NCBI RefSeq assembly: GCF_034347425.1
Contig: NZ_CP133779.1
Span: forward strand, 3,348,001-3,412,000
Length of the DNA stretch: 64,000 nucleotides
Direction: 5' to 3'
Origin: Undibacterium sp. CCC3.4
GTDB taxonomy: Bacteria > Pseudomonadota > Gammaproteobacteria > Burkholderiales > Burkholderiaceae_D
Of this stretch, positions 1 to 64,000 are shown one piece after another; the stretch's first letter is position 1; each line of letters opens with the position of its first letter. The notes under the pieces were generated by a model that ran no database searches, was not told where the DNA came from, and saw only the letters and a program-made list of their open reading frames with translations. Made by a program: the position numbers and the translations under genes.

Positions 1-1086
1 TTGGCGCAAACAGAAGATTTCACCGGTAGAGAAAATCTGTTCGATGCCGATTATGCCTATTTCAGTTCTTGCTCCTCGGGCTGGCTGGCCCATGCGCAGC
101 GTTTTGTCAGCGACATGATCAGTCAACTCGGTCTCGATGGCGGCAGCATGGTGGCGGAAATCGCCGCCAATGATGGCTACCTGTTGCAATATGTAAAAGC
201 GGCCGGCATTCCTTGTTATGGGGTTGAACCCACGCACAGCACGGCGAGTGCCGCCAGCGCCAAGGGCTTGACTATTTACGAGCAATTTTTTGGCTCGGCA
301 TTGGCGCAGGAATTGCTGGAGCAGGGGCGGGCAGTCGATTTACTGGTGGCCAACAATGTCTTGGCCCATGTGCCGGATATCAATGACTTTGTTGCAGCAT
401 TTGCACAGTTATTAAAGCCGCACGGCGTGCTCAGCGTGGAATTCCCGCATTTATTGAATATGGTGCAGCAAAACCAGTTTGATACGGCGTATCACGAACA
501 TTATTCCTATCTGTCGTTTCATGCGGTGCAGCGAATTTTTGCCGCACAGGGCTTGCAAGTCTTCGATGTGCAGGAATGGCCTACCCATGGCGGCAGCTTG
601 CGCGTGTTGGCGCAGCGCTGCGATAGTGGAACGCGCGCGATCACGGCTGGGGTTGGGCAGATGCTGGCGCGCGAAGTGGCCGCAGGCATGTTGGACGTGG
701 CATTTTATCGCCATGCCCAAGCGGCGGCAGAAACAGCCAAATTTGCCTTGCTCGAATTTTTACTCGATTGCCGCCGCAAGGGTTTGAAGATTGCCGCGTA
801 TGGAGCTGCAGCCAAAGGCAATACACTGCTCAATTTCGCCGGAGTGAAAGCCGATTTACTGCCGTATGTGGTTGATATCAATCCGCACAAGCAGGGGAAA
901 TACTTACCTGGCAGCAGAATACCGATAGTTGGCGTCGAGCATATGCAACGCCATCGTCCTGATGTCATTATGATTTTGCCGTGGAATTTACACCTCGAGA
1001 TCATGCGTGAATTAGAAACTGTTTTACAAGTTCCGGCACAATTCTTTATCGCCATACCGGCAATACATCAACTTAAGCTCAGCTAA
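1..1086 (+). CDS. SAM-dependent C-methyltransferase-like protein (5' end outside window)
   Basis: The frame is open at base 1, so the gene very likely starts upstream and the TTG at base 1 is only the edge. The visible protein has a class I methyltransferase core (VAEIAANDGYLL as the SAM-binding loop, then NNVLAHVPD) and a C-terminal domain with AAYGAAAKGNTLLN and VVDINPHKQGKYLPG. This is the layout of sugar C-methyltransferases of the NovU/TylCIII type, whose N-terminal Cys-rich zinc domain would lie outside the window. It is followed 20 bp later by a DegT aminotransferase, so a role in making a modified sugar for a surface glycan is likely. The exact substrate cannot be read from sequence. 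Confidence 0.8.
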   Translation: MAQTEDFTGRENLFDADYAYFSSCSSGWLAHAQRFVSDMISQLGLDGGSMVAEIAANDGYLLQYVKAAGIPCYGVEPTHSTASAASAKGLTIYEQFFGSALAQELLEQGRAVDLLVANNVLAHVPDINDFVAAFAQLLKPHGVLSVEFPHLLNMVQQNQFDTAYHEHYSYLSFHAVQRIFAAQGLQVFDVQEWPTHGGSLRVLAQRCDSGTRAITAGVGQMLAREVAAGMLDVAFYRHAQAAAETAKFALLEFLLDCRRKGLKIAAYGAAAKGNTLLNFAGVKADLLPYVVDINPHKQGKYLPGSRIPIVGVEHMQRHRPDVIMILPWNLHLEIMRELETVLQVPAQFFIAIPAIHQLKLS

Positions 1087-1106
1087 TCTCTGTGAAGGAT
1101 GGAAAA

Positions 1107-2231
1107 ATGATACCAGTCTTTAAACCGCTCATCGAGCAAGAAGAAATCGATGCCAGCAGAAAATCTCTCGAAATGGGTTGGCTGGGCATGGGCAGCTATG
1201 TGGCCGAATTTGAGCAGCAAGTGCAAAAAATTATACAGACTGAGGATCGCTATGTTGCCGCAGTCAGTACCGGTACGGCGGCTTTGCATATTGCTTTGCT
1301 GATTGCCGGCGTGGAAAAAGGCGACGAAGTCATCGTTGCTTCATTTAATTGTTCGGCTGATTTTCAGGCAGTAGGCTGGGTGCAGGCTGAGCTAGTTTTT
1401 TGCGATTGTGATGACAACACGCTGGAACTTGATTTAGTCAAGGCGGAACAGTTAATTACGCCTAAGACCAAGGTCATTATCGTCATGGATTACGATTGCA
1501 TTATTTCGAATCATGATGCGATTGCTGCCTTCGCCGAAAAACATCAGTTACGCGTCATTCATGATGCCGCCCATTCCTTCGGCTCCTCGTATAAAGGCAA
1601 GCCGGTAGGCAGTTTTTCTGATATCTGTGTGTTCAGTCATGATCCGGTGAAAACCATCACTTGTCTCGATGGCGGAACCATTATCGTCAGAACCAAAGAA
1701 GAACTGGCGTATGTCCACGAATTGCGGCTGTTAGGCATGCAGCAGCCTTCCTCGGTCATGTATCAAAACCAAAGAGCCTGGACTTTTGATGTGGAACGGG
1801 TCGGTTTCCGTTATCACATGCTCAATATGCATGCTGCCATAGGACTGGCACAATTGAGTAAATTGGATGTGATCACGCAATCTCGTCGCGATGCTTCGCG
1901 CCACTACAATCAGCTATTGGCCGATTTGCCGCTGGTTCGCGTACCGAAAACTGATTTTGCCGAGGTCAATCCTTTTCTGTATTACATCCGGGTACCGCAA
2001 CAACAACGCGATGATTTACGTGCGTTTCTTAAAGAAAACGGCGTCGACACCGGTATCCATTGGCAGCCAGGCCATCTGTTTTCGCTCTGGAAGAATTGCA
2101 AAGCCGGTGACTTGTCGGTAACGGATGCAGTCGGTGCGGAAATTTTATCCTTGCCCTTGCATTCCAAAATGGCGATGGCGACGGTAGAGGAAGTGGCTCG
2201 TCAAATTCATCGCTTTTTTGAAAGGGCTTAA
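1107..2231 (+). CDS. DegT/DnrJ/EryC1/StrS-family aminotransferase
   Basis: PLP-dependent sugar aminotransferase of the DegT fold. Visible motifs are STGTAALHIAL (cofactor phosphate region), HDAAHSFGSSYKGKPVG (the Asp contacting the PLP pyridine) and FSHDPVKTITCLDGG, which carries the Schiff-base lysine. The frame extends to a GTG at 1092, but ATG 1107 is preferred because GAAGGATGG lies just upstream. Full length (about 374 aa) fits the family. These enzymes transfer an amino group to a keto-sugar nucleotide; here it sits between a C-methyltransferase and two acyltransferases, which suggests an N-acylated amino sugar as product (inference). Confidence 0.88.
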   Translation: MIPVFKPLIEQEEIDASRKSLEMGWLGMGSYVAEFEQQVQKIIQTEDRYVAAVSTGTAALHIALLIAGVEKGDEVIVASFNCSADFQAVGWVQAELVFCDCDDNTLELDLVKAEQLITPKTKVIIVMDYDCIISNHDAIAAFAEKHQLRVIHDAAHSFGSSYKGKPVGSFSDICVFSHDPVKTITCLDGGTIIVRTKEELAYVHELRLLGMQQPSSVMYQNQRAWTFDVERVGFRYHMLNMHAAIGLAQLSKLDVITQSRRDASRHYNQLLADLPLVRVPKTDFAEVNPFLYYIRVPQQQRDDLRAFLKENGVDTGIHWQPGHLFSLWKNCKAGDLSVTDAVGAEILSLPLHSKMAMATVEEVARQIHRFFERA

Positions 2232-2233
2232 GC

Positions 2234-2884
2234 ATGTCCGGTACCCTTGCAAATGGAAAGACTCTATTACAAGCGCTGAAGCGCGCCGCCGGTTCCGGCC
2301 GAGTCGGACTGGCCATTCCTGTGGGCCGGCCGGTGAGCGGCTATTTAAGGGTGATTCCGACGGCAGCGGGCCAGCTCGACCCCATCGACCTGCAATTGCT
2401 CAGCGAGTGGCGCAACAAATACGTCACCTCATTTTTGACGGAATTTCACGCGCACCCGGAACGCACGGCCGATTGGTTGACTGAGTATGTGCATGACAAT
2501 GATAGCAAAATCCTGTTCATGCTGGAAGATTTGCATGGTACAAGGCTGGGTCATGTCGGTATCGCTTTCATCGATTGGGCCAGCGGCTATGGCGAAGCCG
2601 ATGCCATCGTCAGCGGCGGCGACTCGCCACCGGGCTTGATGAAGCTGGCGCTGCAAACCAGCTTGGCATGGGTGCGCGATCAATTGGGCATACAGACGAT
2701 CGCTGTGCGCGTGCGCTCAGATAACAGCGCACTGGATTTTTATCGCAAAGTGGGGTTTCAAGAAACTAAACGTATTTGTTTGCGCAAAGAGTTCGTTGCT
2801 GATGGCATAGCCTGGCATGAAGACCCGAGCCTGAGTGAGGTCGAACCAAGCTTGGTCTATATGATTTATGAGGCGAGCGCATGA
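2234..2884 (+). CDS. GNAT-family N-acetyltransferase
   Basis: About 216 aa with a GNAT core: LGHVGIAFIDW (beta-4), AIVSGGDSPPGLMKLAL (the acetyl-CoA loop region) and AVRVRSDNSALDFYRKVGF, the conserved C-terminal helix/strand typical of GNAT enzymes. It starts 3 bp after the aminotransferase stop and overlaps the next gene by 4 bp (ATGA), so it is part of the same operon. Acetylation of the amino group installed by the upstream DegT enzyme is the simplest role (inference). The N-terminal 60 residues are not clearly part of the GNAT fold. Confidence 0.8.
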   Translation: MSGTLANGKTLLQALKRAAGSGRVGLAIPVGRPVSGYLRVIPTAAGQLDPIDLQLLSEWRNKYVTSFLTEFHAHPERTADWLTEYVHDNDSKILFMLEDLHGTRLGHVGIAFIDWASGYGEADAIVSGGDSPPGLMKLALQTSLAWVRDQLGIQTIAVRVRSDNSALDFYRKVGFQETKRICLRKEFVADGIAWHEDPSLSEVEPSLVYMIYEASA

Positions 2885-3531
2885 AGGTATTGAGCTTGGG
2901 TAGGGCTGGCTTATTGCAGTATGTGCTGCGTCAATTGCATGCATTCTTTCCAGATGAACAGGAAAACTTGCCGGCACTGTTAGAGGCCGACCTCGATCAA
3001 GCCTTGGAACGCCTGCATAGTTGTATTAATGCGGTGCGCTTGTGGCCGGAAAATCAATTCGACTATCTGCATTCAACCCAGTATGCGATGTTTCTGTATT
3101 TCCTCTCCAATACCATCTGGCGTAATCGTGCAGAGAAAATTGTCTGCACCAAGCTGTTTTATCTGAATAAAGCCTTGAACGGCATCGATTGTTTTTATGA
3201 AGTCGAACTGCCGTCCATCTTTTTCATCGGGCATACCGTCGGCATCGTGCTGGCTAAAGCCAGCTACGCCGATTACCTGGTGCTGTATCAAAATTCCACG
3301 GTTGGTAAAAACCATGGGGTGGCACCGGTACTGGGCCGGGGTGTGGTGATGTATCCGAATACCGCCATCATCGGTCGTTGCGATGTGAAACCCGGCAGCG
3401 TGATCGCCCAAGGTGTGAGCGTGATTAATCACGACACACCCGGCAATTGCCTGGTATTTCAAGCGGCGGATGGCGGCTTGACGTGCAAGCCCAACGAACG
3501 CGATATCTTGGCCGATATTTTCCGGCGCTGA
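2881..3531 (+). CDS. Left-handed beta-helix (hexapeptide) acyltransferase, serine acetyltransferase-like
   Basis: The start codon overlaps the stop of the GNAT gene (ATGA). The N-terminal half is alpha-helical, as in serine O-acetyltransferases. The C-terminal half shows hexapeptide-repeat character: IFFIGHTVGIVLAKASYADYLV, NSTVGKNHGVAPVLGRGVVMYPNTAIIGRC, KPGSVIAQGVSVINHDTPGN. A His in the GHTVGIV segment sits where the catalytic His of this family is usually found. Its place as last gene of the sugar operon points to a second acyl transfer onto the glycan rather than cysteine synthesis, but a true serine acetyltransferase cannot be excluded. Confidence 0.75.
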   Translation: MKVLSLGRAGLLQYVLRQLHAFFPDEQENLPALLEADLDQALERLHSCINAVRLWPENQFDYLHSTQYAMFLYFLSNTIWRNRAEKIVCTKLFYLNKALNGIDCFYEVELPSIFFIGHTVGIVLAKASYADYLVLYQNSTVGKNHGVAPVLGRGVVMYPNTAIIGRCDVKPGSVIAQGVSVINHDTPGNCLVFQAADGGLTCKPNERDILADIFRR

Positions 3532-3532
3532 A

Positions 3533-5173
3533 TCAGCTCGCCTGCATCACCCGATTTTTACCGGCACTTTTGGCCGCATACATGGCTTTGTCCGCTCGTT
3601 TGATCAGCGCTTCCTGGGTTTCGCCGGCTGCGCGCAAGGCTACTCCGGCAGAAAAAGTGATGAACAAGCGCTGTGCATCGGTGCTGAAGAAATGCGTCGT
3701 CAATTCGCGCTGTACCCGTGTCATTGCCAGCGCGGCTTCGTCGATTTCGGTTTCCGGCATGATGATGACAAACTCTTCGCCACCATAGCGCGCGATCACA
3801 TCGATCGAGCGCAGCGTTTGTTTGACGATGCGGACCAAATGTACCAGAGCCTCATCGCCGGCCGCATGGCCGTGTTGGTCATTGAGCTTTTTGAAGTTAT
3901 CGAGATCGAGCATGGCCACGCACAGCGGCGTGCCGCGCCGATCGGCGCGATCGGCTTCGCGCTCATAAATATCATCCATACCGCGCCGGTTCAGGCTGCC
4001 GGTCAGTTGATCTTCGCGTACCAGTTCACTCATGTGCGCGAGCTTGCTCTCCAAATTCTTGATCTTCTCTTCCGCATCCGTGACTTCTTTTTGCGCTGCC
4101 ACGATGATGTCGCGTGAACGGATCGTTTCACTGCGTACCGTCCGGGTCTCATTGAGAATATTGCTGATGATGCCAGCGACTTGGCCAGCATTGGTGGCGC
4201 TGCCGATTTCGACTGCGTAGTCATCCATCTTATGTTGATAGACATCGGTGCTCACGACCATCGCATCGAGACGGTCGATAAACGCCGTCATCATGTTCTT
4301 GACCGACGTTTTGGAGGCAGCGATACTGGTCTTCAGAGTCGCTTGCTTATAAATCACTTCTTTCAGGCTGCGCGTGGCGTCCTGTAGCGCGCGATGGTCG
4401 ATCGGTCCGGCGATCAGATGCCGCACCACGTCGATTTGACCACGCAGCCAGTTGTCATTGTCGAGCAAATCATGAATATTGGTGAGCAAGAGATCGAACA
4501 GGCGTAGCAGTAATTCTTGTTGTTCTGCGCTGTCGCCGCTTTGCAGTTCAATTTGAAAGCATAAATGCTTCAAGCGGACTGCGACTTGGTTGAGTGCGCC
4601 TTCAGTCTCGGCCTGCTTCACTTCCACGCCCAGCGCTTCCGCTTCGCTGGCCAAGCTGGGGGTGGGTTTGAGCAGTGAGAACAGTGCCAGCGTCAGGGTA
4701 CGATAGAGTAAATCTTGCAGCAACTTGCGGCAGGGGTCGACCGCTTCATCGACCAAGGAAATCGTGTTCAGTGGTGGCGTCGCGCTACTGGCAAGTGCTG
4801 TACTACTGAGAGCGAACGCAGCAGCAGGGGGCGCGCTGATGCGTTCGCTCAGCTGTCGCAGACCCTTGCTGTAATCATCCCAGTTACCGGTTTTGGCGGC
4901 GCGGCTGAAGCGATGGCCATAGGTTTCGAGTTCGCTGCCCGAGTTTTGCAAGCTGGCGGCGAAACTGGTCAGCAGATTTTCTGCTGCCGATGGCGCGGCC
5001 GCGGCAGCTGGAATGGTAGCGGCGACTTCGAGCGGCAGACCGGCGATGTCATGATAGAGCTTACTGTAGGCGTCCGGGGTCGGTGCGATACGTTGTATGG
5101 CCAACTGGCGAAAGGTTTCGCGGGCGATGTCGGTGGGGCTTTTGAATTGCGAATTATTTGTTGTATTGGACAT
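3533..5173 (-). CDS. Diguanylate cyclase (GGDEF domain) with long N-terminal region
   Basis: 546 aa. The C-terminal ~170 residues form a GGDEF domain: LTGSLNRRGMDD, DLDNFKKLNDQHGHAAGDEAL and the active-site motif RYGGEEFVIIMPE. An RxxD inhibitory site (RSID) lies exactly five residues before GGEEF, so product feedback is expected. The N-terminal ~370 residues are helical and lack a recognisable sensor or membrane segment; a coiled-coil stretch (EVTDAEEKIKNLESKLAHMSEL) links to the cyclase. The protein should be cytoplasmic and make c-di-GMP. It lies just downstream of, and in the same direction as, a response-regulator gene, so the two may be co-transcribed. Confidence 0.9.
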   Translation of the reverse strand: MSNTTNNSQFKSPTDIARETFRQLAIQRIAPTPDAYSKLYHDIAGLPLEVAATIPAAAAAPSAAENLLTSFAASLQNSGSELETYGHRFSRAAKTGNWDDYSKGLRQLSERISAPPAAAFALSSTALASSATPPLNTISLVDEAVDPCRKLLQDLLYRTLTLALFSLLKPTPSLASEAEALGVEVKQAETEGALNQVAVRLKHLCFQIELQSGDSAEQQELLLRLFDLLLTNIHDLLDNDNWLRGQIDVVRHLIAGPIDHRALQDATRSLKEVIYKQATLKTSIAASKTSVKNMMTAFIDRLDAMVVSTDVYQHKMDDYAVEIGSATNAGQVAGIISNILNETRTVRSETIRSRDIIVAAQKEVTDAEEKIKNLESKLAHMSELVREDQLTGSLNRRGMDDIYEREADRADRRGTPLCVAMLDLDNFKKLNDQHGHAAGDEALVHLVRIVKQTLRSIDVIARYGGEEFVIIMPETEIDEAALAMTRVQRELTTHFFSTDAQRLFITFSAGVALRAAGETQEALIKRADKAMYAAKSAGKNRVMQAS

Positions 5174-5197
5174 GGGTGTCAGTTCGCAAAAAAAGGA

Positions 5198-5845
5198 TTA
5201 ATCCACCAATTGATTCTTGATTGCATAGTGCGTAATTTCTGCATTGTGCCGTAATTTCATCTTCAGTAATATCCTGGAACGGTATTCACTGATGGTTTTT
5301 ACCGACAAAGATAATTCTTTGGCAATGTCGCTGACCGAGCGACCGGAGGCAATCATGGTCAAGGTTTGGAATTCGCGGTCCGACAAGGTTTTGTGCAAGG
5401 CATCTTCATGTTCTTGGTTGAGGTTGTTGGCCAAGTCTTGCGCCAGTTGCGCGCTGATGTATTTCAGGCCGCCGGCGACCTGGCGGATCGCTGTCAGGAT
5501 GTCGCCGGTGCTGCTTTGCTTGTTGATATAGCCGGATGCGCCGGCCTTGAGGGCGCGTATCGCGTATTGGTCTTCGCGATATACCGAAAACATCAGAATA
5601 TTAGCCGTCGGTTTCTCAGTCTTGATCTGTTTAAGTACTTCCAAACCGTTTTTATCGCCCAGAGCGATGTCGAGCAGCATGACTTGATAATCGAGCTGGC
5701 GCGACAAACGAATTGCTTCCAAGCCGCCGCTGGCTTCGCCGGCCAAGCCGATGTCACCGCTGGTGGCGATGATGCTCTTGATGCCTTCCCGGACGATGGC
5801 ATAATCGTCGACAACGAATAATTTGATCGGCGTGTAATCAGCCAT
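5198..5845 (-). CDS. NarL/FixJ-type response regulator
   Basis: A receiver domain (VVDDYAIVREGI acidic pocket, phospho-acceptor Asp in MLLDIALGDKNG, Ser/Tyr switch in MFSVYRED) precedes a LuxR-type helix-turn-helix (LSDREFQTLTMIASGRSVSDIAKELSLSVKTISEYRSRI). About 215 aa, normal for the family. The frame reaches an ATG at 5857, but ATG 5845 has a GGAAT about 8 bp upstream and the usual short N-terminus before the first strand. No histidine kinase gene is adjacent. It is divergent from greB across an intergenic region holding two long palindromes. Confidence 0.88.
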   Translation of the reverse strand: MADYTPIKLFVVDDYAIVREGIKSIIATSGDIGLAGEASGGLEAIRLSRQLDYQVMLLDIALGDKNGLEVLKQIKTEKPTANILMFSVYREDQYAIRALKAGASGYINKQSSTGDILTAIRQVAGGLKYISAQLAQDLANNLNQEHEDALHKTLSDREFQTLTMIASGRSVSDIAKELSLSVKTISEYRSRILLKMKLRHNAEITHYAIKNQLVD

Positions 5846-5911
5846 GCACAATTCCATTTCTGTATGAGTCTGCCGGGTGCAAACGCCAAGCGCTGCGGAT
5901 CGCTGACTATC

Positions 5912-5946
5912 CTAGGGAAGCGCGGATTAAATCCGCACTTCCTTAG
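5912..5946. repeat. Imperfect 35-bp palindrome in the divergent regulator/greB intergenic region
   Basis: Two 17-nt arms around a single central A: CTAGGGAAGCGCGGATT and its complement match at 15 of 17 positions. The core AGGGAAGCGC also appears at 45,553-45,570 inside a shorter palindrome and, inverted, near 60,220. It may be a REP-like dispersed hairpin or a regulator site; no T-tract follows on either strand. Confidence 0.6.
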
Positions 5947-5980
5947 CCGCAGCTCGCATACAATGGCGTGTATCGTTTTG

Positions 5981-6020
5981 CTATCCCTTATAAAATATGT
6001 CCATATTTTATAAGGGATAG
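5981..6020. repeat. Perfect 40-bp inverted repeat upstream of greB
   Basis: Arms of 19 nt (CTATCCCTTATAAAATATG and its exact complement) flank a 2-nt spacer. The arms are AT-rich and carry no clear T-tract, so a normal terminator is unlikely. It lies 48 bp before the greB start and 136 bp before the response-regulator start, a position suited to an operator for either divergent gene, or a cruciform-forming element. Confidence 0.75.
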
Positions 6021-6068
6021 CCGGTATATGGTGAGAAGATAGCAATAAATTTGATCTGACTTGAGACG

Positions 6069-6626
6069 ATGGTAAAAATAAAGCAAGCATTGGCAACAGC
6101 AAGCCCGGCGGACGACGACGAAGACTTCGGTGCGCCGGCGATTCCGGCTGGCTCAAAAAACTACATGACCCCGGCCGGCCACGCGCAGATGAAGGAAGAA
6201 TTTCTGCGTTTGATCGATGTCGACCGCCCCGAAGTGGTCAACATCGTCCACTGGGCTGCTTCGAATGGCGATCGTTCGGAAAACGGCGATTACATCTACG
6301 GCAAGCGGCGCTTGCGGGAGATCGACCGGCGGATTCATTTTTTAACCAAGCGTCTCGATCTCGCTGAGGTAGTCGATCCGCGCGTGCATCATGGCTCGGA
6401 CCAGATTTTTTTCGGCGCTACCATCGTCTATGAAAACCAGCATGGCACCGAAGTGTGCATTACCATAGTCGGGATCGATGAATTCGATCCCTTGGCTGGA
6501 AGAATCAGTTGGATTTCTCCGGTTGCGCGGGCTTTGACGAAATCGCGTATCGGCGATACAGTCATGCTGAAAACCCCTTCCGGACTCGATGAATTGACCA
6601 TCATCGACGTCACTTACCCTGCTTGA
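6069..6626 (+). CDS. greB: Transcription elongation factor GreB
   Basis: Rescues backtracked RNA polymerase by stimulating cleavage of the nascent transcript. The coiled-coil N-domain (YMTPAGHAQMKEEFLRL, then VHWAASNGDRSENGDYIYGKRRLREIDRRI) contains the acidic tip DRSENGDY, and the C-terminal FKBP-like domain carries GRISWISPVARALTKSRIGD, the signature that separates GreB (GRISWxSP) from GreA. At 185 aa it is slightly longer than E. coli GreB because of an acidic, Pro-rich N-terminal extension of about 30 residues. Its stop overlaps the possible TTG of the next frame. Confidence 0.93.
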   Translation: MVKIKQALATASPADDDEDFGAPAIPAGSKNYMTPAGHAQMKEEFLRLIDVDRPEVVNIVHWAASNGDRSENGDYIYGKRRLREIDRRIHFLTKRLDLAEVVDPRVHHGSDQIFFGATIVYENQHGTEVCITIVGIDEFDPLAGRISWISPVARALTKSRIGDTVMLKTPSGLDELTIIDVTYPA

Positions 6627-6646
6627 CCGACGCTGGAACACTGCCC

Positions 6647-8005
6647 ATGGCCTTTAATACCCTGACAATCAATCATCCCTTACGCATTCCCTTAGCCGCC
6701 GAAGTCCATTCGCGGCCTTCCTTGGAGTTGGCCGGGGCGGAAACCCTGACCCATCTGGCCGTGTTCGCACGGAGTGACGCACACAGCGGTGATGATACCG
6801 CACCCACCCAGCTGTCTTTGTTGGCGCAATTTTGCGGCCACTTCGGGGTGGCTGCTCCGGGCGTGCACGCCAAGTACTTTTTTCATGACTTCGGCGGCTT
6901 TCGCCTAAAGTGGGAGTGCCACACCGAATTTGCTACCTACACATTTCTGGAAAATCATCTGGCCAGCGCTGCTTTGGTCAGCGATTCTGCAGTCAACGTA
7001 ACGGCCGGCTTGGATGAGGTATTCGCCAGGCTGCCTTTGCGTCATATACCACAGTGGTGGTTGGCCGGCTTGCAGGGCAAAGTTATGGTGGCCGCTCATC
7101 TGGCCCTGATTGCCGGCGATAGTCGCGAGCAGCCGGCCGGCTTGCGCAAGTATTTCGAGGGTGGCTTGGCAGTCGGCAGCGAGCTCATCGCGCGCGGTGA
7201 AGTGTGGACCGATTTTCTGATTCAAGCCGATGGTTTCGGTCGCTTTGTCCTCAAAGATTTTGGTTTTCTTGAACAGCAAGCCGGCCGTACCGTGCAACGT
7301 CTGCTGGAAATCGAAACTTACCGGATGATGGCCTTGCTGGGCTTGCCGCAGGCGCAGTCGGCAGCGCCGGTGCTGACAGCGATAGAAAACGAATTGGTGG
7401 CACTGACGGCGACGCTCACACGTAGCGAGGCAGCTGAGTTGGCCGATACCGATGCCGAGCAGGCGGTATTGCGCAGTATTATCGATTTGGCTGCGCGTTT
7501 GGAACAGTTGACGCTGGAAAACAGTTACCGTTTTTCCGCCTCAAAAGCTTACTTCAGCTTGGTCAAAGCGCGCATCCTGGAATTGCGCGAAACGCGCATC
7601 GAAGGCTTGCCGACCATTGCCGAATTCATGGATCGGCGCTTGGCACCGGCCATGCATACCTGCGAAGCCATCGTGCGTCGCCAAGAAGCGCTGGCGGCGC
7701 GGATTGCGAATACCAATGATTTATTGCGCACGCGCGTCGGCATCATGCAAGAGCAGCAAAATCGTAAAATCTTACAAAGCATGAATGCGCGCGCGGCCCA
7801 ACAATTGCGCTTGCAACAAGCGGTCGAGGGTTTGTCGGTCGCCGCCATCAGCTATTATGTGGCCGGCTTATTTTTGTATACCGGAAAAGGCTTGAAGGCG
7901 CTCGGTCTGAACATCAACCCGGAGTTACTGACGGGTGTACTGATACCAGTCATCGCCCTGACGGTGTGGTACAGCTTGCGGCGCATGCACCGCAAGCTGC
8001 ACTGA
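6647..8005 (+). CDS. DUF3422 family protein with C-terminal membrane segments
   Basis: About 452 aa. The N-terminus NHPLRIPLAAEVHSRPSL and the later RLPLRHIPQWWLAG are typical of DUF3422 proteins, a proteobacterial family without assigned function. The middle is helical, and the C-terminus has two hydrophobic stretches (AISYYVAGLFLYTGKGL and LTGVLIPVIALTVWYSL) separated by a short loop, followed by basic residues, so it is probably anchored in the inner membrane with a large cytoplasmic domain. ATG 6647 is preferred over a TTG at 6623 that overlaps the greB stop. Confidence 0.8.
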   Translation: MAFNTLTINHPLRIPLAAEVHSRPSLELAGAETLTHLAVFARSDAHSGDDTAPTQLSLLAQFCGHFGVAAPGVHAKYFFHDFGGFRLKWECHTEFATYTFLENHLASAALVSDSAVNVTAGLDEVFARLPLRHIPQWWLAGLQGKVMVAAHLALIAGDSREQPAGLRKYFEGGLAVGSELIARGEVWTDFLIQADGFGRFVLKDFGFLEQQAGRTVQRLLEIETYRMMALLGLPQAQSAAPVLTAIENELVALTATLTRSEAAELADTDAEQAVLRSIIDLAARLEQLTLENSYRFSASKAYFSLVKARILELRETRIEGLPTIAEFMDRRLAPAMHTCEAIVRRQEALAARIANTNDLLRTRVGIMQEQQNRKILQSMNARAAQQLRLQQAVEGLSVAAISYYVAGLFLYTGKGLKALGLNINPELLTGVLIPVIALTVWYSLRRMHRKLH

Positions 8006-8043
8006 CGTAAGGGAGGGGCGCAATCGATCGGTCTGCTGAGCGA

Positions 8044-10383
8044 TCAGTTGCGCTCTCTGAGTACGCGAACCACGCCGCTCAAGTGCTTGATATTGCGCAT
8101 GATGCGCGCCAAGTGCGTGCGGTCTTCGACTTGTATCGTGAAGTGGATGTGCGTCATGTCGTTGGCGTCGCCATCTTCCATATTGACATGGCTGATATTG
8201 GCTTCTGATTCACCGATTTCAGCGGCAACTCGTGCCAGCGCGCCGCGCTCATTGCTGGCGGTGACTTCAATACGGGTATCAAAACTGCGATTGACTTCAT
8301 CGCCCCAATTGACATCGATCCAGCGGTCCGGTTCTTTGCTGCGTAAACGTTTGGCGTGCTCGCAGTCGTCGGTGTGCACGATCAAGCCTTGGTCGCGTTT
8401 CAGTTGACCGACGATGACATCGCCCGGAATTGGCAGGCAACATGGTGCCAATTGTACTGACACGCCTTCGCTGCCATAGATAATCACCGGTTCGTGCTTG
8501 TACTCAGGACGGTCGCCCAACTGTTGAAACGGTATCGAGGAGGAGTCATCTTCGACCAAGTCGAGCAAATGGCGTGCCACCAATGCTGCCATGCGCTTAC
8601 CGATGCCGATGTCGGCATACAGTTCATCGATGGATTTAGCGCTCGATTCGTTGAGTAACTTATCGATCAGCGCATCGGGCAGTTCCGGATTGAGATTCAC
8701 CGCCACCAAGGCTTGTGCCAGCAATTGCTTGCCCAGTTCGGTTGATTCGCTCAGATTGATGGTGCGTAAATAATGACGGATCGCCGAGCGCGCCTTGCCA
8801 GTTCTGACATAGGTCAGCCAATTCGGGGTAGGGCGCGAATTCGGTGAAGTGATGATTTCGACGATATCGCCGTTCTTGAGTTCTGAACGCAGTGGCACCG
8901 GCTCGTGATTAATCCGGGTGGCAATCGCTTGATCGCCGATATCGGTATGGATATTGTAAGCAAAATCGAGTGCCGTGGCACCGCGCGGCAGGGCGATGAT
9001 TTTGGATTTCGGGGTGAACACATAGACTGAGTCGGGGAACAGATCAATTTTGACATGTTCGAGGAATTCAGCCGAATCACCGGTTTGTTTTTGTATATCT
9101 AACAGCGACTGCAACCAGGCGTGGGTACGCTGCTGCAGATCGGTCAAGCTGCCTTCGTCGTTTTTATACAGCCAGTGTGCTGCCACGCCTGATTCGGCGA
9201 CACGATGCATTTCTTGCGTACGGATTTGAAATTCCACCGGCGTGCCGTATGGGCCGATCAAGGTGGTATGCAGCGATTGGTAGCCATTCGTCTTGGGAAT
9301 GGCGATGTAATCTTTGAACTTGCCCGGCATAGGCTTATAGAGTGCGTGCAGCGAGCCGAGGGCGTAATAACTTTCGCGGAAATTTTCTACCACCACGCGA
9401 AAACCGTAGACATCCAGCACTTGTGAAAAGCTCAGGTGCTTGTCTTGCATTTTGCGGTAAATACCATACAAAGTTTTTTCGCGCCCATAGACTTCTGCGG
9501 TCAGTCCGGCTTCTTTGAGTGTGCTTTTTACCGCTTCGAGAATTTTGCTGACGACTTCGCGGCGGTTGCCGCGTGCCGCTTTGACCGCTTTCGACAGCGT
9601 GCGATAGCGCATCGGGTACAAATGAGAAAATGCCAGATCTTGTAATTCGCGGTAAATATTATTGAGTCCGAGACGGTGCGCAATCGGCACATACACGTCC
9701 ATGGTCTCGCGCGAGATGCGGCGTTTTTTTTCTGATGACATGACGCCGAGCGTGCGCATATTGTGCAAACGATCGGCCAACTTGACTAAAATGACGCGGA
9801 CATCGCGCGCCATGGCCAGCAGCATCTTGCGGAAATTTTCCGCCTGTGCCTCGATCTGGCTTTGAAATTCGATTTTTTCCAACTTTGACAAGCCGTCGAC
9901 CAAGGCCGCTACCGGCGCGCCGAAACGCTCGATCAATTCATCTTTTTTGACATCCTGATCTTCCATCACATCATGCAGCAGCGCTGCCATGATGGCCTGT
10001 ACATCAAGCTTCCAGTCGGCGCAGATCTCGGCCACGGCAATCGGGTGGGAAATATATGGTTCGCCCGACTTTCTGACCTGACCTAAGTGCATTTCATCAG
10101 AAAAACGGTAGGCTTCCTTGACCAATTTCAGATCGGCCGGCGACATGTACTCGGCCAGACGTTGACTTAATGCGGTGGTGGAGGCGACGCCGATGTGCGT
10201 AACGACAGGGGGTGCGGCAGGACTGCGAGGGGAGGACGGCATGGTACTCGATTTGCTGCTGGTGGGGCTGCTGGTGGGGCTGTTGTTGGGACCGCCGTTA
10301 GGGCTATTGCCGCGGGCCGACGCAACAGCCGCCGATCCGGCCGGAGAGTGGTGTAACGAGGAATTGCAAAGCGCGGTATTCAT
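8044..10383 (-). CDS. spoT: Bifunctional (p)ppGpp synthetase/hydrolase SpoT/RelA
   Basis: Makes and degrades the alarmone (p)ppGpp. Domains in order: HD hydrolase (HDVMEDQ, with an intact His-Asp pair), RelA/SpoT synthetase (YGREKTLYGIYRKMQDK and IAIPKTNGYQSLHT), TGS (IDLFPDSVYVFTPKS) and a C-terminal ACT domain (TRIEVTASNERGALARVA). An intact HD motif argues for SpoT rather than RelA. The first ~60 residues are Ser/Pro/Asn-rich low complexity; the start may be further downstream, near VASTTALSQRLAEYM. It lies downstream of gmk and rpoZ in the same direction, the order seen in enterobacteria. Confidence 0.92.
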   Translation of the reverse strand: MNTALCNSSLHHSPAGSAAVASARGNSPNGGPNNSPTSSPTSSKSSTMPSSPRSPAAPPVVTHIGVASTTALSQRLAEYMSPADLKLVKEAYRFSDEMHLGQVRKSGEPYISHPIAVAEICADWKLDVQAIMAALLHDVMEDQDVKKDELIERFGAPVAALVDGLSKLEKIEFQSQIEAQAENFRKMLLAMARDVRVILVKLADRLHNMRTLGVMSSEKKRRISRETMDVYVPIAHRLGLNNIYRELQDLAFSHLYPMRYRTLSKAVKAARGNRREVVSKILEAVKSTLKEAGLTAEVYGREKTLYGIYRKMQDKHLSFSQVLDVYGFRVVVENFRESYYALGSLHALYKPMPGKFKDYIAIPKTNGYQSLHTTLIGPYGTPVEFQIRTQEMHRVAESGVAAHWLYKNDEGSLTDLQQRTHAWLQSLLDIQKQTGDSAEFLEHVKIDLFPDSVYVFTPKSKIIALPRGATALDFAYNIHTDIGDQAIATRINHEPVPLRSELKNGDIVEIITSPNSRPTPNWLTYVRTGKARSAIRHYLRTINLSESTELGKQLLAQALVAVNLNPELPDALIDKLLNESSAKSIDELYADIGIGKRMAALVARHLLDLVEDDSSSIPFQQLGDRPEYKHEPVIIYGSEGVSVQLAPCCLPIPGDVIVGQLKRDQGLIVHTDDCEHAKRLRSKEPDRWIDVNWGDEVNRSFDTRIEVTASNERGALARVAAEIGESEANISHVNMEDGDANDMTHIHFTIQVEDRTHLARIMRNIKHLSGVVRVLRERN

Positions 10384-10438
10384 TCCCTGGCTCCCGGCCG
10401 GTTGGCGTTGAGGCGATCTGATGCGAACGCGGTAACGA

Positions 10439-10642
10439 TTACATCGGTACTTTTTTAAGCATTTCTATGCCGATTTTACCTTCAGCGATTTCGCGCAGCG
10501 CGGTAACCGTCGGTTTGTCTTTGGATTCTACCTTAGGTGTATGACCTTGCAACAACTGGCGCGTGCGGTAAGTCGCACAGAGTGTCAGTTGAAAGCGGTT
10601 AGGGATGCGTTTCAAAGCGTCTTCAATGGTAATGCGTGCCAT
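10439..10642 (-). CDS. rpoZ: RNA polymerase omega subunit
   Basis: 67 aa, the usual short omega of Burkholderiales. [33 protein letters not shown] is the conserved N-terminal half and [17 protein letters not shown] the second conserved block. Omega supports assembly of the beta' subunit and links RNA polymerase to the ppGpp response, which fits the following spoT gene (55 bp spacing). Confidence 0.95.
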
Positions 10643-10729
10643 GGTTTTTTCCTGATTGCTGATGATATATGATGAAATGTAAAGCGCGTCGTGCCAGTGA
10701 TGCTGTCGTCTGCGGCTATAAGCGCAGCC

Positions 10730-11398
10730 TCAGTCGGGATTGGCATGAATGCCGAGCTGGGCGAATAACTCGCTGTTTCGTGTCGCTTGTTGTATAAAAC
10801 GACAACGTGTCGCTCTGATGATGGCGTTCAAGTCGGACAGCGCAGTAGCAAAGTCTTGGTTGATAATAACATACTCGAACTCTGGCGAGTGCGCCATTTC
10901 GCCGCCGGCCGCCAAAATCCGCCGGGTAATCACGTGCGGTTCATCTTGTCCGCGCTTTTTCAGGCGATCTTCGAGTGCCGGAATCGACGGCGGCAAGATA
11001 AAAATTCCTACTGCGCCGGGAAACTGTTTGCGTACCTGCTGTGCGCCTTGCCAGTCGATTTCCAGTAGTACATCGGTGCCAGCCCGCATTTGTTGTTCGA
11101 TCAAGAGGCGCGAGGTGCCGTAGAAATTGCCATGCACTTCGGCCGATTCCAAAAACTCGCCTTGTTCTTTGCGCGCCAGGAAATCGGCCGGTGTGGTGAA
11201 ATGGTATTGGCAGCCATCTTGTTCGCCCGGGCGCGGGGCGCGCGTGGTAAACGAAATGGATAGTTTGATCTGCGGCTCTTGCGCCAGCAAAGCGTTGACC
11301 AAGGTCGATTTGCCAGCCCCGGAAGGGGCGGCAACGATGAATAAACTGCCGGCGGTGGATGACGCAGCAGCGGTGAGCGGGGACGTGAACGGTAACAT
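10730..11398 (-). CDS. gmk: Guanylate kinase
   Basis: Phosphorylates GMP to GDP. P-loop [15 protein letters not shown], the GMP-binding block [21 protein letters not shown] with the following [15 protein letters not shown], and [19 protein letters not shown] are all intact. 222 aa including a ~15-residue N-terminal extension. First gene of the gmk-rpoZ-spoT set; GTP supply, RNA polymerase and alarmone metabolism are thereby linked. Confidence 0.95.
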
Positions 11399-11505
11399 CC
11401 TGGGCCTTTCAAGTGGCGGTGTGGCGCGAGCAGCGCGCGGGACTACAGCAGTCTGGCAGCCGTGCTGACGAAAAATATCGCGCGAGTATACGTAAAAGCG
11501 CGTGC

Positions 11506-12408
11506 TTATTCAAGATTTTGTACTTGTTCGCGCATTTGTTCTATGAATAATTTTAATTCCATGGCGGCATCGGCGAGTTCTTTGAGTGCCGCTTTCGAAC
11601 CCAGTGTATTGGCTTCGCGATTCAATTCTTGCATCATGAAATCGAGCCGCTTACCAACTTGGCCGCCTTTTTTCAGGATATGTCGCGTTTCGCTCAAATG
11701 CGCCGACAGCCGCGCCAGTTCTTCGGCCACGTCGACGCGTATGCCGTACACCGTCACCTCTTGGCGGATGCGGTCGAGCGTCTCTTCACGCGTGATGCCG
11801 GGCGTGCCGGCAGCGGTCAGGCCGAGCGCTTCTTCGAGGCGGGCAATGGCCTTTTGCTGAAATTGCTGCAACATTTGCGGCATCAGCGGGGTAATTCGGG
11901 CCACGATCTGTTCCATCGCATCGATTCGGCTCGTCAAAACCTGTTCGAGTGCGGCCCCTTCGCGGCGGCGACTCTCAAGGAAGGCGTCCAGGGTTGCATT
12001 GATGGTGTCGTTGATACTGGCCTGTAAACTGTCGGCATTGATCTCGCTTTCTTCGATCACACCAGGCCAGCGCAAGAGTTCATTGCTGCTCAAGGCGGTG
12101 GCATCGGGGAAGTAGGCTTGCAAATCTGCCTGAAAACGCGCCAATTCGGCCAATACCGTGGCATTCAGTGATTTTTGTTGCTTGTCGTGGAGGTTTTTGC
12201 CGAAGCTGAAGCGGCATTCGACCTTGCCGCGCGTGAGCTTGCGTGAAATGGCGTCGCGAAACAAGGGTTCGACCGAGCGGAAGTCGTCATTGATACGAAA
12301 TTGCAGGTCAAGGAAGCGCGAATTGACGCTCTTGATCTCGATAGTCATCGTGCCAGCCTCGGTTTCGCGTGTGCTCGTGGCATAGCCTGTCATACTGTAA
12401 ATACTCAA
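11506..12408 (-). CDS. YicC family protein (putative endoribonuclease)
   Basis: The family N-terminus [13 protein letters not shown] and the C-terminal block [19 protein letters not shown] are diagnostic of YicC. Members have been described as endoribonucleases or RNase adaptors; here that is family knowledge only. The frame stays open to 12513, but that would overlap the divergent kinase promoter; TTG 12408 gives the standard [10 protein letters not shown] start and ATG 12393 is the alternative. It lies about 110 bp upstream of gmk in the same direction. Confidence 0.88.
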
Positions 12409-12544
12409 AATAGTGACCTCATTCGTTCTGATTCGTTCTGAATCGGCACAGAAGAATCCAAAAAAGTTATTGCGTAGAAGGATATTCTTTACAAACCGCC
12501 CGATTATCCACACAATCGCTGCTGTATATAGGATTGGAAGATTG

Positions 12545-13558
12545 ATGGCTGCACAAAATAATGCCCCCCTACCAGATGGGCTGGAAATCGCCGGATACCG
12601 TATTGTAAAGAAAATTGCCTCCGGTGGCTTCAGTATTGTCTATCTGGCGTCGGATGAAGATGGCAATGCGGTGGCGATTAAAGAATATTTGCCGAGTTCA
12701 TTGGCTTTGCGTCAGCAGGGTGAGCTTGTGCCTTCCATTTCGAATGACAATTTACCTATCTATCGCATCGGTCTCAAATGCTTTTTTGAGGAAGGCCGCG
12801 CACTGGCGCGGATTTCCCATCCGAATGTGGTCAGCGTACTCAATTTTTTCCGCGCCAATGAAACCGTGTACATGGTGATGGCCTATGAATCAGGGCGCTC
12901 CTTGCAAGAGCATATCTTGCGCCGCCGTGACAAAGGCGAAAAACCCTTGGTCTCCGAGCGTTTCATTCGGCGCATGTTCAACCAAGTCATGAATGGCTTG
13001 CGCGAGGTGCATACCAATAAGCTGCTGCATCTCGATCTGAAACCGGCCAATATCTATCTGCGTCTTGATGGCACGCCGATTCTGCTCGACTTCGGTGCCG
13101 CGCGCCAGACCCTTAAAACCGATATTCCCAAGCTTTATCCTATGTATACCCCGGGTTTCGCGGCGCCGGAACTGTATCAAAAGAATGGCAACCTCGGCCC
13201 TTGGACCGATATTTACAGCATTGGTGCCTCGATCTTCGCCTGCATGATAGGCGCGCCGCCACAGCCGTCGGATCAGCGTAAAACCAATGATAAAATGGAT
13301 TCCCATTACCGCAAGCTCGAAGCGATGTATTCGCTCGAACTCATTGAGGTGGTACGCTGGTGTTTGAAGCTCGACCCGCTGGAACGGCCGCAGAGTGTAT
13401 TTGCCCTGCAAAAAGCCTTGGCAACCAAAGCCCAGGTGCCGCCGGAGCAGAGTTTGGGAGAAAAGTTGAAGCAAAAAATTTCGGGACTGTTTTCTCGTGG
13501 GAATCGAAAAACGCGCGACAGCGACCACACGACCATACAAGAAAGCACCTTGAATTGA
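12545..13558 (+). CDS. Serine/threonine protein kinase
   Basis: Hanks-type kinase of about 337 aa: Gly-rich loop KIASGGFSIVYLA, ATP-binding Lys in AVAIKEYLP, catalytic loop HLDLKPANIYL, DFGAAR metal-binding motif and TPGFAAPELYQ (APE motif). The catalytic loop has HLD in place of the common HRD. No transmembrane segment or PASTA domain follows, so it is probably cytoplasmic. An in-frame ATG at 12413 exists, but ATG 12545 gives the natural N-terminus. A PP2C phosphatase gene follows 71 bp later, an opposing-activity pair. Confidence 0.92.
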   Translation: MAAQNNAPLPDGLEIAGYRIVKKIASGGFSIVYLASDEDGNAVAIKEYLPSSLALRQQGELVPSISNDNLPIYRIGLKCFFEEGRALARISHPNVVSVLNFFRANETVYMVMAYESGRSLQEHILRRRDKGEKPLVSERFIRRMFNQVMNGLREVHTNKLLHLDLKPANIYLRLDGTPILLDFGAARQTLKTDIPKLYPMYTPGFAAPELYQKNGNLGPWTDIYSIGASIFACMIGAPPQPSDQRKTNDKMDSHYRKLEAMYSLELIEVVRWCLKLDPLERPQSVFALQKALATKAQVPPEQSLGEKLKQKISGLFSRGNRKTRDSDHTTIQESTLN

Positions 13559-13579
13559 ACCTGTCAGGTAGCAGCAGGG

Positions 13580-13597
13580 ACCGCACGGCGGTTTTTT
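13580..13597 (+). terminator. Short hairpin plus T-run between kinase and phosphatase genes
   Basis: Stem ACCGC/GCGGT with an ACG loop, followed directly by a run of six T. It sits 20 bp after the kinase stop and could act as a partial terminator that sets the kinase-to-phosphatase ratio. Confidence 0.55.
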
Positions 13598-13629
13598 ATT
13601 AATTATTATTTCAAAAGCTGATACACGTC

Positions 13630-14571
13630 ATGCGTTTTTCCGTTTATCAAGAAAGCCATATCGGCGGTCGTAAAGTCAATCAAGATCGCATGGGCTACAG
13701 TTTTACCCGCGATGCGATTCTGTTATTGCTGGCCGATGGTATGGGCGGCCACATCATGGGTGAAATGGCCGCGGCCATCGCCATGCAAACCATCGGTTCG
13801 CTGTTTCAACAACAAGCGCATCCGCTGGTCGGTCGTCCTGAGCGTTTTTTGGAAGACAGCTTCCTGGCTGCGCATCAGGAAATTCATCGTTATCGCACCA
13901 TCAATAATCTGCCCGAAACACCGCGCACCACCATCGTCGCCTGTTTAATACAAAACGGTTACGCGTATTGGGCGCATTGTGGCGATTCGCGTCTGTACTG
14001 GATGCGCCAAGGGCAAATCTTATTGCGCACCAAAGACCACTCGCGCATCGAAACCTTGATTGCCCAAGGCAAGGTCGATCCATCCGAACGCCATACCCAT
14101 CCTGATAGAAATAAATTGTTCAACTGTCTCGGTGCGCCGAATTCACCGATCGTCGAACTGTCCCGCCGCGCCGTACTGCAGCCGGGTGACCTGTTGTTAC
14201 TGTGTTCAGATGGTTTTTGGTCTATGCTGCCCGACCATGTGCTGGCACAAAAACTGCACGAAAACACGATCGTGCGGGCGATCCCGGAATTAATCCGTTC
14301 TGCCGTCAGCATCGCCGGTAAGCACAGCGACAATGCCACGGCACTGGCGATGATGTGGGAAGGCGATGATCGCCTCGAAGATTCCTCCATCATCTCCACC
14401 AATACCTTGCCTATCGGTTCGATTACCACCACGATTCAAGCACCGCTTGATCCTGATGTGGCGATGGATAACAACGATGCCGATATTTTCAACGATGCCG
14501 AAATTGAAAAAGCGATTGCCGAAATTCGCAACGCCATTCATAAATCGGCGCGTATCACCACTAAAAATTAA
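13630..14571 (+). CDS. PP2C-family serine/threonine phosphatase
   Basis: 313 aa. PP2C metal-binding motifs are present: [10 protein letters not shown] (first Asp), [17 protein letters not shown] (DGMGGH), [15 protein letters not shown] (GDSR), [14 protein letters not shown] (SDG) and [12 protein letters not shown] (DN). These coordinate two Mn/Mg ions for hydrolysis of phospho-Ser/Thr. The ~60 residues after the catalytic domain are acidic and look unstructured. It is most likely the partner that reverses the action of the upstream kinase. Confidence 0.92.
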
Positions 14572-14575
14572 CGCC

Positions 14576-15313
14576 ATGTCTACTAATTTACGTCCTAGCG
14601 GTCGCGCCGCTGATGCTTTACGCCCGGTTGTCATCAACCGTCATTTCACCAAACACGCCGAGGGCTCGGTATTGATCGAATTCGGCGACACCAAGCTCAT
14701 CTGCACCGCCAGCATTGAAGACAAAGTCCCGGGCTTTTTAAAAGGCAAGGGGCAGGGCTGGATGACAGCGGAATACGGCATGCTGCCAAGGTCTACGCAC
14801 ACACGCATGGACCGCGAAGCGGCCAAAGGCAAGCAATCTGGTCGTACCCAGGAAATTCAACGTTTGATCGGCCGTTCACTACGCGCCGCGTTTGACCTCG
14901 AAGCCTTCGGCGAACGCACCTTGCATCTTGATTGCGATGTGCTGCAAGCCGATGGCGGTACCCGCACGGCCGCGATCACCGGTGCCATGGTGGCGGCCTA
15001 CGATGCCTTCGCTAAATTAGTCGATAACGGCGTGCTGCCAGCGGTGCCGCTGCGGCATTTTGTTGCGGCCATCTCGGTTGGTGTCTATCAAGGCATGCCG
15101 GTACTCGACCTCGATTATCCGGAAGATTCGAATTGCGACACCGATATGAACGTGGTCATGACCGAGGCCGGTGATTTTGTGGAAATTCAAGGCACGGCCG
15201 AAGGCGCGGCGTTTGATCGCGCCAGCATGAATCAATTGCTCGACTTGGCCGAGGGCGGTATCAGCGATCTGATCGCCTTGCAAAAGCAAGTGCTCGGTTT
15301 GCTGGAACAGTGA
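14576..15313 (+). CDS. rph: Ribonuclease PH
   Basis: Phosphorolytic 3'-5' exoribonuclease trimming tRNA 3' ends. [18 protein letters not shown] opens the protein, with [40 protein letters not shown] and [20 protein letters not shown] as conserved blocks. 245 aa, family length. The frame is open upstream to 14366, inside the phosphatase gene, but ATG 14576 just after the phosphatase stop is clearly the real start. It is followed by rdgB, as in many Burkholderiales. Confidence 0.95.
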
Positions 15314-15324
15314 AGGCTGCGCGA

Positions 15325-15909
15325 ATGACAAAAGAAATCGTATTAGCATCGAATAACGCCGGTAAGTTGCGCGAGTTTTACCAAATTCTCGCGCCGCTGG
15401 GAATCGAATTGCGCGCGCAAGCTGAGTTGGGCGTGGCCGAAACCGACGAGCCGTATTTCACCTTCGTTGAAAACGCCCTGCGCAAGGCGCGCCATGCTGC
15501 TGCAGAGACTGGTTTGCCGGCCTTGGCCGACGATTCCGGTATTTGTGTGCCAGCCTTGGGCGGCGCGCCTGGCGTGCTGTCGGCGCGGTTTGGCGGTGCC
15601 CCGAAATCGGACCAACGCAATAACGCAGCATTGCTCAGTGCCATGGCTGCGCATGCCGACAAGTCGGCGTATTACTACTGCGTGCTGGTGCTGGTGCGCA
15701 GTGAACATGATCCGCAGCCGCTGATTGCCGATGGCTTATGGCATGGTCGGCTCATCGATACCGCTCGCGGCAGCAATGGCTTCGGCTATGATCCGCACTT
15801 TTACCTGCCGGATTTAGGGAAAACCGTGGCTGAACTCGATGCGGCAGAAAAAAATCAACGCTCACATCGGGCCCAAGCACTACGCGTTTTGTTCGAGAAA
15901 TTAAAATGA
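15325..15909 (+). CDS. rdgB: Non-canonical purine NTP pyrophosphatase (RdgB/HAM1)
   Basis: Removes dITP/XTP from the nucleotide pool. IVLASNNAGKLREF is the family N-terminal signature; ADDSGICVPALGGAPGVLSARF holds the catalytic Asp region, and GSNGFGYDPHFYLP with the following KNQRSHRAQAL are conserved. ATG 15325 is preferred; a GTG at 15310 overlaps the rph stop. The stop overlaps the hemW start (ATGA), so the two are translationally coupled. Confidence 0.94.
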   Translation: MTKEIVLASNNAGKLREFYQILAPLGIELRAQAELGVAETDEPYFTFVENALRKARHAAAETGLPALADDSGICVPALGGAPGVLSARFGGAPKSDQRNNAALLSAMAAHADKSAYYYCVLVLVRSEHDPQPLIADGLWHGRLIDTARGSNGFGYDPHFYLPDLGKTVAELDAAEKNQRSHRAQALRVLFEKLK

Positions 15910-17168
15910 TTCCGATTAAGCCGATTTCGAATACTGGCGCGCCGGCTGCCCGCCCAGCCATGGCGCTCGACGCCGTGCCGCAGGATGTGGCCGCGCGTTT
16001 CCTCGCGCCTGGCAGCCTCAATCTGAGCGTCTTGCCGCCCTTGTCGCTGTATGTGCATTTTCCTTGGTGTGTTAAGAAATGCCCGTATTGTGATTTCAAT
16101 TCGCATGAAGTCAAAGGCAGCTTCGATGAAAATGCTTATCTCACAGCCTTGCGCAGTGATTTGGAAGCGGCGCTGCCGCTGATTTGGGGCCGTAAAATTT
16201 ACACCGTCTTCATCGGCGGCGGCACCCCCAGCCTGATGTCGGCGGCCGGACTCGATCGCTTGATGTCGGATCTGCGCACCTTGCTGCCCTTGGCCAGCGA
16301 AGCAGAGATCACCATGGAAGCCAATCCAGGTACCTTCGAGACCGATAAATTCCGCTCCTTTCGCGACAGTGGCATCAATCGGCTGTCGGTTGGCATACAG
16401 AGTTTTAATTCTGCGCATCTGGCTGCGCTCGGTCGCATTCATGATGGTGACAGTGCCGCGCGTGCCGTCGAGATCGCGATGACGCATTTTGATAACGTCA
16501 ACCTCGATCTGATGTTTGCCTTGCCCGGGCAAAACTTGGATCAAGTAGCACAAGATGTGGCGCGCTTATTGGCGTTCGCACCGGCGCATCTGTCTTTGTA
16601 TCACCTGACGCTGGAACCGAATACTTATTTCGCCAAATTTCCGCCGCCAATTCCGGACGACGATACCAGCGCCGATATGCAAGACTACATCCACAATAGT
16701 CTGGCAGCGGCCGGCTATGGTCACTACGAAGTGTCGGCCTATGCCCAGGTCGGCCGCGAAGCGCGCCACAATCTCAATTACTGGAATTTCGGCGATTACC
16801 TTGGCATCGGTGCCGGTGCTCATTCCAAATTGTCCTTCCCCCATCGCATCGTGCGCCAAGCCAGACTCAAGCAACCGCAAGCCTATATCGACGCCTGCCG
16901 CAGCGGCAATCCGATACAAGAATCGCATGAAATCGATGCGGCAGATTTGCCGTTTGAATTCATGCTCAATACTCTGCGGCTTAATCACGGCTTCCCAGTT
17001 AACTTATTCCAAGAGCGCACAGGATTGTTGCTCAACGACATGGAAGCCTCGTTGCAACTGGCTGAGCGCAAAGGATTGATGCAACGTGACCACAGTCGCA
17101 TCGTTCCTACTCCATTGGGGAAATTATTTTTGAATGATTTGCAGCAAATTTTTTTGAAGTATGCATAA
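15906..17168 (+). CDS. hemW: Radical SAM heme chaperone HemW
   Basis: 420 aa. The radical SAM cluster motif CxxxCxxC is seen in FPWCVKKCPYCDFNSHE. FIGGGTPSLMSAAGLDRLM, MEANPGTF, RLSVGIQSFNSAHLAALGRIHD and YHLTLEPNTYF are HemW/HemN-type blocks. Because the residue after the last cluster Cys is Asp-Phe (CDF) it belongs to the HemW (heme-binding) group rather than coproporphyrinogen dehydrogenase HemN. The N-terminal ~40 residues are a non-conserved extension. Confidence 0.93.
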   Translation: MIPIKPISNTGAPAARPAMALDAVPQDVAARFLAPGSLNLSVLPPLSLYVHFPWCVKKCPYCDFNSHEVKGSFDENAYLTALRSDLEAALPLIWGRKIYTVFIGGGTPSLMSAAGLDRLMSDLRTLLPLASEAEITMEANPGTFETDKFRSFRDSGINRLSVGIQSFNSAHLAALGRIHDGDSAARAVEIAMTHFDNVNLDLMFALPGQNLDQVAQDVARLLAFAPAHLSLYHLTLEPNTYFAKFPPPIPDDDTSADMQDYIHNSLAAAGYGHYEVSAYAQVGREARHNLNYWNFGDYLGIGAGAHSKLSFPHRIVRQARLKQPQAYIDACRSGNPIQESHEIDAADLPFEFMLNTLRLNHGFPVNLFQERTGLLLNDMEASLQLAERKGLMQRDHSRIVPTPLGKLFLNDLQQIFLKYA

Positions 17169-17330
17169 TAAGCAATGATTTTAGTAAACGCAGACGCTAC
17201 GCCAGTTGCCTAGGCTTAGTGTAAACCCTCCAGAGTGTTGTTTTGCTTTGAAGAAAGATTTACATTCCTTGCTGCAAGTTAAAAAAATACGCCAAATTGG
17301 TGTTACTTGTCACATTTGAACAAAGTATTT

Positions 17331-18521
17331 ATGATTCACAAAACCGGGCTTCCGAGCTTAATGCCAGTAATGAATGTGAAACAGCAACTGTCAGCAATCC
17401 ATGCCGACTTTGGTGCAGCAGAAATAAATGAAGTGTTATCCACCTTAGCTATCTGGAAAGAAAAGCAATTTTTTGATGAACTCTCTGCGATCTCTTGGCT
17501 GTTAACATTTTCCGATCCTCAACAAATCCCCACTGATTTGCACACGCGCTTGCCGGCTTCGCGCATCAGCTTGTGTATTCCGGAGGTGATGTGTGCTGAG
17601 CGCGACAACCACTCGCGCCTCAAACATTTTGCCAGTAACGGCTTTCGCGTTTTTACCGATGAGTTTGCCTCGCAAACCGAGTTGGCTTGGGCTGACACCA
17701 AACAAATCGCGCTCGACTGTAGCAACGGCGTGCCATTTTTTGCCAAAGGCTGGACTGGACGTTTGGGCGCGGCCCAGCACTGGGCTAAAAATATCTCGAC
17801 TCCGAATGTACTGGAGCAAGCGCAGCAGGCTGGTTTCAAATGGTTTTCCGGCGAGTATGCGTTTCAACCGCCAGTACTGAACAAAACTGCCGATGGCTCG
17901 GCGCGCACGCGTTTGCTCAAACTCTTGGGCCTGGTCGCGCGCGATGCCGATTCCGCCGAACTCGAAGAGTTGTTCAAACAGGATGCCAGCCTGTCGTTCA
18001 TGCTCTTCAAATTGGTCAGCTCGGCCGCCTTCGCCCAGACCATGCGGGTATCGAGTTTTGCTCAAGCCATCAATCTGCTTGGCCGTCGACAGTTGCAGCG
18101 CTGGTTGCAATTGCTGCTGTATGCGCGCCAACAAGACCAAGTGGGCGGGCTCAATCCGCTCATGGCCAGAGCCGCGTTTCGCGCCAGTATGATGGAAAAT
18201 TTATGTCTCCGACTCGGTGGTAGTAAAGATGATCTCGACGGCGCCTTCATGGTCGGCATGTTTTCTTTGCTCGATAAACTGTTTGGCAGCGAGCTGCCGG
18301 AAATCTTGCAGCCACTGTGTTTGGAGCAGCACATTCTTGACGCTTTACTCGAACGTAGTGGCCAACTTGGCCTGTGTCTGCGTTTGGTTGAGTGCGCCGA
18401 CCGGCCACAAGGCCCGCTGCTGACAGAAACACTGCAATTGTTGGAACTCGATGCCGACACCTACTACGATAGTGTGTTGCGCGCTTATATTTGGGTTAAT
18501 CAGGTTTGCCGGGATATGTGA
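17331..18521 (+). CDS. EAL-like/HDOD signalling protein
   Basis: The C-terminal half is an HDOD domain ([26 protein letters not shown] followed by [19 protein letters not shown]). The N-terminal half resembles a degenerate EAL domain without catalytic residues ([10 protein letters not shown] and IALDCSNG), the layout of YuxH-type proteins. It probably acts as a scaffold or degenerate c-di-GMP sensor, and no catalysis is expected. The frame starts at TTG 17307; ATG 17331 is taken. The ~160-bp gap before it holds the promoter region and nothing else I can name. A PAS-GGDEF-EAL gene follows 2 bp after the stop. Confidence 0.8.
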
Positions 18522-18523
18522 CG

Positions 18524-20530
18524 ATGAAAACCATTTCCGCTGCGACTCATTTGGAACTCGGCGCTTCGCTAGGCGAAGCCGTGCTGAGTTTGTCTGATGC
18601 AGCCTTGGACCGTGAAATCAATCGTATTGCCGGGGCATTATTCGATGATGCCACGGTCAGTTACCAGCGCCATGGCGCTGCGTTGGAAATCTGCGCGCCG
18701 GCCAAGCAAGAGGGCTTGCGCTATCCGGTGTCGCCGGAAACGTTTTATTTGCTGTCAGCCAAAAACGGCATATATTCGGAAACCGATCTGATCGAGCTCA
18801 ATCGCTTATCCATGCTCACGGCACGCTTGTTTGAAGTGCGTCAAGCCAGTGCGAAAACGCAGGCGCTGCAACTGCGCGAACAGCTGTTGCAGACCCAGGT
18901 ACTCGATCAGATTCATGAATCGGTGATCACCATGGATTTGGCTGGATTTATTCTGAGTTGGAATCGTGGCGCAGAAAAATTATTCGGTTATCGCTCCGAT
19001 GAAGCCGTTGGAAAAAATATCTTATTCCTCTACGAAGAGGAAGGGCAGCAGGGCGACGATGAATTTTTACAGCATGGTGGGCGCGAGATGGAAGTGCGCC
19101 GCCGTAAAAAATCAGGGGAAGTTTTTTGGGCCAGCCTGAGCTTGTCTTTATTAGCCCAGCACGACCAGGCGGTAGGCATGGTGGCCTACTTGAGCGATAT
19201 CACGCATCGCAAAGAATCGGAACAGAAAATCAATCATCTGGCTTACTTCGATGCGCTCACCAATTTGCCCAATCGAAATTTATTCAAGCAATTAGTCGAT
19301 CAGTCTTTGCAAACTGCGCTGCGCAAACAAAGCAACTGCGCTATTCTGTTCATCGATCTCAACCGCTTCAAGCCGGTCAATGACATGCTTGGGCATCAAG
19401 TTGGCGATGCCTTGCTGATTCAAGTGGCACAACGCTTCCGTGCCAGCTTGCGCGACCAAGACATGGTGACCCGACTCGGCAGCGACGAATTTGCGATCGC
19501 CTTGCCCGAGATGAATCAACACTATCATGCCAGTCTGGTAGCGCAAAAAATCTTGTCCTGCTTGGAGCAGATTTTTCATATCGATGGACATGAATTACGC
19601 ATCGGTGCCAGCATAGGCATCGCCGTTTATCCCGACGATGGCATGGACGCGGAAGGCTTGTTGCAACGTGCCGACATCGCCATGTATAAAGCCAAACGCA
19701 GCGCTCTTGATGCCAGCGGTAGTTACGCCTTTTATAATCCGAGCATGAATGCCCACATCGCCGGCAAATTGTTCATCGAGGCGGGCTTGCGCAAAGCCTT
19801 GGAGCGGCAAGAATTTTTCTTGGTCTACCAACCCAAGCTCGATGTGCAGAGCCAGACCATGACCAGCGTGGAAGCGCTGTTGCGCTGGCATCATCCGGAG
19901 CGCGGCTTGATCTCGCCGGTGGAATTCATCACCATCGCCGAAGAAACCGGTTTGATCTTGGCGGTCGATGCCTGGGTATTGGAACGCGCCTGCCAACAGG
20001 CGGCGCAATGGCAAGCGGAGGGCGTGCCACCGTTTCGCATCGCCGTTAATTTATCGGCCAAGGAATTCACCGTCGGTTTGCCGGCGCGGGTCAGCGCGGT
20101 ACTGCTCAAATACCAAATCGCCCCACAATGGCTGGAACTCGAAATTACCGAGAGTATGCTCATGCACAGTACCGAGAGCGTGATCGCCATCATGGATGAT
20201 ATCGTTGCCTTGGGTGTGAGCTTGGCGCTCGATGATTTCGGTACCGGTTACTCGAGTTTATCGTATCTGAAGCGCTTCCCCATCACCTCGCTGAAAATCG
20301 ACCGCTCGTTTGTGCAAGGCATACCTGGTGACAGTAATGATTGTGCGATTGCCAGTGCGATCATTAAAATGGCCCATCAACTCAAGCTCAAAGTCGTCGC
20401 TGAAGGCGTGGAAACCCCAGCCCAGCTGGCTTTCTTGAAAGCGGCCGGTTGTGACGAGGTGCAGGGCTACTTGTTCGCCCGTCCGCTGCCACCGACGCAA
20501 GTAGCCGGATTGCTGGGCATGGTTTTTTAG
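18524..20530 (+). CDS. PAS-GGDEF-EAL c-di-GMP turnover protein
   Basis: About 668 aa. A PAS domain ([23 protein letters not shown]) follows an N-terminal ~120-residue region with a helical linker. The GGDEF domain reads [14 protein letters not shown], a GSDEF variant in place of GGDEF. The EAL domain is complete: [21 protein letters not shown]-like [41 protein letters not shown] and VAEGVET. The intact EAL and altered GGDEF suggest net phosphodiesterase activity (inference). No membrane segments. It is directly downstream of the HDOD gene and likely co-expressed. Confidence 0.92.
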
Positions 20531-20588
20531 CGCAATACCGCGCGCAGCGCTTGTCCAGCGGCCGATCTCAGGCTATAATTACGCGCTT

Positions 20589-20678
20589 GGAAGGTTGGCA
20601 GAGCGGTTGAATGCACCAGTCTTGAAAACTGGCGAGGTGTTATAGCCTTCGTGAGTTCGAATCTCACACCTTCCGCCA
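20589..20678 (+). tRNA. tRNA-Ser (anticodon TGA)
   Basis: 90-nt class II tRNA: acceptor stem GGAAGGT/ACCTTCC, anticodon stem CCAGT/ACTGG around loop CTTGAAA (anticodon TGA), a long variable arm typical of Ser, T-loop TTCGAAT, discriminator G and encoded CCA. Accessory, lower-GC DNA begins just downstream, making this tRNA the likely left border of an island. Confidence 0.97.
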
Positions 20679-20690
20679 GATTGATAAGAT

Positions 20691-20725
20691 AAGCCCTTGA
20701 TTTTCAAGGGCTTTTTCTTTTTCTG
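20691..20725 (+). terminator. Rho-independent terminator after tRNA-Ser
   Basis: Stem AAGCCCTTGA/TCAAGGGCTT with a TTT(T) loop, followed by a T-rich run. It begins 13 bp after the tRNA 3' end. Confidence 0.9.
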
Positions 20726-21361
20726 GCCTACCCAGTATGCCATTCGGTATGCCATCTTATTTGGGTTGGCGTTGGATGTTATTGGATTCCTTTGGAGTAT
20801 CTGTTTATTATTGTTGTAAATTTTAAACGTGCCGAGCTGTCAATTAGATGCATAAATTTTCTCAATTTAATTAACGATACTATTTAGGGCCTGTTGTTAT
20901 GTGGGTTGCTAGCAACGGTTATCGGTATGAATGTACCTAGATATTGTAATTTTACCCTGTGTTCTATCAGACTATTTTTGTATGTTAATACACGCCAAGC
21001 TCCCGGCGATTCTCCCGTTGACCTAAGGAGGAAATTATGGTCCGAATGACATAATTCTACGTAGCAATATTAAATGAAATTAAATATCTCGAACAAGTTT
21101 GTGGCCCAGCCTGTTTCGGCACAACATCAACAATGCAAAAGAGATGTTTTAAAGCAGTCGATTGTAAAACCTCCTACATCGAAAATAGTCTCCGAACCGT
21201 AGAAATCTGCGCGCAATAATCATTCGAATCAACTTAACTCCAATAACATCGCTTATTGGAAGTCACGCGGGCTTGTTCCGAACCAAAAACCTTAGCAATT
21301 AATATTTGCTTACCCTGATGCGCCAGCCTCTAGGTGGGTTTCCTTTATTTGAGAAAAAAAT
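20726..21361 (+). other. AT-rich gap between tRNA-Ser and the cassette, with two candidate small ORFs
   Basis: No conventional gene is visible. A strong ribosome-binding sequence TAAGGAGG at 21,024-21,031 precedes ATG 21,037, but that frame stops after five codons and then stays open to 21,219, with Cys-rich content (VCGPACF, RCFKAVDCK). In another frame ATG 21,074 opens a 42-codon ORF ending at 21,202, which encodes a short basic peptide and lacks a good ribosome-binding site. The rest is non-coding leader for the epimerase gene. No integrase remnant could be identified. Confidence 0.5.
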
Positions 21362-22285
21362 ATGCAACGAATATTGATAACTGGATCAGAAGGTCTAGTG
21401 GGTAAGGCTGTGCGAATCGAACTGGAAAAGCAAGACATGATTGTTCAAGGTCTAGATTTGCTGGGGAAGGGAAGGGAATGGGGGAACGTATTAGACACGA
21501 ATGCGGTTCATTTAGGGCTAGAAGGTTGTGACGGTGTTATTCATCTTGCAGCAGTTTCTCGCGTCGTTTGGGGGGAGCGCGACCCTGACGCATGCTGGAG
21601 AACCAATGTGGAAGGATTGGGCAATGTATTGACTGAGGTTTCCAATCAAGTAACTCCACCGTGGGTAATTTTTGCCAGTAGTCGTGAAGTGTACGGGCAA
21701 CCTGAGCATTTGCCGGCCAACGAAGAGACGCCGCAGTGTCCTGTAAATATCTATGGTCGATCCAAACTGGCAGGGGAGGAACTGATTCAGCAAGCTCGCT
21801 TAAAAGGCATGAGAGCGGCAACGATACGTCTTTCAAATGTATATGGTCGGACTTGTGATCATCATGATCGGGTAATTCCTGCATTTGCAAGAGCTGCAGT
21901 AAATGGTCATCAACTGCGTGTTGATGGTTCTGGACATACTTTTGACTTTACACATATTGACGATACCGTTGGCGGTATCGTCGCGCTTGTGCATTATTTA
22001 CAGCAAGGAAATGATGCGCCTCTTCCAATTCACTTCTTAACTGGCCAAGCAACCACGCTGCAACAACTAGCGGAGATTTCGATAGAAATTGCTGGAACTT
22101 CAGCCTCTGTAGTGCAGGCGAGTCCGCGTTCATACGATGTTTCTCAGTTCTATGGGTGTAATCAGCGTGCTTTTGATGTACTAGGGTGGAAACCCAAAGT
22201 ATCTTTGCGTGAGGGCGTGACAAGATTAATCTCCGATTATAAATCCGATCAATCGATCAACACATTCAATGAGTCCTTATCATGA
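21362..22285 (+). CDS. NAD-dependent epimerase/dehydratase (extended SDR)
   Basis: 307 aa. Rossmann motif ITGSEGLVGKAV (GxxGxxG), GVIHLAAVSR, and the catalytic pair Tyr131/Lys135 in YGRSK after FASSREVYG. RLSNVYGR and the C-terminal GWKPKVSLREGVTRLI fit the UDP-glucose 4-epimerase-like group, which epimerises or dehydrates nucleotide sugars. Its stop overlaps the start of the glycosyltransferase gene (ATGA), so it opens a coupled four-gene cassette. Base composition is lower in GC than in the core genes to the left. Confidence 0.88.
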   Translation: MQRILITGSEGLVGKAVRIELEKQDMIVQGLDLLGKGREWGNVLDTNAVHLGLEGCDGVIHLAAVSRVVWGERDPDACWRTNVEGLGNVLTEVSNQVTPPWVIFASSREVYGQPEHLPANEETPQCPVNIYGRSKLAGEELIQQARLKGMRAATIRLSNVYGRTCDHHDRVIPAFARAAVNGHQLRVDGSGHTFDFTHIDDTVGGIVALVHYLQQGNDAPLPIHFLTGQATTLQQLAEISIEIAGTSASVVQASPRSYDVSQFYGCNQRAFDVLGWKPKVSLREGVTRLISDYKSDQSINTFNESLS

Positions 22286-24018
22286 AAATATTGCAAGTTA
22301 TTCATGGGTACCCGATGCGCTACAACGCGGGCTCAGAAGTCTATACACAAACTTTATGTCACGGGTTAGCAGAGCGCCATGAGGTTCACGTGTTTACCCG
22401 TGAAGAGGATCCTTTTGCACCTGATTTTGGAATGCGTATAGAAACAGACATTGACGAACCAAGAATTACAGTTCACTTGGTCAATAATGCTCGGAATCGG
22501 GACCGCTATAGTGAGATTGGAATTGATCAGCGATTTGCAGAGTTGCTTAATCGATTAACTCCTGACATTGTTCATGTCGGACATTTAAATCACTTGTCTA
22601 CTTCGATGTTGCAAGAGGCCGCTAATCGGGATATTCCAATTGTCTACACTTTGCATGACTATTGGGTGATGTGTCCGCGCGGGCAATTTATGCAAATGCA
22701 ACCCAAAGACGCAAATACGCTATGGGCAGCCTGTGATGGGCAAGAGGATAGAAAATGTGCCGAAAATTGTTATTCTCGATATTTTAGTGGGGACCCAGCC
22801 GAATATGAGTCGGACACTATCTATTGGACGGATTGGGTTTCGCGAAGAATGAAACATTTGCGAGCGATGACCGATCTTGTCGACGTCTTTGTCGCCCCCG
22901 CTAAGTATCTGTATCAACGATATCGTGATGATTTTGGATTGTCTGAGTCAAAATTAAAATACCTTGATTATGGATTTGATCTTAATCGACTTGAGGGGCG
23001 ACTACGTGAGTTTGGCGAACCCTTTACATTTGGCTATATCGGGACACACATTCCTGCGAAAGGAATTCATCAGTTAATCGAAGCATTTGGAATGATTAAG
23101 GGCAGTGCCAAGTTGCGAATATGGGGGCGACCAAGGGGGCAAGAAACGCAAGCGCTAAAGGCACTTGCGCTTGCCTTGCCAAAGGAAATTTCAGAGCGGA
23201 TTGAGTGGATGCAGGAATATCGAAATCAAGAAATCGTTCACGACGTTTTCAACCATGTTGACGCGATTGTTGTTCCTTCAGTGTGGGTAGAAAATTCACC
23301 CTTGGTAATTCATGAGGCACAACAGGCCCGCGTGCCAGTTATTACCGCAGACGCGGGTGGTATGGGGGAGTATGTACGTCATGAAGTCAATGGTCTAGTG
23401 TATGAGCATCGCTCAGTAGCAGCACTCGCATTGCAGATGCAGTGTATGGTTGACGACCCAGTCCGAGCGCGTGAGCTTGGCGAGCGAGGCTATCTATATA
23501 GTGATGATGGTCAAATTCCTTCGATTATTGACCATGTAATTGAGATCGAGAACTTATATAGGGATGTTCTTAGTCGACGAAATAGTGCTCGCGTTAGCTC
23601 AAGTGATGGACCTTGGCGTATCACTTTTGACACCAACCCAGACTCCTGCAACTTGCGTTGCATTATGTGTGAAGAGCACTCCCCACATAGTGCACTTCAG
23701 AGCATACGGATCGCCGAGGACCGCCCTCGTCGTGTCATGCCTTTTGAACTGATTCGTAAGACAGTGGCGGAAGCCGCAGCGCATGGTTTGAGAGAAATCA
23801 TTCCTTCTACCATGGGGGAGCCATTGTTATATAGTAATTTTGAGGATGTTTTGGCACTTTGTGTTGAATATAAGGTGCAACTTAACTTAACTACCAATGG
23901 TACTTTTCCGCGGTTAGGGGTCGAGGCATGGGCGAGGCGACTCGTTCCTGTGACCGGAGTTTTTCAAGCTAGTTGTCGCCTAAAAGTAAATTTTTATGCC
24001 GCCAGTTTCAGTTCTTGA
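22282..24018 (+). CDS. Glycosyltransferase GT4 fused to radical SAM domain, interrupted by IS-A (5' part)
   Basis: Native sequence runs to 23,954; the last ~21 codons come from the inserted IS. Residues 1-430 form a GT4 glycosyltransferase (N-terminal NAGSEVYTQTLCHGL; GYIGTHIPAKGIHQLIEAF; the E-x7-E region ENSPLVIHEAQ). From ~445 a radical SAM domain begins, with cluster ligands Cys456, Cys460 and Cys463 in CNLRCIMC, then STMGEPLLY and LTTNGTFPRLG. Joining 23,954 to 25,824 (one copy of the TGAC duplication removed) gives a continuous 783-aa protein ending in a SPASM domain. The shortened product may still have GT activity but not radical SAM activity. Confidence 0.85.
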   Translation: MKILQVIHGYPMRYNAGSEVYTQTLCHGLAERHEVHVFTREEDPFAPDFGMRIETDIDEPRITVHLVNNARNRDRYSEIGIDQRFAELLNRLTPDIVHVGHLNHLSTSMLQEAANRDIPIVYTLHDYWVMCPRGQFMQMQPKDANTLWAACDGQEDRKCAENCYSRYFSGDPAEYESDTIYWTDWVSRRMKHLRAMTDLVDVFVAPAKYLYQRYRDDFGLSESKLKYLDYGFDLNRLEGRLREFGEPFTFGYIGTHIPAKGIHQLIEAFGMIKGSAKLRIWGRPRGQETQALKALALALPKEISERIEWMQEYRNQEIVHDVFNHVDAIVVPSVWVENSPLVIHEAQQARVPVITADAGGMGEYVRHEVNGLVYEHRSVAALALQMQCMVDDPVRARELGERGYLYSDDGQIPSIIDHVIEIENLYRDVLSRRNSARVSSSDGPWRITFDTNPDSCNLRCIMCEEHSPHSALQSIRIAEDRPRRVMPFELIRKTVAEAAAHGLREIIPSTMGEPLLYSNFEDVLALCVEYKVQLNLTTNGTFPRLGVEAWARRLVPVTGVFQASCRLKVNFYAASFSS

Positions 24019-25079
24019 TATACGTCCTCATGATTTAATGCTTCCTTGTTAGTTTTGTCTGGATTTAAGTCAACAACGTTGGCGCGGTCCCAGTTACGAG
24101 TAGCACCGCTCCAGCGATTCGAGTTCCTTGCTTTTGCCGCCGCATACAATTGCTCACGTCGAATCAATAATTCCACATCCAGACCGGCATGGCGTTCAGC
24201 TGGCGTTACAAACTGAATGGCACTGTGCCGGTGTTCTTCGTTATACCAATGCATGAATGTAGTAACCCAATTCCTGGCTGCCAGGAGATCCTTAAATGGG
24301 CGACGTGGATATACTGGGCAGTACTTCAATGTTTTAAAAAAGCTTTCGGCGAACGGGTTGTCATTACTCACGGCAGGACGACTGAATGACGGCATGACGC
24401 CCAGCACCTGCAGCATGGCCAGCATCGTGGAGCCCTTCATCGGACTGCCGTTATCCGAATGAAGAACGACCTGATTTTGTGCGATTTTTTCTCGCACACA
24501 AATGTCCTTCATCACCTCGCTGGCCAGCGCGCTGCTTTCGGTTTCAAATACCTGCCAGCCGACCACTTTGCGACTAAATACATCGATGAACATATAGAGA
24601 TAAAAATAGATGCCTCTGATCTCTGTCGGCAAATAGGTGATGTCCCAACAGTACAATTGGTTGGGCCCGGTTGCCTTTAAAGCACGTGGTTTGTTGCGGG
24701 GTTGCCTTGGCTTTTCTTCGCCACGGTGCACAAGCATATTTTTAGCCTTGAGTAAGCGATAGAACGTTGACTCCGATGCGACATAAATTCCATCATCAGC
24801 CAATCGCGGAACGATCTGGCTTGGCGGCAGATGGCCGTATTCCGGCGAGTTGGCAATGGCCAGAACCTGTTGTCGTTCCTCTGAACTAAGCTGATTCTGA
24901 GGTACCTGCACACGCCCTGTTCGCCGGTCTGCTTGCTCAGTCACCTGATCAATTTTCCAGCGCTGCAGCGTACGCTCGCTTAAATCAATTACGTCGCAGG
25001 CACGTTCCTGACGTGCGCCTGAAACCACCGCTTCAGCTACCAGTGTCAATACGTTATTGCGCTCCGGGATTGGGGTCAT
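23994..25079 (-). CDS. IS-A copy 1 transposase OrfB (IS3 family, DDE integrase core)
   Basis: Catalytic core with the DDE residues in YCWDITYLP, LHSDNGSPM and NDNPFAESFF; an N-terminal helix-turn-helix (ACDVIDLSERTLQRWK) and the typical C-terminus ending in EDVYQELKLAA. The start ATG 25,079 forms TAATG with the stop of the alternative OrfA frame, so translational coupling is likely. An open frame continues upstream to 25,193 but is probably not a separate start. All catalytic residues are intact. Confidence 0.9.
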   Translation of the reverse strand: MTPIPERNNVLTLVAEAVVSGARQERACDVIDLSERTLQRWKIDQVTEQADRRTGRVQVPQNQLSSEERQQVLAIANSPEYGHLPPSQIVPRLADDGIYVASESTFYRLLKAKNMLVHRGEEKPRQPRNKPRALKATGPNQLYCWDITYLPTEIRGIYFYLYMFIDVFSRKVVGWQVFETESSALASEVMKDICVREKIAQNQVVLHSDNGSPMKGSTMLAMLQVLGVMPSFSRPAVSNDNPFAESFFKTLKYCPVYPRRPFKDLLAARNWVTTFMHWYNEEHRHSAIQFVTPAERHAGLDVELLIRREQLYAAAKARNSNRWSGATRNWDRANVVDLNPDKTNKEALNHEDVYQELKLAA

Positions 25080-25560
25080 TACTCCTCGTCCTCCCAAAGC
25101 GCACGGAACTTTTTTGCAGAACCAGCAGTGCTGCCGCCTCCGCCAGAGCTTTGTCTTTCCGGGCCAGCTCACGCTTGAGTTTGACGTTTTCATCTTTCAG
25201 CGATTTAACTTCACCAGCTTTGGGTGCGGCCTCTTTACCGCTGGCGCAAAAAGCAGATTTCCAACTGGTTAAATTATGCGGGAATAAACCACGTTCACGG
25301 CACCATGCCTGAAGCTGCTCTCCCGCTAACGCATGGCTCTCATGCAGTGCCTGCAGTTGTTCTTCTACCGTCCAGTCGCTCGGTCGTTTTTCTTTTTCTG
25401 ACGCCGGACTGCCCGCCAGTGCTGACTTCTTTTTCATCCAATATCTCAACGTGTGGTGATTCAAATTTAAATCAGTGGCCACTGACATGATTGTTCGGTC
25501 GCCACGGGAATAGGCCTTCTGTAATGCCTGCTCAATAAATGCAGCGGAATAGGTTGCCAT
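25054..25560 (-). CDS. IS-A copy 1 OrfA (DNA-binding subunit)
   Basis: Helix-turn-helix protein (MATYSAAFIEQALQKAYSRG, MSVATDLNLNHHTLRYWM) with a C-terminal heptad region (DENVKLKRELARKDKALAEA). ATG 25,560 is chosen over an upstream TTG. The run of six A (on the coding strand) after ALLVLQ sits at a point where a -1 shift would give the conserved KKFRALWEDEE ending seen in the related IS-C; the unshifted frame ends in an unrelated tail. Confidence 0.85.
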   Translation of the reverse strand: MATYSAAFIEQALQKAYSRGDRTIMSVATDLNLNHHTLRYWMKKKSALAGSPASEKEKRPSDWTVEEQLQALHESHALAGEQLQAWCRERGLFPHNLTSWKSAFCASGKEAAPKAGEVKSLKDENVKLKRELARKDKALAEAAALLVLQKSSVRFGRTRSNDPNPGAQ

Positions 25561-25823
25561 TGTTGCCTCGCTCAATAAGTTAAAAAGAGAGGTAACAACC
25601 AGATTGAAGATCGCCGGTCATTTTAGCCGTATAACTTCAAAATCAAAAAGCAAACCTTAACGTCTTGAGGGAATGGGTTCCGCTGCGTTCCACCCATAAA
25701 ACCCCGACTGCCTACGCCGGAAAAAGCTGGATAGATAATGCGAAAAACACAAACAAACAGACTTCAATGAGATCGGTTCAATTTAAAAAGTTACACGACA
25801 AGTAGTCTGACAGATGGGGTGAC

Positions 25824-26502
25824 ATCCGATGTCAAAATTTCGTGGAACGGAGCGACAAAAGAAACTCACGAGAAGATTATGTTGGGATCTCGATGGGAGA
25901 AAGTTTTAAAAAATGTACAGACTTTTATTTCTATAAGGGATGAGCATGCGTGCTTAGGCGGGAATCGTTGCCGTGTCACTTTCCAAATGACTTTTTTGGA
26001 GTCGAACGTGAATGAATTGCCCGATATTGTTCGACTCGCGATTAGTTTAGGCGTTGATAGGCTTAAAGGGCATCATTTATGGGCGCATTTCGGAGAGATC
26101 AAAAACGAATCTATGCGCCGCGATGTTGGTGCGATTCGTAGATGGAATGCAGCGGTGTTGGTTGCTCGTCAAATTGTCAGCGAACAGCCGCTCAGTAATG
26201 GAAAGCTACTGCTACTTGAAAACATTTTTCTTCTTGATGAGGATGATAAGGAAAATTTGGCACCAGGCGGGCAGTGTCCATTTTTAGGTAGAGAGGCTTG
26301 GGTAAGTGCCGTTGGACGATTTGATCCATGCTGCGCGCCAGATGCTCAACGACGTAATTTGGGGGATTTTGGAAACTTAAACGACATTAGTGTGATCGAT
26401 ATTTGGAGTGGTGATAAATATCGTAACCTACGTACTACATATCGCAATCGTCCTTTGTGCATAGCGTGCAATATGAGAAGACCCGTTCAGGAGTCAATAT
26501 GA
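25824..26502 (+). pseudogene. Radical SAM/SPASM 3' part of the interrupted GT4-radical SAM gene
   Basis: Continues the radical SAM barrel (SDVKISWNGATKETHEKIMLG) and then a SPASM-type auxiliary cluster domain: GGQCPFLGREAWVSAVGRFDPCC, LGDFGNLND and PLCIACNMRRP supply at least five Cys. Without the upstream part there is no proper start codon or ribosome-binding site, so this fragment is probably silent. The stop overlaps the ATG of the WG-repeat gene (ATGA), preserving the original operon arrangement. Confidence 0.85.
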
Positions 26503-27140
26503 ATTGGCGAAATGTATTGATTTCAGAGGATGCAACCCATCATGTAATCAACGGAGTCCCTGCGTATGATTTACGGTTTGATGAAGTGCTGAAATTTCAT
26601 GAGCCTGGCTTGGCCCCGGTTCAGAACGCTCATTTAGCCTGGCATATTGATGCAAATGGAAGAGCTGCTTATCAACGGCATTTCCGTCGGACATTTGGAT
26701 TTTACGAGGGGTTCGCAGCAGTCATATCCGCAAATGGATGGCATCATATTCGTCCTGATGGAGTAGATTTAACGTCTACTCGATATGAGTGGTGTGGGAA
26801 CTTTCAGGAAGGACGATGTGCCGTTCGGCAGGTGGGCGGATCCTATCATCACATCCTATCAAACGGATTACGGTTTTATGATCAATGTTGGCGATATACC
26901 GGAGATTTTAAAGATGGTATTGCAGTCGTTCAGAGCAATGATGGACAATCGACGCATATTGATCGAGCTGGGAATCTCATTCATGAGAATTGGTTTCTTG
27001 ATCTTGACGTATTTCATAAGGGCTATGCGCGCGCCAAATTTGCTTCTGGATGGGCGCATATTGATCGATTAGGGCGCGCAATTTATCTGCGCCGATTTCC
27101 CCATCTGTCAGACTACTTGTCGTGTAACTTTTTAAATTGA
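26499..27140 (+). CDS. WG-repeat protein, N-terminal part of an interrupted WG-repeat/O-methyltransferase gene
   Basis: Native sequence to 27,098, then ~14 codons from IS-A copy 2. ATG 26,499 overlaps the upstream stop. The sequence holds about four WG-like repeats with the pattern F-x-G-x-A-x-V ... W/S-x-HI-x-x-x-G (GFAAVISANGWHHIRPDG, GRCAVRQVGGSYHHILSNG, GIAVVQSNDGQSTHIDRAG, GYARAKFASGWAHIDRLG). WG repeats form beta structures often used for binding. Joining 27,098 to 28,967 restores a 556-aa protein with a C-terminal methyltransferase. Confidence 0.8.
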   Translation: MNWRNVLISEDATHHVINGVPAYDLRFDEVLKFHEPGLAPVQNAHLAWHIDANGRAAYQRHFRRTFGFYEGFAAVISANGWHHIRPDGVDLTSTRYEWCGNFQEGRCAVRQVGGSYHHILSNGLRFYDQCWRYTGDFKDGIAVVQSNDGQSTHIDRAGNLIHENWFLDLDVFHKGYARAKFASGWAHIDRLGRAIYLRRFPHLSDYLSCNFLN

Positions 27141-27356
27141 ACCGATCTCATTGAAGTCTGTTTGTTTGTGTTTTTCGCATTATCTATCCAGCTTTTTCCG
27201 GCGTAGGCAGTCGGGTTTTATGGGTGGAGCGCAGCGGAACCCATTCCCTCAAGACGTTAAGGTTTGCTTTTTGATTTTGAAGTTATACGGCTAAAATGAC
27301 CGGCGATCTTCAATCTGGTTGTTACCTCTCTTTTTAACTTATTGAGCGAGGCAACA

Positions 27357-27863
27357 ATGGCAACCTATTCCGCTGCATTTATTGAGCAGGCATTACAGAA
27401 GGCCTATTCCCGTGGCGACCGAACAATCATGTCAGTGGCCACTGATTTAAATTTGAATCACCACACGTTGAGATATTGGATGAAAAAGAAGTCAGCACTG
27501 GCGGGCAGTCCGGCGTCAGAAAAAGAAAAACGACCGAGCGACTGGACGGTAGAAGAACAACTGCAGGCACTGCATGAGAGCCATGCGTTAGCGGGAGAGC
27601 AGCTTCAGGCATGGTGCCGTGAACGTGGTTTATTCCCGCATAATTTAACCAGTTGGAAATCTGCTTTTTGCGCCAGCGGTAAAGAGGCCGCACCCAAAGC
27701 TGGTGAAGTTAAATCGCTGAAAGATGAAAACGTCAAACTCAAGCGTGAGCTGGCCCGGAAAGACAAAGCTCTGGCGGAGGCGGCAGCACTGCTGGTTCTG
27801 CAAAAAAGTTCCGTGCGCTTTGGGAGGACGAGGAGTAATGACCCCAATCCCGGAGCGCAATAA
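27357..27863 (+). CDS. IS-A copy 2 OrfA
   Basis: Identical in protein sequence to OrfA of IS-A copy 1: HTH region followed by a Lys/Glu-rich heptad segment. The run of six A before G at 27,802-27,808 marks the point where a -1 slip would switch to the ending KKFRALWEDEE and the TAATG junction with orfB. ATG 27,357 follows a GAGG at good spacing. Confidence 0.85.
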   Translation: MATYSAAFIEQALQKAYSRGDRTIMSVATDLNLNHHTLRYWMKKKSALAGSPASEKEKRPSDWTVEEQLQALHESHALAGEQLQAWCRERGLFPHNLTSWKSAFCASGKEAAPKAGEVKSLKDENVKLKRELARKDKALAEAAALLVLQKSSVRFGRTRSNDPNPGAQ

Positions 27864-28923
27864 CGTATTGACACTGGTAGCTGAAGCGGTGGTTTCAGGC
27901 GCACGTCAGGAACGTGCCTGCGACGTAATTGATTTAAGCGAGCGTACGCTGCAGCGCTGGAAAATTGATCAGGTGACTGAGCAAGCAGACCGGCGAACAG
28001 GGCGTGTGCAGGTACCTCAGAATCAGCTTAGTTCAGAGGAACGACAACAGGTTCTGGCCATTGCCAACTCGCCGGAATACGGCCATCTGCCGCCAAGCCA
28101 GATCGTTCCGCGATTGGCTGATGATGGAATTTATGTCGCATCGGAGTCAACGTTCTATCGCTTACTCAAGGCTAAAAATATGCTTGTGCACCGTGGCGAA
28201 GAAAAGCCAAGGCAACCCCGCAACAAACCACGTGCTTTAAAGGCAACCGGGCCCAACCAATTGTACTGTTGGGACATCACCTATTTGCCGACAGAGATCA
28301 GAGGCATCTATTTTTATCTCTATATGTTCATCGATGTATTTAGTCGCAAAGTGGTCGGCTGGCAGGTATTTGAAACCGAAAGCAGCGCGCTGGCCAGCGA
28401 GGTGATGAAGGACATTTGTGTGCGAGAAAAAATCGCACAAAATCAGGTCGTTCTTCATTCGGATAACGGCAGTCCGATGAAGGGCTCCACGATGCTGGCC
28501 ATGCTGCAGGTGCTGGGCGTCATGCCGTCATTCAGTCGTCCTGCCGTGAGTAATGACAACCCGTTCGCCGAAAGCTTTTTTAAAACATTGAAGTACTGCC
28601 CAGTATATCCACGTCGCCCATTTAAGGATCTCCTGGCAGCCAGGAATTGGGTTACTACATTCATGCATTGGTATAACGAAGAACACCGGCACAGTGCCAT
28701 TCAGTTTGTAACGCCAGCTGAACGCCATGCCGGTCTGGATGTGGAATTATTGATTCGACGTGAGCAATTGTATGCGGCGGCAAAAGCAAGGAACTCGAAT
28801 CGCTGGAGCGGTGCTACTCGTAACTGGGACCGCGCCAACGTTGTTGACTTAAATCCAGACAAAACTAACAAGGAAGCATTAAATCATGAGGACGTATATC
28901 AAGAACTGAAACTGGCGGCATAA
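27838..28923 (+). CDS. IS-A copy 2 transposase OrfB (DDE)
   Basis: Same protein as in copy 1, with WDITYLP, SDNGSPM and NPFAESFF catalytic blocks intact. Start ATG 27,838 lies in a TAATG junction. Because both copies are intact and nearly identical, recent transposition is likely. Confidence 0.9.
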   Translation: MTPIPERNNVLTLVAEAVVSGARQERACDVIDLSERTLQRWKIDQVTEQADRRTGRVQVPQNQLSSEERQQVLAIANSPEYGHLPPSQIVPRLADDGIYVASESTFYRLLKAKNMLVHRGEEKPRQPRNKPRALKATGPNQLYCWDITYLPTEIRGIYFYLYMFIDVFSRKVVGWQVFETESSALASEVMKDICVREKIAQNQVVLHSDNGSPMKGSTMLAMLQVLGVMPSFSRPAVSNDNPFAESFFKTLKYCPVYPRRPFKDLLAARNWVTTFMHWYNEEHRHSAIQFVTPAERHAGLDVELLIRREQLYAAAKARNSNRWSGATRNWDRANVVDLNPDKTNKEALNHEDVYQELKLAA

Positions 28924-28962
28924 AAATTTACTTTTAGGCGACAACTAGCTTGAAAAACTCCG

Positions 28963-30037
28963 ATTTGCAGCAATTGAGCCTTTTTATAACAGCCAGGCAC
29001 GCGTTGAGAGATTTGACGGTGGATTGGAAGTTATTAATGAGGAGGGCGTTTGTGTAGTTGAACTCCGATCTGCGATTCAAACTGAATTTTCCAGACTGTC
29101 TACAGACCTGGTCGGTTTTTGGAAAACTAAAACGATTTCTTCCGCTGTTGAGTTGAAAATATTTGAATCTCTTCCGGCAGCGGTTGAAAAAATAGCGCTT
29201 AATTGTGGATTAAAACTTGATCTTACAAAACGCTTACTGCGAGCTCTCGGGGAGTTAAATCTTCTTGAATATTCACGTGGGGTTTGGAGTGTAACGGCTA
29301 AAGGAGCTTATTTACAGCAAGCGCATCCAATGACTTTGGCTGATGCAGCGATTGAGTATGAACAGTATCTTTCACCTATGTGGAATGGATTGTCGGATGC
29401 AATTCGTGGCAACGATAAATGGCATGCGCCAGATATATTTAATCAGGTAGCCCTTGATGGTGAACGTACATTGCCACACCATCGAATGCTGCAGAGTTAT
29501 GCTCTTCATGATTATGCACCTTTACCTGAAGTCTTGAATCTGGATTCCATTACACATTTGATTGATGCAGGTGGCGGAACCGGATCGCTGACCAAATATT
29601 TGGCCCAACGATACGAGTCCTTGAAAATATCTCTGTTTGATTTACCTGAAGTGATTGATCATGCTCGAAATTTGATTGGAATTCATGAGCAAATAGAGTT
29701 TCATGGCGGAGATTTATTTCAACCATGGGGGTTACATGCAGATGCTGTTTTATTGGCTCGAGTTTTACATGATTGGGATGATCAGGCTGCTTTGGCAATT
29801 CTTCAACGGGCGCGCTCAACTTTGCCAATAGGCGGGCGTATTTTTATTGTAGAGATGTTGTTGCTCGAAGACGAAATGTCGGGAGGGCTGTGTGATCTTC
29901 ATCTCTTGATGGCGACCGGTGGGCGAGAACGTACATTGAGTGGTTATAGACTTTTACTTGAGTCGGCAGGTTTTTATTTTCATGAGTCAGTAAAACTTAA
30001 CTCACTTCCAACAGTTCTTGTCGGAGTCGCAAAGTGA
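28963..30037 (+). pseudogene. O-methyltransferase 3' part of the interrupted WG-repeat/methyltransferase gene
   Basis: After the end of the WG region (EPFYNSQARVERFDGGLEV) this holds a complete class I O-methyltransferase of the COMT/acetylserotonin type. The helical dimerisation domain (ELKIFESLPAAVEKIAL, LTKRLLRALGELNLLEY) is followed by LIDAGGGTGSLTKYLA (SAM-binding loop), ISLFDLPEVIDHARN and RVLHDWDDQAALAIL, the usual catalytic His region. An in-frame TTG at 29,024 could allow some expression of the methyltransferase, but no good ribosome-binding site is seen. The stop overlaps the next gene's GTG start. Confidence 0.85.
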
Positions 30038-31356
30038 GTGAGGATATTCGATATCAGATTCCACATTCGACAATTCATTGGATCTCAGAAGCTCCGAAAA
30101 ACATTCCGATTGTCGTACTTCTTCGACATTCGGTGCGTGATGACTTGCCACCCAATGATGTGGGATATGGATTGCCGATTACCGCTAACGGCAAACAGCT
30201 TTCGCATGAGTTAGGCGCTATTTTTGGTAATCGACTACGATCACTTCATACTAGTCCACTTGTCCGCTGCATCCAGACTGCTGAGTCAATTCAGACTGGG
30301 GCTATCAGTACTTTACCGATTAATTCTGACCGGTTACTAGGTGATCCAGGTGTATTTGTTATTGACGGAAAATTGGCGTTTACGAATTGGAAAGAGCTTG
30401 GCCATGAGGGTGTCATGGATCACTTGGTAAAGCGGGACACATCTTTACCAGGAATAGCAAATGCTGATTCGGCAGCAAGATTTTTGGTTCAGCATATGCT
30501 TGCGTCGTCATTGAATCGCCCCGGGTTTCATGTTTTTGTTACGCATGATTCTCTTGTTACTGCGACTGCTGCAAGAATGCTTGGGGTGCCTTATGGAATT
30601 GAAGACTGGCCACTGTTCTTGGAAGCAGCTTTTTTTTGGCAAGAAGAAAACAGTGTTTTTTCAGCTTATAGGGACGTCTGCAGGTCACACCATACATTTC
30701 CGTTATGTCATTTTGATGATGTAGATGTCATTGAGTTTGCTCGTCGTGAAATTGCGCAGGCATTAGGGAGTGATTGCGCAGCGCGTTTTTTTCTTGCTGG
30801 GGGTGCTTTTAAATCTCTTCTAACGGGCATGCCTCCTCGAGATCTTGATGTATGGGCGGCTTCAAATCAGGATCGAGATATTTTACTAACCACTTTGGTT
30901 CAACGTGGTGCAATTCAACTCAGTAGTACTACTTTTTCTGAACGATTTCAAATCGGCAATCGAATATTGGAGATTCCATTTCATACTGAATCTAGAACCT
31001 TAAGTAGTCTTCTCGATGGTTTTGACATCGGGCTATCAGCAATCGGTGTTGAGTTCGAATTTGGGCGAGAGTATCGTGTGTTGATTCATCCAATGGCTAA
31101 GATATCGGTTTTACGGAAAGAAATATTATTAATAAAACCTTTGCCCAATTGGAAGTATGCGTTGACGACACTTGAACGCATGCATCGTTATCAAATGGAA
31201 CTGCGTTTCCGTATTCCTAATGAGGAAGTGGATGCTATTTGGAATGTATTTGATTCACAAGACTCCACGATGAAACAAGGTATGGTTGACCGCTATAAAC
31301 GTACAAGCGTCCTCGATTGTTGTCTGATTGAGGAGGTTGAGGCTCGACGTAGTTAA
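30034..31356 (+). CDS. Histidine phosphatase fused to a nucleotidyltransferase-like domain
   Basis: 440 aa from a GTG that overlaps the methyltransferase stop (GTGA). Residues ~20-210 form a histidine-phosphatase domain: LLRHSVRDDL with the phospho-accepting His32, TSPLVRCIQTAE, and the second His171 in FVTHDSL. Residues ~255-430 contain FLAGGAFKSLLTGMPPRDLDVW, a GG...DxD pattern (Asp270/Asp272) as in the polymerase-beta nucleotidyltransferase superfamily. This two-domain layout suggests hydrolysis and nucleotidyl transfer on the same metabolite (inference). The gene is intact, the last of the cassette, and low in GC. Confidence 0.75.
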   Translation: MSEDIRYQIPHSTIHWISEAPKNIPIVVLLRHSVRDDLPPNDVGYGLPITANGKQLSHELGAIFGNRLRSLHTSPLVRCIQTAESIQTGAISTLPINSDRLLGDPGVFVIDGKLAFTNWKELGHEGVMDHLVKRDTSLPGIANADSAARFLVQHMLASSLNRPGFHVFVTHDSLVTATAARMLGVPYGIEDWPLFLEAAFFWQEENSVFSAYRDVCRSHHTFPLCHFDDVDVIEFARREIAQALGSDCAARFFLAGGAFKSLLTGMPPRDLDVWAASNQDRDILLTTLVQRGAIQLSSTTFSERFQIGNRILEIPFHTESRTLSSLLDGFDIGLSAIGVEFEFGREYRVLIHPMAKISVLRKEILLIKPLPNWKYALTTLERMHRYQMELRFRIPNEEVDAIWNVFDSQDSTMKQGMVDRYKRTSVLDCCLIEEVEARRS

Positions 31357-31389
31357 TTTGTAGGCTTTTGTGTGCGCCGGGCGGGCTTG

Positions 31390-31545
31390 AGGACCCTATT
31401 GGTGGCAATTAGCATGGAGTTCTGAAATTAATAGACCTTATTTTTTTCATGAAACCAATTTATCGCTGCCTAACGTATCTGAAAATGCGGATGATTTTGA
31501 AGAGATTTTCGAGTCCATGCAATTTTGGGTATTCCGGAGGAACGT
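31390..31545 (+). pseudogene. Unrecognised coding remnant after the cassette
   Basis: An open stretch reads PYWWQLAWSSEINRPYFF and continues through NADDFEEIFESMQFWVF with amino-acid composition of a real protein, but it has no start and is cut by IS21-like repeats at 31,546. It may be the end of a fifth cassette gene or debris of another element. I do not recognise the family. Confidence 0.4.
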
Positions 31546-31622
31546 GACCAGTGATTCCGGCATCGTGACCAGTCATTCCATTTTAACGTGACCGCCCATT
31601 CCGGGCGAACGTGACCGATTTC
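31546..31622 (+). repeat. IS21-like terminal repeats (left half)
   Basis: Three to four spaced copies of GTGACC-N(3-4)-ATTCC(GG), the multiple-repeat pattern of IS21-family ends. The right half with inverted copies is at 33,811-33,885. No istA or istB remains between them. Confidence 0.6.
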
Positions 31623-32269
31623 TAAAGTGGCCCCCTAAGTCCAGACAATTATCCAAAGAGTTTAAGATAGTGCCTGTTTCTGCCACAGCTGCGCGGCGCT
31701 GCCCCGTTATTCGCACTACATCACTACCGTGCTTTTCTTTTCTAGCTTTTTTGAATCAGGCAGTTCAGTACCAAATTTGTTTACGATCTTGGCACCGCCG
31801 CCCACGCCTGAGCCATACACGGTTTCCGGCGTTTGATAACCCAATGATTGATGTTTACGCTCAGCGTTGTAGAACATAAAATAGTTCGCCAAGCCGATCA
31901 CCAATTCCGGCATACTTTCATGCTTTTTCAAATACACTTCTTCATATTTCACACTGCGCCATAAGCGCTCAACAAAAATATTATCCAGCGCCCGACCGCG
32001 ACCGTCCATACTGATTTTGATGCCGTTTCTAAGCAGCAGCCCAGTAAAGGCCTGGCTGGTAAACTGCGCACCCTGATCGGTATTAAAAATCTCCGGCGTT
32101 CCATACCATTTTATGGCTTCTTCCAAGCAGTCCACGCAAAACCCCGCATCCATCGTGTTCGACAACCGCCAGGACAGCACCTTCCGGCTGTACCAGTCAA
32201 CGATCGCCACCAGATAGACAAAACCCCGCGGCAGCCTGATGAATGTGATGTCTGTACTCCAGACCATAT
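31623..32269 (-). mobile_element. IS-B copy 1, truncated
   Basis: Begins with the IS-B end TAAAGTGGCCCCC and stops inside orfB at ...CCATAT, where 164 bp of IS-A follow. The outer 3 bp TTC (31,620-31,622) recurs at 33,808-33,810 beyond IS-B copy 2, so the two IS-B copies form the ends of one compound insertion. Confidence 0.88.
31716..32267 (-). pseudogene. IS-B copy 1 transposase OrfB, 5' end missing
   Basis: Encodes the catalytic core of the IS-B OrfB (VWSTDITFIRL, FNTDQGAQFT, NIFVERLWR) but lacks the first ~120 residues present in copies 2 and 3. No orfA remains. It is therefore not expected to be active. Confidence 0.88.
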
Positions 32270-32433
32270 CCCCATCTGTCAGACTACTTGTCGTGTAACT
32301 TTTTAAATTGAACCGATCTCATTGAAGTCTGTTTGTTTGTGTTTTTCGCATTATCTATCCAGCTTTTTCCGGCGTAGGCAGTCGGGGTTTTATGGGTGGA
32401 GCGCAGCGGAACCCATTCCCTCAAGACGTTAAG
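32270..32433 (+). mobile_element. 164-bp terminal fragment of IS-A
   Basis: Matches the left end of IS-A copy 2 (CCCCATCTGTCAGACTAC to CTCAAGACGTTAAG), including its four-G form. It is cut by the start of IS-B copy 2 at 32,434. It holds no coding sequence and shows that a third IS-A once lay in IS-B copy 1. Confidence 0.9.
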
Positions 32434-32500
32434 TATAGTGGATCCACATATCCGGACAACAGTTTAAACTAGTGTCTGTCGAAAAGAGACGAGGCAGACC

Positions 32501-32794
32501 ATGAGTGAAAATAAGAGAAAAATATTTAGCGGCGCACAAAAAGCCAAGGTAGCAGTTGAGGCAATCAAAGGCGAAAAGACGATCAATCAGATCGCCCAAG
32601 AGTTCGGGGTGCATCCGACGCAGGTTAGCCAGTGGAAGAAAGAATTACTGGAAAATGCAGGCAGTCTGTTTGAAGGTAAGCGCGGTCCGAAACCGGCCAG
32701 CACACAGAACGACCCAGACCGTCTCTATGCCAAAATTGGGCAACTGAATATGGAACTCGATTGGCTTAAAAAAAAGTCAGGGATCAGCCTGTAA
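32501..32794 (+). CDS. IS-B copy 2 OrfA
   Basis: 97-aa helix-turn-helix protein (KVAVEAIKGEKTINQIAQEF, HPTQVSQWKKELLENAGSLF) with a C-terminal leucine-zipper-like stretch. The run of eight A at 32,768-32,775 followed by G is a classical IS3-family -1 frameshift site; a slip there leads straight into the orfB frame and would make the OrfAB transposase. Confidence 0.88.
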   Translation: MSENKRKIFSGAQKAKVAVEAIKGEKTINQIAQEFGVHPTQVSQWKKELLENAGSLFEGKRGPKPASTQNDPDRLYAKIGQLNMELDWLKKKSGISL

Positions 32795-32802
32795 CGGAAC
32801 GA

Positions 32803-33714
32803 TTGCAGTGGGTAGAGCCGCTCTCTGCCCTTTCAATCGCCACACAATGCCGTCTCGTTTCAGTCACGCGCTCGGTCGTGTACGACAAGAAAAAGCGCTT
32901 GCAAGAAGAGATCAATCCGTTTGATAGTTTGCTGTTGCAATTGCTTGACGAGGAATACACCAGACATCCATTTTACGGCACGCGACGCATGACGCATTAC
33001 TTGCGAGACTGTGGCCATGCAGTGAACCGCAAGCGCGTACAGAGGCTGATGCAGCAACTGGGATTGGCAGGTATGGCCCCAGGCCCCAACACCAGTAAAG
33101 CGCATCCGCAGAACAAGATTTACCCGTACTTACTGAGAGGTATCGATGTCACTCGACCAAATATGGTCTGGAGTACAGACATCACATTCATCAGGCTGCC
33201 GCGGGGTTTTGTGTATCTGGTGGCGATCGTTGACTGGTATAGCCGGAAGGTGCTGTCTTGGCGGTTGTCGAACACGATGGATGCGGGGTTTTGCGTGGAC
33301 TGCTTGGAAGAAGCCATAAAATGGTATGGAACGCCGGAGATTTTTAATACCGATCAGGGTGCGCAGTTTACCAGCCAGGCCTTTACTGGGCTGCTGCTTA
33401 GAAACGGCATCAAAATCAGTATGGACGGTCGCGGTCGGGCGTTGGATAATATTTTTGTTGAGCGTCTATGGCGCAGTGTGAAATATGAAGAAGTGTATTT
33501 GAAAAAGCATGAAAGTATGCCGGAGTTGGTGATCGGCTTGGCGAACTATTTTATGTTCTACAACGCTGAACGTAAACATCAATCATTGGGTTATCAAACG
33601 CCGGAAACCGTGTATCGATCAGGCGTGGGCGGCGGTGCCAAGATCGTAAACAAATTTGGTACTGAACTGCCTGATTCAAAAATGATAGAAAAGAAAAGCA
33701 CGGTAGTGATGTAG
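32803..33714 (+). CDS. IS-B copy 2 transposase OrfB (DDE)
   Basis: 303 aa with an N-terminal HTH_21-like block (YTRHPFYGTRRMTHYLRDCG) and the integrase core: VWSTDITFI, NTDQGAQFTS and DNIFVERLWRSVKYEEVYL, then NAERKHQSLGYQTP. It lies in the -1 frame relative to orfA, so expression as an OrfAB fusion is expected. The residues of the DDE triad are intact. Confidence 0.9.
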   Translation: MQWVEPLSALSIATQCRLVSVTRSVVYDKKKRLQEEINPFDSLLLQLLDEEYTRHPFYGTRRMTHYLRDCGHAVNRKRVQRLMQQLGLAGMAPGPNTSKAHPQNKIYPYLLRGIDVTRPNMVWSTDITFIRLPRGFVYLVAIVDWYSRKVLSWRLSNTMDAGFCVDCLEEAIKWYGTPEIFNTDQGAQFTSQAFTGLLLRNGIKISMDGRGRALDNIFVERLWRSVKYEEVYLKKHESMPELVIGLANYFMFYNAERKHQSLGYQTPETVYRSGVGGGAKIVNKFGTELPDSKMIEKKSTVVM

Positions 33715-33810
33715 TGCGAATAACGGGGCAGCGCCGCGCAGCTGTGGCAGAAACAGGCACTATCTTAAACTCTTTGAATAATTGTCTGGACTTAGGGGGC
33801 CACTTTATTC

Positions 33811-33885
33811 ATGCCTTTTGCGGAATCAGCGGTCACGATACCGGAATCAACGGTCACGATGCCGGAATGGCGTTGTACTGCCCAA
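33811..33885 (-). repeat. IS21-like terminal repeats (right half, inverted)
   Basis: Two to three copies of CCGGAAT-N-GGTCAC, the inverse of the repeats at 31,546-31,622. If the IS-B/IS-A unit and one TTC are removed, the two halves join back to back, as expected for an IS21-like element that lost its interior. Confidence 0.55.
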
Positions 33886-33959
33886 TAATAGTGTTACGCA
33901 TTCGGTATCTGTCAAGATAGTTGGTAAGATTTGAGGTTAAGCCGCTGCCATGTCCTTAT

Positions 33960-35006
33960 TCATTTTTTTTGGACTTCCTCACGATCAGGATTGAGACTGA
34001 CCTGATCAACCCAAGTCCAGTTTCGCGTATCACCTCGCCAGCGTTCCGGTCGCTTTGCACGGGCGATTTCATAGACTGCTTTGCGCTGTGCCAGAATCAC
34101 TTGATCACGTCCCTGATGGCGTTCTGCTGGCGTCACGAACTGAATGCCACTATGCCGATGCTCGTGGCTGTACCACTGAATAAAACGCTGCACCCAACGC
34201 CGTGCTTCTTCAATACTGGCAAATCCGGCCTGCGGCCATTGCGGCCAGTATTTCATCGTGCGGAATAAGGATTCTGAGAACGGGTTGTCGTTACTGACTC
34301 GTGGTCGGCTATGCGATGGACTCACCTTCAGTTCTTCCATTTTGGCTTTCAATGTATAGCTTTTCATCGGTGCGCCATTATCCGAATGCAGCACCAATGG
34401 CGTAGTCATACAGCCTTGTCCCATCACCGTTTTTTGCAATAATTCTGCCGCCAGTTCACCGCTTTCTTCGCCGTGAACTTCCCATCCGACCGGGTAACGA
34501 CTGAATATATCCTCGATTAAATACAGTTTGTAAAACAGGCCTTTTGTTTTTGTCGGTAAAAAAGTAATGTTCCATGACCATACCTGATTTGGTGCGGTAG
34601 CATGATGCGTCGTTGGTTTATTCACCTTACGTGGTGCCGCTGCACGGCCTCGCCGATACAGCAGCGAGTGCGCTTTCAGAATCCGATACATGGTCGATTC
34701 GGAGGCCAGGTAACGTCGCTCGTCTGCGAGGATAGGGACGATTTGCGTCGGCGGCAAGCTGCCGAAACGCGCGCTGTTACAGACACTCAGAATTTCCTCC
34801 TGCTCATCTTGGCTAAGCTTGTTGGCCGGTACAGGACGCTCCGCCAAAGGGCGCGCATCATCAACCACAGCCCCATTCTTCTGCCAGCGATACCAGTCAT
34901 TGCGCGAAATTTCTGCGACCTCGCAAGCTTTAAACAAGCGCGCCCCTTGGTCGCACGCGACCCGAATCGGCACGATCAATTCCTGCCGGTCGCTCAATGC
35001 AGTCAT
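33960..35006 (-). CDS. IS-C transposase OrfB, first catalytic Asp replaced by Asn
   Basis: About 348 aa, similar to IS-A and IS-D OrfB. The first DDE position, Asp in WDITYLP (IS-A) and WDITWLP (IS-D), reads Asn here (VWSWNITFLP, codon AAC), a one-base change. The other two, in LHSDNGAPM and NDNPFSESLF, are intact. Loss of this Asp abolishes catalysis in DDE enzymes, so the copy should be inactive unless complemented. ATG 35,006 overlaps the orfA stop (ATGA). Confidence 0.88.
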   Translation of the reverse strand: MTALSDRQELIVPIRVACDQGARLFKACEVAEISRNDWYRWQKNGAVVDDARPLAERPVPANKLSQDEQEEILSVCNSARFGSLPPTQIVPILADERRYLASESTMYRILKAHSLLYRRGRAAAPRKVNKPTTHHATAPNQVWSWNITFLPTKTKGLFYKLYLIEDIFSRYPVGWEVHGEESGELAAELLQKTVMGQGCMTTPLVLHSDNGAPMKSYTLKAKMEELKVSPSHSRPRVSNDNPFSESLFRTMKYWPQWPQAGFASIEEARRWVQRFIQWYSHEHRHSGIQFVTPAERHQGRDQVILAQRKAVYEIARAKRPERWRGDTRNWTWVDQVSLNPDREEVQKK

Positions 35007-35500
35007 TCGTCCTCGCCCTCGTCCCACAGGGCGCGCAGCTTTTTTTGCAGCACCAATAACGCTGCTGCTTCTGCCAGCGCCTTATTTTTACGGTCTACTT
35101 CGCGTTGTAATTCTTTGATTTTTTTCTGATAGGAGTGCGTCGTTTTTTGTTGTTCAGCTTGGGCTACTGGCTGTCCATTTTGCGCTGCCACGGCCAGTTC
35201 TCGCCAGGTCTTGACTTGTGCTGGGTAAAGTCCTTTGCCACGACAATATAGTGCCAGATCGGCTTCATTGAGTGCGGCGGTTTCTACAATGATGGCGAAC
35301 TTGGCTTGGGCAGTCCATTGCTCATTGTTGCGGTCAGTTGTTGGCACAGGGCGTCCTTGCTGACGTAGTTTTGTACGCCAGTTATAAAGTGTGGCTTCAG
35401 AAATGCCTTCCTGCTTCGACATGCTGACAATGGAAGGGGCATCCGGGGCCAACATTTTAATCAAAATAGCCTGCTTGCGTTCGTTTGGTATGCGAGACAT
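35003..35500 (-). CDS. IS-C OrfA
   Basis: 165 aa. HTH block MSRIPNERKQAILIKML and ISEATLYNWRTKL, followed by a charged heptad region (KIKELQREVDRKNKALAEA) and the conserved end LLVLQKKLRALWDEGEDE. That ending in the normal frame shows what OrfA of IS-A should look like. Overlaps orfB by 4 bp. Confidence 0.88.
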   Translation of the reverse strand: MSRIPNERKQAILIKMLAPDAPSIVSMSKQEGISEATLYNWRTKLRQQGRPVPTTDRNNEQWTAQAKFAIIVETAALNEADLALYCRGKGLYPAQVKTWRELAVAAQNGQPVAQAEQQKTTHSYQKKIKELQREVDRKNKALAEAAALLVLQKKLRALWDEGEDE

Positions 35501-35598
35501 GTATCAATCCTGCCGCCGTAATAGTTGGAAAATGCCGAAATCGGCAACTTACCAACTATCCTGACCGGTGTTTGTCAAACAACCTGTCGCACAACCCG

Positions 35599-36630
35599 TC
35601 AAGCCGCCTGCTTCATTTCTTCCGTTTGAGCCCGTTCTGGGTTGAGCCAAACGTGATCATGTAAAGTCCAGTTTCTCGTATGTTGAGCCCAGCGTTCGGG
35701 ACGTCGACGTTTCGCCTCAACATAGACGCTATCCCGATGCTGCAATATTTTCACAGCCGTTCCGTTATGCCGCTGTTCCGGCGTTACAAACTTCAATCCA
35801 CTGTGCTTATGCACTTGGTTGTACCATCTAACAAACTGGAGCATCCAAGTCTGCGCGGCCTCGACATTGTCGAACGGCTTTGTCGGATAATCGGGCCGAT
35901 ATTTGCAAGTATGGAAGAGCGATTCTGCGAATGGCTTATCATTCGAAACACGCGGACGACTAAAGGACGCGGCGATACCTAAATTCTCCAACGTAGCAAG
36001 CATCGTGGCTCCCTTCATCGAGCTGCCGTTATCCGAGTGTAGTACCAATGGACGCCCCGCCAATCCCTCTGCCAAACTGGTCCGACGGATTAACATCGAT
36101 GCCAATTCAGCAGATTCAGCTTCATGCACTTCATGCCCAACGATCTTCCTGCTAAACACATCTAAGATCATGTACCAGTAATAATATTTACCCTGAATTT
36201 GTGCAGGCAACCACGTGATATCCCAAGACCAAACCTGGTTGGGGCCTGTCGCACAATGACTAGTCACGACTCTAGTTGATGGTTGCTTCGCACGTCCACG
36301 GTGGTGCTGCATTTTATTCGCTTTCAATATCCGGTAAATCGTCGATTCAGAGGCCAAATAGTCGCCTCGATCTGCCAAGGTAGGAACGATCTGGCTTGGC
36401 GGAAGGCTAGCAAACTCAGCCGTATTCAACACCTTCAGAATATGGACAATTTCGTCGGCTTTTATCTTGTTCGCCGGTGCCGCTCGAACGTTGGTAGTAC
36501 GCCTGTCGGCTACGACGGCGGCATCGCCATCACACACCCATCGTTGGAAGGTACGGACGCAGATATCGAGTTCCCTACAAGCGCAATTGAGGCGAGAACC
36601 GGAGGCGACCGCTTCGCGAATCAATTCCAC
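35599..36630 (-). CDS. IS-D transposase OrfB (DDE)
   Basis: 343 aa from GTG 36,630. HTH block CACRELDICVRTFQRW, then the integrase core with VWSWDITWLP, LHSDNGSSM and NDKPFAESLF, all catalytic residues present. It shares the overall plan of IS-A and IS-C OrfB. The short gap to orfA (22 bp) suggests re-initiation or frameshifting. Confidence 0.88.
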   Translation of the reverse strand: MELIREAVASGSRLNCACRELDICVRTFQRWVCDGDAAVVADRRTTNVRAAPANKIKADEIVHILKVLNTAEFASLPPSQIVPTLADRGDYLASESTIYRILKANKMQHHRGRAKQPSTRVVTSHCATGPNQVWSWDITWLPAQIQGKYYYWYMILDVFSRKIVGHEVHEAESAELASMLIRRTSLAEGLAGRPLVLHSDNGSSMKGATMLATLENLGIAASFSRPRVSNDKPFAESLFHTCKYRPDYPTKPFDNVEAAQTWMLQFVRWYNQVHKHSGLKFVTPEQRHNGTAVKILQHRDSVYVEAKRRRPERWAQHTRNWTLHDHVWLNPERAQTEEMKQAA

Positions 36631-36652
36631 ACATAACAGGCGATCTGGGATA

Positions 36653-37153
36653 CTAATCAGTCTTCCGATTTGCCCCCCAGATCGCCTGGGCTTTTTTTCT
36701 TAAGACCAGCAAAGCGGCTACTTCAGCTAAGGCTTTCTCCTTGCGATTCAATTCTTTCTCTAAGGCCCGGATACGTTTTTGATCGCCTTTGCTTTGCTCG
36801 CGCTGGCTTTTAGCGGCTTCTGCAGCGTTCGCATTCGCGCCTATGCATGCTTGACGCCACTCTTTGATTTGTTCAAGGAACAGGCCTTTACGGCGGCAAT
36901 ACTCAGCCTGTTCCGCCATGCTCATCGTTGCTGTTTCCAGTACGACCGCGAATTTATCTTCTGAGCTCCATTGCGCACTATTTTTTCCATTACCTGGCAC
37001 GACTATTCCCTGATTTTTAAGCTGACGACGCCAAGTATAAAGCGTTTGTTCGGTGATCCCTGTTTCGCGTGCGAGTGCCGATATCGGCATATTTTCTGGG
37101 GGCATCATACGCCGCTGAGCGGCTTCTTTTCGTTCTGGTGAGTACATGCGCAT
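36653..37153 (-). CDS. IS-D OrfA
   Basis: HTH protein: YSPERKEAAQRRMM, SALARETGITEQTLYTWRRQL, and a coiled-coil end RALEKELNRKEKALAEVAAL followed by LVLRKKAQAIWG. The start ATG 37,153 has GGAGAAC upstream; the frame itself is open to 37,195. Confidence 0.85.
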   Translation of the reverse strand: MRMYSPERKEAAQRRMMPPENMPISALARETGITEQTLYTWRRQLKNQGIVVPGNGKNSAQWSSEDKFAVVLETATMSMAEQAEYCRRKGLFLEQIKEWRQACIGANANAAEAAKSQREQSKGDQKRIRALEKELNRKEKALAEVAALLVLRKKAQAIWGANRKTD

Positions 37154-37362
37154 AGTGATTCTGTTCTCCGTCCCCGTTTGGATTTCTGGCGACACTGCCA
37201 GTCTTACCAGGTTCTGATGTAAGCCAAAAAAATCAAAGTCTTGAGGGAAAGGGTTCCGCTTCGCTCCACCCTTAACCCCGATCTGTAACGCCGATCAAAG
37301 CCATTGAGTAAGAAGCAAAAACACTGACATTCACACAAATTGAAAAATAAATCTGTATATTT

Positions 37363-37857
37363 TTGTTTTACAAAAGACATGTGACAGGTAGCCTAACACC
37401 GGGGGATACCGGCATGGCCTTAGAACGCCTGCTCAACGTGTTTAGCGCAGAATTTAACCATCAAAAGGAAGCCAAACTCTACATCTTTTTTGATGAAGTA
37501 CAGTACCTCAAAGAGTGGGAGATCCATTTAAAGTCCCTAGTCGACTCATATTCTGACTATAAATTTGTCGTTACAGGCTCAGCAGCAGCTGCCTTAAAAC
37601 TAAAGAGCAATGAGTCCGGTGCTGGCCGCTTCAGTAACTTTGTGTTGCCACCACTCACTTTTGCTGAATACCTGCGCTTTATACAAAGAGACACTGAGCT
37701 TATAAATACTGTCGTGCCACCTGGCGTAGGCTATACCGCTAATAATATTGATGCATTGAATGAGGAATTTTTAAATTACCTCAACTTTGGTGGCTACCCT
37801 GAAGCAGTTTTCAGCGATACGATCCGAGAAAATCCACAGCAATTTATTCGTGGTGAC
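37363..37857 (+). pseudogene. DUF4143-type ATPase, middle part (N-terminus lost, interrupted by IS-B)
   Basis: AAA-type ATPase fragment: LYIFFDEVQYLKEWEIHLKSL (Walker B region) and FVVTGSAAAALKLKSNES (sensor 1), then FVLPPLTFAEYLRF. The P-loop normally found ~60 residues earlier is missing because IS-D ends at about 37,405. True gene sequence probably starts at ~37,406. The ORF stops in IS-B copy 3. Joined to 39,235 it continues in frame (QFIRGD-IIDKVLLRDLP). Confidence 0.85.
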
Positions 37858-37950
37858 TAAAGTGGCCCCCTAAGTCCAGACAATTATTCAAAGAGTTTAA
37901 GATAGTGCCTGTTTCTGCCACAGCTGCGCGGCGCTGCCCCGTTATTCGCA

Positions 37951-38862
37951 CTACATCACTACCGTGCTTTTCTTTTCTAGCTTTTTTGAATCAGGCAGTT
38001 CAGTACCAAATTTGTTTACGATCTTGGCACCGCCGCCCACGCCTGAGCCATACACGGTTTCCGGCGTTTGATAACCCAATGATTGATGTTTACGCTCAGC
38101 GTTGTAGAACATAAAATAGTTCGCCAAGCCGATCACCAATTCCGGCATACTTTCATGCTTTTTCAAATACACTTCTTCATATTTCACACTGCGCCATAAG
38201 CGCTCAACAAAAATATTATCCAGCGCCCGACCGCGACCGTCCATACTGATTTTGATGCCGTTTCTAAGCAGCAGCCCAGTAAAGGCCTGGCTGGTAAACT
38301 GCGCACCCTGATCGGTATTAAAAATCTCCGGCGTTCCATACCATTTTATGGCTTCTTCCAAGCAGTCCACGCAAAACCCCGCATCCATCGTGTTCGACAA
38401 CCGCCAGGACAGCAGCTTCCGGCTGTACCAGTCAACGATCGCCACCAGATACACAAAACCCCGCGGCAGCCTGATGAATGTGATGTCTGTACTCCAGACC
38501 ATATTTGGTCGAGTGACGTCGATACCTCTCAGTAAGTACGGGTAAATCTTGTTCTGCGGATGCGCTTTACTGGTGTTGGGGCCTGGGGCCATACCTGCCA
38601 ATCCCAGTTGCTGCATCAGCCTCTGTACGCGCTTTCGGTTCACTGTATGGCCACAGTCTCGCAAGTAATGCGTCATGCGTCGCGTGCCGTAAAATGGATG
38701 TCTGGTGTATTCCTCGTCAAGCAATTGCAACAGCAAACTATCAAACGGATTGATCTCTTCCTGCAAGCGCTTTTTCTTGTCGTACACGACCGAGCGCGTG
38801 ACTGAAACGAGACGGCATTGTGTGGCGATTGAAAGGGCAGAGAGCGGCTCTACCCACTGCAA
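37951..38862 (-). CDS. IS-B copy 3 transposase OrfB (DDE)
   Basis: 303 aa, nearly identical to OrfB of copy 2 (a few substitutions such as VLSW/LLSW). DDE blocks STDITFI, NTDQGAQFT and FVERLWR are intact. It is in the -1 frame relative to orfA. Confidence 0.9.
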   Translation of the reverse strand: MQWVEPLSALSIATQCRLVSVTRSVVYDKKKRLQEEINPFDSLLLQLLDEEYTRHPFYGTRRMTHYLRDCGHTVNRKRVQRLMQQLGLAGMAPGPNTSKAHPQNKIYPYLLRGIDVTRPNMVWSTDITFIRLPRGFVYLVAIVDWYSRKLLSWRLSNTMDAGFCVDCLEEAIKWYGTPEIFNTDQGAQFTSQAFTGLLLRNGIKISMDGRGRALDNIFVERLWRSVKYEEVYLKKHESMPELVIGLANYFMFYNAERKHQSLGYQTPETVYGSGVGGGAKIVNKFGTELPDSKKLEKKSTVVM

Positions 38863-38870
38863 TCGTACCG

Positions 38871-39164
38871 TTACAGGCTGATCCCTGACTTTTTTTTAAG
38901 CCAATCGAGTTCCATATTCAGTTGCCCAATTTTGGCATAGAGACGGTCTGGGTCGTTCTGTGTGCTGGCCGGTTTCGGACCGCGTTTACCTTCAAACAGA
39001 CTGCCTGCATTTTCCAGTAATTCTTTCTTCCACTGGCTGACCTGCGTCGGATGCACCCCGAACTCTTGGGCGATCTGATTGATCGTCTTTTCGCCTTTGA
39101 TCGCCTCAACTGCCACCTTGGCTTTTTGTGCGCCGCTAAATATTTTTCTCTTATTTTCACTCAT
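38871..39164 (-). CDS. IS-B copy 3 OrfA
   Basis: Same 97-aa HTH protein as in copy 2, with the run of eight A (complement at 38,890-38,897) as frameshift site near its 3' end. Confidence 0.88.
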   Translation of the reverse strand: MSENKRKIFSGAQKAKVAVEAIKGEKTINQIAQEFGVHPTQVSQWKKELLENAGSLFEGKRGPKPASTQNDPDRLYAKIGQLNMELDWLKKKSGISL

Positions 39165-39234
39165 GGTCTGCCTCGTCTCTTTTCGACAGACACTAGTTTA
39201 AACTGTTGTCCGGATATGTGGATCCACTATAGAC

Positions 39235-39954
39235 ATCATCGACAAAGTACTATTGCGTGACCTGCCTAGCTTGTACGGCATCAGTGATATCCAGGAACTT
39301 AACCGCCTATTTACTACGCTGGCCTACAACACCGGCCGCGAGATTTCTTTAGATACTTTATCTAAGAATTCTAACGTCGCAAAAAATACAATAGGCCGCT
39401 ATCTGGAATATCTGGAAGCCGCATTTTTGATCAAAAGAATTGAACGCATCGATCAAAATGCCAAACGTTTTAAACGCGCCATGAGTTTTAAAGTCTACCT
39501 AACCAACCCCTCCATGCGCGCCGCTCTGTTTGGTCCTATCGATGCAGATAGTCCAGATATGGGGCCACTTGCAGAAACCGCCATCTTTAGCCAATGGCAA
39601 CATAGCGATAGAACTACTTTATATTATGCACAGTGGAAAAACGGCGAAGTCGACATCGTCTATTTAGATGAAACAACCCAATCGCCACGATGGGCGGTAG
39701 AAGTGAAATGGTCAGACCGCCCATATACCCACACAGATGAACTAGACAACTGCGTCGAGCTAGCTGAAAAAAATACGGCGCTTAAAGAAGGTTTCAGAGT
39801 TACATCGCACACCATTTCTGATTTCATAGAATATAAAAACATTAGGTTTGAATTTGTACCTTGCAGCTTATACACGTATACGTTGGGAAAAAATTTCCTG
39901 TTCTACCGAAATCTTCGGCATGTTTTTGGGAAACGATCGGCACGCACAGTTTAA
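39235..39954 (+). pseudogene. DUF4143-type ATPase, C-terminal part
   Basis: Continues the interrupted gene: LLRDLPSLYGISDIQELNRLF, a winged-helix-like segment (SLDTLSKNSNVAKNTIGRYL) and the DUF4143 domain with KVYLTNPSMRAALFG, ETAIFSQWQHS, and GEVDIVYLDE followed by WAVEVKWSD, which resembles an Asp...E-x-K nuclease-like core. Such ATPases are common orphan accessory genes. Both ends are damaged upstream, so the gene is dead. Confidence 0.85.
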
Positions 39955-40074
39955 GGTAATTAAAGCTTTGGAGAAACGGTTAGGAGATTGAAGAAAATGG
40001 ATATAGCTGAGCTTACGGCAATAGACGAAATATTCGCGGAATTAATATGAGTAAAAAAAATTTGTAAAATACCA

Positions 40075-40353
40075 ATGAAATTGGCCTCCCAAAAGATACG
40101 AATAAATCCAACGCTATTGCGGCTAATTAAAGAATTATGGATACCATTTGTTGTTGCACTGTGTTGGGCTACCTACAACATCAGCTCTGAACCAAAGGCA
40201 GACTGGACATTTCGGAGATTTATAAACATATTTGTTCCTACTTTTTTCTTTATTAGTACTTTAATAGGACAAATCTTTAGAGTACGTAAACAACAAAAAG
40301 TCGAAAATGGACTTCAGTTAATAGAGACCCGTGTTGGCAAAATGATAAATTAA
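40075..40353 (+). CDS. Small membrane protein, unknown function, possibly truncated
   Basis: 92 aa starting MKLASQKIRINPTLLRL. Two hydrophobic segments (WIPFVVALCWATYNI and IFVPTFFFISTLIGQIF) flank a short loop, followed by a basic, heptad-like tail (RKQQKVENGLQLIETRVGKM) that could continue as a coiled coil. An IS-B-like end begins 36 bp after the stop, so the natural C-terminus may be lost. AT-rich. No family is recognised. The ~120 bp before it contains only a 17-codon ORF (39,997) of doubtful value. Confidence 0.5.
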   Translation: MKLASQKIRINPTLLRLIKELWIPFVVALCWATYNISSEPKADWTFRRFINIFVPTFFFISTLIGQIFRVRKQQKVENGLQLIETRVGKMIN

Positions 40354-40388
40354 TTGGATGTCAAAACTACCGATTTAATTGGATACAT

Positions 40389-40424
40389 TATAGTGGATCC
40401 ACATATTCGGACAACAGTTTGAAC
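40389..40424 (+). repeat. Isolated IS-B-like terminus
   Basis: TATAGTGGATCCACATAT followed by TCGGACAACAGTTTGAAC matches the IS-B end with two changes, then diverges. It is a leftover of an excised, deleted or related element. Confidence 0.75.
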
Positions 40425-40484
40425 ATTCGAAATGGGAATTTGTGCAGTTATTTTTGATTGTGGTGGCAAATTGGCACACTGGTG

Positions 40485-40512
40485 GTGACATTTTGTCTCC
40501 GTGCGCTATAAT
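40485..40512 (+). promoter_or_regulatory. Sigma-70-like promoter upstream of the toxin-antitoxin genes
   Basis: GTGACA and TATAAT separated by 16 bp. About 180 bp before the antitoxin start. A 10-codon ORF with a good AAGGAA site follows at 40,582 (MKNSIYKNNY), possibly a leader or chance. Confidence 0.55.
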
Positions 40513-40697
40513 TCATTTGCTCAAACAAATTTGAGTTACTTATTATGTAAATGAAAATTAAATACAAATAAAGGAAATTAATATGAAAAATTCCATATAC
40601 AAAAACAACTACTAATTTGAAAATTGAGATTAAAACTTATACATACCTATACATATTTGAAGCATCGGTGCTTTTAGCACCCCAAAAGGTGGAAATG

Positions 40698-41009
40698 ATG
40701 AACCCTACGGAAAACAGAGACCGGATTACAGCCCGTGTTTCTCAACCCATAGCAACACGATTACAAGTGGCAGCCGATTTGATGGGTGCAACTTTGAACC
40801 AATTCCTGGTTCAAGCTGCACTCGAAAAAGCTAATAGTGTTATTGAACATGAACAAACAATACGTTATTCGCTGGAAGACGTTGCCTTATTTTTAACCAT
40901 GCTGGACGCTCCTGGTGAACCAAATCCAACACTGGTCAAAGCGTTTGAGGGAAGAAACTCTAAGGTGAAAAATGCGAAGCGAACCAATACGCTTGAGCAC
41001 AGTTCATGA
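40698..41009 (+). CDS. DUF1778 (TacA/AtaR-like) antitoxin
   Basis: About 103 aa. NRDRITARVSQPIATRLQVAADLMGATLNQFLVQAALEKA is the ribbon-helix-helix DNA-binding part of DUF1778 antitoxins; the C-terminal half (YSLEDVALFLTMLDAPGEPNP) wraps the toxin in known systems. Start ATG 40,695/40,698 after AAAAGGTGG; the frame is open further upstream. It overlaps the toxin gene by 38 bp, the usual coupling, and should repress its own promoter. Confidence 0.9.
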   Translation: MNPTENRDRITARVSQPIATRLQVAADLMGATLNQFLVQAALEKANSVIEHEQTIRYSLEDVALFLTMLDAPGEPNPTLVKAFEGRNSKVKNAKRTNTLEHSS

Positions 41010-41472
41010 TCGTGAAACTTTTGACTGTGGAAATGAGGCGTTAAATAGTTTTTTTAAAAATGTCGCCGGACAACATGATAGTAAAAGTGTTTCCAAAACG
41101 TTTGTAATAGCTGACGATGAAGATCGAGCTAGAGTGGCAGGATTTTATACGCTTGCAATGCGTAAGCTGACACCAAAGGAACAATTGCCACCAGAGATAG
41201 CGAAGCGCCTTCCTGCAAGTTTGCCCGGAATTACGCTGGCTAGACTCGCTGTCGATAAAAATTATCAGAGGCGAGGTGTAGGTGAGGATCTTTTGCTGAG
41301 CGCCATGTCGCGGGCAAAAAAAGTGTCACACGAAATAGGTGGATTTGCACTATTCGTTGACGCTAAAGACGGTGTTGCCGAATTTTATAAAAATTACGGT
41401 TTTACTCCGTTACCTTCGAATCCACTGATACTTTTGATCCCATTCAAAAATATTCCCGATGATGCTGACTAG
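40972..41472 (+). CDS. GNAT-family toxin (TacT/AtaT-like)
   Basis: 166 aa. MRSEPIRLSTVHDRETFDCGNEALNSFF is the TacT-type N-terminus; LARLAVDKNYQRRGVGEDLL holds the acetyl-CoA loop (Q/R-x-x-G-x-G/A), and AEFYKNYGFTPLPSNP carries the conserved Tyr near the active site. Known relatives acetylate charged aminoacyl-tRNAs and stop translation. All recognisable motifs are intact, so the pair may be functional. Confidence 0.9.
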   Translation: MRSEPIRLSTVHDRETFDCGNEALNSFFKNVAGQHDSKSVSKTFVIADDEDRARVAGFYTLAMRKLTPKEQLPPEIAKRLPASLPGITLARLAVDKNYQRRGVGEDLLLSAMSRAKKVSHEIGGFALFVDAKDGVAEFYKNYGFTPLPSNPLILLIPFKNIPDDAD

Positions 41473-41520
41473 CATCGTCTATTTTTTAAAGAAAATGACC
41501 GTCAACGATTATTGACGGTC
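41461..41520. terminator. Two hairpins after the toxin gene
   Basis: GATGCT-GACT-AGCATC overlaps the toxin stop and is followed by six T (41,482-41,487). A second stem, GACCGTCAA/TTGACGGTC at 41,497-41,520, would serve the minus strand; its plus-side tail is replaced by the mini IS-C. Confidence 0.6.
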
Positions 41521-41524
41521 CGGT

Positions 41525-41751
41525 ATCTGTCAAGATAGTTGGATTCAACTACGAAGTGCAACTCCATGTTGATGCGAGTGTAGCGCAATCATAAAATATA
41601 TGACGCCACATAAAAATAAGATCAATTGATTGATTTTAATTGGAGGCACCCCTTATGGAGCCCGTATTCGTTATCGCAGAAAAAGACGTTTTCCCTCTTT
41701 CTCAGGACAGTTGGAAAATTCCGAAATCGGCAACTTACCAACTATCCTGAC
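41525..41751. mobile_element. Short IS-C derivative (227 bp, no transposase)
   Basis: Left end ATCTGTCAAGATAGTTGG and right end CAACTTACCAACTATCCTGAC match the IS-C ends, including the internal GCCGAAATCGGC-type stem region (with one change). The interior carries no coding frame and is unrelated to IS-C. It is preceded by CGGT, as is IS-C, but has no matching CGGT at the right. Confidence 0.75.
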
Positions 41752-41772
41752 GCAGAGGGCTGCTCGAAATCC

Positions 41773-42987
41773 TTATTTCGCAGCCGCAGCGTGATGCATT
41801 TCATCAGCTTGGTGACGTAGCGTCCACGGGTCTTCGGCAAGCACGCTTTTGTCAGCAATCAGCGTATCTTGTGTTGGTCCGAAGAGGGCGTAGGGCAGGT
41901 AGCCGTAGCCTTGGTCGCCAAAGGTGTCGCCCCAAGAGTTTTCGATTTCTACTAAACCGGTCGTGTCGTCGTAGCCAATCGCCAGCACGAAGTGGTAACC
42001 GACTGCAGGATCGGGGATAGGCGTCTGCGGAGCGTAGCGAAAGCTATCGTTTACGGGGCCGCCGGCATAACCGCCTCGCACGCCTGCTGAACTCGCCGAA
42101 CCGCCTGCGGAACTGGCAGAGGCACCACTGGAGCCTGCTGAAGTACCTGATGCACCGGCCGCGCCTCCAGCGGAACCCGCCACCGTTCCGGCAGAACCCG
42201 CGGAGGCACCACTGGAACCTGCCGATGTGCCAGAGGCACCCGCAGTCGCGTCATCAGGGGCGCAGCTTGGGATTGGAAAAATGCCGGTGCGCCATGTGTG
42301 GGAAAGAACGGCGTCGTCACCGCAGCCAACCGATTGCGCTACGGGGAAAGCGACGGGTACCGGATAGCCATCGGCAATCGATACCTTCATTGCCCGCAGC
42401 GTCGTCACCCGGTATGCCTTGGTCAGCTTGCGTGTTGCGGCGTCATCAAAGGCCGTTGTGGGTGGGGTGATGGCGAACTTGCTGGTATCGTAAGGCCAAG
42501 CGCTCTCGACGCAGGTGCCATATTGTTCAAGTGTTTCGACAACCGCATCGGCCTTGCATCCTGAATCGTCGTTGGTTTGTTCGCCCTCGGTGAGAACGCG
42601 CGTGGTGTAATAGCAGAACAGTGGCGACAAAGGCTCGTCTAAGCCATCACGCAGGTGAAGAAATCGTAGCGCGCTGGTAAAGGCAAAGGCCGCGCACGAT
42701 TCGATCGGATCTTGGTCCAGCACCGGGGGACATTTTGCGCGTAAGCTCACCGCTGGTGGGGGTACCGGAAGGGCTTTTCCCGCTGCGGCAATCTTCAGCT
42801 CGGGGCGGGCGAGCGGCTTGGGCCGTTGCGCGGTTTTGGCCAGCTTGCGCGTCACCCCGTTTGCCTGAATCACAGGCGGCGCTGCCACTTCCGCGAGCAC
42901 CGAGGTGCCGCTTCCCGGATGGCCACCATGCACCTCGCTCTTGCTGGCGTGTGCTGGTTCTTTTTCGTGGTTAACTTGGCTTGGCAT
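41773..42987 (-). CDS. Papain-like cysteine peptidase with Ser/Gly/Ala-rich insertion
   Basis: 404 aa. C1-type motifs: VLDQDPIESCAAFAF (nucleophile Cys98 with preceding oxyanion Gln92), GYHFVLAIGYDD (His332) and IENSWGDTFGDQGYGYLPY (Asn350). Between Cys and His an insert of ~55 residues is nearly pure Ser/Gly/Ala/Thr with a duplicated GASGTSAGSSGASA unit. The N-terminal ~85 residues are disordered and Pro-rich; there is no classical signal peptide. Start ATG 42,987 follows AAGGGGAT. The role is unknown; a flexible surface loop or linker is suggested by the insert. Confidence 0.85.
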   Translation of the reverse strand: MPSQVNHEKEPAHASKSEVHGGHPGSGTSVLAEVAAPPVIQANGVTRKLAKTAQRPKPLARPELKIAAAGKALPVPPPAVSLRAKCPPVLDQDPIESCAAFAFTSALRFLHLRDGLDEPLSPLFCYYTTRVLTEGEQTNDDSGCKADAVVETLEQYGTCVESAWPYDTSKFAITPPTTAFDDAATRKLTKAYRVTTLRAMKVSIADGYPVPVAFPVAQSVGCGDDAVLSHTWRTGIFPIPSCAPDDATAGASGTSAGSSGASAGSAGTVAGSAGGAAGASGTSAGSSGASASSAGGSASSAGVRGGYAGGPVNDSFRYAPQTPIPDPAVGYHFVLAIGYDDTTGLVEIENSWGDTFGDQGYGYLPYALFGPTQDTLIADKSVLAEDPWTLRHQADEMHHAAAAK

Positions 42988-43181
42988 CTTATCCCCTTGA
43001 GTAAGCTTATGATGTCAATATAATATCAGTGATTATGTCAAGGGTGTAAACACTATCAGCATCGCGACTAAGGCTGACAACAGCGCCGCCAAACAACTTA
43101 ATGGATCGTCGCAAGCGACGATGGAAAAGACTCTGGAAGGGGTTTGCATCCCCTCCCATCGCGTCGCTCCTTCGTCGCTCA

Positions 43182-43460
43182 CCGGCCAAAAGAGGCTGTC
43201 GCAAAAGGGTATTGAGTCGGTATCATTACCCTAACTGGTGGCCATGTCATTCCTGCGCGCTTTTGGCAGGAACCCAGCGGCGTTCGTGGTTAACTGAAAA
43301 TGCCAGAAATTGTGGCATTTTCAGTGTAAAAAACGACGCTGGGTTCCCGCCAAAAGCATGCGGGAATGACGAGGCTGTGGCATGCGGGAATGACGAGGTA
43401 TGCGGTGTTTCAGGTTTAAAAAACGTCCATCAGGCTTTTGCGACAGCCTCTGAAGGCCGG
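43182..43460. repeat. MITE-like nested inverted repeat (279 bp)
   Basis: Outer arms CCGGCC-NNN-AGAGGCTGTCGCAAAAG are inverted at the other end. Inside are GTCATTCC/GGAATGAC with CTTTTGGC/GCCAAAAG and CCCAGCG/CGCTGGG, then CTGAAAATGCCA/TGGCATTTTCAG. GCATGCGGGAATGACGAGG occurs twice in tandem near the right end. No gene is present; the remaining intergenic DNA at 42,988-43,181 holds only short palindromes. Confidence 0.8.
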
Positions 43461-43547
43461 GGTTTCAAACCCTAGTCAGATTTTTGATGAATGTCAATTT
43501 CGAACTTCTTGTGATCTGATGGGTCAGTCGATGTTTTGGAGTGTGAC

Positions 43548-45518
43548 ATGTCGACAGAGAAATTGGTGCTCAGGACTTTCATCAGAAACCCGAACCTACT
43601 GAGTGGCGCTGCCATCATGGCGATGGCAAGCGCTTTTTTATTGTCTGGATGCGGTGGACTGGATAAACCGGCCGTCGTGCAGCGCAATGAGCAGGCGTGT
43701 ACAGATTTCGAGCAATTGGTCAATGGCGATTGGTACCGGTCTGTGCAGCGCACGAGTGGCGACGATATACCCGATGCATTTTCGGATTTACCGGAACAGA
43801 ATTATCAATCTTTACTGACGGCCTTAGAGGCGGCGGCAAGCTCGCCGCTCGCTGACGAGAATAGCGATTTAGGTAAACTTGTACGCCTGTTTGTCAGTCA
43901 GTCACAGCCTGCACCCGCTACGATGGTGGCCTTAAATGAAGAGTGGCAACTGGTGGATAGCATGGCACAAGTCCAGGAAGTACCGGTTGTAATGGCGAAG
44001 CTACTGCTGCTCGGCACTGTATTGCCCCTGAAGTTAAGTACTCAAACTAATCAAGAGGAAGATGTTGAGCCAGTGGAGCTGAAGTTAGCGCCAAATTATT
44101 TGGGTTTCCAAGGCAATACAGTGGAAGCGCGGCGTGAGCATATTGCACGTATGCTGGGCGCGGCTGGTGTTTCTGCCGATCAAGCTGCTATCGATGCGGC
44201 AGCGGTCGAGCGTATGGAGCAGCGGATCAACCGACCGGAAAACTCAACGCCGACTTCGATGATGTTCGATATTTTGGCTTTCAAGCAGCAGCTTGGCGTG
44301 GCAGCTAAGGTGGAAGTGGATGCGGCTACGGCAGCTACCTTGTCGCAAATGATGGCTGAGTTCACCCTGCCGCAGTGGAAGAGTTTCTTTAAGTGGCGGC
44401 TCTTGAAAAGTTTCAGTGCCTATCTTCCAGGGCAGTTTTCAGCTGAGGAAAAACGCTGGAAAACTGGGTGGCAGCCACAGTTTTTAGCTGAGCAAAACGG
44501 CTCGAGTATCAAGACGCCAATCGACAATCGGGTCCGTTTTTTAGCAGCGCTGATGCCGGATACCTTGAACCGCTTCTTTGTGGAAAAGCTGATAGGTCCA
44601 AATAAACTGGCTGCTGTCAACACCATGATGCAGGAGTTGAAGCACGAGATGCGTGCACGAATCGAGACACGTGCCTGGTTGAGCCAGGTTGGCAGGGATG
44701 CGGCACTTCACCGGCTCGTTACCATGGCAATGGTGGTAGTTCAACCCACGAGGTGGATCGATTACAGCAAGCTCACTGTCGACGCGAACGACGCCTTGGC
44801 TAATATCAAGCGTGTGAATCAGTTGAACTTTGCCGAACAGGTTCAGAGTGCTGGGGCACTGCCAAGACTCGGTGCAAAGGGAGGATATGGTTGGAGTGAA
44901 CCAAATCCCAGATATGTACCCGGCCGCAATGCGATGGTGGGCGACGTCAGTATGATACTGACATCGCCTATGGTAGATTTTGAAAACAACATCGCATTTA
45001 CCTACGGTTTTCTTGGTGCCTCCATCCTCGCCCATGAGATGGCACATGGTTTTGATGCCAGCGGTACGCAGGCAGCACCATCGTATTTTCCGCTTCCAAT
45101 GGCGATGGGGTTGGCAAACAGCGATATCAGCTATTTCAAGTCCATGGAAGATCGCCAATACCACCACTATAGCGCGTATGCGCAGAATGTACTCGGCGTA
45201 CAGATCCCGATTTTACGTGTGACGAATGAAGATATGGCTGATCTGATTGGCTTGGAAGTCGCAACACAGTTGGTTCAGAAAAAGTGGCCAGGTGCGGCGG
45301 CGGCGGACCAATTCTTCAAGGGATATGCCGCTTCTCATAGAGATGCCGCTACCTTCGATGAGCTACGAGATTACGCATCCTACGTGCCCGCTCATGCGGT
45401 AAATAGATACCGGATAAATGGTGTATTGTCCAACTCGCAAGCATTTGCTGCCAATTATGGCTGTACAGCAGGTGACCCGATGGTACGGGCGGATAAGGAC
45501 CGTATTAGCTTGTGGTGA
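43548..45518 (+). CDS. M13 (neprilysin-like) metallopeptidase, predicted lipoprotein
   Basis: About 656 aa. A signal peptide ends in lipobox LLSGC (Cys35), so export and lipid anchoring are predicted. Zinc motif HEMAH (His496) with the second-ligand region TNEDMADLIGLEVA, and the C-terminal RYRINGVLSNSQAFAANYGC match M13 peptidases. Family members cleave peptides; the usual ExxxD motif appears as EDMAD. The third conserved block (substrate-binding N-A-F/Y-Y-x-P) is not obvious, so the protein is divergent. ATG 43,548 follows TGGAG. It stands alone between a MITE and a small membrane-protein gene. Confidence 0.82.
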   Translation: MSTEKLVLRTFIRNPNLLSGAAIMAMASAFLLSGCGGLDKPAVVQRNEQACTDFEQLVNGDWYRSVQRTSGDDIPDAFSDLPEQNYQSLLTALEAAASSPLADENSDLGKLVRLFVSQSQPAPATMVALNEEWQLVDSMAQVQEVPVVMAKLLLLGTVLPLKLSTQTNQEEDVEPVELKLAPNYLGFQGNTVEARREHIARMLGAAGVSADQAAIDAAAVERMEQRINRPENSTPTSMMFDILAFKQQLGVAAKVEVDAATAATLSQMMAEFTLPQWKSFFKWRLLKSFSAYLPGQFSAEEKRWKTGWQPQFLAEQNGSSIKTPIDNRVRFLAALMPDTLNRFFVEKLIGPNKLAAVNTMMQELKHEMRARIETRAWLSQVGRDAALHRLVTMAMVVVQPTRWIDYSKLTVDANDALANIKRVNQLNFAEQVQSAGALPRLGAKGGYGWSEPNPRYVPGRNAMVGDVSMILTSPMVDFENNIAFTYGFLGASILAHEMAHGFDASGTQAAPSYFPLPMAMGLANSDISYFKSMEDRQYHHYSAYAQNVLGVQIPILRVTNEDMADLIGLEVATQLVQKKWPGAAAADQFFKGYAASHRDAATFDELRDYASYVPAHAVNRYRINGVLSNSQAFAANYGCTAGDPMVRADKDRISLW

Positions 45519-45585
45519 GTTTTTCCAGAGCATTTATTTATCAGATCTGAGTGGAAAGCCAGGGAAGCGCTTCCTTAATTTTCCA

Positions 45586-45819
45586 TCACGGCAAGCTCAG
45601 GTCTAAACCGAGCTTGTTGGCAAGGAAGTAGGTAAATAGCCCCAAGCCCAGCAGCGTGAGTACGAAGACTGCGGCTACCTTGCCGCTCGCACGCAGCACG
45701 GCGTGCTTGTCCGTCGTCTTTTCCTGTTGATCGTAATGCCACTTGATGGCGAAGAACATGCCCGTGCCGAGCACGATAAGCTTGAACAACACTAAGACTA
45801 TCGGGACCCAATCCATCAT
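45586..45819 (-). CDS. Small inner-membrane protein
   Basis: 77 aa, two transmembrane segments (VPIVLVLFKLIVLGTGMFFAI and VAAVFVLTLLGLGLFTYFLA) joined by a charged loop (KWHYDQQEKTTDKHAVLR). ATG 45,819 follows ATAGGAAAA. A second overlapping frame at 45,575-45,838 is rich in Arg/Ala and lacks such structure. Function unknown; similar short proteins occur in Burkholderiales (family impression only). Confidence 0.65.
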   Translation of the reverse strand: MMDWVPIVLVLFKLIVLGTGMFFAIKWHYDQQEKTTDKHAVLRASGKVAAVFVLTLLGLGLFTYFLANKLGLDLSLP

Positions 45820-45984
45820 TTTTCCTATTTTTAAGCAAGTAATTGTCACCATTTTAGCCTGAGGATCTGTACTTCAAAGCAATTTCCACAGATTGAGACA
45901 ATATGTCCTGATTGAAAGGAAGGGCTGGAACCTATTCTTTGCAGAAACAGTATTTTTGAGGGAATAACCGCTTCGGCAACATGG

Positions 45985-46040
45985 TTGACTAATTTAGTCG
46001 GGTATTGTAAGGTGAATTGTTGACTAAATTAGTCAACAAT
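45985..46040 (+). promoter_or_regulatory. suf promoter with two GACTAA palindromes
   Basis: TTGACT (45,985-45,990) and TAAGGT (46,008-46,013) are 17 bp apart. GACTAA-T-TTAGTC (45,987-45,999) overlaps the -35; a perfect 25-bp palindrome with arms ATTGTTGACTAA around one A (46,016-46,040) covers the likely start point. The half-site TTGACTAA resembles Rrf2-family (IscR type) operators. No such regulator is encoded nearby. Confidence 0.7.
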
Positions 46041-46068
46041 TATGACCGACATGAAAAGGTGATTTCTG

Positions 46069-46413
46069 ATGGTAATGACACTGACGGAAAATGCAGCAAA
46101 AAAGATTTTGGCGCAGTTGATCAAGAACGGTAAGGGCATAGGTTTGCGCGTAGGAGTTAAAAAAGTAGGCTGTTCCGGTTTTGCCTACACCTTCGCTTAC
46201 GCCGAAGCCGTGGGGGCTGATGATCAGGTGTTCGATTCGCATAATGCGAGGCTGGTGGTCGATACGGCCAGCTTGCCATTTTTGGATGGCGCACAGCTGG
46301 ATTTCGTCAAGGACGGATTCAATGAAACTTTTAAATTCAATAACCCGAACGCCGCGAGTGAGTGCGGTTGCGGGGAGAGCTTTAATCTGAAAAAAGACCG
46401 CAGCGTGCCATAA
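46069..46413 (+). CDS. sufA: A-type Fe-S carrier SufA
   Basis: 114 aa. A-type carrier with the three cluster Cys in VGCSGFAY and ECGCGESF. It passes Fe-S clusters from the SufBCD scaffold to clients. ATG 46,069 (or 46,075) follows AAAAGGTGA. First gene of the cluster, 86 bp before sufB, directly behind the palindromic promoter. A second A-type carrier, ErpA, is encoded at the distal end. Confidence 0.88.
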   Translation: MVMTLTENAAKKILAQLIKNGKGIGLRVGVKKVGCSGFAYTFAYAEAVGADDQVFDSHNARLVVDTASLPFLDGAQLDFVKDGFNETFKFNNPNAASECGCGESFNLKKDRSVP

Positions 46414-46499
46414 GCCGCCACTCTGCCACGCACACCGTCAGGTTTGTTCAAGAGGTCTGATTTTATCTATTTCGCTGGGATAATATTGAGGTAAGTGTA

Positions 46500-47932
<1,433 letters not shown>

Positions 47933-47936
<4 letters not shown>

Positions 47937-48739
47937 TTTACCCAGACAGCAAAACCTTATTGGAAGTACGCGGATTATGCGCGAGCGTGAATGGCATCGC
48001 TATCTTGAAGGATCTCGATTTTACTGTGAAGAGTGGTGAAATCCACGCCCTCATGGGGCAAAACGGTTCCGGCAAGAGCACCTTTGCGAAAGTGCTGGCC
48101 GGTCACCCTGCCTATGTAGTGACAAACGGTAGCGTGCTCTTTGAGGGGCAGGACTTGTTAGCGCTGAAACCGGAAGAACGGGCGCGGGCCGGCTTTTTTC
48201 TGGCCTTTCAATATCCGATTGAAGTACCCGGGGTGGGCAACAGCCAGTTCCTGCGCCTGACTTACAATACGGTGCAAAAACAGCGCGGCAAGGAAGAGCT
48301 TGACCCGCTGGAGTTTGACGATTTTGTGCGGGAAAAAATGCAGCTGCTGGAGATGCATGCAGATTTCCTTGACCGTAGCGTCAACGCAGGTTTCTCCGGC
48401 GGTGAAAAAAAACGCAATGAAATATTGCAGATGGCTTTGCTCGAGCCGCTGGTGGCGGTGCTCGATGAAACCGATTCTGGCCTCGATATCGATGCACTCA
48501 GAATTGTCGCACAGGGAGTCAAGCAGCTCTCGAATCAGGGCAATGCCATCGTCATGGTGACGCACTATCAGCGTTTGCTGAACTACATCGTGCCCGACTT
48601 TGTGCACGTGATGGAGGGCGGGCGCATCATCAAGACCGGTGATAAAGCCTTGGCGCTGGAGTTGGAGGCACGCGGTTACGATTGGGTCAGTGCCGACTAT
48701 GCGGCAGCCGCACAGGCGAGCGGGAGTGTTTGCATATGA
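47933..48739 (+). CDS. sufC: Fe-S assembly ATPase SufC
   Basis: 268 aa ABC-type ATPase without a transporter partner. Walker [17 protein letters not shown], signature [13 protein letters not shown], Walker [17 protein letters not shown] and the switch His in MVTHYQRLL. It powers SufBD for cluster assembly. Overlaps sufB and sufD by 4 bp. Confidence 0.95.
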
Positions 48740-50085
48740 ACACCGCCAACATACCAATTCCTGACCTTGTCAGCACTTACCTGGCACAGCTGTTGGCGGC
48801 ACAGCCGCCACCCTTTGACAGCCGGTGGCCGTGGCTTACTATGCTGCGCAGCGAGGCGCTCGCGCACGCCCAAGGCTTGAACCTGCCAACTACACGTGAT
48901 GAGGAATGGCGCTTTACCGATATTTCTCTTCTGAGCAAGACCGAATTTTCACCGGCGCAGAGTGCGACGCAGTTAGAGTTGTCAGAAATTGCACACTTTT
49001 TTATTGAGGAAGCCGCGCAGCGCTTGGTATTTGTGGATGGTCGGTTCGCCGCACATTTGTCAACGCCAATAAGTGGCCTTGGCGCAGAGCATGGGATCGT
49101 GGTTTCCAATCTATCGGCGGCACTTGCCACACACGCCAGTACGATAGAGACGCATCTCGGCCAGCATGCGGTATTGAACAGCGATGTGTTTGCGGCGCAC
49201 AATACTGCATTCTTACAGGATGCTGCCGTGGTGCTGGTGCCGCGTGGCGTCGTGGTAGCGGCGCCAGTACATTTACTGTTTATCGCAACCCAGAAAGAGG
49301 TGGTCAGCACACCGCGGTGTTTACTTGTTGCCGAAGCGGACAGTGCGGTAACGGTGATCGAGGAGTATGTCGTGTTGTACCGCCCACGGTGGCAGGAGGA
49401 AGCGCATTTTACCAACGCGGTGAGTGAAATTGCGCTGGCTGATCAGGCTCAGGTGCAGCACGTGCGGATACAGCGCGAAGGCAGCCATGCATTTCATCTT
49501 GCTCACTGTGCGGTTGCGCTGGGGCGCGCCAGTCATTATCAGTCGGTGAATCTGGCACTTGGCGCACGCATTTCACGTTATCAGCTCAGTGTGCTGCAAC
49601 AACAAGAGGCTGCCACCTGCACGCTCGACGGCTTGACTCTGATCTCGGGGCGACAAGTGGCCGATACCCATACCTGTATCGATCATGCCATGCCACATGG
49701 CACTAGCCGCCAGCTCCATAAATGTATCGTCGGTGGCAGTGCGCATGCTGTTTTTAATGGCAAGGTCATGGTGCGCCCAGGTGCACAGCACAGCGATGCG
49801 CAACAGTCAAACCGTAATCTGCTATTGACCAATAAGGCACATATCGACACCAAGCCACAACTGGAAATTTTTGCTTCCGATGTGAAATGCACGCATGGTG
49901 CGACCGTTGGTCAGCTCGATGATGATGGGCTGTTTTATCTACAGAGCCGCGGCTTGTCTCGCGCCGCTGCACGTAATTTGCTGACGTATGCCTTCGCTGC
50001 CGAGCTGATCGATCGTATTCCGGTGGCTTCGCTTAGACGCCAACTTGAGCAGACCGTGCTTGAACAAACGACGAGCCTGTCATGA
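48736..50085 (+). CDS. sufD: Fe-S assembly protein SufD
   Basis: About 449 aa from ATG 48,736, which overlaps the sufC stop (the frame runs further up inside sufC). Characteristic blocks: TTRDEEWRFTDISLL, ADTHTCIDHAMPHGTSRQL, GKVMVRPGAQHSDAQQSNRNLL, ADVKCTHGATVGQLDDDGLFYLQSRG-type DVKCTHGATVGQLDDD. Partner of SufB in the scaffold. Stop overlaps sufS. Confidence 0.94.
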   Translation: MNTANIPIPDLVSTYLAQLLAAQPPPFDSRWPWLTMLRSEALAHAQGLNLPTTRDEEWRFTDISLLSKTEFSPAQSATQLELSEIAHFFIEEAAQRLVFVDGRFAAHLSTPISGLGAEHGIVVSNLSAALATHASTIETHLGQHAVLNSDVFAAHNTAFLQDAAVVLVPRGVVVAAPVHLLFIATQKEVVSTPRCLLVAEADSAVTVIEEYVVLYRPRWQEEAHFTNAVSEIALADQAQVQHVRIQREGSHAFHLAHCAVALGRASHYQSVNLALGARISRYQLSVLQQQEAATCTLDGLTLISGRQVADTHTCIDHAMPHGTSRQLHKCIVGGSAHAVFNGKVMVRPGAQHSDAQQSNRNLLLTNKAHIDTKPQLEIFASDVKCTHGATVGQLDDDGLFYLQSRGLSRAAARNLLTYAFAAELIDRIPVASLRRQLEQTVLEQTTSLS

Positions 50086-51335
50086 AGACTCAGATGACAG
50101 CAAGCCCAGCAGTCGGCTTTCCGCTTGAGCGGATTCGTGCCGACTTTCCTATTCTTAAGCTTAAGCTCAATGGCAAGCCGCTGGTGTATCTCGATAATGC
50201 GGCTTCGAGCCAGATGCCGTATCAAGTGATCGATCGTCTGGTGCGGTATCAGAGCACGCAGCATGCCAATATTCATCGTGCCGTGCATACCCTGTCGGAG
50301 CTGGCGACCGCCGAATTTGAAGCGGCGCGCCGGACTTTGCAGCATTTCATTCACGCGCGCGAAGAACGTGAGGTGATCTTCACCAGTGGCACCACCGATG
50401 CCATCAATTTGGTGATGCATGCTTATGGCCGCAAGTTCATCGGGCCCGGCGATGAAATTATTCTGACCATGCTTGAGCATCATTCAAACATCGTGCCGTG
50501 GCAAATGTTGGCGCAAGAGAAGGGTGCGACGCTACGCGTGGTGCCGCTCAACGATGCCGGTGAGTTGCTGATTGATGCATACGAGCAGCTGTTCAATGCG
50601 CGCACCAAGTTTGTCGGCGTCACCCATGTCTCGAATGCGCTGGGCACGATTAATCCGGTCAAACAGATGATCGCTTTTGCCCATGCGCGCGGGGTGCCGG
50701 TGCTGGTAGATGGTGCCCAAGCCGTGCCGCATCTGGCGGTCGACGTACAGGATCTCGATTGCGATTTTTATGCATTTTCTGGGCACAAGCTGTGTGGTCC
50801 GACTGGAATTGGCATTTTATTCGGCAAAGCCGCGTTGCTGGAACAGATGCAGCCATTTAAGGGTGGCGGCGACATGATTTTGTCGGTCACCTTCGAGAAA
50901 ACTACCTACAACACGATTCCGTATAAATTCGAGGCCGGCACACCACCGATCGCCGCGGCGATCGGGCTTGCTGCTGCGGTTGATTATCTGTCGGCAATCG
51001 GGATGGCGGCGATTGCCGCGCATGAATTGGCGCTGCTGGATTACGCTACCGCGCAGATGCGTGAGATTCCCGGTGTGCAACTGATCGGCACCGCTGCGCA
51101 TAAGGCCGCCGTGCTCTCGTTCGTGCTCGACGGGGTGCATCCGCACGATATTGGCAGCTTGCTCAATGTGGAAGGCGTGGCAGTACGTACCGGCCATCAT
51201 TGCGCGCAGCCGCTGATGCAGCGTTTTAAAGTACCGGCGACGGCGCGCGCTTCATTTGCGTTTTACAACAGCATGGCAGAAGTTGATGCCTTGATCGCCG
51301 GCATTCACGCCGTGCAGAAAGTGTTTGTCTCATGA
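50082..51335 (+). CDS. sufS: Cysteine desulfurase SufS
   Basis: 417 aa, PLP enzyme that releases sulfur from cysteine. PLP Lys in YAFSGHKLCGPTGIG, catalytic Cys in RTGHHCAQPLMQRF, conserved VYLDNAASSQMP and HRAVHTLSELAT. The sequence belongs to the SufS (group II) type. It is paired with SufU rather than SufE. Overlaps sufU by 4 bp. Confidence 0.95.
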   Translation: MKTQMTASPAVGFPLERIRADFPILKLKLNGKPLVYLDNAASSQMPYQVIDRLVRYQSTQHANIHRAVHTLSELATAEFEAARRTLQHFIHAREEREVIFTSGTTDAINLVMHAYGRKFIGPGDEIILTMLEHHSNIVPWQMLAQEKGATLRVVPLNDAGELLIDAYEQLFNARTKFVGVTHVSNALGTINPVKQMIAFAHARGVPVLVDGAQAVPHLAVDVQDLDCDFYAFSGHKLCGPTGIGILFGKAALLEQMQPFKGGGDMILSVTFEKTTYNTIPYKFEAGTPPIAAAIGLAAAVDYLSAIGMAAIAAHELALLDYATAQMREIPGVQLIGTAAHKAAVLSFVLDGVHPHDIGSLLNVEGVAVRTGHHCAQPLMQRFKVPATARASFAFYNSMAEVDALIAGIHAVQKVFVS

Positions 51336-51847
51336 CTGATCCCAGAGCGCTGTATCAAGAGCTGATTCTTGAGCACAATAAGAAGCCCCGCAATTACGGT
51401 AGGCTGGCCTGTCGCAGCCACCATGCCGTGGGCCACAATCCTTTGTGCGGCGATCATATCGATGTTGAACTCGATATGGGCAAAGAGCCGGGCTGTGAGC
51501 TGGCGGGCGGGTGTATCGAAGGCATCGCGTTTGAGGGGGCTGCCTGCGCGATTTGTCAGTCGTCGGCATCGATGATGACGCTGGCTGTTAAAGGCAAGAC
51601 GCGTAGCGAGGCCGAAATCGTCATTGCTGAGTTTCTCGCCATGGCGACCGGCAAGCTTGCCTTGGCCGATGCCCCTCATCTGGGTCGGCTGCGGGTATTT
51701 TCCGGCATCCGCGATCTGCCGGTGCGTGTCAAATGCGCGATTCTGCCGTGGCACACATTGCATGCCGCGCTCAATGCCAAAGCGTGTAGTGAGGATGATT
51801 CTGGAGAGGATGGCTTAGCCACTGCCACCACCGAGGCGCGGTCATGA
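51332..51847 (+). CDS. sufU: Sulfur-transfer/scaffold protein SufU
   Basis: 171 aa. IscU/SufU fold with Cys ligands in NPLCGDHIDVEL, ACAICQSSASMM and VKCAILPWHTL; the ~20-residue insert between the first and second Cys is typical of SufU. In characterised systems SufU binds zinc and accepts persulfide from SufS. The acidic C-terminal ~25 residues are not conserved. Confidence 0.9.
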   Translation: MTDPRALYQELILEHNKKPRNYGRLACRSHHAVGHNPLCGDHIDVELDMGKEPGCELAGGCIEGIAFEGAACAICQSSASMMTLAVKGKTRSEAEIVIAEFLAMATGKLALADAPHLGRLRVFSGIRDLPVRVKCAILPWHTLHAALNAKACSEDDSGEDGLATATTEARS

Positions 51848-51868
51848 AATTATATTTAAGGAATGAGC

Positions 51869-52429
51869 ATGCCGAAAATTGCTGAAATTGACGATACCCC
51901 GAATCCGAATGCGGTGAAGTTTACGCTCTACGAGCCGCTGAGCTGGGGCATTCCACACTCTTATGAGAATGCCGCGCAAGCGCAGGACGATGCGCTTGCG
52001 CGTGCCTTGTTTGAGATCGAACACGTGAAGAATGTGTTTTACGTCGACCGCTGGCTTACCGTCACCCAAGACGGCGATGCTGACTGGCCAGAGTTAGTTC
52101 GTTTGATTGCATTGCCCTTGCGTGCGGCACCGGCGGCGGCAGCGCAATCGGTCGCCACGCTGGCGGCAGCAAACCAAGCGATGCAAGATCTCAGTGCCGA
52201 AGATCAGCGGCGTTTGGAGCAGATCAATGCCTTACTCGATGAGCAAATCCGCCCCTCGCTACAAGGCGATGGCGGTGATCTGCATGTGATTGGTTTGGCG
52301 GGCAATTATTTGAGCATCCATTACCAGGGGGCTTGTGGCACTTGTCCGAGTTCGATCTCGGGTACCCTCAAAGGCATAGAAAATCTGCTGCGGGTCATCG
52401 CGCCGGAGATTGTGGTGTTGGCGGTGTAA
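51869..52429 (+). CDS. Nfu-type Fe-S carrier (Nfu N-domain plus NifU C-domain)
   Basis: About 186 aa. N-terminal Nfu_N domain (IDDTPNPNAVKFTLYEPL, VKNVFYVDRWLTVTQ) and C-terminal NifU-like domain with the CxxC cluster motif GACGTCPSSISGTLKGIE. An Ala-rich linker joins them. ATG 51,869 is preferred over 51,863 because AAGGA then has normal spacing. Nfu proteins are known to deliver 4Fe-4S clusters to LipA and aconitase, both encoded just downstream. Confidence 0.9.
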   Translation: MPKIAEIDDTPNPNAVKFTLYEPLSWGIPHSYENAAQAQDDALARALFEIEHVKNVFYVDRWLTVTQDGDADWPELVRLIALPLRAAPAAAAQSVATLAAANQAMQDLSAEDQRRLEQINALLDEQIRPSLQGDGGDLHVIGLAGNYLSIHYQGACGTCPSSISGTLKGIENLLRVIAPEIVVLAV

Positions 52430-52503
52430 AGGCTTGAGCATTGGGTCAATAGTGAACCACAAGCAAACAAACAAAGAAGTCAGCGAGCGAGGACACATAT
52501 AAC

Positions 52504-53496
52504 ATGAGTACGGAAACCATTACATTTAGAAATGTTGTCTCTGAATTGCCCTATCCAAGTCAGAGTCATCGGCCCGACCAGCAAAGAGACGCGCAGAAGA
52601 CCAAGCGCGAGTATATAGGTTCTGAAGACCGATTGCCAAAGCCCTCCTGGATACGCGCCAAGGCGGCTTTATCGAGCGGCCGTTATAACGACATCAAGGA
52701 AATCGTGCGGTCGAATGCTTTGGTGACAGTGTGTTCGGAAGCATCCTGCCCGAATATCGGCGAATGTTGGAGTAAAGGCACGGCGACCTTCATGATCATG
52801 GGGGATAAATGCACGCGGCGCTGTCGGTTTTGTCATGTCAGTACCGGTCGCCCCGATGCACTTGATGCCAATGAACCTGAGCGGCTGGCCAAAACGATTG
52901 CTTTAATGAAGCTCAATTACGTCGTCATTACCTCGGTTGATCGCGATGATTTAGCCGATGGCGGTGCCAGTCACTTTGTTGAATGTATTCGCCAGATACG
53001 GATGCAAGCCGCGGCCACGCGGATAGAAATTTTGACGCCTGACTTCGGTGGTCGGCTCAATCTGGCGTTGGGAATTCTCAGCGCTGCGCCGCCAGACGTG
53101 CTCAATCACAATATTGAGACCGTACCGCGTCTGTACAAGGAAGCGCGGCCCGGTGCCGATTTTCAGAACTCACTCAATCTGTTGTTTCGGTTTAAGCAAG
53201 CCCACCCAAGCATACCGACTAAATCGGGGATCATGCTAGGCCTGGGTGAGACCGATGCCGAGGTTCTGCAAGTCATGCATGACTTGCGTGCACACCAGGT
53301 CACCATGTTGACCATCGGCCAGTATCTTCAACCATCGGGTGGGCATTTGCCGGTATGCCGCTATGTCCACCCCGATGTGTTCAAAGTATTTGAGCAAGCG
53401 GCTTACCAGATGGGTTTTGTGAATGCTGCGTGCGGCCCTATGGTACGTAGTTCCTACCACGCTGATGAGCAAGCCGCTCGTGCCGGCGTAATTTAA
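52504..53496 (+). CDS. lipA: Lipoyl synthase
   Basis: 330 aa. Radical SAM enzyme inserting two sulfurs into octanoyl chains. Auxiliary cluster motif [13 protein letters not shown] and radical SAM motif CTRRCRFC are intact; the C-terminal [10 protein letters not shown] supplies the Ser ligand of the auxiliary cluster. Also [16 protein letters not shown] [12 protein letters not shown]. No lipB is adjacent; lipA here sits in the Fe-S cluster instead, probably because it is an Fe-S client. ATG 52,504 follows AGGACA. Confidence 0.95.
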
Positions 53497-53521
53497 TCAT
53501 ATTATTTACTTGGAGTTGTAT

Positions 53522-53872
53522 ATGAATGCAATTGTTGAAATGCCGGCAGCGATCATTTTCACAGAAAATGCCGCGATGAAAGTCGCCCAAATGATTGAAG
53601 AAGAGGGTAACCCAGACTTGAAGTTACGCGTGTTTGTGCAAGGCGGTGGCTGCTCGGGTTTTCAGTATGGTTTTACCTTCGATGAGGTGGCCAATGAAGA
53701 CGATACCAGCATGCTGAAAAATGGCGTGCAATTGCTGGTCGATTCTATGAGTTATCAGTACTTGGTTGGTGCAGAAATCGATTATAAGGATGACCTCGAA
53801 GGCGCACAGTTCGTCATCAAAAATCCTGCTGCGACTTCGACCTGCGGTTGTGGATCATCGTTTTCGGTTTGA
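53522..53872 (+). CDS. erpA: A-type Fe-S carrier ErpA
   Basis: 116 aa. [37 protein letters not shown] and [11 protein letters not shown] give the three ligands; the sequence [16 protein letters not shown] is ErpA-like. It delivers clusters to essential client proteins. ATG 53,522 follows TTGGAGT. Ends 11 bp before serA. Confidence 0.92.
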
Positions 53873-53883
53873 TAGGAATGGGA

Positions 53884-55113
53884 ATGAGCCAGTTTTCTTT
53901 AGATAAATCAAAAATCCGCTTTCTGATGCTGGAAGGTATACATCACAATGCCATTGATGTGTTACAGCGCAATGGCTACACCAATATTGACTACTTACGC
54001 ACGGCACTCGATGAAGCGGCCTTGATCGAGCAAATCCGTACGGCCCACTTTATCGGCATACGTTCGGGGACAGAGATGACTGAACGGGTGTTGCAAGCGG
54101 CCGATAAGTTGATTGCGATAGGCTGTTTTTGTATCGGAACCAATCAGGTCGACCTCGATGCAGCGATGGTGAAAGGTATTCCGGTTTTCAATGCGCCGTA
54201 TTCGAATACGCGCTCGGTGGCAGAGCTGGTATTGGCTGAAACGATACTGTTGTTACGTGGCATTCCAGAAAAAAATGCCCAGCTACATCGTGGTGCTTGG
54301 TCCAAGTCTGCGCTAGGTGCATTTGAAGCGCGTGGCAAGACTTTGGGGATTGTTGGCTATGGTAATATCGGCAGTCAATTGTCGGTGCTCGCCGAATCCT
54401 TGGGCATGCAGGTGATTTACTATGATGTCATCACCAAACTGCCTATGGGTAATGCCCATCAACTCGCCAGCTTGGCTGCGCTGTTGGCGCAAGCCGATGT
54501 GGTCACGCTGCATGTGCCGGAAACGGCGGCGACTGAAAATATGATGGGTGACGCGCAATTTGCAAAGATGAAGCCCGGCAGTATTTTTATCAATGCCGCG
54601 CGCGGTAGTTGCGTCGATATTGAGGCGCTGGCTGCTGCACTCGACAGCAAGCAGATCGGTGCGGCCTCGATCGATGTTTTTCCGCAAGAGCCGAAAAGTA
54701 ATGCTGACGAATTCGTCTCGCCGCTGCGGCGCTTCGATAATGTGCTGTTAACCCCGCACATCGGTGGTTCTACCTTGGAAGCGCAAGCCAATATCGGTGT
54801 GGAAGTGGCCGAGAAATTTATTCGCTACTCCGACACCGGTGCCACTTTGTCAGCCGTGAATTTCCCAGAAGTGGCGCTGCCACGCTTCTTTGGTAAGCAT
54901 CGCTTGTTGCATATACATAAAAATATTCCCGGTGTGTTGTCGGCGATTAACCGCATTGTTGCTGAAAACGGGATCAATATCTCGGCACAAAGTTTGATGA
55001 CTAAGGATGCGCTCGGCTATTTGGTGATGGATGTCGATGTCGACTGTTCGGCGCTGGGTTTGCACAAGTTGTTGGAAATTGAGGGGACGATTTCGGCCCG
55101 CGTAGTGTATTAA
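53884..55113 (+). CDS. serA: D-3-phosphoglycerate dehydrogenase
   Basis: 409 aa. NAD-binding GIVGYGNIGSQLSVLAE, catalytic Arg in NAARGSCVD, and the catalytic His in LLTPHIGGST; C-terminal ACT domain (HIHKNIPGVLSAINRIVAENG), so serine feedback is expected. First step of serine synthesis. ATG 53,884 is preferred; a second ATG at 53,878 is possible. Serine is the precursor of the cysteine used by SufS, which could explain its presence here (inference). Confidence 0.94.
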   Translation: MSQFSLDKSKIRFLMLEGIHHNAIDVLQRNGYTNIDYLRTALDEAALIEQIRTAHFIGIRSGTEMTERVLQAADKLIAIGCFCIGTNQVDLDAAMVKGIPVFNAPYSNTRSVAELVLAETILLLRGIPEKNAQLHRGAWSKSALGAFEARGKTLGIVGYGNIGSQLSVLAESLGMQVIYYDVITKLPMGNAHQLASLAALLAQADVVTLHVPETAATENMMGDAQFAKMKPGSIFINAARGSCVDIEALAAALDSKQIGAASIDVFPQEPKSNADEFVSPLRRFDNVLLTPHIGGSTLEAQANIGVEVAEKFIRYSDTGATLSAVNFPEVALPRFFGKHRLLHIHKNIPGVLSAINRIVAENGINISAQSLMTKDALGYLVMDVDVDCSALGLHKLLEIEGTISARVVY

Positions 55114-55260
55114 ATAATTGCTTCGTCGTCGCGTCGCGGAGAATTACATCAAAGCACAAATAGCGACATGGGCGTATATTAAAAGGCAGGCGCATTATGT
55201 TACCAGCCTGTCATTTCTTCTATATTCCTCAGTTATTCCTCACATTTTCCAGGAGAACCT

Positions 55261-58002
55261 ATGAGCGATTCTTACTCCACCCGCGACACGCTCAGTGTCA
55301 ACGGCAACGATTACATCATCTTCAGTTTAGCAAAACTCGGCCAGCACTTCGACTTGGCACGATTGCCGTTTTCGCTGAAGATTTTATTGGAAAACCTGCT
55401 ACGCTGCGAAGATGGCGTGTCGGTTAGCAAGGCCTCGATTACGGCTGTTGCTCAATGGCAGGCAAGCGAGCAGCCAAGTACGGAAATCGCCTTTATGCCG
55501 GCGCGCGTGGTGCTGCAAGATTTCACTGGCGTGCCTTGCATTGTCGATTTCGCGGCGATGCGCGATGCGGTGGTCAAGCTCGGTGGTTCAGCCAGCAATA
55601 TCAACCCCTTGATTCCTTCCGAGCTCGTGATTGATCACTCCGTACAGGTCGATTCCTTTGGTCAGTCGAACTCGCGCGAAATCAACGCGCAAATTGAATT
55701 TGCCCGCAATGGTGAGCGCTACAGTTTTTTACGTTGGGGCCAGAAGGCCTTCACTAATTTTAAGGTGGTGCCACCGAATACAGGCATTGTGCATCAGGTG
55801 AACCTCGAACATCTTGCGCGCGTCGTGATGGAACGGACGATTGATGGTGTGAAGTATGCGTTCCCCGACACGCTGTTCGGAACCGATTCACACACGACCA
55901 TGATCAATGGTTTGGGGGTGCTGGGTTGGGGAGTCGGGGGCATCGAAGCCGAAGCTGCCATGCTCGGTCAGCCGAGTTCTATGTTGATCCCTCAGGTAGT
56001 CGGTTTCAAGCTCAGCGGTCAATTGCCTGAAGGTGCAACCGCGACGGACTTGGTGCTGAGCGTGACGCAAATGTTGCGCAGCTTTGGGGTGGTCAATAAA
56101 TTCGTCGAGTTTTACGGCGATGGGCTCAAGCACTTGCCACTGGCGGACCGCGCGACTATTGCCAATATGGCTCCCGAATACGGCGCTACCTGCGGTATTT
56201 TCCCTATCGATGAGGAATCTTTAAGGTATCTGCGTTTGTCTGGGCGCAGCGAGGAACAGATCGCCTTAGTCGAAGCTTATGCTAAGGCGCAAGGCCTTTG
56301 GCCGACTGGTGTGGAAGCCATTTATAGCGATACGTTGCATTTGGATATGAGCACGGTCTTGCCTTCGCTGGCAGGACCGAAACGACCGCAGGATAAGGTG
56401 CTGTTGTCGGACATGCAGCATAATTACCAGACGAACTTGCTCGATTTCATCGCCCACCGCAAGCTGGATCAAGAATCTGTGCAACGCTTTGAAGATGAGG
56501 GTGGTGACACCGCCGTCGAGCGTCAGGCCGTCGTCCCCGCGTCGGAGCAGGCTTTGATAACAAGCCAGGATGCCAGTCTGCAGGATGGCGCGGTGGTGAT
56601 TGCCGCGATCACCTCGTGTACCAATACTTCCAATCCTGCGGTGATGATCGCCGCTGGGCTGGTCGCGCGCAATGCCAGGGCCAAGGGTTTGCGGGTGGCA
56701 GCGTGGGTGAAGACATCCATGGCACCAGGGTCGCTGGTGGTGACCGATTATTTGAAAAAAGCCGGTCTCCTTGCTGACTTGGAGGAACTTGGCTTTTTCA
56801 TCGTCGGTTATGGCTGTACCACCTGTATTGGTAATTCCGGGCCTTTGCCGGACGACGTGTCGCGGCATATCGCCAGCCAAGATTTGGTGGTCGCGGCCGT
56901 ATTGTCCGGTAACCGCAACTTTGAAGGGCGCGTGCATCCGGAAGTGAAAATGAATTATCTTGCCTCGCCACCTCTTGTGGTCGCCTACGCACTGGCCGGT
57001 ACGGTGAATATCGACTTGACGCGCGAGTCGCTAGGCAAGGGCAGCGACGGTAAACCGGTGTATCTGCATGACATTTGGCCATCGAACAAGGAAATTGGTG
57101 ATTTGATCGCGCGCAGCCTCAGCCCGGACATGTTTACTCGTAACTATGCCAATGTGTTCGCCGGCGACCAGCGCTGGAACCAGATCAGCTCGCCAGATGG
57201 GGAGGCATTCACTTGGGATGAGGCCTCAAGTTACATTAAGAAACCGCCTTACTTCGAGGGCATGCAGATGGACATCGGTCGCATCGACGATATCCATGGC
57301 GCGCGTCTGCTCGGCCTGTTTGGCGATTCGATTACCACCGACCATATTTCTCCGGCCGGCAACATCAAGGCCGACTCGCCCTCAGGTCGCTTTCTGCAAT
57401 CGCGTGGGGTATTACCGGCGGATTTCAACTCCTACGGTTCGCGTCGTGGCAACGACGACGTGATGGTGCGCGGTACTTTCGCCAATATCCGCATCAAAAA
57501 CCTGATGATGAACGGTGAGGAGGGCGGTAATACGATTCATTATCCGTCGCAAGAAAAACTCGCCATTTACGATGCGGCAATGAAATATCAGGCTGAGGGG
57601 GTGCCACTGGTGGTGGTGGCCGGGAAGGAATATGGCACTGGCTCATCGCGCGATTGGGCTGCCAAAGGCACCTTGCTGCTGGGAGTGAAGGCCGTGATCG
57701 CCGAGAGCTTCGAGCGCATCCATCGTTCCAACTTGGTCGGCATGGGCGTGTTGCCGCTGCAATTTATGGCCGGCCAGAGCGCCGTCTCACTCGGTTTGAG
57801 CGGCGATGAGTTATTCGATATCACCGGTCTGCGCGATGGTAGTAGCCAGCTCGTTGAGGTCCGTGCCAGCGGCAGTAGCGGTCGCGTGCTGTCCTTCCAG
57901 GCGCAGGTGTTATTGATCACACCCAAGGAAGTCGAGTATTTCCGCCACGGCGGTATTCTGCATTATGTGCTGCGCCAGTTGGCATCCAGAACGGCCGCAT
58001 AA
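55261..58002 (+). CDS. acnA: Aconitate hydratase A
   Basis: 913 aa, AcnA/IRP type with 4Fe-4S ligands in [11 protein letters not shown] and [14 protein letters not shown]. Also [55 protein letters not shown] and [25 protein letters not shown] in the swivel domain. It isomerises citrate to isocitrate in the TCA cycle. A clear AGGAG precedes the ATG. It is the last gene in the cluster and a client of the assembly machinery encoded upstream. Confidence 0.95.
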
Positions 58003-58039
58003 TTGAGCCGGGGATGGATTGACTGCGCGTTTGCTTGCT

Positions 58040-58077
58040 CGCGACATGGCGTACATGTCGCGGCCTCTGCGTTTTTT
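58040..58077 (+). terminator. Hairpin and delayed T-run after acnA
   Basis: Perfect stem CGCGACATG/CATGTCGCG with a 5-nt loop; six T follow nine bases later (58,072-58,077). The distance makes efficient termination uncertain. The rest of 58,003-58,230 is non-coding. Confidence 0.45.
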
Positions 58078-58230
58078 GCTGATACGCCTACAAACACTTT
58101 TTCGCTGCTTTCAATGTTCGTTGGCGAACAGAAATGTTTGTTTTGCATAGTGCAATATGGTTTATCGGAATGATCCGGTGATCTGCTGGGCGTGTTTATC
58201 CAGCCTGACCTCACTCTCACGGGAAGAAAA

Positions 58231-58776
58231 ATGAAAAAATTATTTGCTATGGTATTGATGTGTTCGATGACATGGTCTGCCGCCGTATTGGCAGCGAGCA
58301 GCGCAGCGTCGGCGACTTACAAAGCGGCCAACGAATCTGCCGAAAACGATTATAAAACGGCCAGCGCTAAGTGTAGTGCAATGACTGATAATTCCAAAGA
58401 TGTCTGTATTGCTGAGGCGAAAGCGTCGGCGATACAGAGCAAAGCCAATGCCAAGGCTGAGTTGACAAATACGCCCGCTACCCGCACCAGCGCTGCCAAG
58501 GAAATTGCCCTGGCCGACTATGAAGTGGCGAAACTGCTTTGTGCCAGCCCAGCCGGGAGTGATCAAGATACGTGTATTGAAAAGGCCAATGCCGACAAAA
58601 TTATAGCGATTGGCAACGCCAGCGCCAATACCAAAGTGAGCGCGGGGCAGCCCCAAGCCAAGAGCGGCAAGGCGGATGCCCGTTATCAAGCTGCGATAGA
58701 AAAATGCGATGCGCTCGTTGATGCCGCTAAAGATATGTGCATCTCTGCTGCGAAAGAAAAATTTAATAAAATGTAA
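58231..58776 (+). CDS. Exported Cys-repeat protein, unknown function
   Basis: About 181 aa with a Sec signal peptide (KKLFAMVLMCSMTWSAAVLA, cut after LAA). The mature part has three repeats of the pattern Y-x3-x3-C-x6-8-K-D-x-C-I-x2-A-K (KCSAMTDNSKDVCIAEAK, LLCASPAGSDQDTCIEKA, KCDALVDAAKDMCISAAK), each with a Cys pair 9-10 residues apart, probably disulfide bonded in the periplasm. Ala/Lys-rich and helical. ATG 58,231 follows GGGAAG. No family function is known to me. Confidence 0.75.
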   Translation: MKKLFAMVLMCSMTWSAAVLAASSAASATYKAANESAENDYKTASAKCSAMTDNSKDVCIAEAKASAIQSKANAKAELTNTPATRTSAAKEIALADYEVAKLLCASPAGSDQDTCIEKANADKIIAIGNASANTKVSAGQPQAKSGKADARYQAAIEKCDALVDAAKDMCISAAKEKFNKM

Positions 58777-58786
58777 TGTTTGGCCA

Positions 58787-58825
58787 GATGCCTTTGACCG
58801 AGTAATCGGTCTGGGCATCATTTTT
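58787..58825 (+). terminator. Rho-independent terminator
   Basis: GATGCC-TTT-GACCGA-gtaa-TCGGTC-TGG-GCATC stem with an internal bulge, followed by ATTTTTATTT. It ends the Cys-repeat gene transcript. Confidence 0.8.
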
Positions 58826-58838
58826 ATTTGAGGCAACT

Positions 58839-59399
58839 ATGTCTATCTTGAACTTTGAACACAGCAGACGGGCGCTGATTGCCGACTTTGTTTTTTACGC
58901 TGCCAGTATCCCGGCACTGCTGCTTCTTTTATGGCTGGCTTGTCCGGCGACAGCAAGGCTAACTGCATTGCTCTTGCTGGTGCTTGGTTTGCTCGCAGCG
59001 AGTGCGATTGAATATGGCATTCATCGTTATATTTTGCATGGTGTCGCGCCCTTCAGCGATTGGCACAAGCAACACCATGCCCGACCACAAGCGCGTATAG
59101 GAACACCGACCGTCGTCAGTGCCTTATTGATTTACTTGTTGGTGTTTTGTCCGGCACTCATGTTTTTGCCGTTTTTCCAAGCGCTTGCACTGACGCTGGG
59201 TGGTGTGATTGCTTATTTTGTATATATCGTGACCCACCATGCGACCCATCATTGGCATGGCAGCAGCCGTTGGCTACGAACTAGAAAACGTTGGCATGCA
59301 CTGCACCACGGTGCCTACTCCGAACGCTGTTATGGCGTCAGTAGTGCGCTATGGGATCATCTGCTCGGTAGCGTGCCGCCGGCCCGCGTTAGAAAGTAG
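58839..59399 (+). CDS. Sterol desaturase/fatty acid hydroxylase family protein
   Basis: 186 aa. Three to four hydrophobic segments and His-rich motifs that bind a di-iron centre: HRYILHG, WHKQHHARP, THHATHHWHG and WHALHHGAY. This is the HxxxH...HxxHH pattern of membrane-bound fatty acid hydroxylases and carotenoid hydroxylases. The substrate is not known; membrane lipid hydroxylation is likely. Confidence 0.85.
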   Translation: MSILNFEHSRRALIADFVFYAASIPALLLLLWLACPATARLTALLLLVLGLLAASAIEYGIHRYILHGVAPFSDWHKQHHARPQARIGTPTVVSALLIYLLVFCPALMFLPFFQALALTLGGVIAYFVYIVTHHATHHWHGSSRWLRTRKRWHALHHGAYSERCYGVSSALWDHLLGSVPPARVRK

Positions 59400-59442
59400 A
59401 CGACGCGAGTGGCATTAAGTTGTGCTTGCGCCACAGAACGCA

Positions 59443-59480
59443 AAATAGCCAGCAAGTGCCGTAGCGCTTGCTGGCTATTT
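59443..59480. terminator. Bidirectional terminator between convergent genes
   Basis: AAATAGCCAGCAAG and its exact complement are separated by 10 nt; A/T runs at the outer ends give a T-tract-like tail on both strands. Confidence 0.8.
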
Positions 59481-59517
59481 GATGGCGCTAACCTAGCGCC
59501 GCCAACTCCGTGCTAGA

Positions 59518-60081
59518 TCAGCGTTTGATAGGCGTGATCTTGGTTCCCTCGATGCTGATGCTGGCCATCAAACCCGATTGATCGAAAATGTATGCATAGG
59601 AATCGTCTTGTAAGCTGGAGGTAGACAGATTCTTTGCCACACCTTCATTCATTAATACCATGCTCGGCCCGACGCCCACTTCCCAGCCGTGGGTAGCGCG
59701 TAAGCTCTGTTCGACTTTTTCACTCATCAAAAATACCACGTAGCCGTATGATTGTGCCCCGGCCTGCCATCCCCAAGAGGCGGAGGTCGCATTGAAGTAT
59801 TCGTTGGCATGCCCGGATTTGATCAGCACGCCTTCACCATAGCTGCCACCAAGAACCAGTCCGGCCTTGATGATTTTAGGGAAAACTAAAATGGCACGGG
59901 CCTTCTTAGACAAGGTCTCGGCAGTGGGGTTGCTTTTATATAGAAGCTGCAGCGATTCTTTCGCTTCGCGATCGAGATCGACACCCGTTGCTGCACTGGC
60001 CTGCTGCATGACGCCGGCGAGAAAAATGCTGAAAAATATCAGGCTTGCCGACTTATAGATGCGGCGCAGATTGTTGTTCAT
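59518..60081 (-). CDS. SYLF-domain (YSC84-like) lipid-binding protein
   Basis: About 187 aa. Signal peptide ends in MQQASAA. SYLF domain features: ESLQLLYKSNPTAETLSKKARAILVFPKIIKAGLVLGGSYGEGVL, ASWGWQAGAQSYGYVVFLM. ATG 60,081 follows CAAGGAG; the frame extends upstream to 60,198 without support. Such proteins are exported and bind phosphoinositide-like lipids in eukaryotes; in bacteria the role is open. Confidence 0.88.
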   Translation of the reverse strand: MNNNLRRIYKSASLIFFSIFLAGVMQQASAATGVDLDREAKESLQLLYKSNPTAETLSKKARAILVFPKIIKAGLVLGGSYGEGVLIKSGHANEYFNATSASWGWQAGAQSYGYVVFLMSEKVEQSLRATHGWEVGVGPSMVLMNEGVAKNLSTSSLQDDSYAYIFDQSGLMASISIEGTKITPIKR

Positions 60082-60228
60082 TGCAGTACTCCTTGAATAG
60101 TTGATGATGGGTGAATTTTGCGGTATGCCGAAGCGGTTTGTCGGCGCACAAGCTATCTTGAGGTATCGCACAAATCTGTTCTGTGCGCTGGCGAACACAG
60201 CGGCCTTTTTACTGCTTGGCGCGCTTCC

Positions 60229-63200
60229 CTAGGGCCTGTTGATATTGAGCTGTACCTGATGTCGTTGTCGGTCATTCTGTAACTCGATGAATAAATTCTC
60301 CGACAACACACCGTCGATATACAAGCTCGGTTTGCTGTCAGGCGAGTTCAGGGTGTGGATGTCAATCAGATAGTCTGTCTCCAAATAGCGATATTGTAAC
60401 TGATACGAGTCCCACTCGGCCGGCAGGCAGGGGGTAATGCTGAGTTGCTGGCCATGACGCTGCAGGCCCAGCAAAGACTCCGTGATCAGTCGGTACATCC
60501 AGCCGGCAGAACCGGTGTACCAAGTCCAGCCGCCGCGGCCGACGTGCGGGGCGACGGCATACACGTCGGCAGCAATGACATAGGGTTCTACTTTGTAGCG
60601 CGAGATTTTTTCACTGGTATTGCTGTGATTAATAGGATTGATGATGTCGAACGCTTCCCAGGCATGACGGGCGTTCCCCATCTTGGCAAAAGCCATGGCT
60701 GCCCAGATTGCCGCATGGGTGTATTGCCCGCCGTTTTCTCTGACGCCGGGAACGTAGCCGCGAATGTAGCCGGGATTATTTTCTGCTTGATCAAACGGCG
60801 GGTCGAGCAACTGAATGATGCCAGTCGATGGTTTGACCAGTCGTTGATGCAGCGATTCCATACCCTTAAGCGCATGCTGACGATCGCCGGCACCGGACAG
60901 GATGGCCCAGCTTTGCGAGATCGAATCGATCTGGCATTCGCTGTTGAGCGCCGATCCCAAGGGGCTGCCATCGTCGAAGTAGGCGCGGCGATACCAGGCA
61001 CCATCCCACGCTGCGGTATCGATATGTTGCCCAATCAGTTGCGCTTGTTCGCGGCAATGCGTGGCGTAGCTGATATCGTCGCTAGCTAGCGCCAGTTCTG
61101 AGAATTTGATTAACACCTCGTATAAAAAGAAAGCCAGCCAAACGCTTTCGCCTTGGCCAAGGTGGCCGACTTGGTCCATGCCATCGTTCCAGTCGCACGA
61201 GCCCATCAGGGGCAGGCCGTGTTGGCCGAAGCGCAGGCCGTGTTCGATCGCTTGCATACAATGCTCGTACAGGGTGCCAGATCGAGCCGAACGATGCGGC
61301 AGATCGTAGTAGGAATCTTCGGCCGGGTTGACCTCGCGCCCTTCGATATACGGAATGATGGTTTGCAGGATGTCGATGTCACCGGTATTGCTGACATAAC
61401 GTGCGACCGCCAGTGGTAACCATAAATAATCATCCGAGCAATGGGTACGCACGCCTCTTTCGGTCGGTGGATGCCACCAATGTTGAACGTCGCCTTCAAT
61501 AAATTGGTGTGCCGCGCAGCGCAAGATCTGTTGTTTGGCCATCTCATGTCCGGTGTGCGCTAATGCCATCGTATCTTGTAACTGATCGCGAAAGCCAAAT
61601 GCGCCGCCCGATTGATAATAGCCGCTGCGTGCCCACAAGCGGCAAGCAATGGTTTGGTACAGTAACCAACCGTTGGCTAAAATATTCAATCCAGAGTCAG
61701 GCGTGTTGACCTGAACGGTGCCCAGCGTCGTGCGCCAATAGTGTTCGGTGTCGCGCCACGCAGTTTGTGCGGCTGTGGCGTTTCTATGGCGCAAAATCAA
61801 CTCTTTCGCGCTGCTTGATTTCTGCTCGGCCACGCCGAGGATAAAAACCAAGGTACGTTCTTGTTCGGGTTTCAGTTTGAAGCCAACTTGTAGCGCGGCA
61901 CAGGGGTCGAGGCCGGCCCCCAATTTGCCCGACAGGTGGCTTCTGTTCATGGCTGCAGGCTCTTGCAATGTACCGTTGCGGCCGATAAATTCGTTACGAT
62001 CGGCAGTGACGGTACAGGACGTTTGATCAACGCAAAAGAAGGCGGTGCGGCCGGTAAAGTCGGTATTGTAGGGATTGCGGGCGCAAATGCCATTGCCATC
62101 CACGGCGATTTCAGTGACGATGTGCATGGCTGATTTGCTACGCAAATCACCGAGCACCCACTCGACATAGCCGGTGACGGACAAGCTTCTGTGCTGGTCG
62201 GAGCGATTGGCAATGTGCAGTACCGCATATTTGATCGGGGCGGTTTGATCGACGAATACGCTGAGTTCAGAAGCGATGCCGTCTTCGGTATGACTGAATA
62301 TGCTGTAACCGAAACCATGGCGGGTGTGGTAGTCGCCTTTGCCGCTGCAGGGTAGGGCAGTCGGTGACCAATATTGCCCGGTTTCTTCATCGCGGATGTA
62401 AAAGGCTTCGCCGCTGCTGTCGCTGACCGGATCGTTATGCCACGGCGAGAGCCGGAATTCATGCGCATTTTCCGACCAGGTATAGGCTTGACCGCTTTCC
62501 GAGACGACGCTGCCGAAGACAGGGTTGGCCAGCACATTTACCCATGGTGCCGGGGTGCGCTGTTTGGCATTCGTGGTAATCAGGTATTCTCTGCCATCGG
62601 TAGAAAAACCGCCGGTACCATTATCAAATTGACGTGATGCAGCGGCCAAGCTCGGTAATGCGCCCGCTTTGGAATAATAGCTGTGTCGTTTTTTGAGCGG
62701 AATGAACTCTTTCAGACGGAGGTCGCCGAGGTCGCGCCGGTTCAATTGATCAACCAGACTACCGCGCTGATCGTTGAGGATGATGCGGGCAACCGATTGA
62801 AACAGAATTCTGTCTTCATGAGAAATTTGCTCGGCGGCGCGCACATAGATGCCACCCGGTTTTTCCAGCGCATGTGAACCGATCACGGAGGAGATTAAAC
62901 CGACAATTTGGTCTTGCAAGATTTGTCGGTAGCTGGCGTGGTCTTCATTCCAAATCACCAAGTCGACGGCCACGCCGCGCGATTGCCAATAGGCATGCGC
63001 TTGTATTAACTGGCGGGCCAGCTCAATATGCTCTTGATCGCTGATTTGTAGCAGGACGATAGGTAAGTCACCGGAGATGGCGTAGCTCCACAGTGCAGAT
63101 TGACCACGATAATTTTGCATTAAAATATCCTGGGTTGCACGCATCAACGGATTGACGTAAATCAGCGAATTGGCCAGGCGTGCATACAATTGCGCATCTT

Positions 63201-64000
63201 TTTCGCTGATATTTAATTGCCGCAAGACAACCTGGCTATGTGTCGAAGAAAGTTCAATCACGCGGTCAGCCAGATGCTGATCGCGATATTTTTCAATCAG
63301 GGTCAGGCATTGTTCGCGTGTGTCCGCGATCCCGGTGACCAGATCGAGGGTGACGCTCTGCTCTGGTGCCAAGGAAATCCGATAGCGGATGGCGACGATA
63401 GGGTCGAGCACCGAGCCCGCGCTGTTCGACAAGGCACCGGGATGATGCATCGCCTCGGGGGAGACGCAGGTATTGCCGCGGCCAATAAATTGCATGCGGT
63501 CGGTTTCATATGACACCTCATCGGCGTCGGCGCCGTGCAGCGCCATCAAATGGAACATGGTCGGCACTTTTTCATCCACCGAGCGCGCCCGGCGTACGCA
63601 TAAAATGGCGCTGTGATCGGGCAGAATTTCCGTTTGTACAAACAATTTACTGAAGGCCGGGTGCATGCTGTCGGCGGAAGGCGGTGCCAGTGCAACTTCG
63701 GCGTAACTGGTTAATTCTATCGTGCGTGGTCGGCCCGAGCGGTTGACGATGTGAGTACGGCGCAATTCGATATCGTCTTCCGGTGACACCACGATTTCCG
63801 TGTGTAAATCGAGTTGTTTGTCGCGCCGGCGGAATTCGGCCCGGCCCTCAGAAAATACCGCTGTATAGTCAGGCGTCGTGACCAGTGAAGGTTGTAAGGC
63901 CGTTGACCAGAAACTGCCCGTTTCACAGTCTCGGACGTAGCAAAAACTGCCCCAGTTGTCGCGCGTGCCATCCTCATTCCAACGCGTCAAGGCGAGCTCA
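60229..64000 (-). CDS. Cyclic beta-1,2-glucan synthase-like GH94 protein (5' end outside window)
   Basis: At least 1,253 aa, open through the window edge. Two sequential GH94-type regions are visible: the first from TRWNEDGTRDNWGSFCYVRD, the second from RTPAPWVNVLANPVFGSVVSESGQAYTWSEN. The catalytic part contains YYQSGGAFGFRDQLQDTMAL, GSCDWNDGMDQVG (general acid Asp) and ENGGQYTHAAIW. This matches the C-terminal portion of NdvB/ChvB-type synthases, which trim glucan chains by phosphorolysis. The glycosyltransferase part would lie upstream. Periplasmic glucans of this kind are involved in osmoadaptation. Confidence 0.85.
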   Translation of the reverse strand, partial: ELALTRWNEDGTRDNWGSFCYVRDCETGSFWSTALQPSLVTTPDYTAVFSEGRAEFRRRDKQLDLHTEIVVSPEDDIELRRTHIVNRSGRPRTIELTSYAEVALAPPSADSMHPAFSKLFVQTEILPDHSAILCVRRARSVDEKVPTMFHLMALHGADADEVSYETDRMQFIGRGNTCVSPEAMHHPGALSNSAGSVLDPIVAIRYRISLAPEQSVTLDLVTGIADTREQCLTLIEKYRDQHLADRVIELSSTHSQVVLRQLNISEKDAQLYARLANSLIYVNPLMRATQDILMQNYRGQSALWSYAISGDLPIVLLQISDQEHIELARQLIQAHAYWQSRGVAVDLVIWNEDHASYRQILQDQIVGLISSVIGSHALEKPGGIYVRAAEQISHEDRILFQSVARIILNDQRGSLVDQLNRRDLGDLRLKEFIPLKKRHSYYSKAGALPSLAAASRQFDNGTGGFSTDGREYLITTNAKQRTPAPWVNVLANPVFGSVVSESGQAYTWSENAHEFRLSPWHNDPVSDSSGEAFYIRDEETGQYWSPTALPCSGKGDYHTRHGFGYSIFSHTEDGIASELSVFVDQTAPIKYAVLHIANRSDQHRSLSVTGYVEWVLGDLRSKSAMHIVTEIAVDGNGICARNPYNTDFTGRTAFFCVDQTSCTVTADRNEFIGRNGTLQEPAAMNRSHLSGKLGAGLDPCAALQVGFKLKPEQERTLVFILGVAEQKSSSAKELILRHRNATAAQTAWRDTEHYWRTTLGTVQVNTPDSGLNILANGWLLYQTIACRLWARSGYYQSGGAFGFRDQLQDTMALAHTGHEMAKQQILRCAAHQFIEGDVQHWWHPPTERGVRTHCSDDYLWLPLAVARYVSNTGDIDILQTIIPYIEGREVNPAEDSYYDLPHRSARSGTLYEHCMQAIEHGLRFGQHGLPLMGSCDWNDGMDQVGHLGQGESVWLAFFLYEVLIKFSELALASDDISYATHCREQAQLIGQHIDTAAWDGAWYRRAYFDDGSPLGSALNSECQIDSISQSWAILSGAGDRQHALKGMESLHQRLVKPSTGIIQLLDPPFDQAENNPGYIRGYVPGVRENGGQYTHAAIWAAMAFAKMGNARHAWEAFDIINPINHSNTSEKISRYKVEPYVIAADVYAVAPHVGRGGWTWYTGSAGWMYRLITESLLGLQRHGQQLSITPCLPAEWDSYQLQYRYLETDYLIDIHTLNSPDSKPSLYIDGVLSENLFIELQNDRQRHQVQLNINRP

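Follow-up and report, generated by a model that had tools for sequence, protein, structure and literature searches.

The cassette in this window, by which we mean the whole stretch of 64,000 nucleotides that was analysed, may be a copy, broken by insertion sequences (ISs), of a mobile module that makes a RiPP-derived product, a reading to which we give a probability of roughly 0.4. The module comprises a structured RNA, a small motif-bearing peptide, an NAD-dependent epimerase/dehydratase (EPI), a GT4 glycosyltransferase fused to a radical SAM-SPASM enzyme (GT4/rSAM), a WG-repeat domain fused to an O-methyltransferase (WG/OMT), and a histidine phosphatase (HP) with or without a nucleotidyltransferase (NT). 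Its product is probably glycosylated and O-methylated. In several phyla, the strongly conserved fusion enzymes are accompanied by a peptide motif that has no name and by a structured RNA that has not been described.

Organization and recurrence of the cassette

A tRNA-Ser (TGA) identified by ARAGORN (20589..20678, + strand) is located 5' of the cassette. The structured leader RNA (20895..21052, +) matches the R1 covariance model with 80 bits and an E-value of 2e-15, the window itself being a row in the seed. It is followed by the small-peptide frame, which according to the sequence and the genome motif search begins with an ATG, meets an in-frame TAG at 21200-21202 (21073..21202, +) and continues, with the NNHSNQLNSNNIAYWKSRG motif (HMM E 3.6e-11), to a stop TAG (21203..21295, +). 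The whole-genome motif search identified this single match, with one TAG inside. The frames of the EPI gene (21362..22285, +) and of the fusion of HP with a CCA-type NT (30034..31356, +) are intact, while the second and third genes are each split by one of two near-identical, inverted IS copies. The first copy (23955..25819, - strand), which has two transposase frames and is IS3-like by eye, separates the GT4 domain and the start of the radical SAM domain (22282..23954, +) from the remaining radical SAM and SPASM domain (25820..26502, +; SPASM Pfam match). The second copy (27099..28962, +), inverted relative to the first, separates the WG-repeat domain (26499..27098, +) from the OMT half with its Dimerisation and Methyltransf_2 domains (28963..30037, +). 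Because of the stop inside the peptide frame and the splitting of both fusions, the window copy is probably dead.

The ATGA, ATGA and GTGA overlaps that join the four genes, and the two IS interruptions, are as the preliminary description had them. The two-domain fusions that it proposed are real, and relatives in distantly related bacteria, where the cassette is intact, have the protein lengths that it predicted (783, 556 and 440 amino acids). Acquisition of the cassette is also supported, and no att duplication of the tRNA end was found within the window.

We examined 52 loci selected via HP/NT. GT4/rSAM and WG are co-located in 34 of them, from several phyla, and chance co-occurrence of the cassette genes was therefore rejected. 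The genes thus do occur together elsewhere, and the tight coupling suggested earlier is supported. Among the 34 loci, 21 also contain EPI and 29 contain OMT. One locus with the rSAM end alone, at a contig edge (L046), was excluded from the 34; another that begins at a contig edge, so that its upstream parts are unscorable (L011), was kept in the denominators. A set with the RNA, the peptide and all four genes is present in Ectothiorhodospira shaposhnikovii DSM 243 (L017). The cassette varies most in its fourth gene, which is represented by HP/NT in 19 loci, HP alone in 11 and NT alone in 4, and is absent or replaced in further loci outside the 34. The HP of the proposed module comes with or without the CCA-type NT.

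The catalytic residues are conserved. The radical SAM CxxxCxxC motif and the SPASM cysteines are invariant in 16 relatives. The DxGGGxG motif and the histidine of OMT are also invariant, and the HP His/Arg and NT DxD residues are conserved. The NT is predicted to have a tRNA-nucleotidyltransferase fold, a match that speaks to fold and not to function; in the VIA-align list for HP/NT, residues 15-214 dominate and NTase rows are fewer. The matches listed for a fold search with the whole WG/OMT protein were filled by methyltransferases. One search, limited to 7994 scored candidates, identified at least 2076 relatives of the radical SAM part; the best 120 matches were examined for this part and for HP/NT. 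A phage- or plasmid-borne HP/NT fusion was not supported, because nothing but the phosphatase part was matched, at 27% identity, in two phage records and three records from a plasmid collection.

The leader RNA and the motif peptide

The leader RNA is an undescribed covarying structure that matches no Rfam family above threshold in the loci tested. Two-sided changes are seen in 29 of its 39 base pairs, the two-sided cells number 107 compared to a shuffle mean of 33.8, and the covariation score is 0.388 versus 0.175 for shuffled and at most 0.115 for slid alignments. At the gathering threshold, Rfam 15 identified just a tRNA and no other RNA family in six loci, and its matches in L021 and the window are at chance level only. 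The RNA model matches 24 of 56 sources, the window included (E<0.01), every one of them at or just upstream of the start of the cassette, and three of the matched loci (L020, L035 and L042) are outside its seed. The RNA distances are correlated with those of GT4/rSAM (Mantel r 0.83, n=17, 0/2000 permutations). An extra match in one genome, whose sister RNA was in the model seed, heads a second, decayed cassette copy in which BLAST identified pieces of EPI and GT4.

The peptide gene is located between the RNA, the 3' end of which immediately precedes the peptide start codon, and the enzyme genes. It contains the motif DN[RH]ANQLNPxxxAYxxSRG. In 19 of the 34 loci, an HMM built from proteins that were found with the loci's own peptides identified the motif upstream and on the same strand, with weak scores in L012 and L033 and no further matches within the 34 loci at the same threshold (E<=0.01). 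The comparison of neighbours for a small precursor gene, proposed in the preliminary description, thus yielded a candidate, and the guess of a link to a peptide is supported by the presence of this conserved small gene upstream in many loci. The whole-genome motif and RNA searches covered 32 of 33 bearers (L037 was left out), and the motif has a single match in 17 and none in 15 of these genomes (E<=1e-5). Differences at the three codon positions are 0.31, 0.28 and 0.61 (19 core codons, 21 loci), a pattern that indicates purifying selection on the peptide gene, and the correlation with GT4/rSAM (Mantel r 0.52, n=20, 0/2000 permutations) indicates that the peptide has been inherited together with the enzymes.

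In the mechanism that we consider likeliest, the peptide would be the precursor and substrate of the enzymes. The RNA would control expression, perhaps as a switch in which two GACCC partners compete for its GGGTC segment. The WG domain would hold the peptide while the radical SAM/SPASM half alters one of its residues and the GT4 half attaches a sugar from a nucleotide sugar shaped by EPI; the GT4-rSAM fusion may allow both steps to act on one bound substrate. The OMT half would methylate the peptide-derived intermediate, and a phosphate or nucleotide group may be trimmed or capped by HP and/or NT. Such a pathway would yield a RiPP-derived metabolite of a new kind, the genes for which are often kept in defence islands. 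In comparison, the preliminary interpretation is supported as to the fusions, their coupling, the acquisition and the peptide link, but missed the RNA, the defence contexts, the variability of the fourth gene and the probable death of the window copy.

Several observations argue against a RiPP-derived product. The precursor candidate adjoins the modifying enzymes in the 19 HP-seeded loci, but in only one of seven Myxococcota loci that were seeded by GT4/rSAM, none of which has the RNA. These seven loci contain WG in six cases, OMT in three, HP in one (26% identity) and NT in none, and no EPI of at least 38% identity, matches to EPI and GT4 below this level having been discarded. The motif is also absent from one further Desulfobacterota locus with EPI, GT4/rSAM, WG, OMT and HP, and both the motif and the RNA are absent from three Arsenophonus plasmids that retain EPI, GT4, rSAM and WG/OMT. 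Overall, a core of GT4/rSAM and WG is found without peptide or RNA in two Myxococcota, the symbiont plasmids and a BREX operon. The RNA and the peptide also occur apart, with the RNA but no clear motif in L013, L035, L042 and L050, and the motif but no RNA in L047 and L049. That the motif is private to the cassette is refuted by L060-L062 and the protein search: motif proteins away from the cassette are present in 3 of 398 genomes of the phylum other than the window's own, one viral contig has a match, and the search gave 4615 clusters at E<=10, with a few eukaryote-labelled clusters among the best 120. No protease, exporter or recognition gene common to the 52 loci was seen, and a Pfam scan of the window pieces revealed no recognition element or protease, of which distant ones could escape such a scan. 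The matches listed in a small-ORF comparison, mostly low-complexity noise, did not support a second conserved peptide in the motif-less loci.

Alternative functions

The main rival reading, possible though doubtful, is that the cassette is an anti-phage defence module, or an accessory to other defence systems, whose modified product takes part in an immune response, tunes it or protects it. In two Myxococcota loci (L095 and L096), GT4/rSAM-WG/OMT continues into a CD-NTase gene and then a patatin phospholipase gene, these last two overlapping by 11 nt according to the ORF coordinates. In L095, WG/OMT and the CD-NTase overlap by ATGA, again by ORF coordinates, the CD-NTase matches a cGAS/DncV-like enzyme (E 2e-10) and, more weakly, CdnE, and the patatin matches a CBASS cGAMP-activated phospholipase (E 6e-36). 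The cassette of L022 sits inside a BREX operon, flanked by BrxH (1642 bits) on one side and PglZ (1100 bits) on the other, the latter followed by BrxA, ZacA and ZacB, and its start and stop codons overlap with the BREX genes at both ends. We also aligned 96 of 117 chosen flanking proteins, and these match 152 PADLOC families, with AbiEii and WYL on top, compared to 43 families matched by 89 genes in the vicinity of loci with only HP or only NT; the count is inflated by redundant models, and the control is unmatched for genome or distance. However, among 42 chromosomal loci, part of them read gene by gene, 3 were seen to share an operon with a named defence system, and bacteriocin genes are described as co-localising with defence genes too (PMC12715929). 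Moreover, in a PADLOC scan of cassette enzymes other than EPI, the L009 proteins GT4/rSAM and WG/OMT have only weak viperin-type and mad2 matches, and the window HP/NT has none. HP/NT accounts for all that was scanned with PADLOC in the window, where we noticed no CD-NTase among the ORFs and, by inspection without PADLOC, no PglX, PglZ, BrxC core, BrxA or BrxH. The retention of the core next to vitamin genes on plasmids of an obligate symbiont also argues against defence.

These plasmids are evidence for another reading, in which the cassette makes a small molecule such as a cofactor or a natural product, and the peptide is not its building block but a carrier, regulator or protector. We consider this unlikely. 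On the plasmids of Arsenophonus, an insect symbiont, the core without motif and RNA adjoins panB/panC/panE, with PhyH and SHMT-like genes, and a PhyH gene is also present in L007. The OMT half, whose closeness to natural-product O-methyltransferases also counts in favour of the RiPP reading, is nearest to MmcR, DnrK and HIOMT, the substrates of which are small molecules, and six of the seven GT4/rSAM-seeded Myxococcota loci lack the motif. On the other hand, the peptide, where present, is single in the genome, adjacent to the cassette, co-inherited and under selection. A combined view, which we regard as rather improbable, is that of an undescribed kind of immune chemistry module, in which GT4/rSAM and WG make a glycosylated, methylated compound that plugs into various defence systems. 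In many bacteria, this compound would derive from the RNA-controlled peptide, and in the CBASS-coupled form it may modify the signal or shield it from phage sponges and nucleases.

A surface-glycan cassette is very improbable: there are epimerase and GT4 domains, and the GT4 half has weak, sub-cut-off matches to NCBIfam models of exopolysaccharide and cell-wall enzymes, but polymerases and flippases are absent from the top 25 Pfam families of the 96 flanking genes, and no gene outside the cassette is common to more than 3 of the 52 loci. That the RNA, rather than the peptide, is the substrate of NT and the other enzymes is the least probable of all, for although NT has a predicted tRNA-nucleotidyltransferase fold and the presence of the RNA follows that of the cassette, no NT was identified in 11 of the 34 loci, several of which retain the RNA, and the RNA stops, like a leader, just before the peptide start codon.

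Relation to known systems

The titles and abstracts covered by a literature search describe no system with this gene set, as the preliminary description had supposed. The mycofactocin pathway resembles the cassette in having a small peptide gene, a SPASM radical SAM enzyme and methylation. It also includes glycosylation, by MftF (PMC7491314). The cassette differs in that GT4 is fused to rSAM, in its WG and HP/NT parts, in its RNA leader and in its unrelated peptide motif, and counterparts of other mft genes were not noticed in it. Mycofactocin models were found neither among the NCBIfam matches of six window pieces (the best 25 for two of them) nor among those listed for five motif peptides. 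In PQQ and other SPASM-RiPP clusters, the peptide gene adjoins a SPASM radical SAM enzyme, as it does in the cassette, which however has glycosyl- and methyltransferase fusions and no recognition domain or protease that we could see. The leader resembles riboswitch-like RNAs in being conserved and covarying, in lying near a start codon and in having two alternative pairings that compete, but matches no Rfam 15 family at the gathering threshold in the six loci. Should the peptide be the substrate, the cassette would stand for glycosylated RiPPs of a new class, together with an RNA switch that is open to testing.

The cassette also has a likeness to CBASS, in that two loci run into a CD-NTase and patatin pair, and to BREX, in that one lies within a BREX operon. 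It differs from both in that such coupling was seen in these three loci among the 42, and in that no strong match to a CBASS or BREX model was found for the cassette genes scanned (EPI excluded). Because cassette genes overlap with those of CBASS and BREX, a chemical role in bacterial immunity can be tested directly in laboratory strains.

Gene content of the intact relatives

Scanning of genome contigs with an alignment of the histidine phosphatase fused to a CCA-type nucleotidyltransferase (HP/NT) yielded 52 loci. The preliminary description had proposed a novel four-gene cassette with reconstructed proteins of 783, 556 and 440 aa, and uninterrupted proteins of 783, 556 and about 440 aa are indeed found among the relatives. 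Homologs of its genes also occur together elsewhere: the glycosyltransferase fused to radical SAM/SPASM (GT4/rSAM) is present in 34 of the 52 HP-seeded loci, always with the WG repeats alongside, and these 34 include 21 with the epimerase (EPI) and 29 with the O-methyltransferase (OMT). Their last gene encodes HP/NT in 19 loci, only HP in 11 and only NT in four. A 35th case, locus L046, contains just the end of the GT4/rSAM protein, cut by the contig edge, and is placed outside the 34. According to the record titles, the bearers are beta-, gamma-, alpha- and deltaproteobacteria, Myxococcota and Nitrospinae. HP was seen without other cassette genes, within the stretches examined, in L026, L027, L031, L032, L040, L041, L043 and L048.

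The mean column identity is 80% for GT4/rSAM (16 proteins aligned), in which the rSAM CxxxCxxC motif and the SPASM cysteines are invariant, and 68% for WG/OMT (14 proteins aligned), in which the DxGGGxG motif and a histidine of the OMT are invariant. The rSAM part has at least 2076 relatives at E ≤ 0.001 (7994 candidates scored). A PhyH dioxygenase gene lies between GT4/rSAM and WG/OMT in locus L007 (7322-8347).

Small motif peptide and structured RNA leader

Cassette genes aside, no family of called genes of at least 60 aa is common to more than three of the 52 loci. The preliminary description had advised comparing the neighbors for a conserved small precursor gene, and a short frame directly upstream of the cassette contains one or two copies of the motif DN[RH]ANQLNPxxxAYxxSRG. 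The motif HMM (E ≤ 0.01) matches in 19 of the 34 loci, all upstream and on the same strand as the cassette, and a whole-genome search of 32 bearer genomes (E ≤ 1e-5) gave exactly one match in 17 and none in 15. Differences between the peptides from 21 loci are about twice as frequent at third codon positions (0.61) as at first (0.31) and second (0.28) positions, and peptide distances correlate with those of GT4/rSAM (Mantel r 0.52, 0/2000 permutations). The peptides that were scanned gave only sub-cut-off matches to Pfam and NCBIfam models.

Upstream of the peptide is a conserved element spanning roughly 140-175 nt. In a MAFFT alignment of 21 sequences, including that of the window, two-sided changes are seen at 29 of 39 pairs. 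Two-sided cells number 107, compared with a mean of 33.8 after shuffling, and the score is 0.388 against 0.175 for shuffled and at most 0.115 for slid alignments. The 5' GGGTC can pair either with a near GACCC or with a GACCC in a hairpin loop. Because these alternative helices are kept equally (92.4% and 92.7% of cells), the alignment suggests that the RNA may act as a switch or form a pseudoknot. Matches to covariance model R1 (E < 0.01) were found in 24 of 56 sources, each time at the cassette start or just upstream, including L020, L035 and L042, which are outside its seed. The RNA is found in 22 of the 32 bearer genomes, in single copy in all but one. In that genome, which also contains L050, the extra copy precedes another, decayed set with a frameshifted EPI-GT4 (L074, 1-2991), in which BLAST identified pieces of EPI and GT4 and visual inspection a piece of rSAM. 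This RNA match is not fully independent, since the first RNA of the same genome is in the R1 seed. Among 369 class genomes, the own genome was the sole match, and the Rfam searches yielded no family for the leader.

Most HP-seeded loci carry the peptide or the RNA leader. The best-supported mechanism, to which we assign a probability of roughly 0.4, is that the peptide would be the substrate of glycosyl, radical and methyl transfer, with the RNA leader controlling the cassette.

In the window cassette, the second and third genes and the peptide frame are all disrupted, and this copy is probably inactive. The peptide frame starts with an ATG at 21073, about 20 nt past the RNA, which is the spacing seen in the relatives. 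Its pre-motif part is longer than theirs and contains an in-frame TAG, and its motif is the sole match in the genome. Elsewhere in the window, a small gene overlaps a GNAT acetyltransferase gene (40617-41472), by eye a toxin-antitoxin-like pair, and AAA_14 and DUF4143 parts, seemingly of one ATPase gene, flank another insertion sequence (37363-39954).

Defence genes around the cassette

Defence is the main rival to peptide modification, or else the setting of the cassette, rather than a demonstrated function. In locus L022, the cassette is flanked by BrxH on one side and on the other by PglZ, after which come BrxA, ZacA and ZacB, and there are start/stop overlaps with the BREX neighbors on both sides; genes that by eye resemble BrxC, PglX and Tn7-type genes are located farther upstream. 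Loci L095 and L096 each form one run of overlapping genes, in which GT4/rSAM-WG/OMT is followed by genes for a CBASS-like pair, a CD-NTase and a patatin phospholipase. The overlap between WG/OMT and CD-NTase is ATGA in L095, that between CD-NTase and patatin is 11 nt in both loci, and the PDB comparisons of the latter pair were made with the L095 proteins. Among 96 flanking genes, PADLOC matched 152 families, with AbiEii and WYL being the commonest (three each) and GajB-type helicases found twice. In a rough control, 89 genes near HP-alone or NT-alone loci matched 43 families, including MADS, type II methylase and PD-T4-6 models, and because of the roughness of this control, defence is regarded as a rival or a setting.

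Cassette, RNA and motif apart from one another

The RNA is present without a clear motif in L013, L035, L042 and L050, and the motif without the RNA in L047 and L049. A GT4/rSAM-seeded search was positive in 11 of 195 Myxococcota genomes, four of them already known; the seven new loci contain WG in six, OMT in three, HP in one (26% identity) and NT in none, with the motif in one and the RNA in none. Two of 237 Desulfobacterota genomes were positive, one already known, and the new locus contains EPI, GT4/rSAM, WG, OMT and HP, while the motif was not found in it. Three louse-fly Arsenophonus plasmids of 20-21 kb retain EPI, GT4, rSAM and WG/OMT adjoining panB, panC and panE, together with PhyH and SHMT-like genes (Pfam run on one plasmid), and neither motif nor RNA was found on the three. 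On these plasmids (L076-L078; CP132904, CP132902, CP132908), GT4 and rSAM are separate overlapping frames and a PhyH gene follows WG/OMT. In the parts available, a study of these symbionts covers the pantothenate genes alone (PMC10654098). The cassettes lacking motif and RNA, and the separation of RNA from peptide, count against a simple peptide-product reading, and a small-molecule pathway is an alternative of lower probability than peptide modification.

The motif is also not private to the cassette. It is present in four of 398 phylum genomes, including the own genome, and no cassette gene was found near it in the other three (12-19.5 kb fetched around each), in two of which it forms the N-terminus of a larger protein. 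It also occurs on one viral contig, and a profile search gave 4615 clusters at E ≤ 10, with eukaryotic labels on a few of the best 120. Since the motif occurs away from the cassette, the view of a dedicated precursor is weakened. The profile search and stretches L060-L063 outline a large family of small proteins with DNxANQxNPNNDAYWxSRG, often in two copies, with bacterial examples besides the viral contig and the few labeled as eukaryotic; the Pfam and NCBIfam scans made gave no model for it.

In the parts of the literature searched, no described system matching the module was found. The conserved module is real and broader than the cassette initially proposed, with GT4/rSAM and WG as its core and EPI, OMT and HP/NT as frequent partners.
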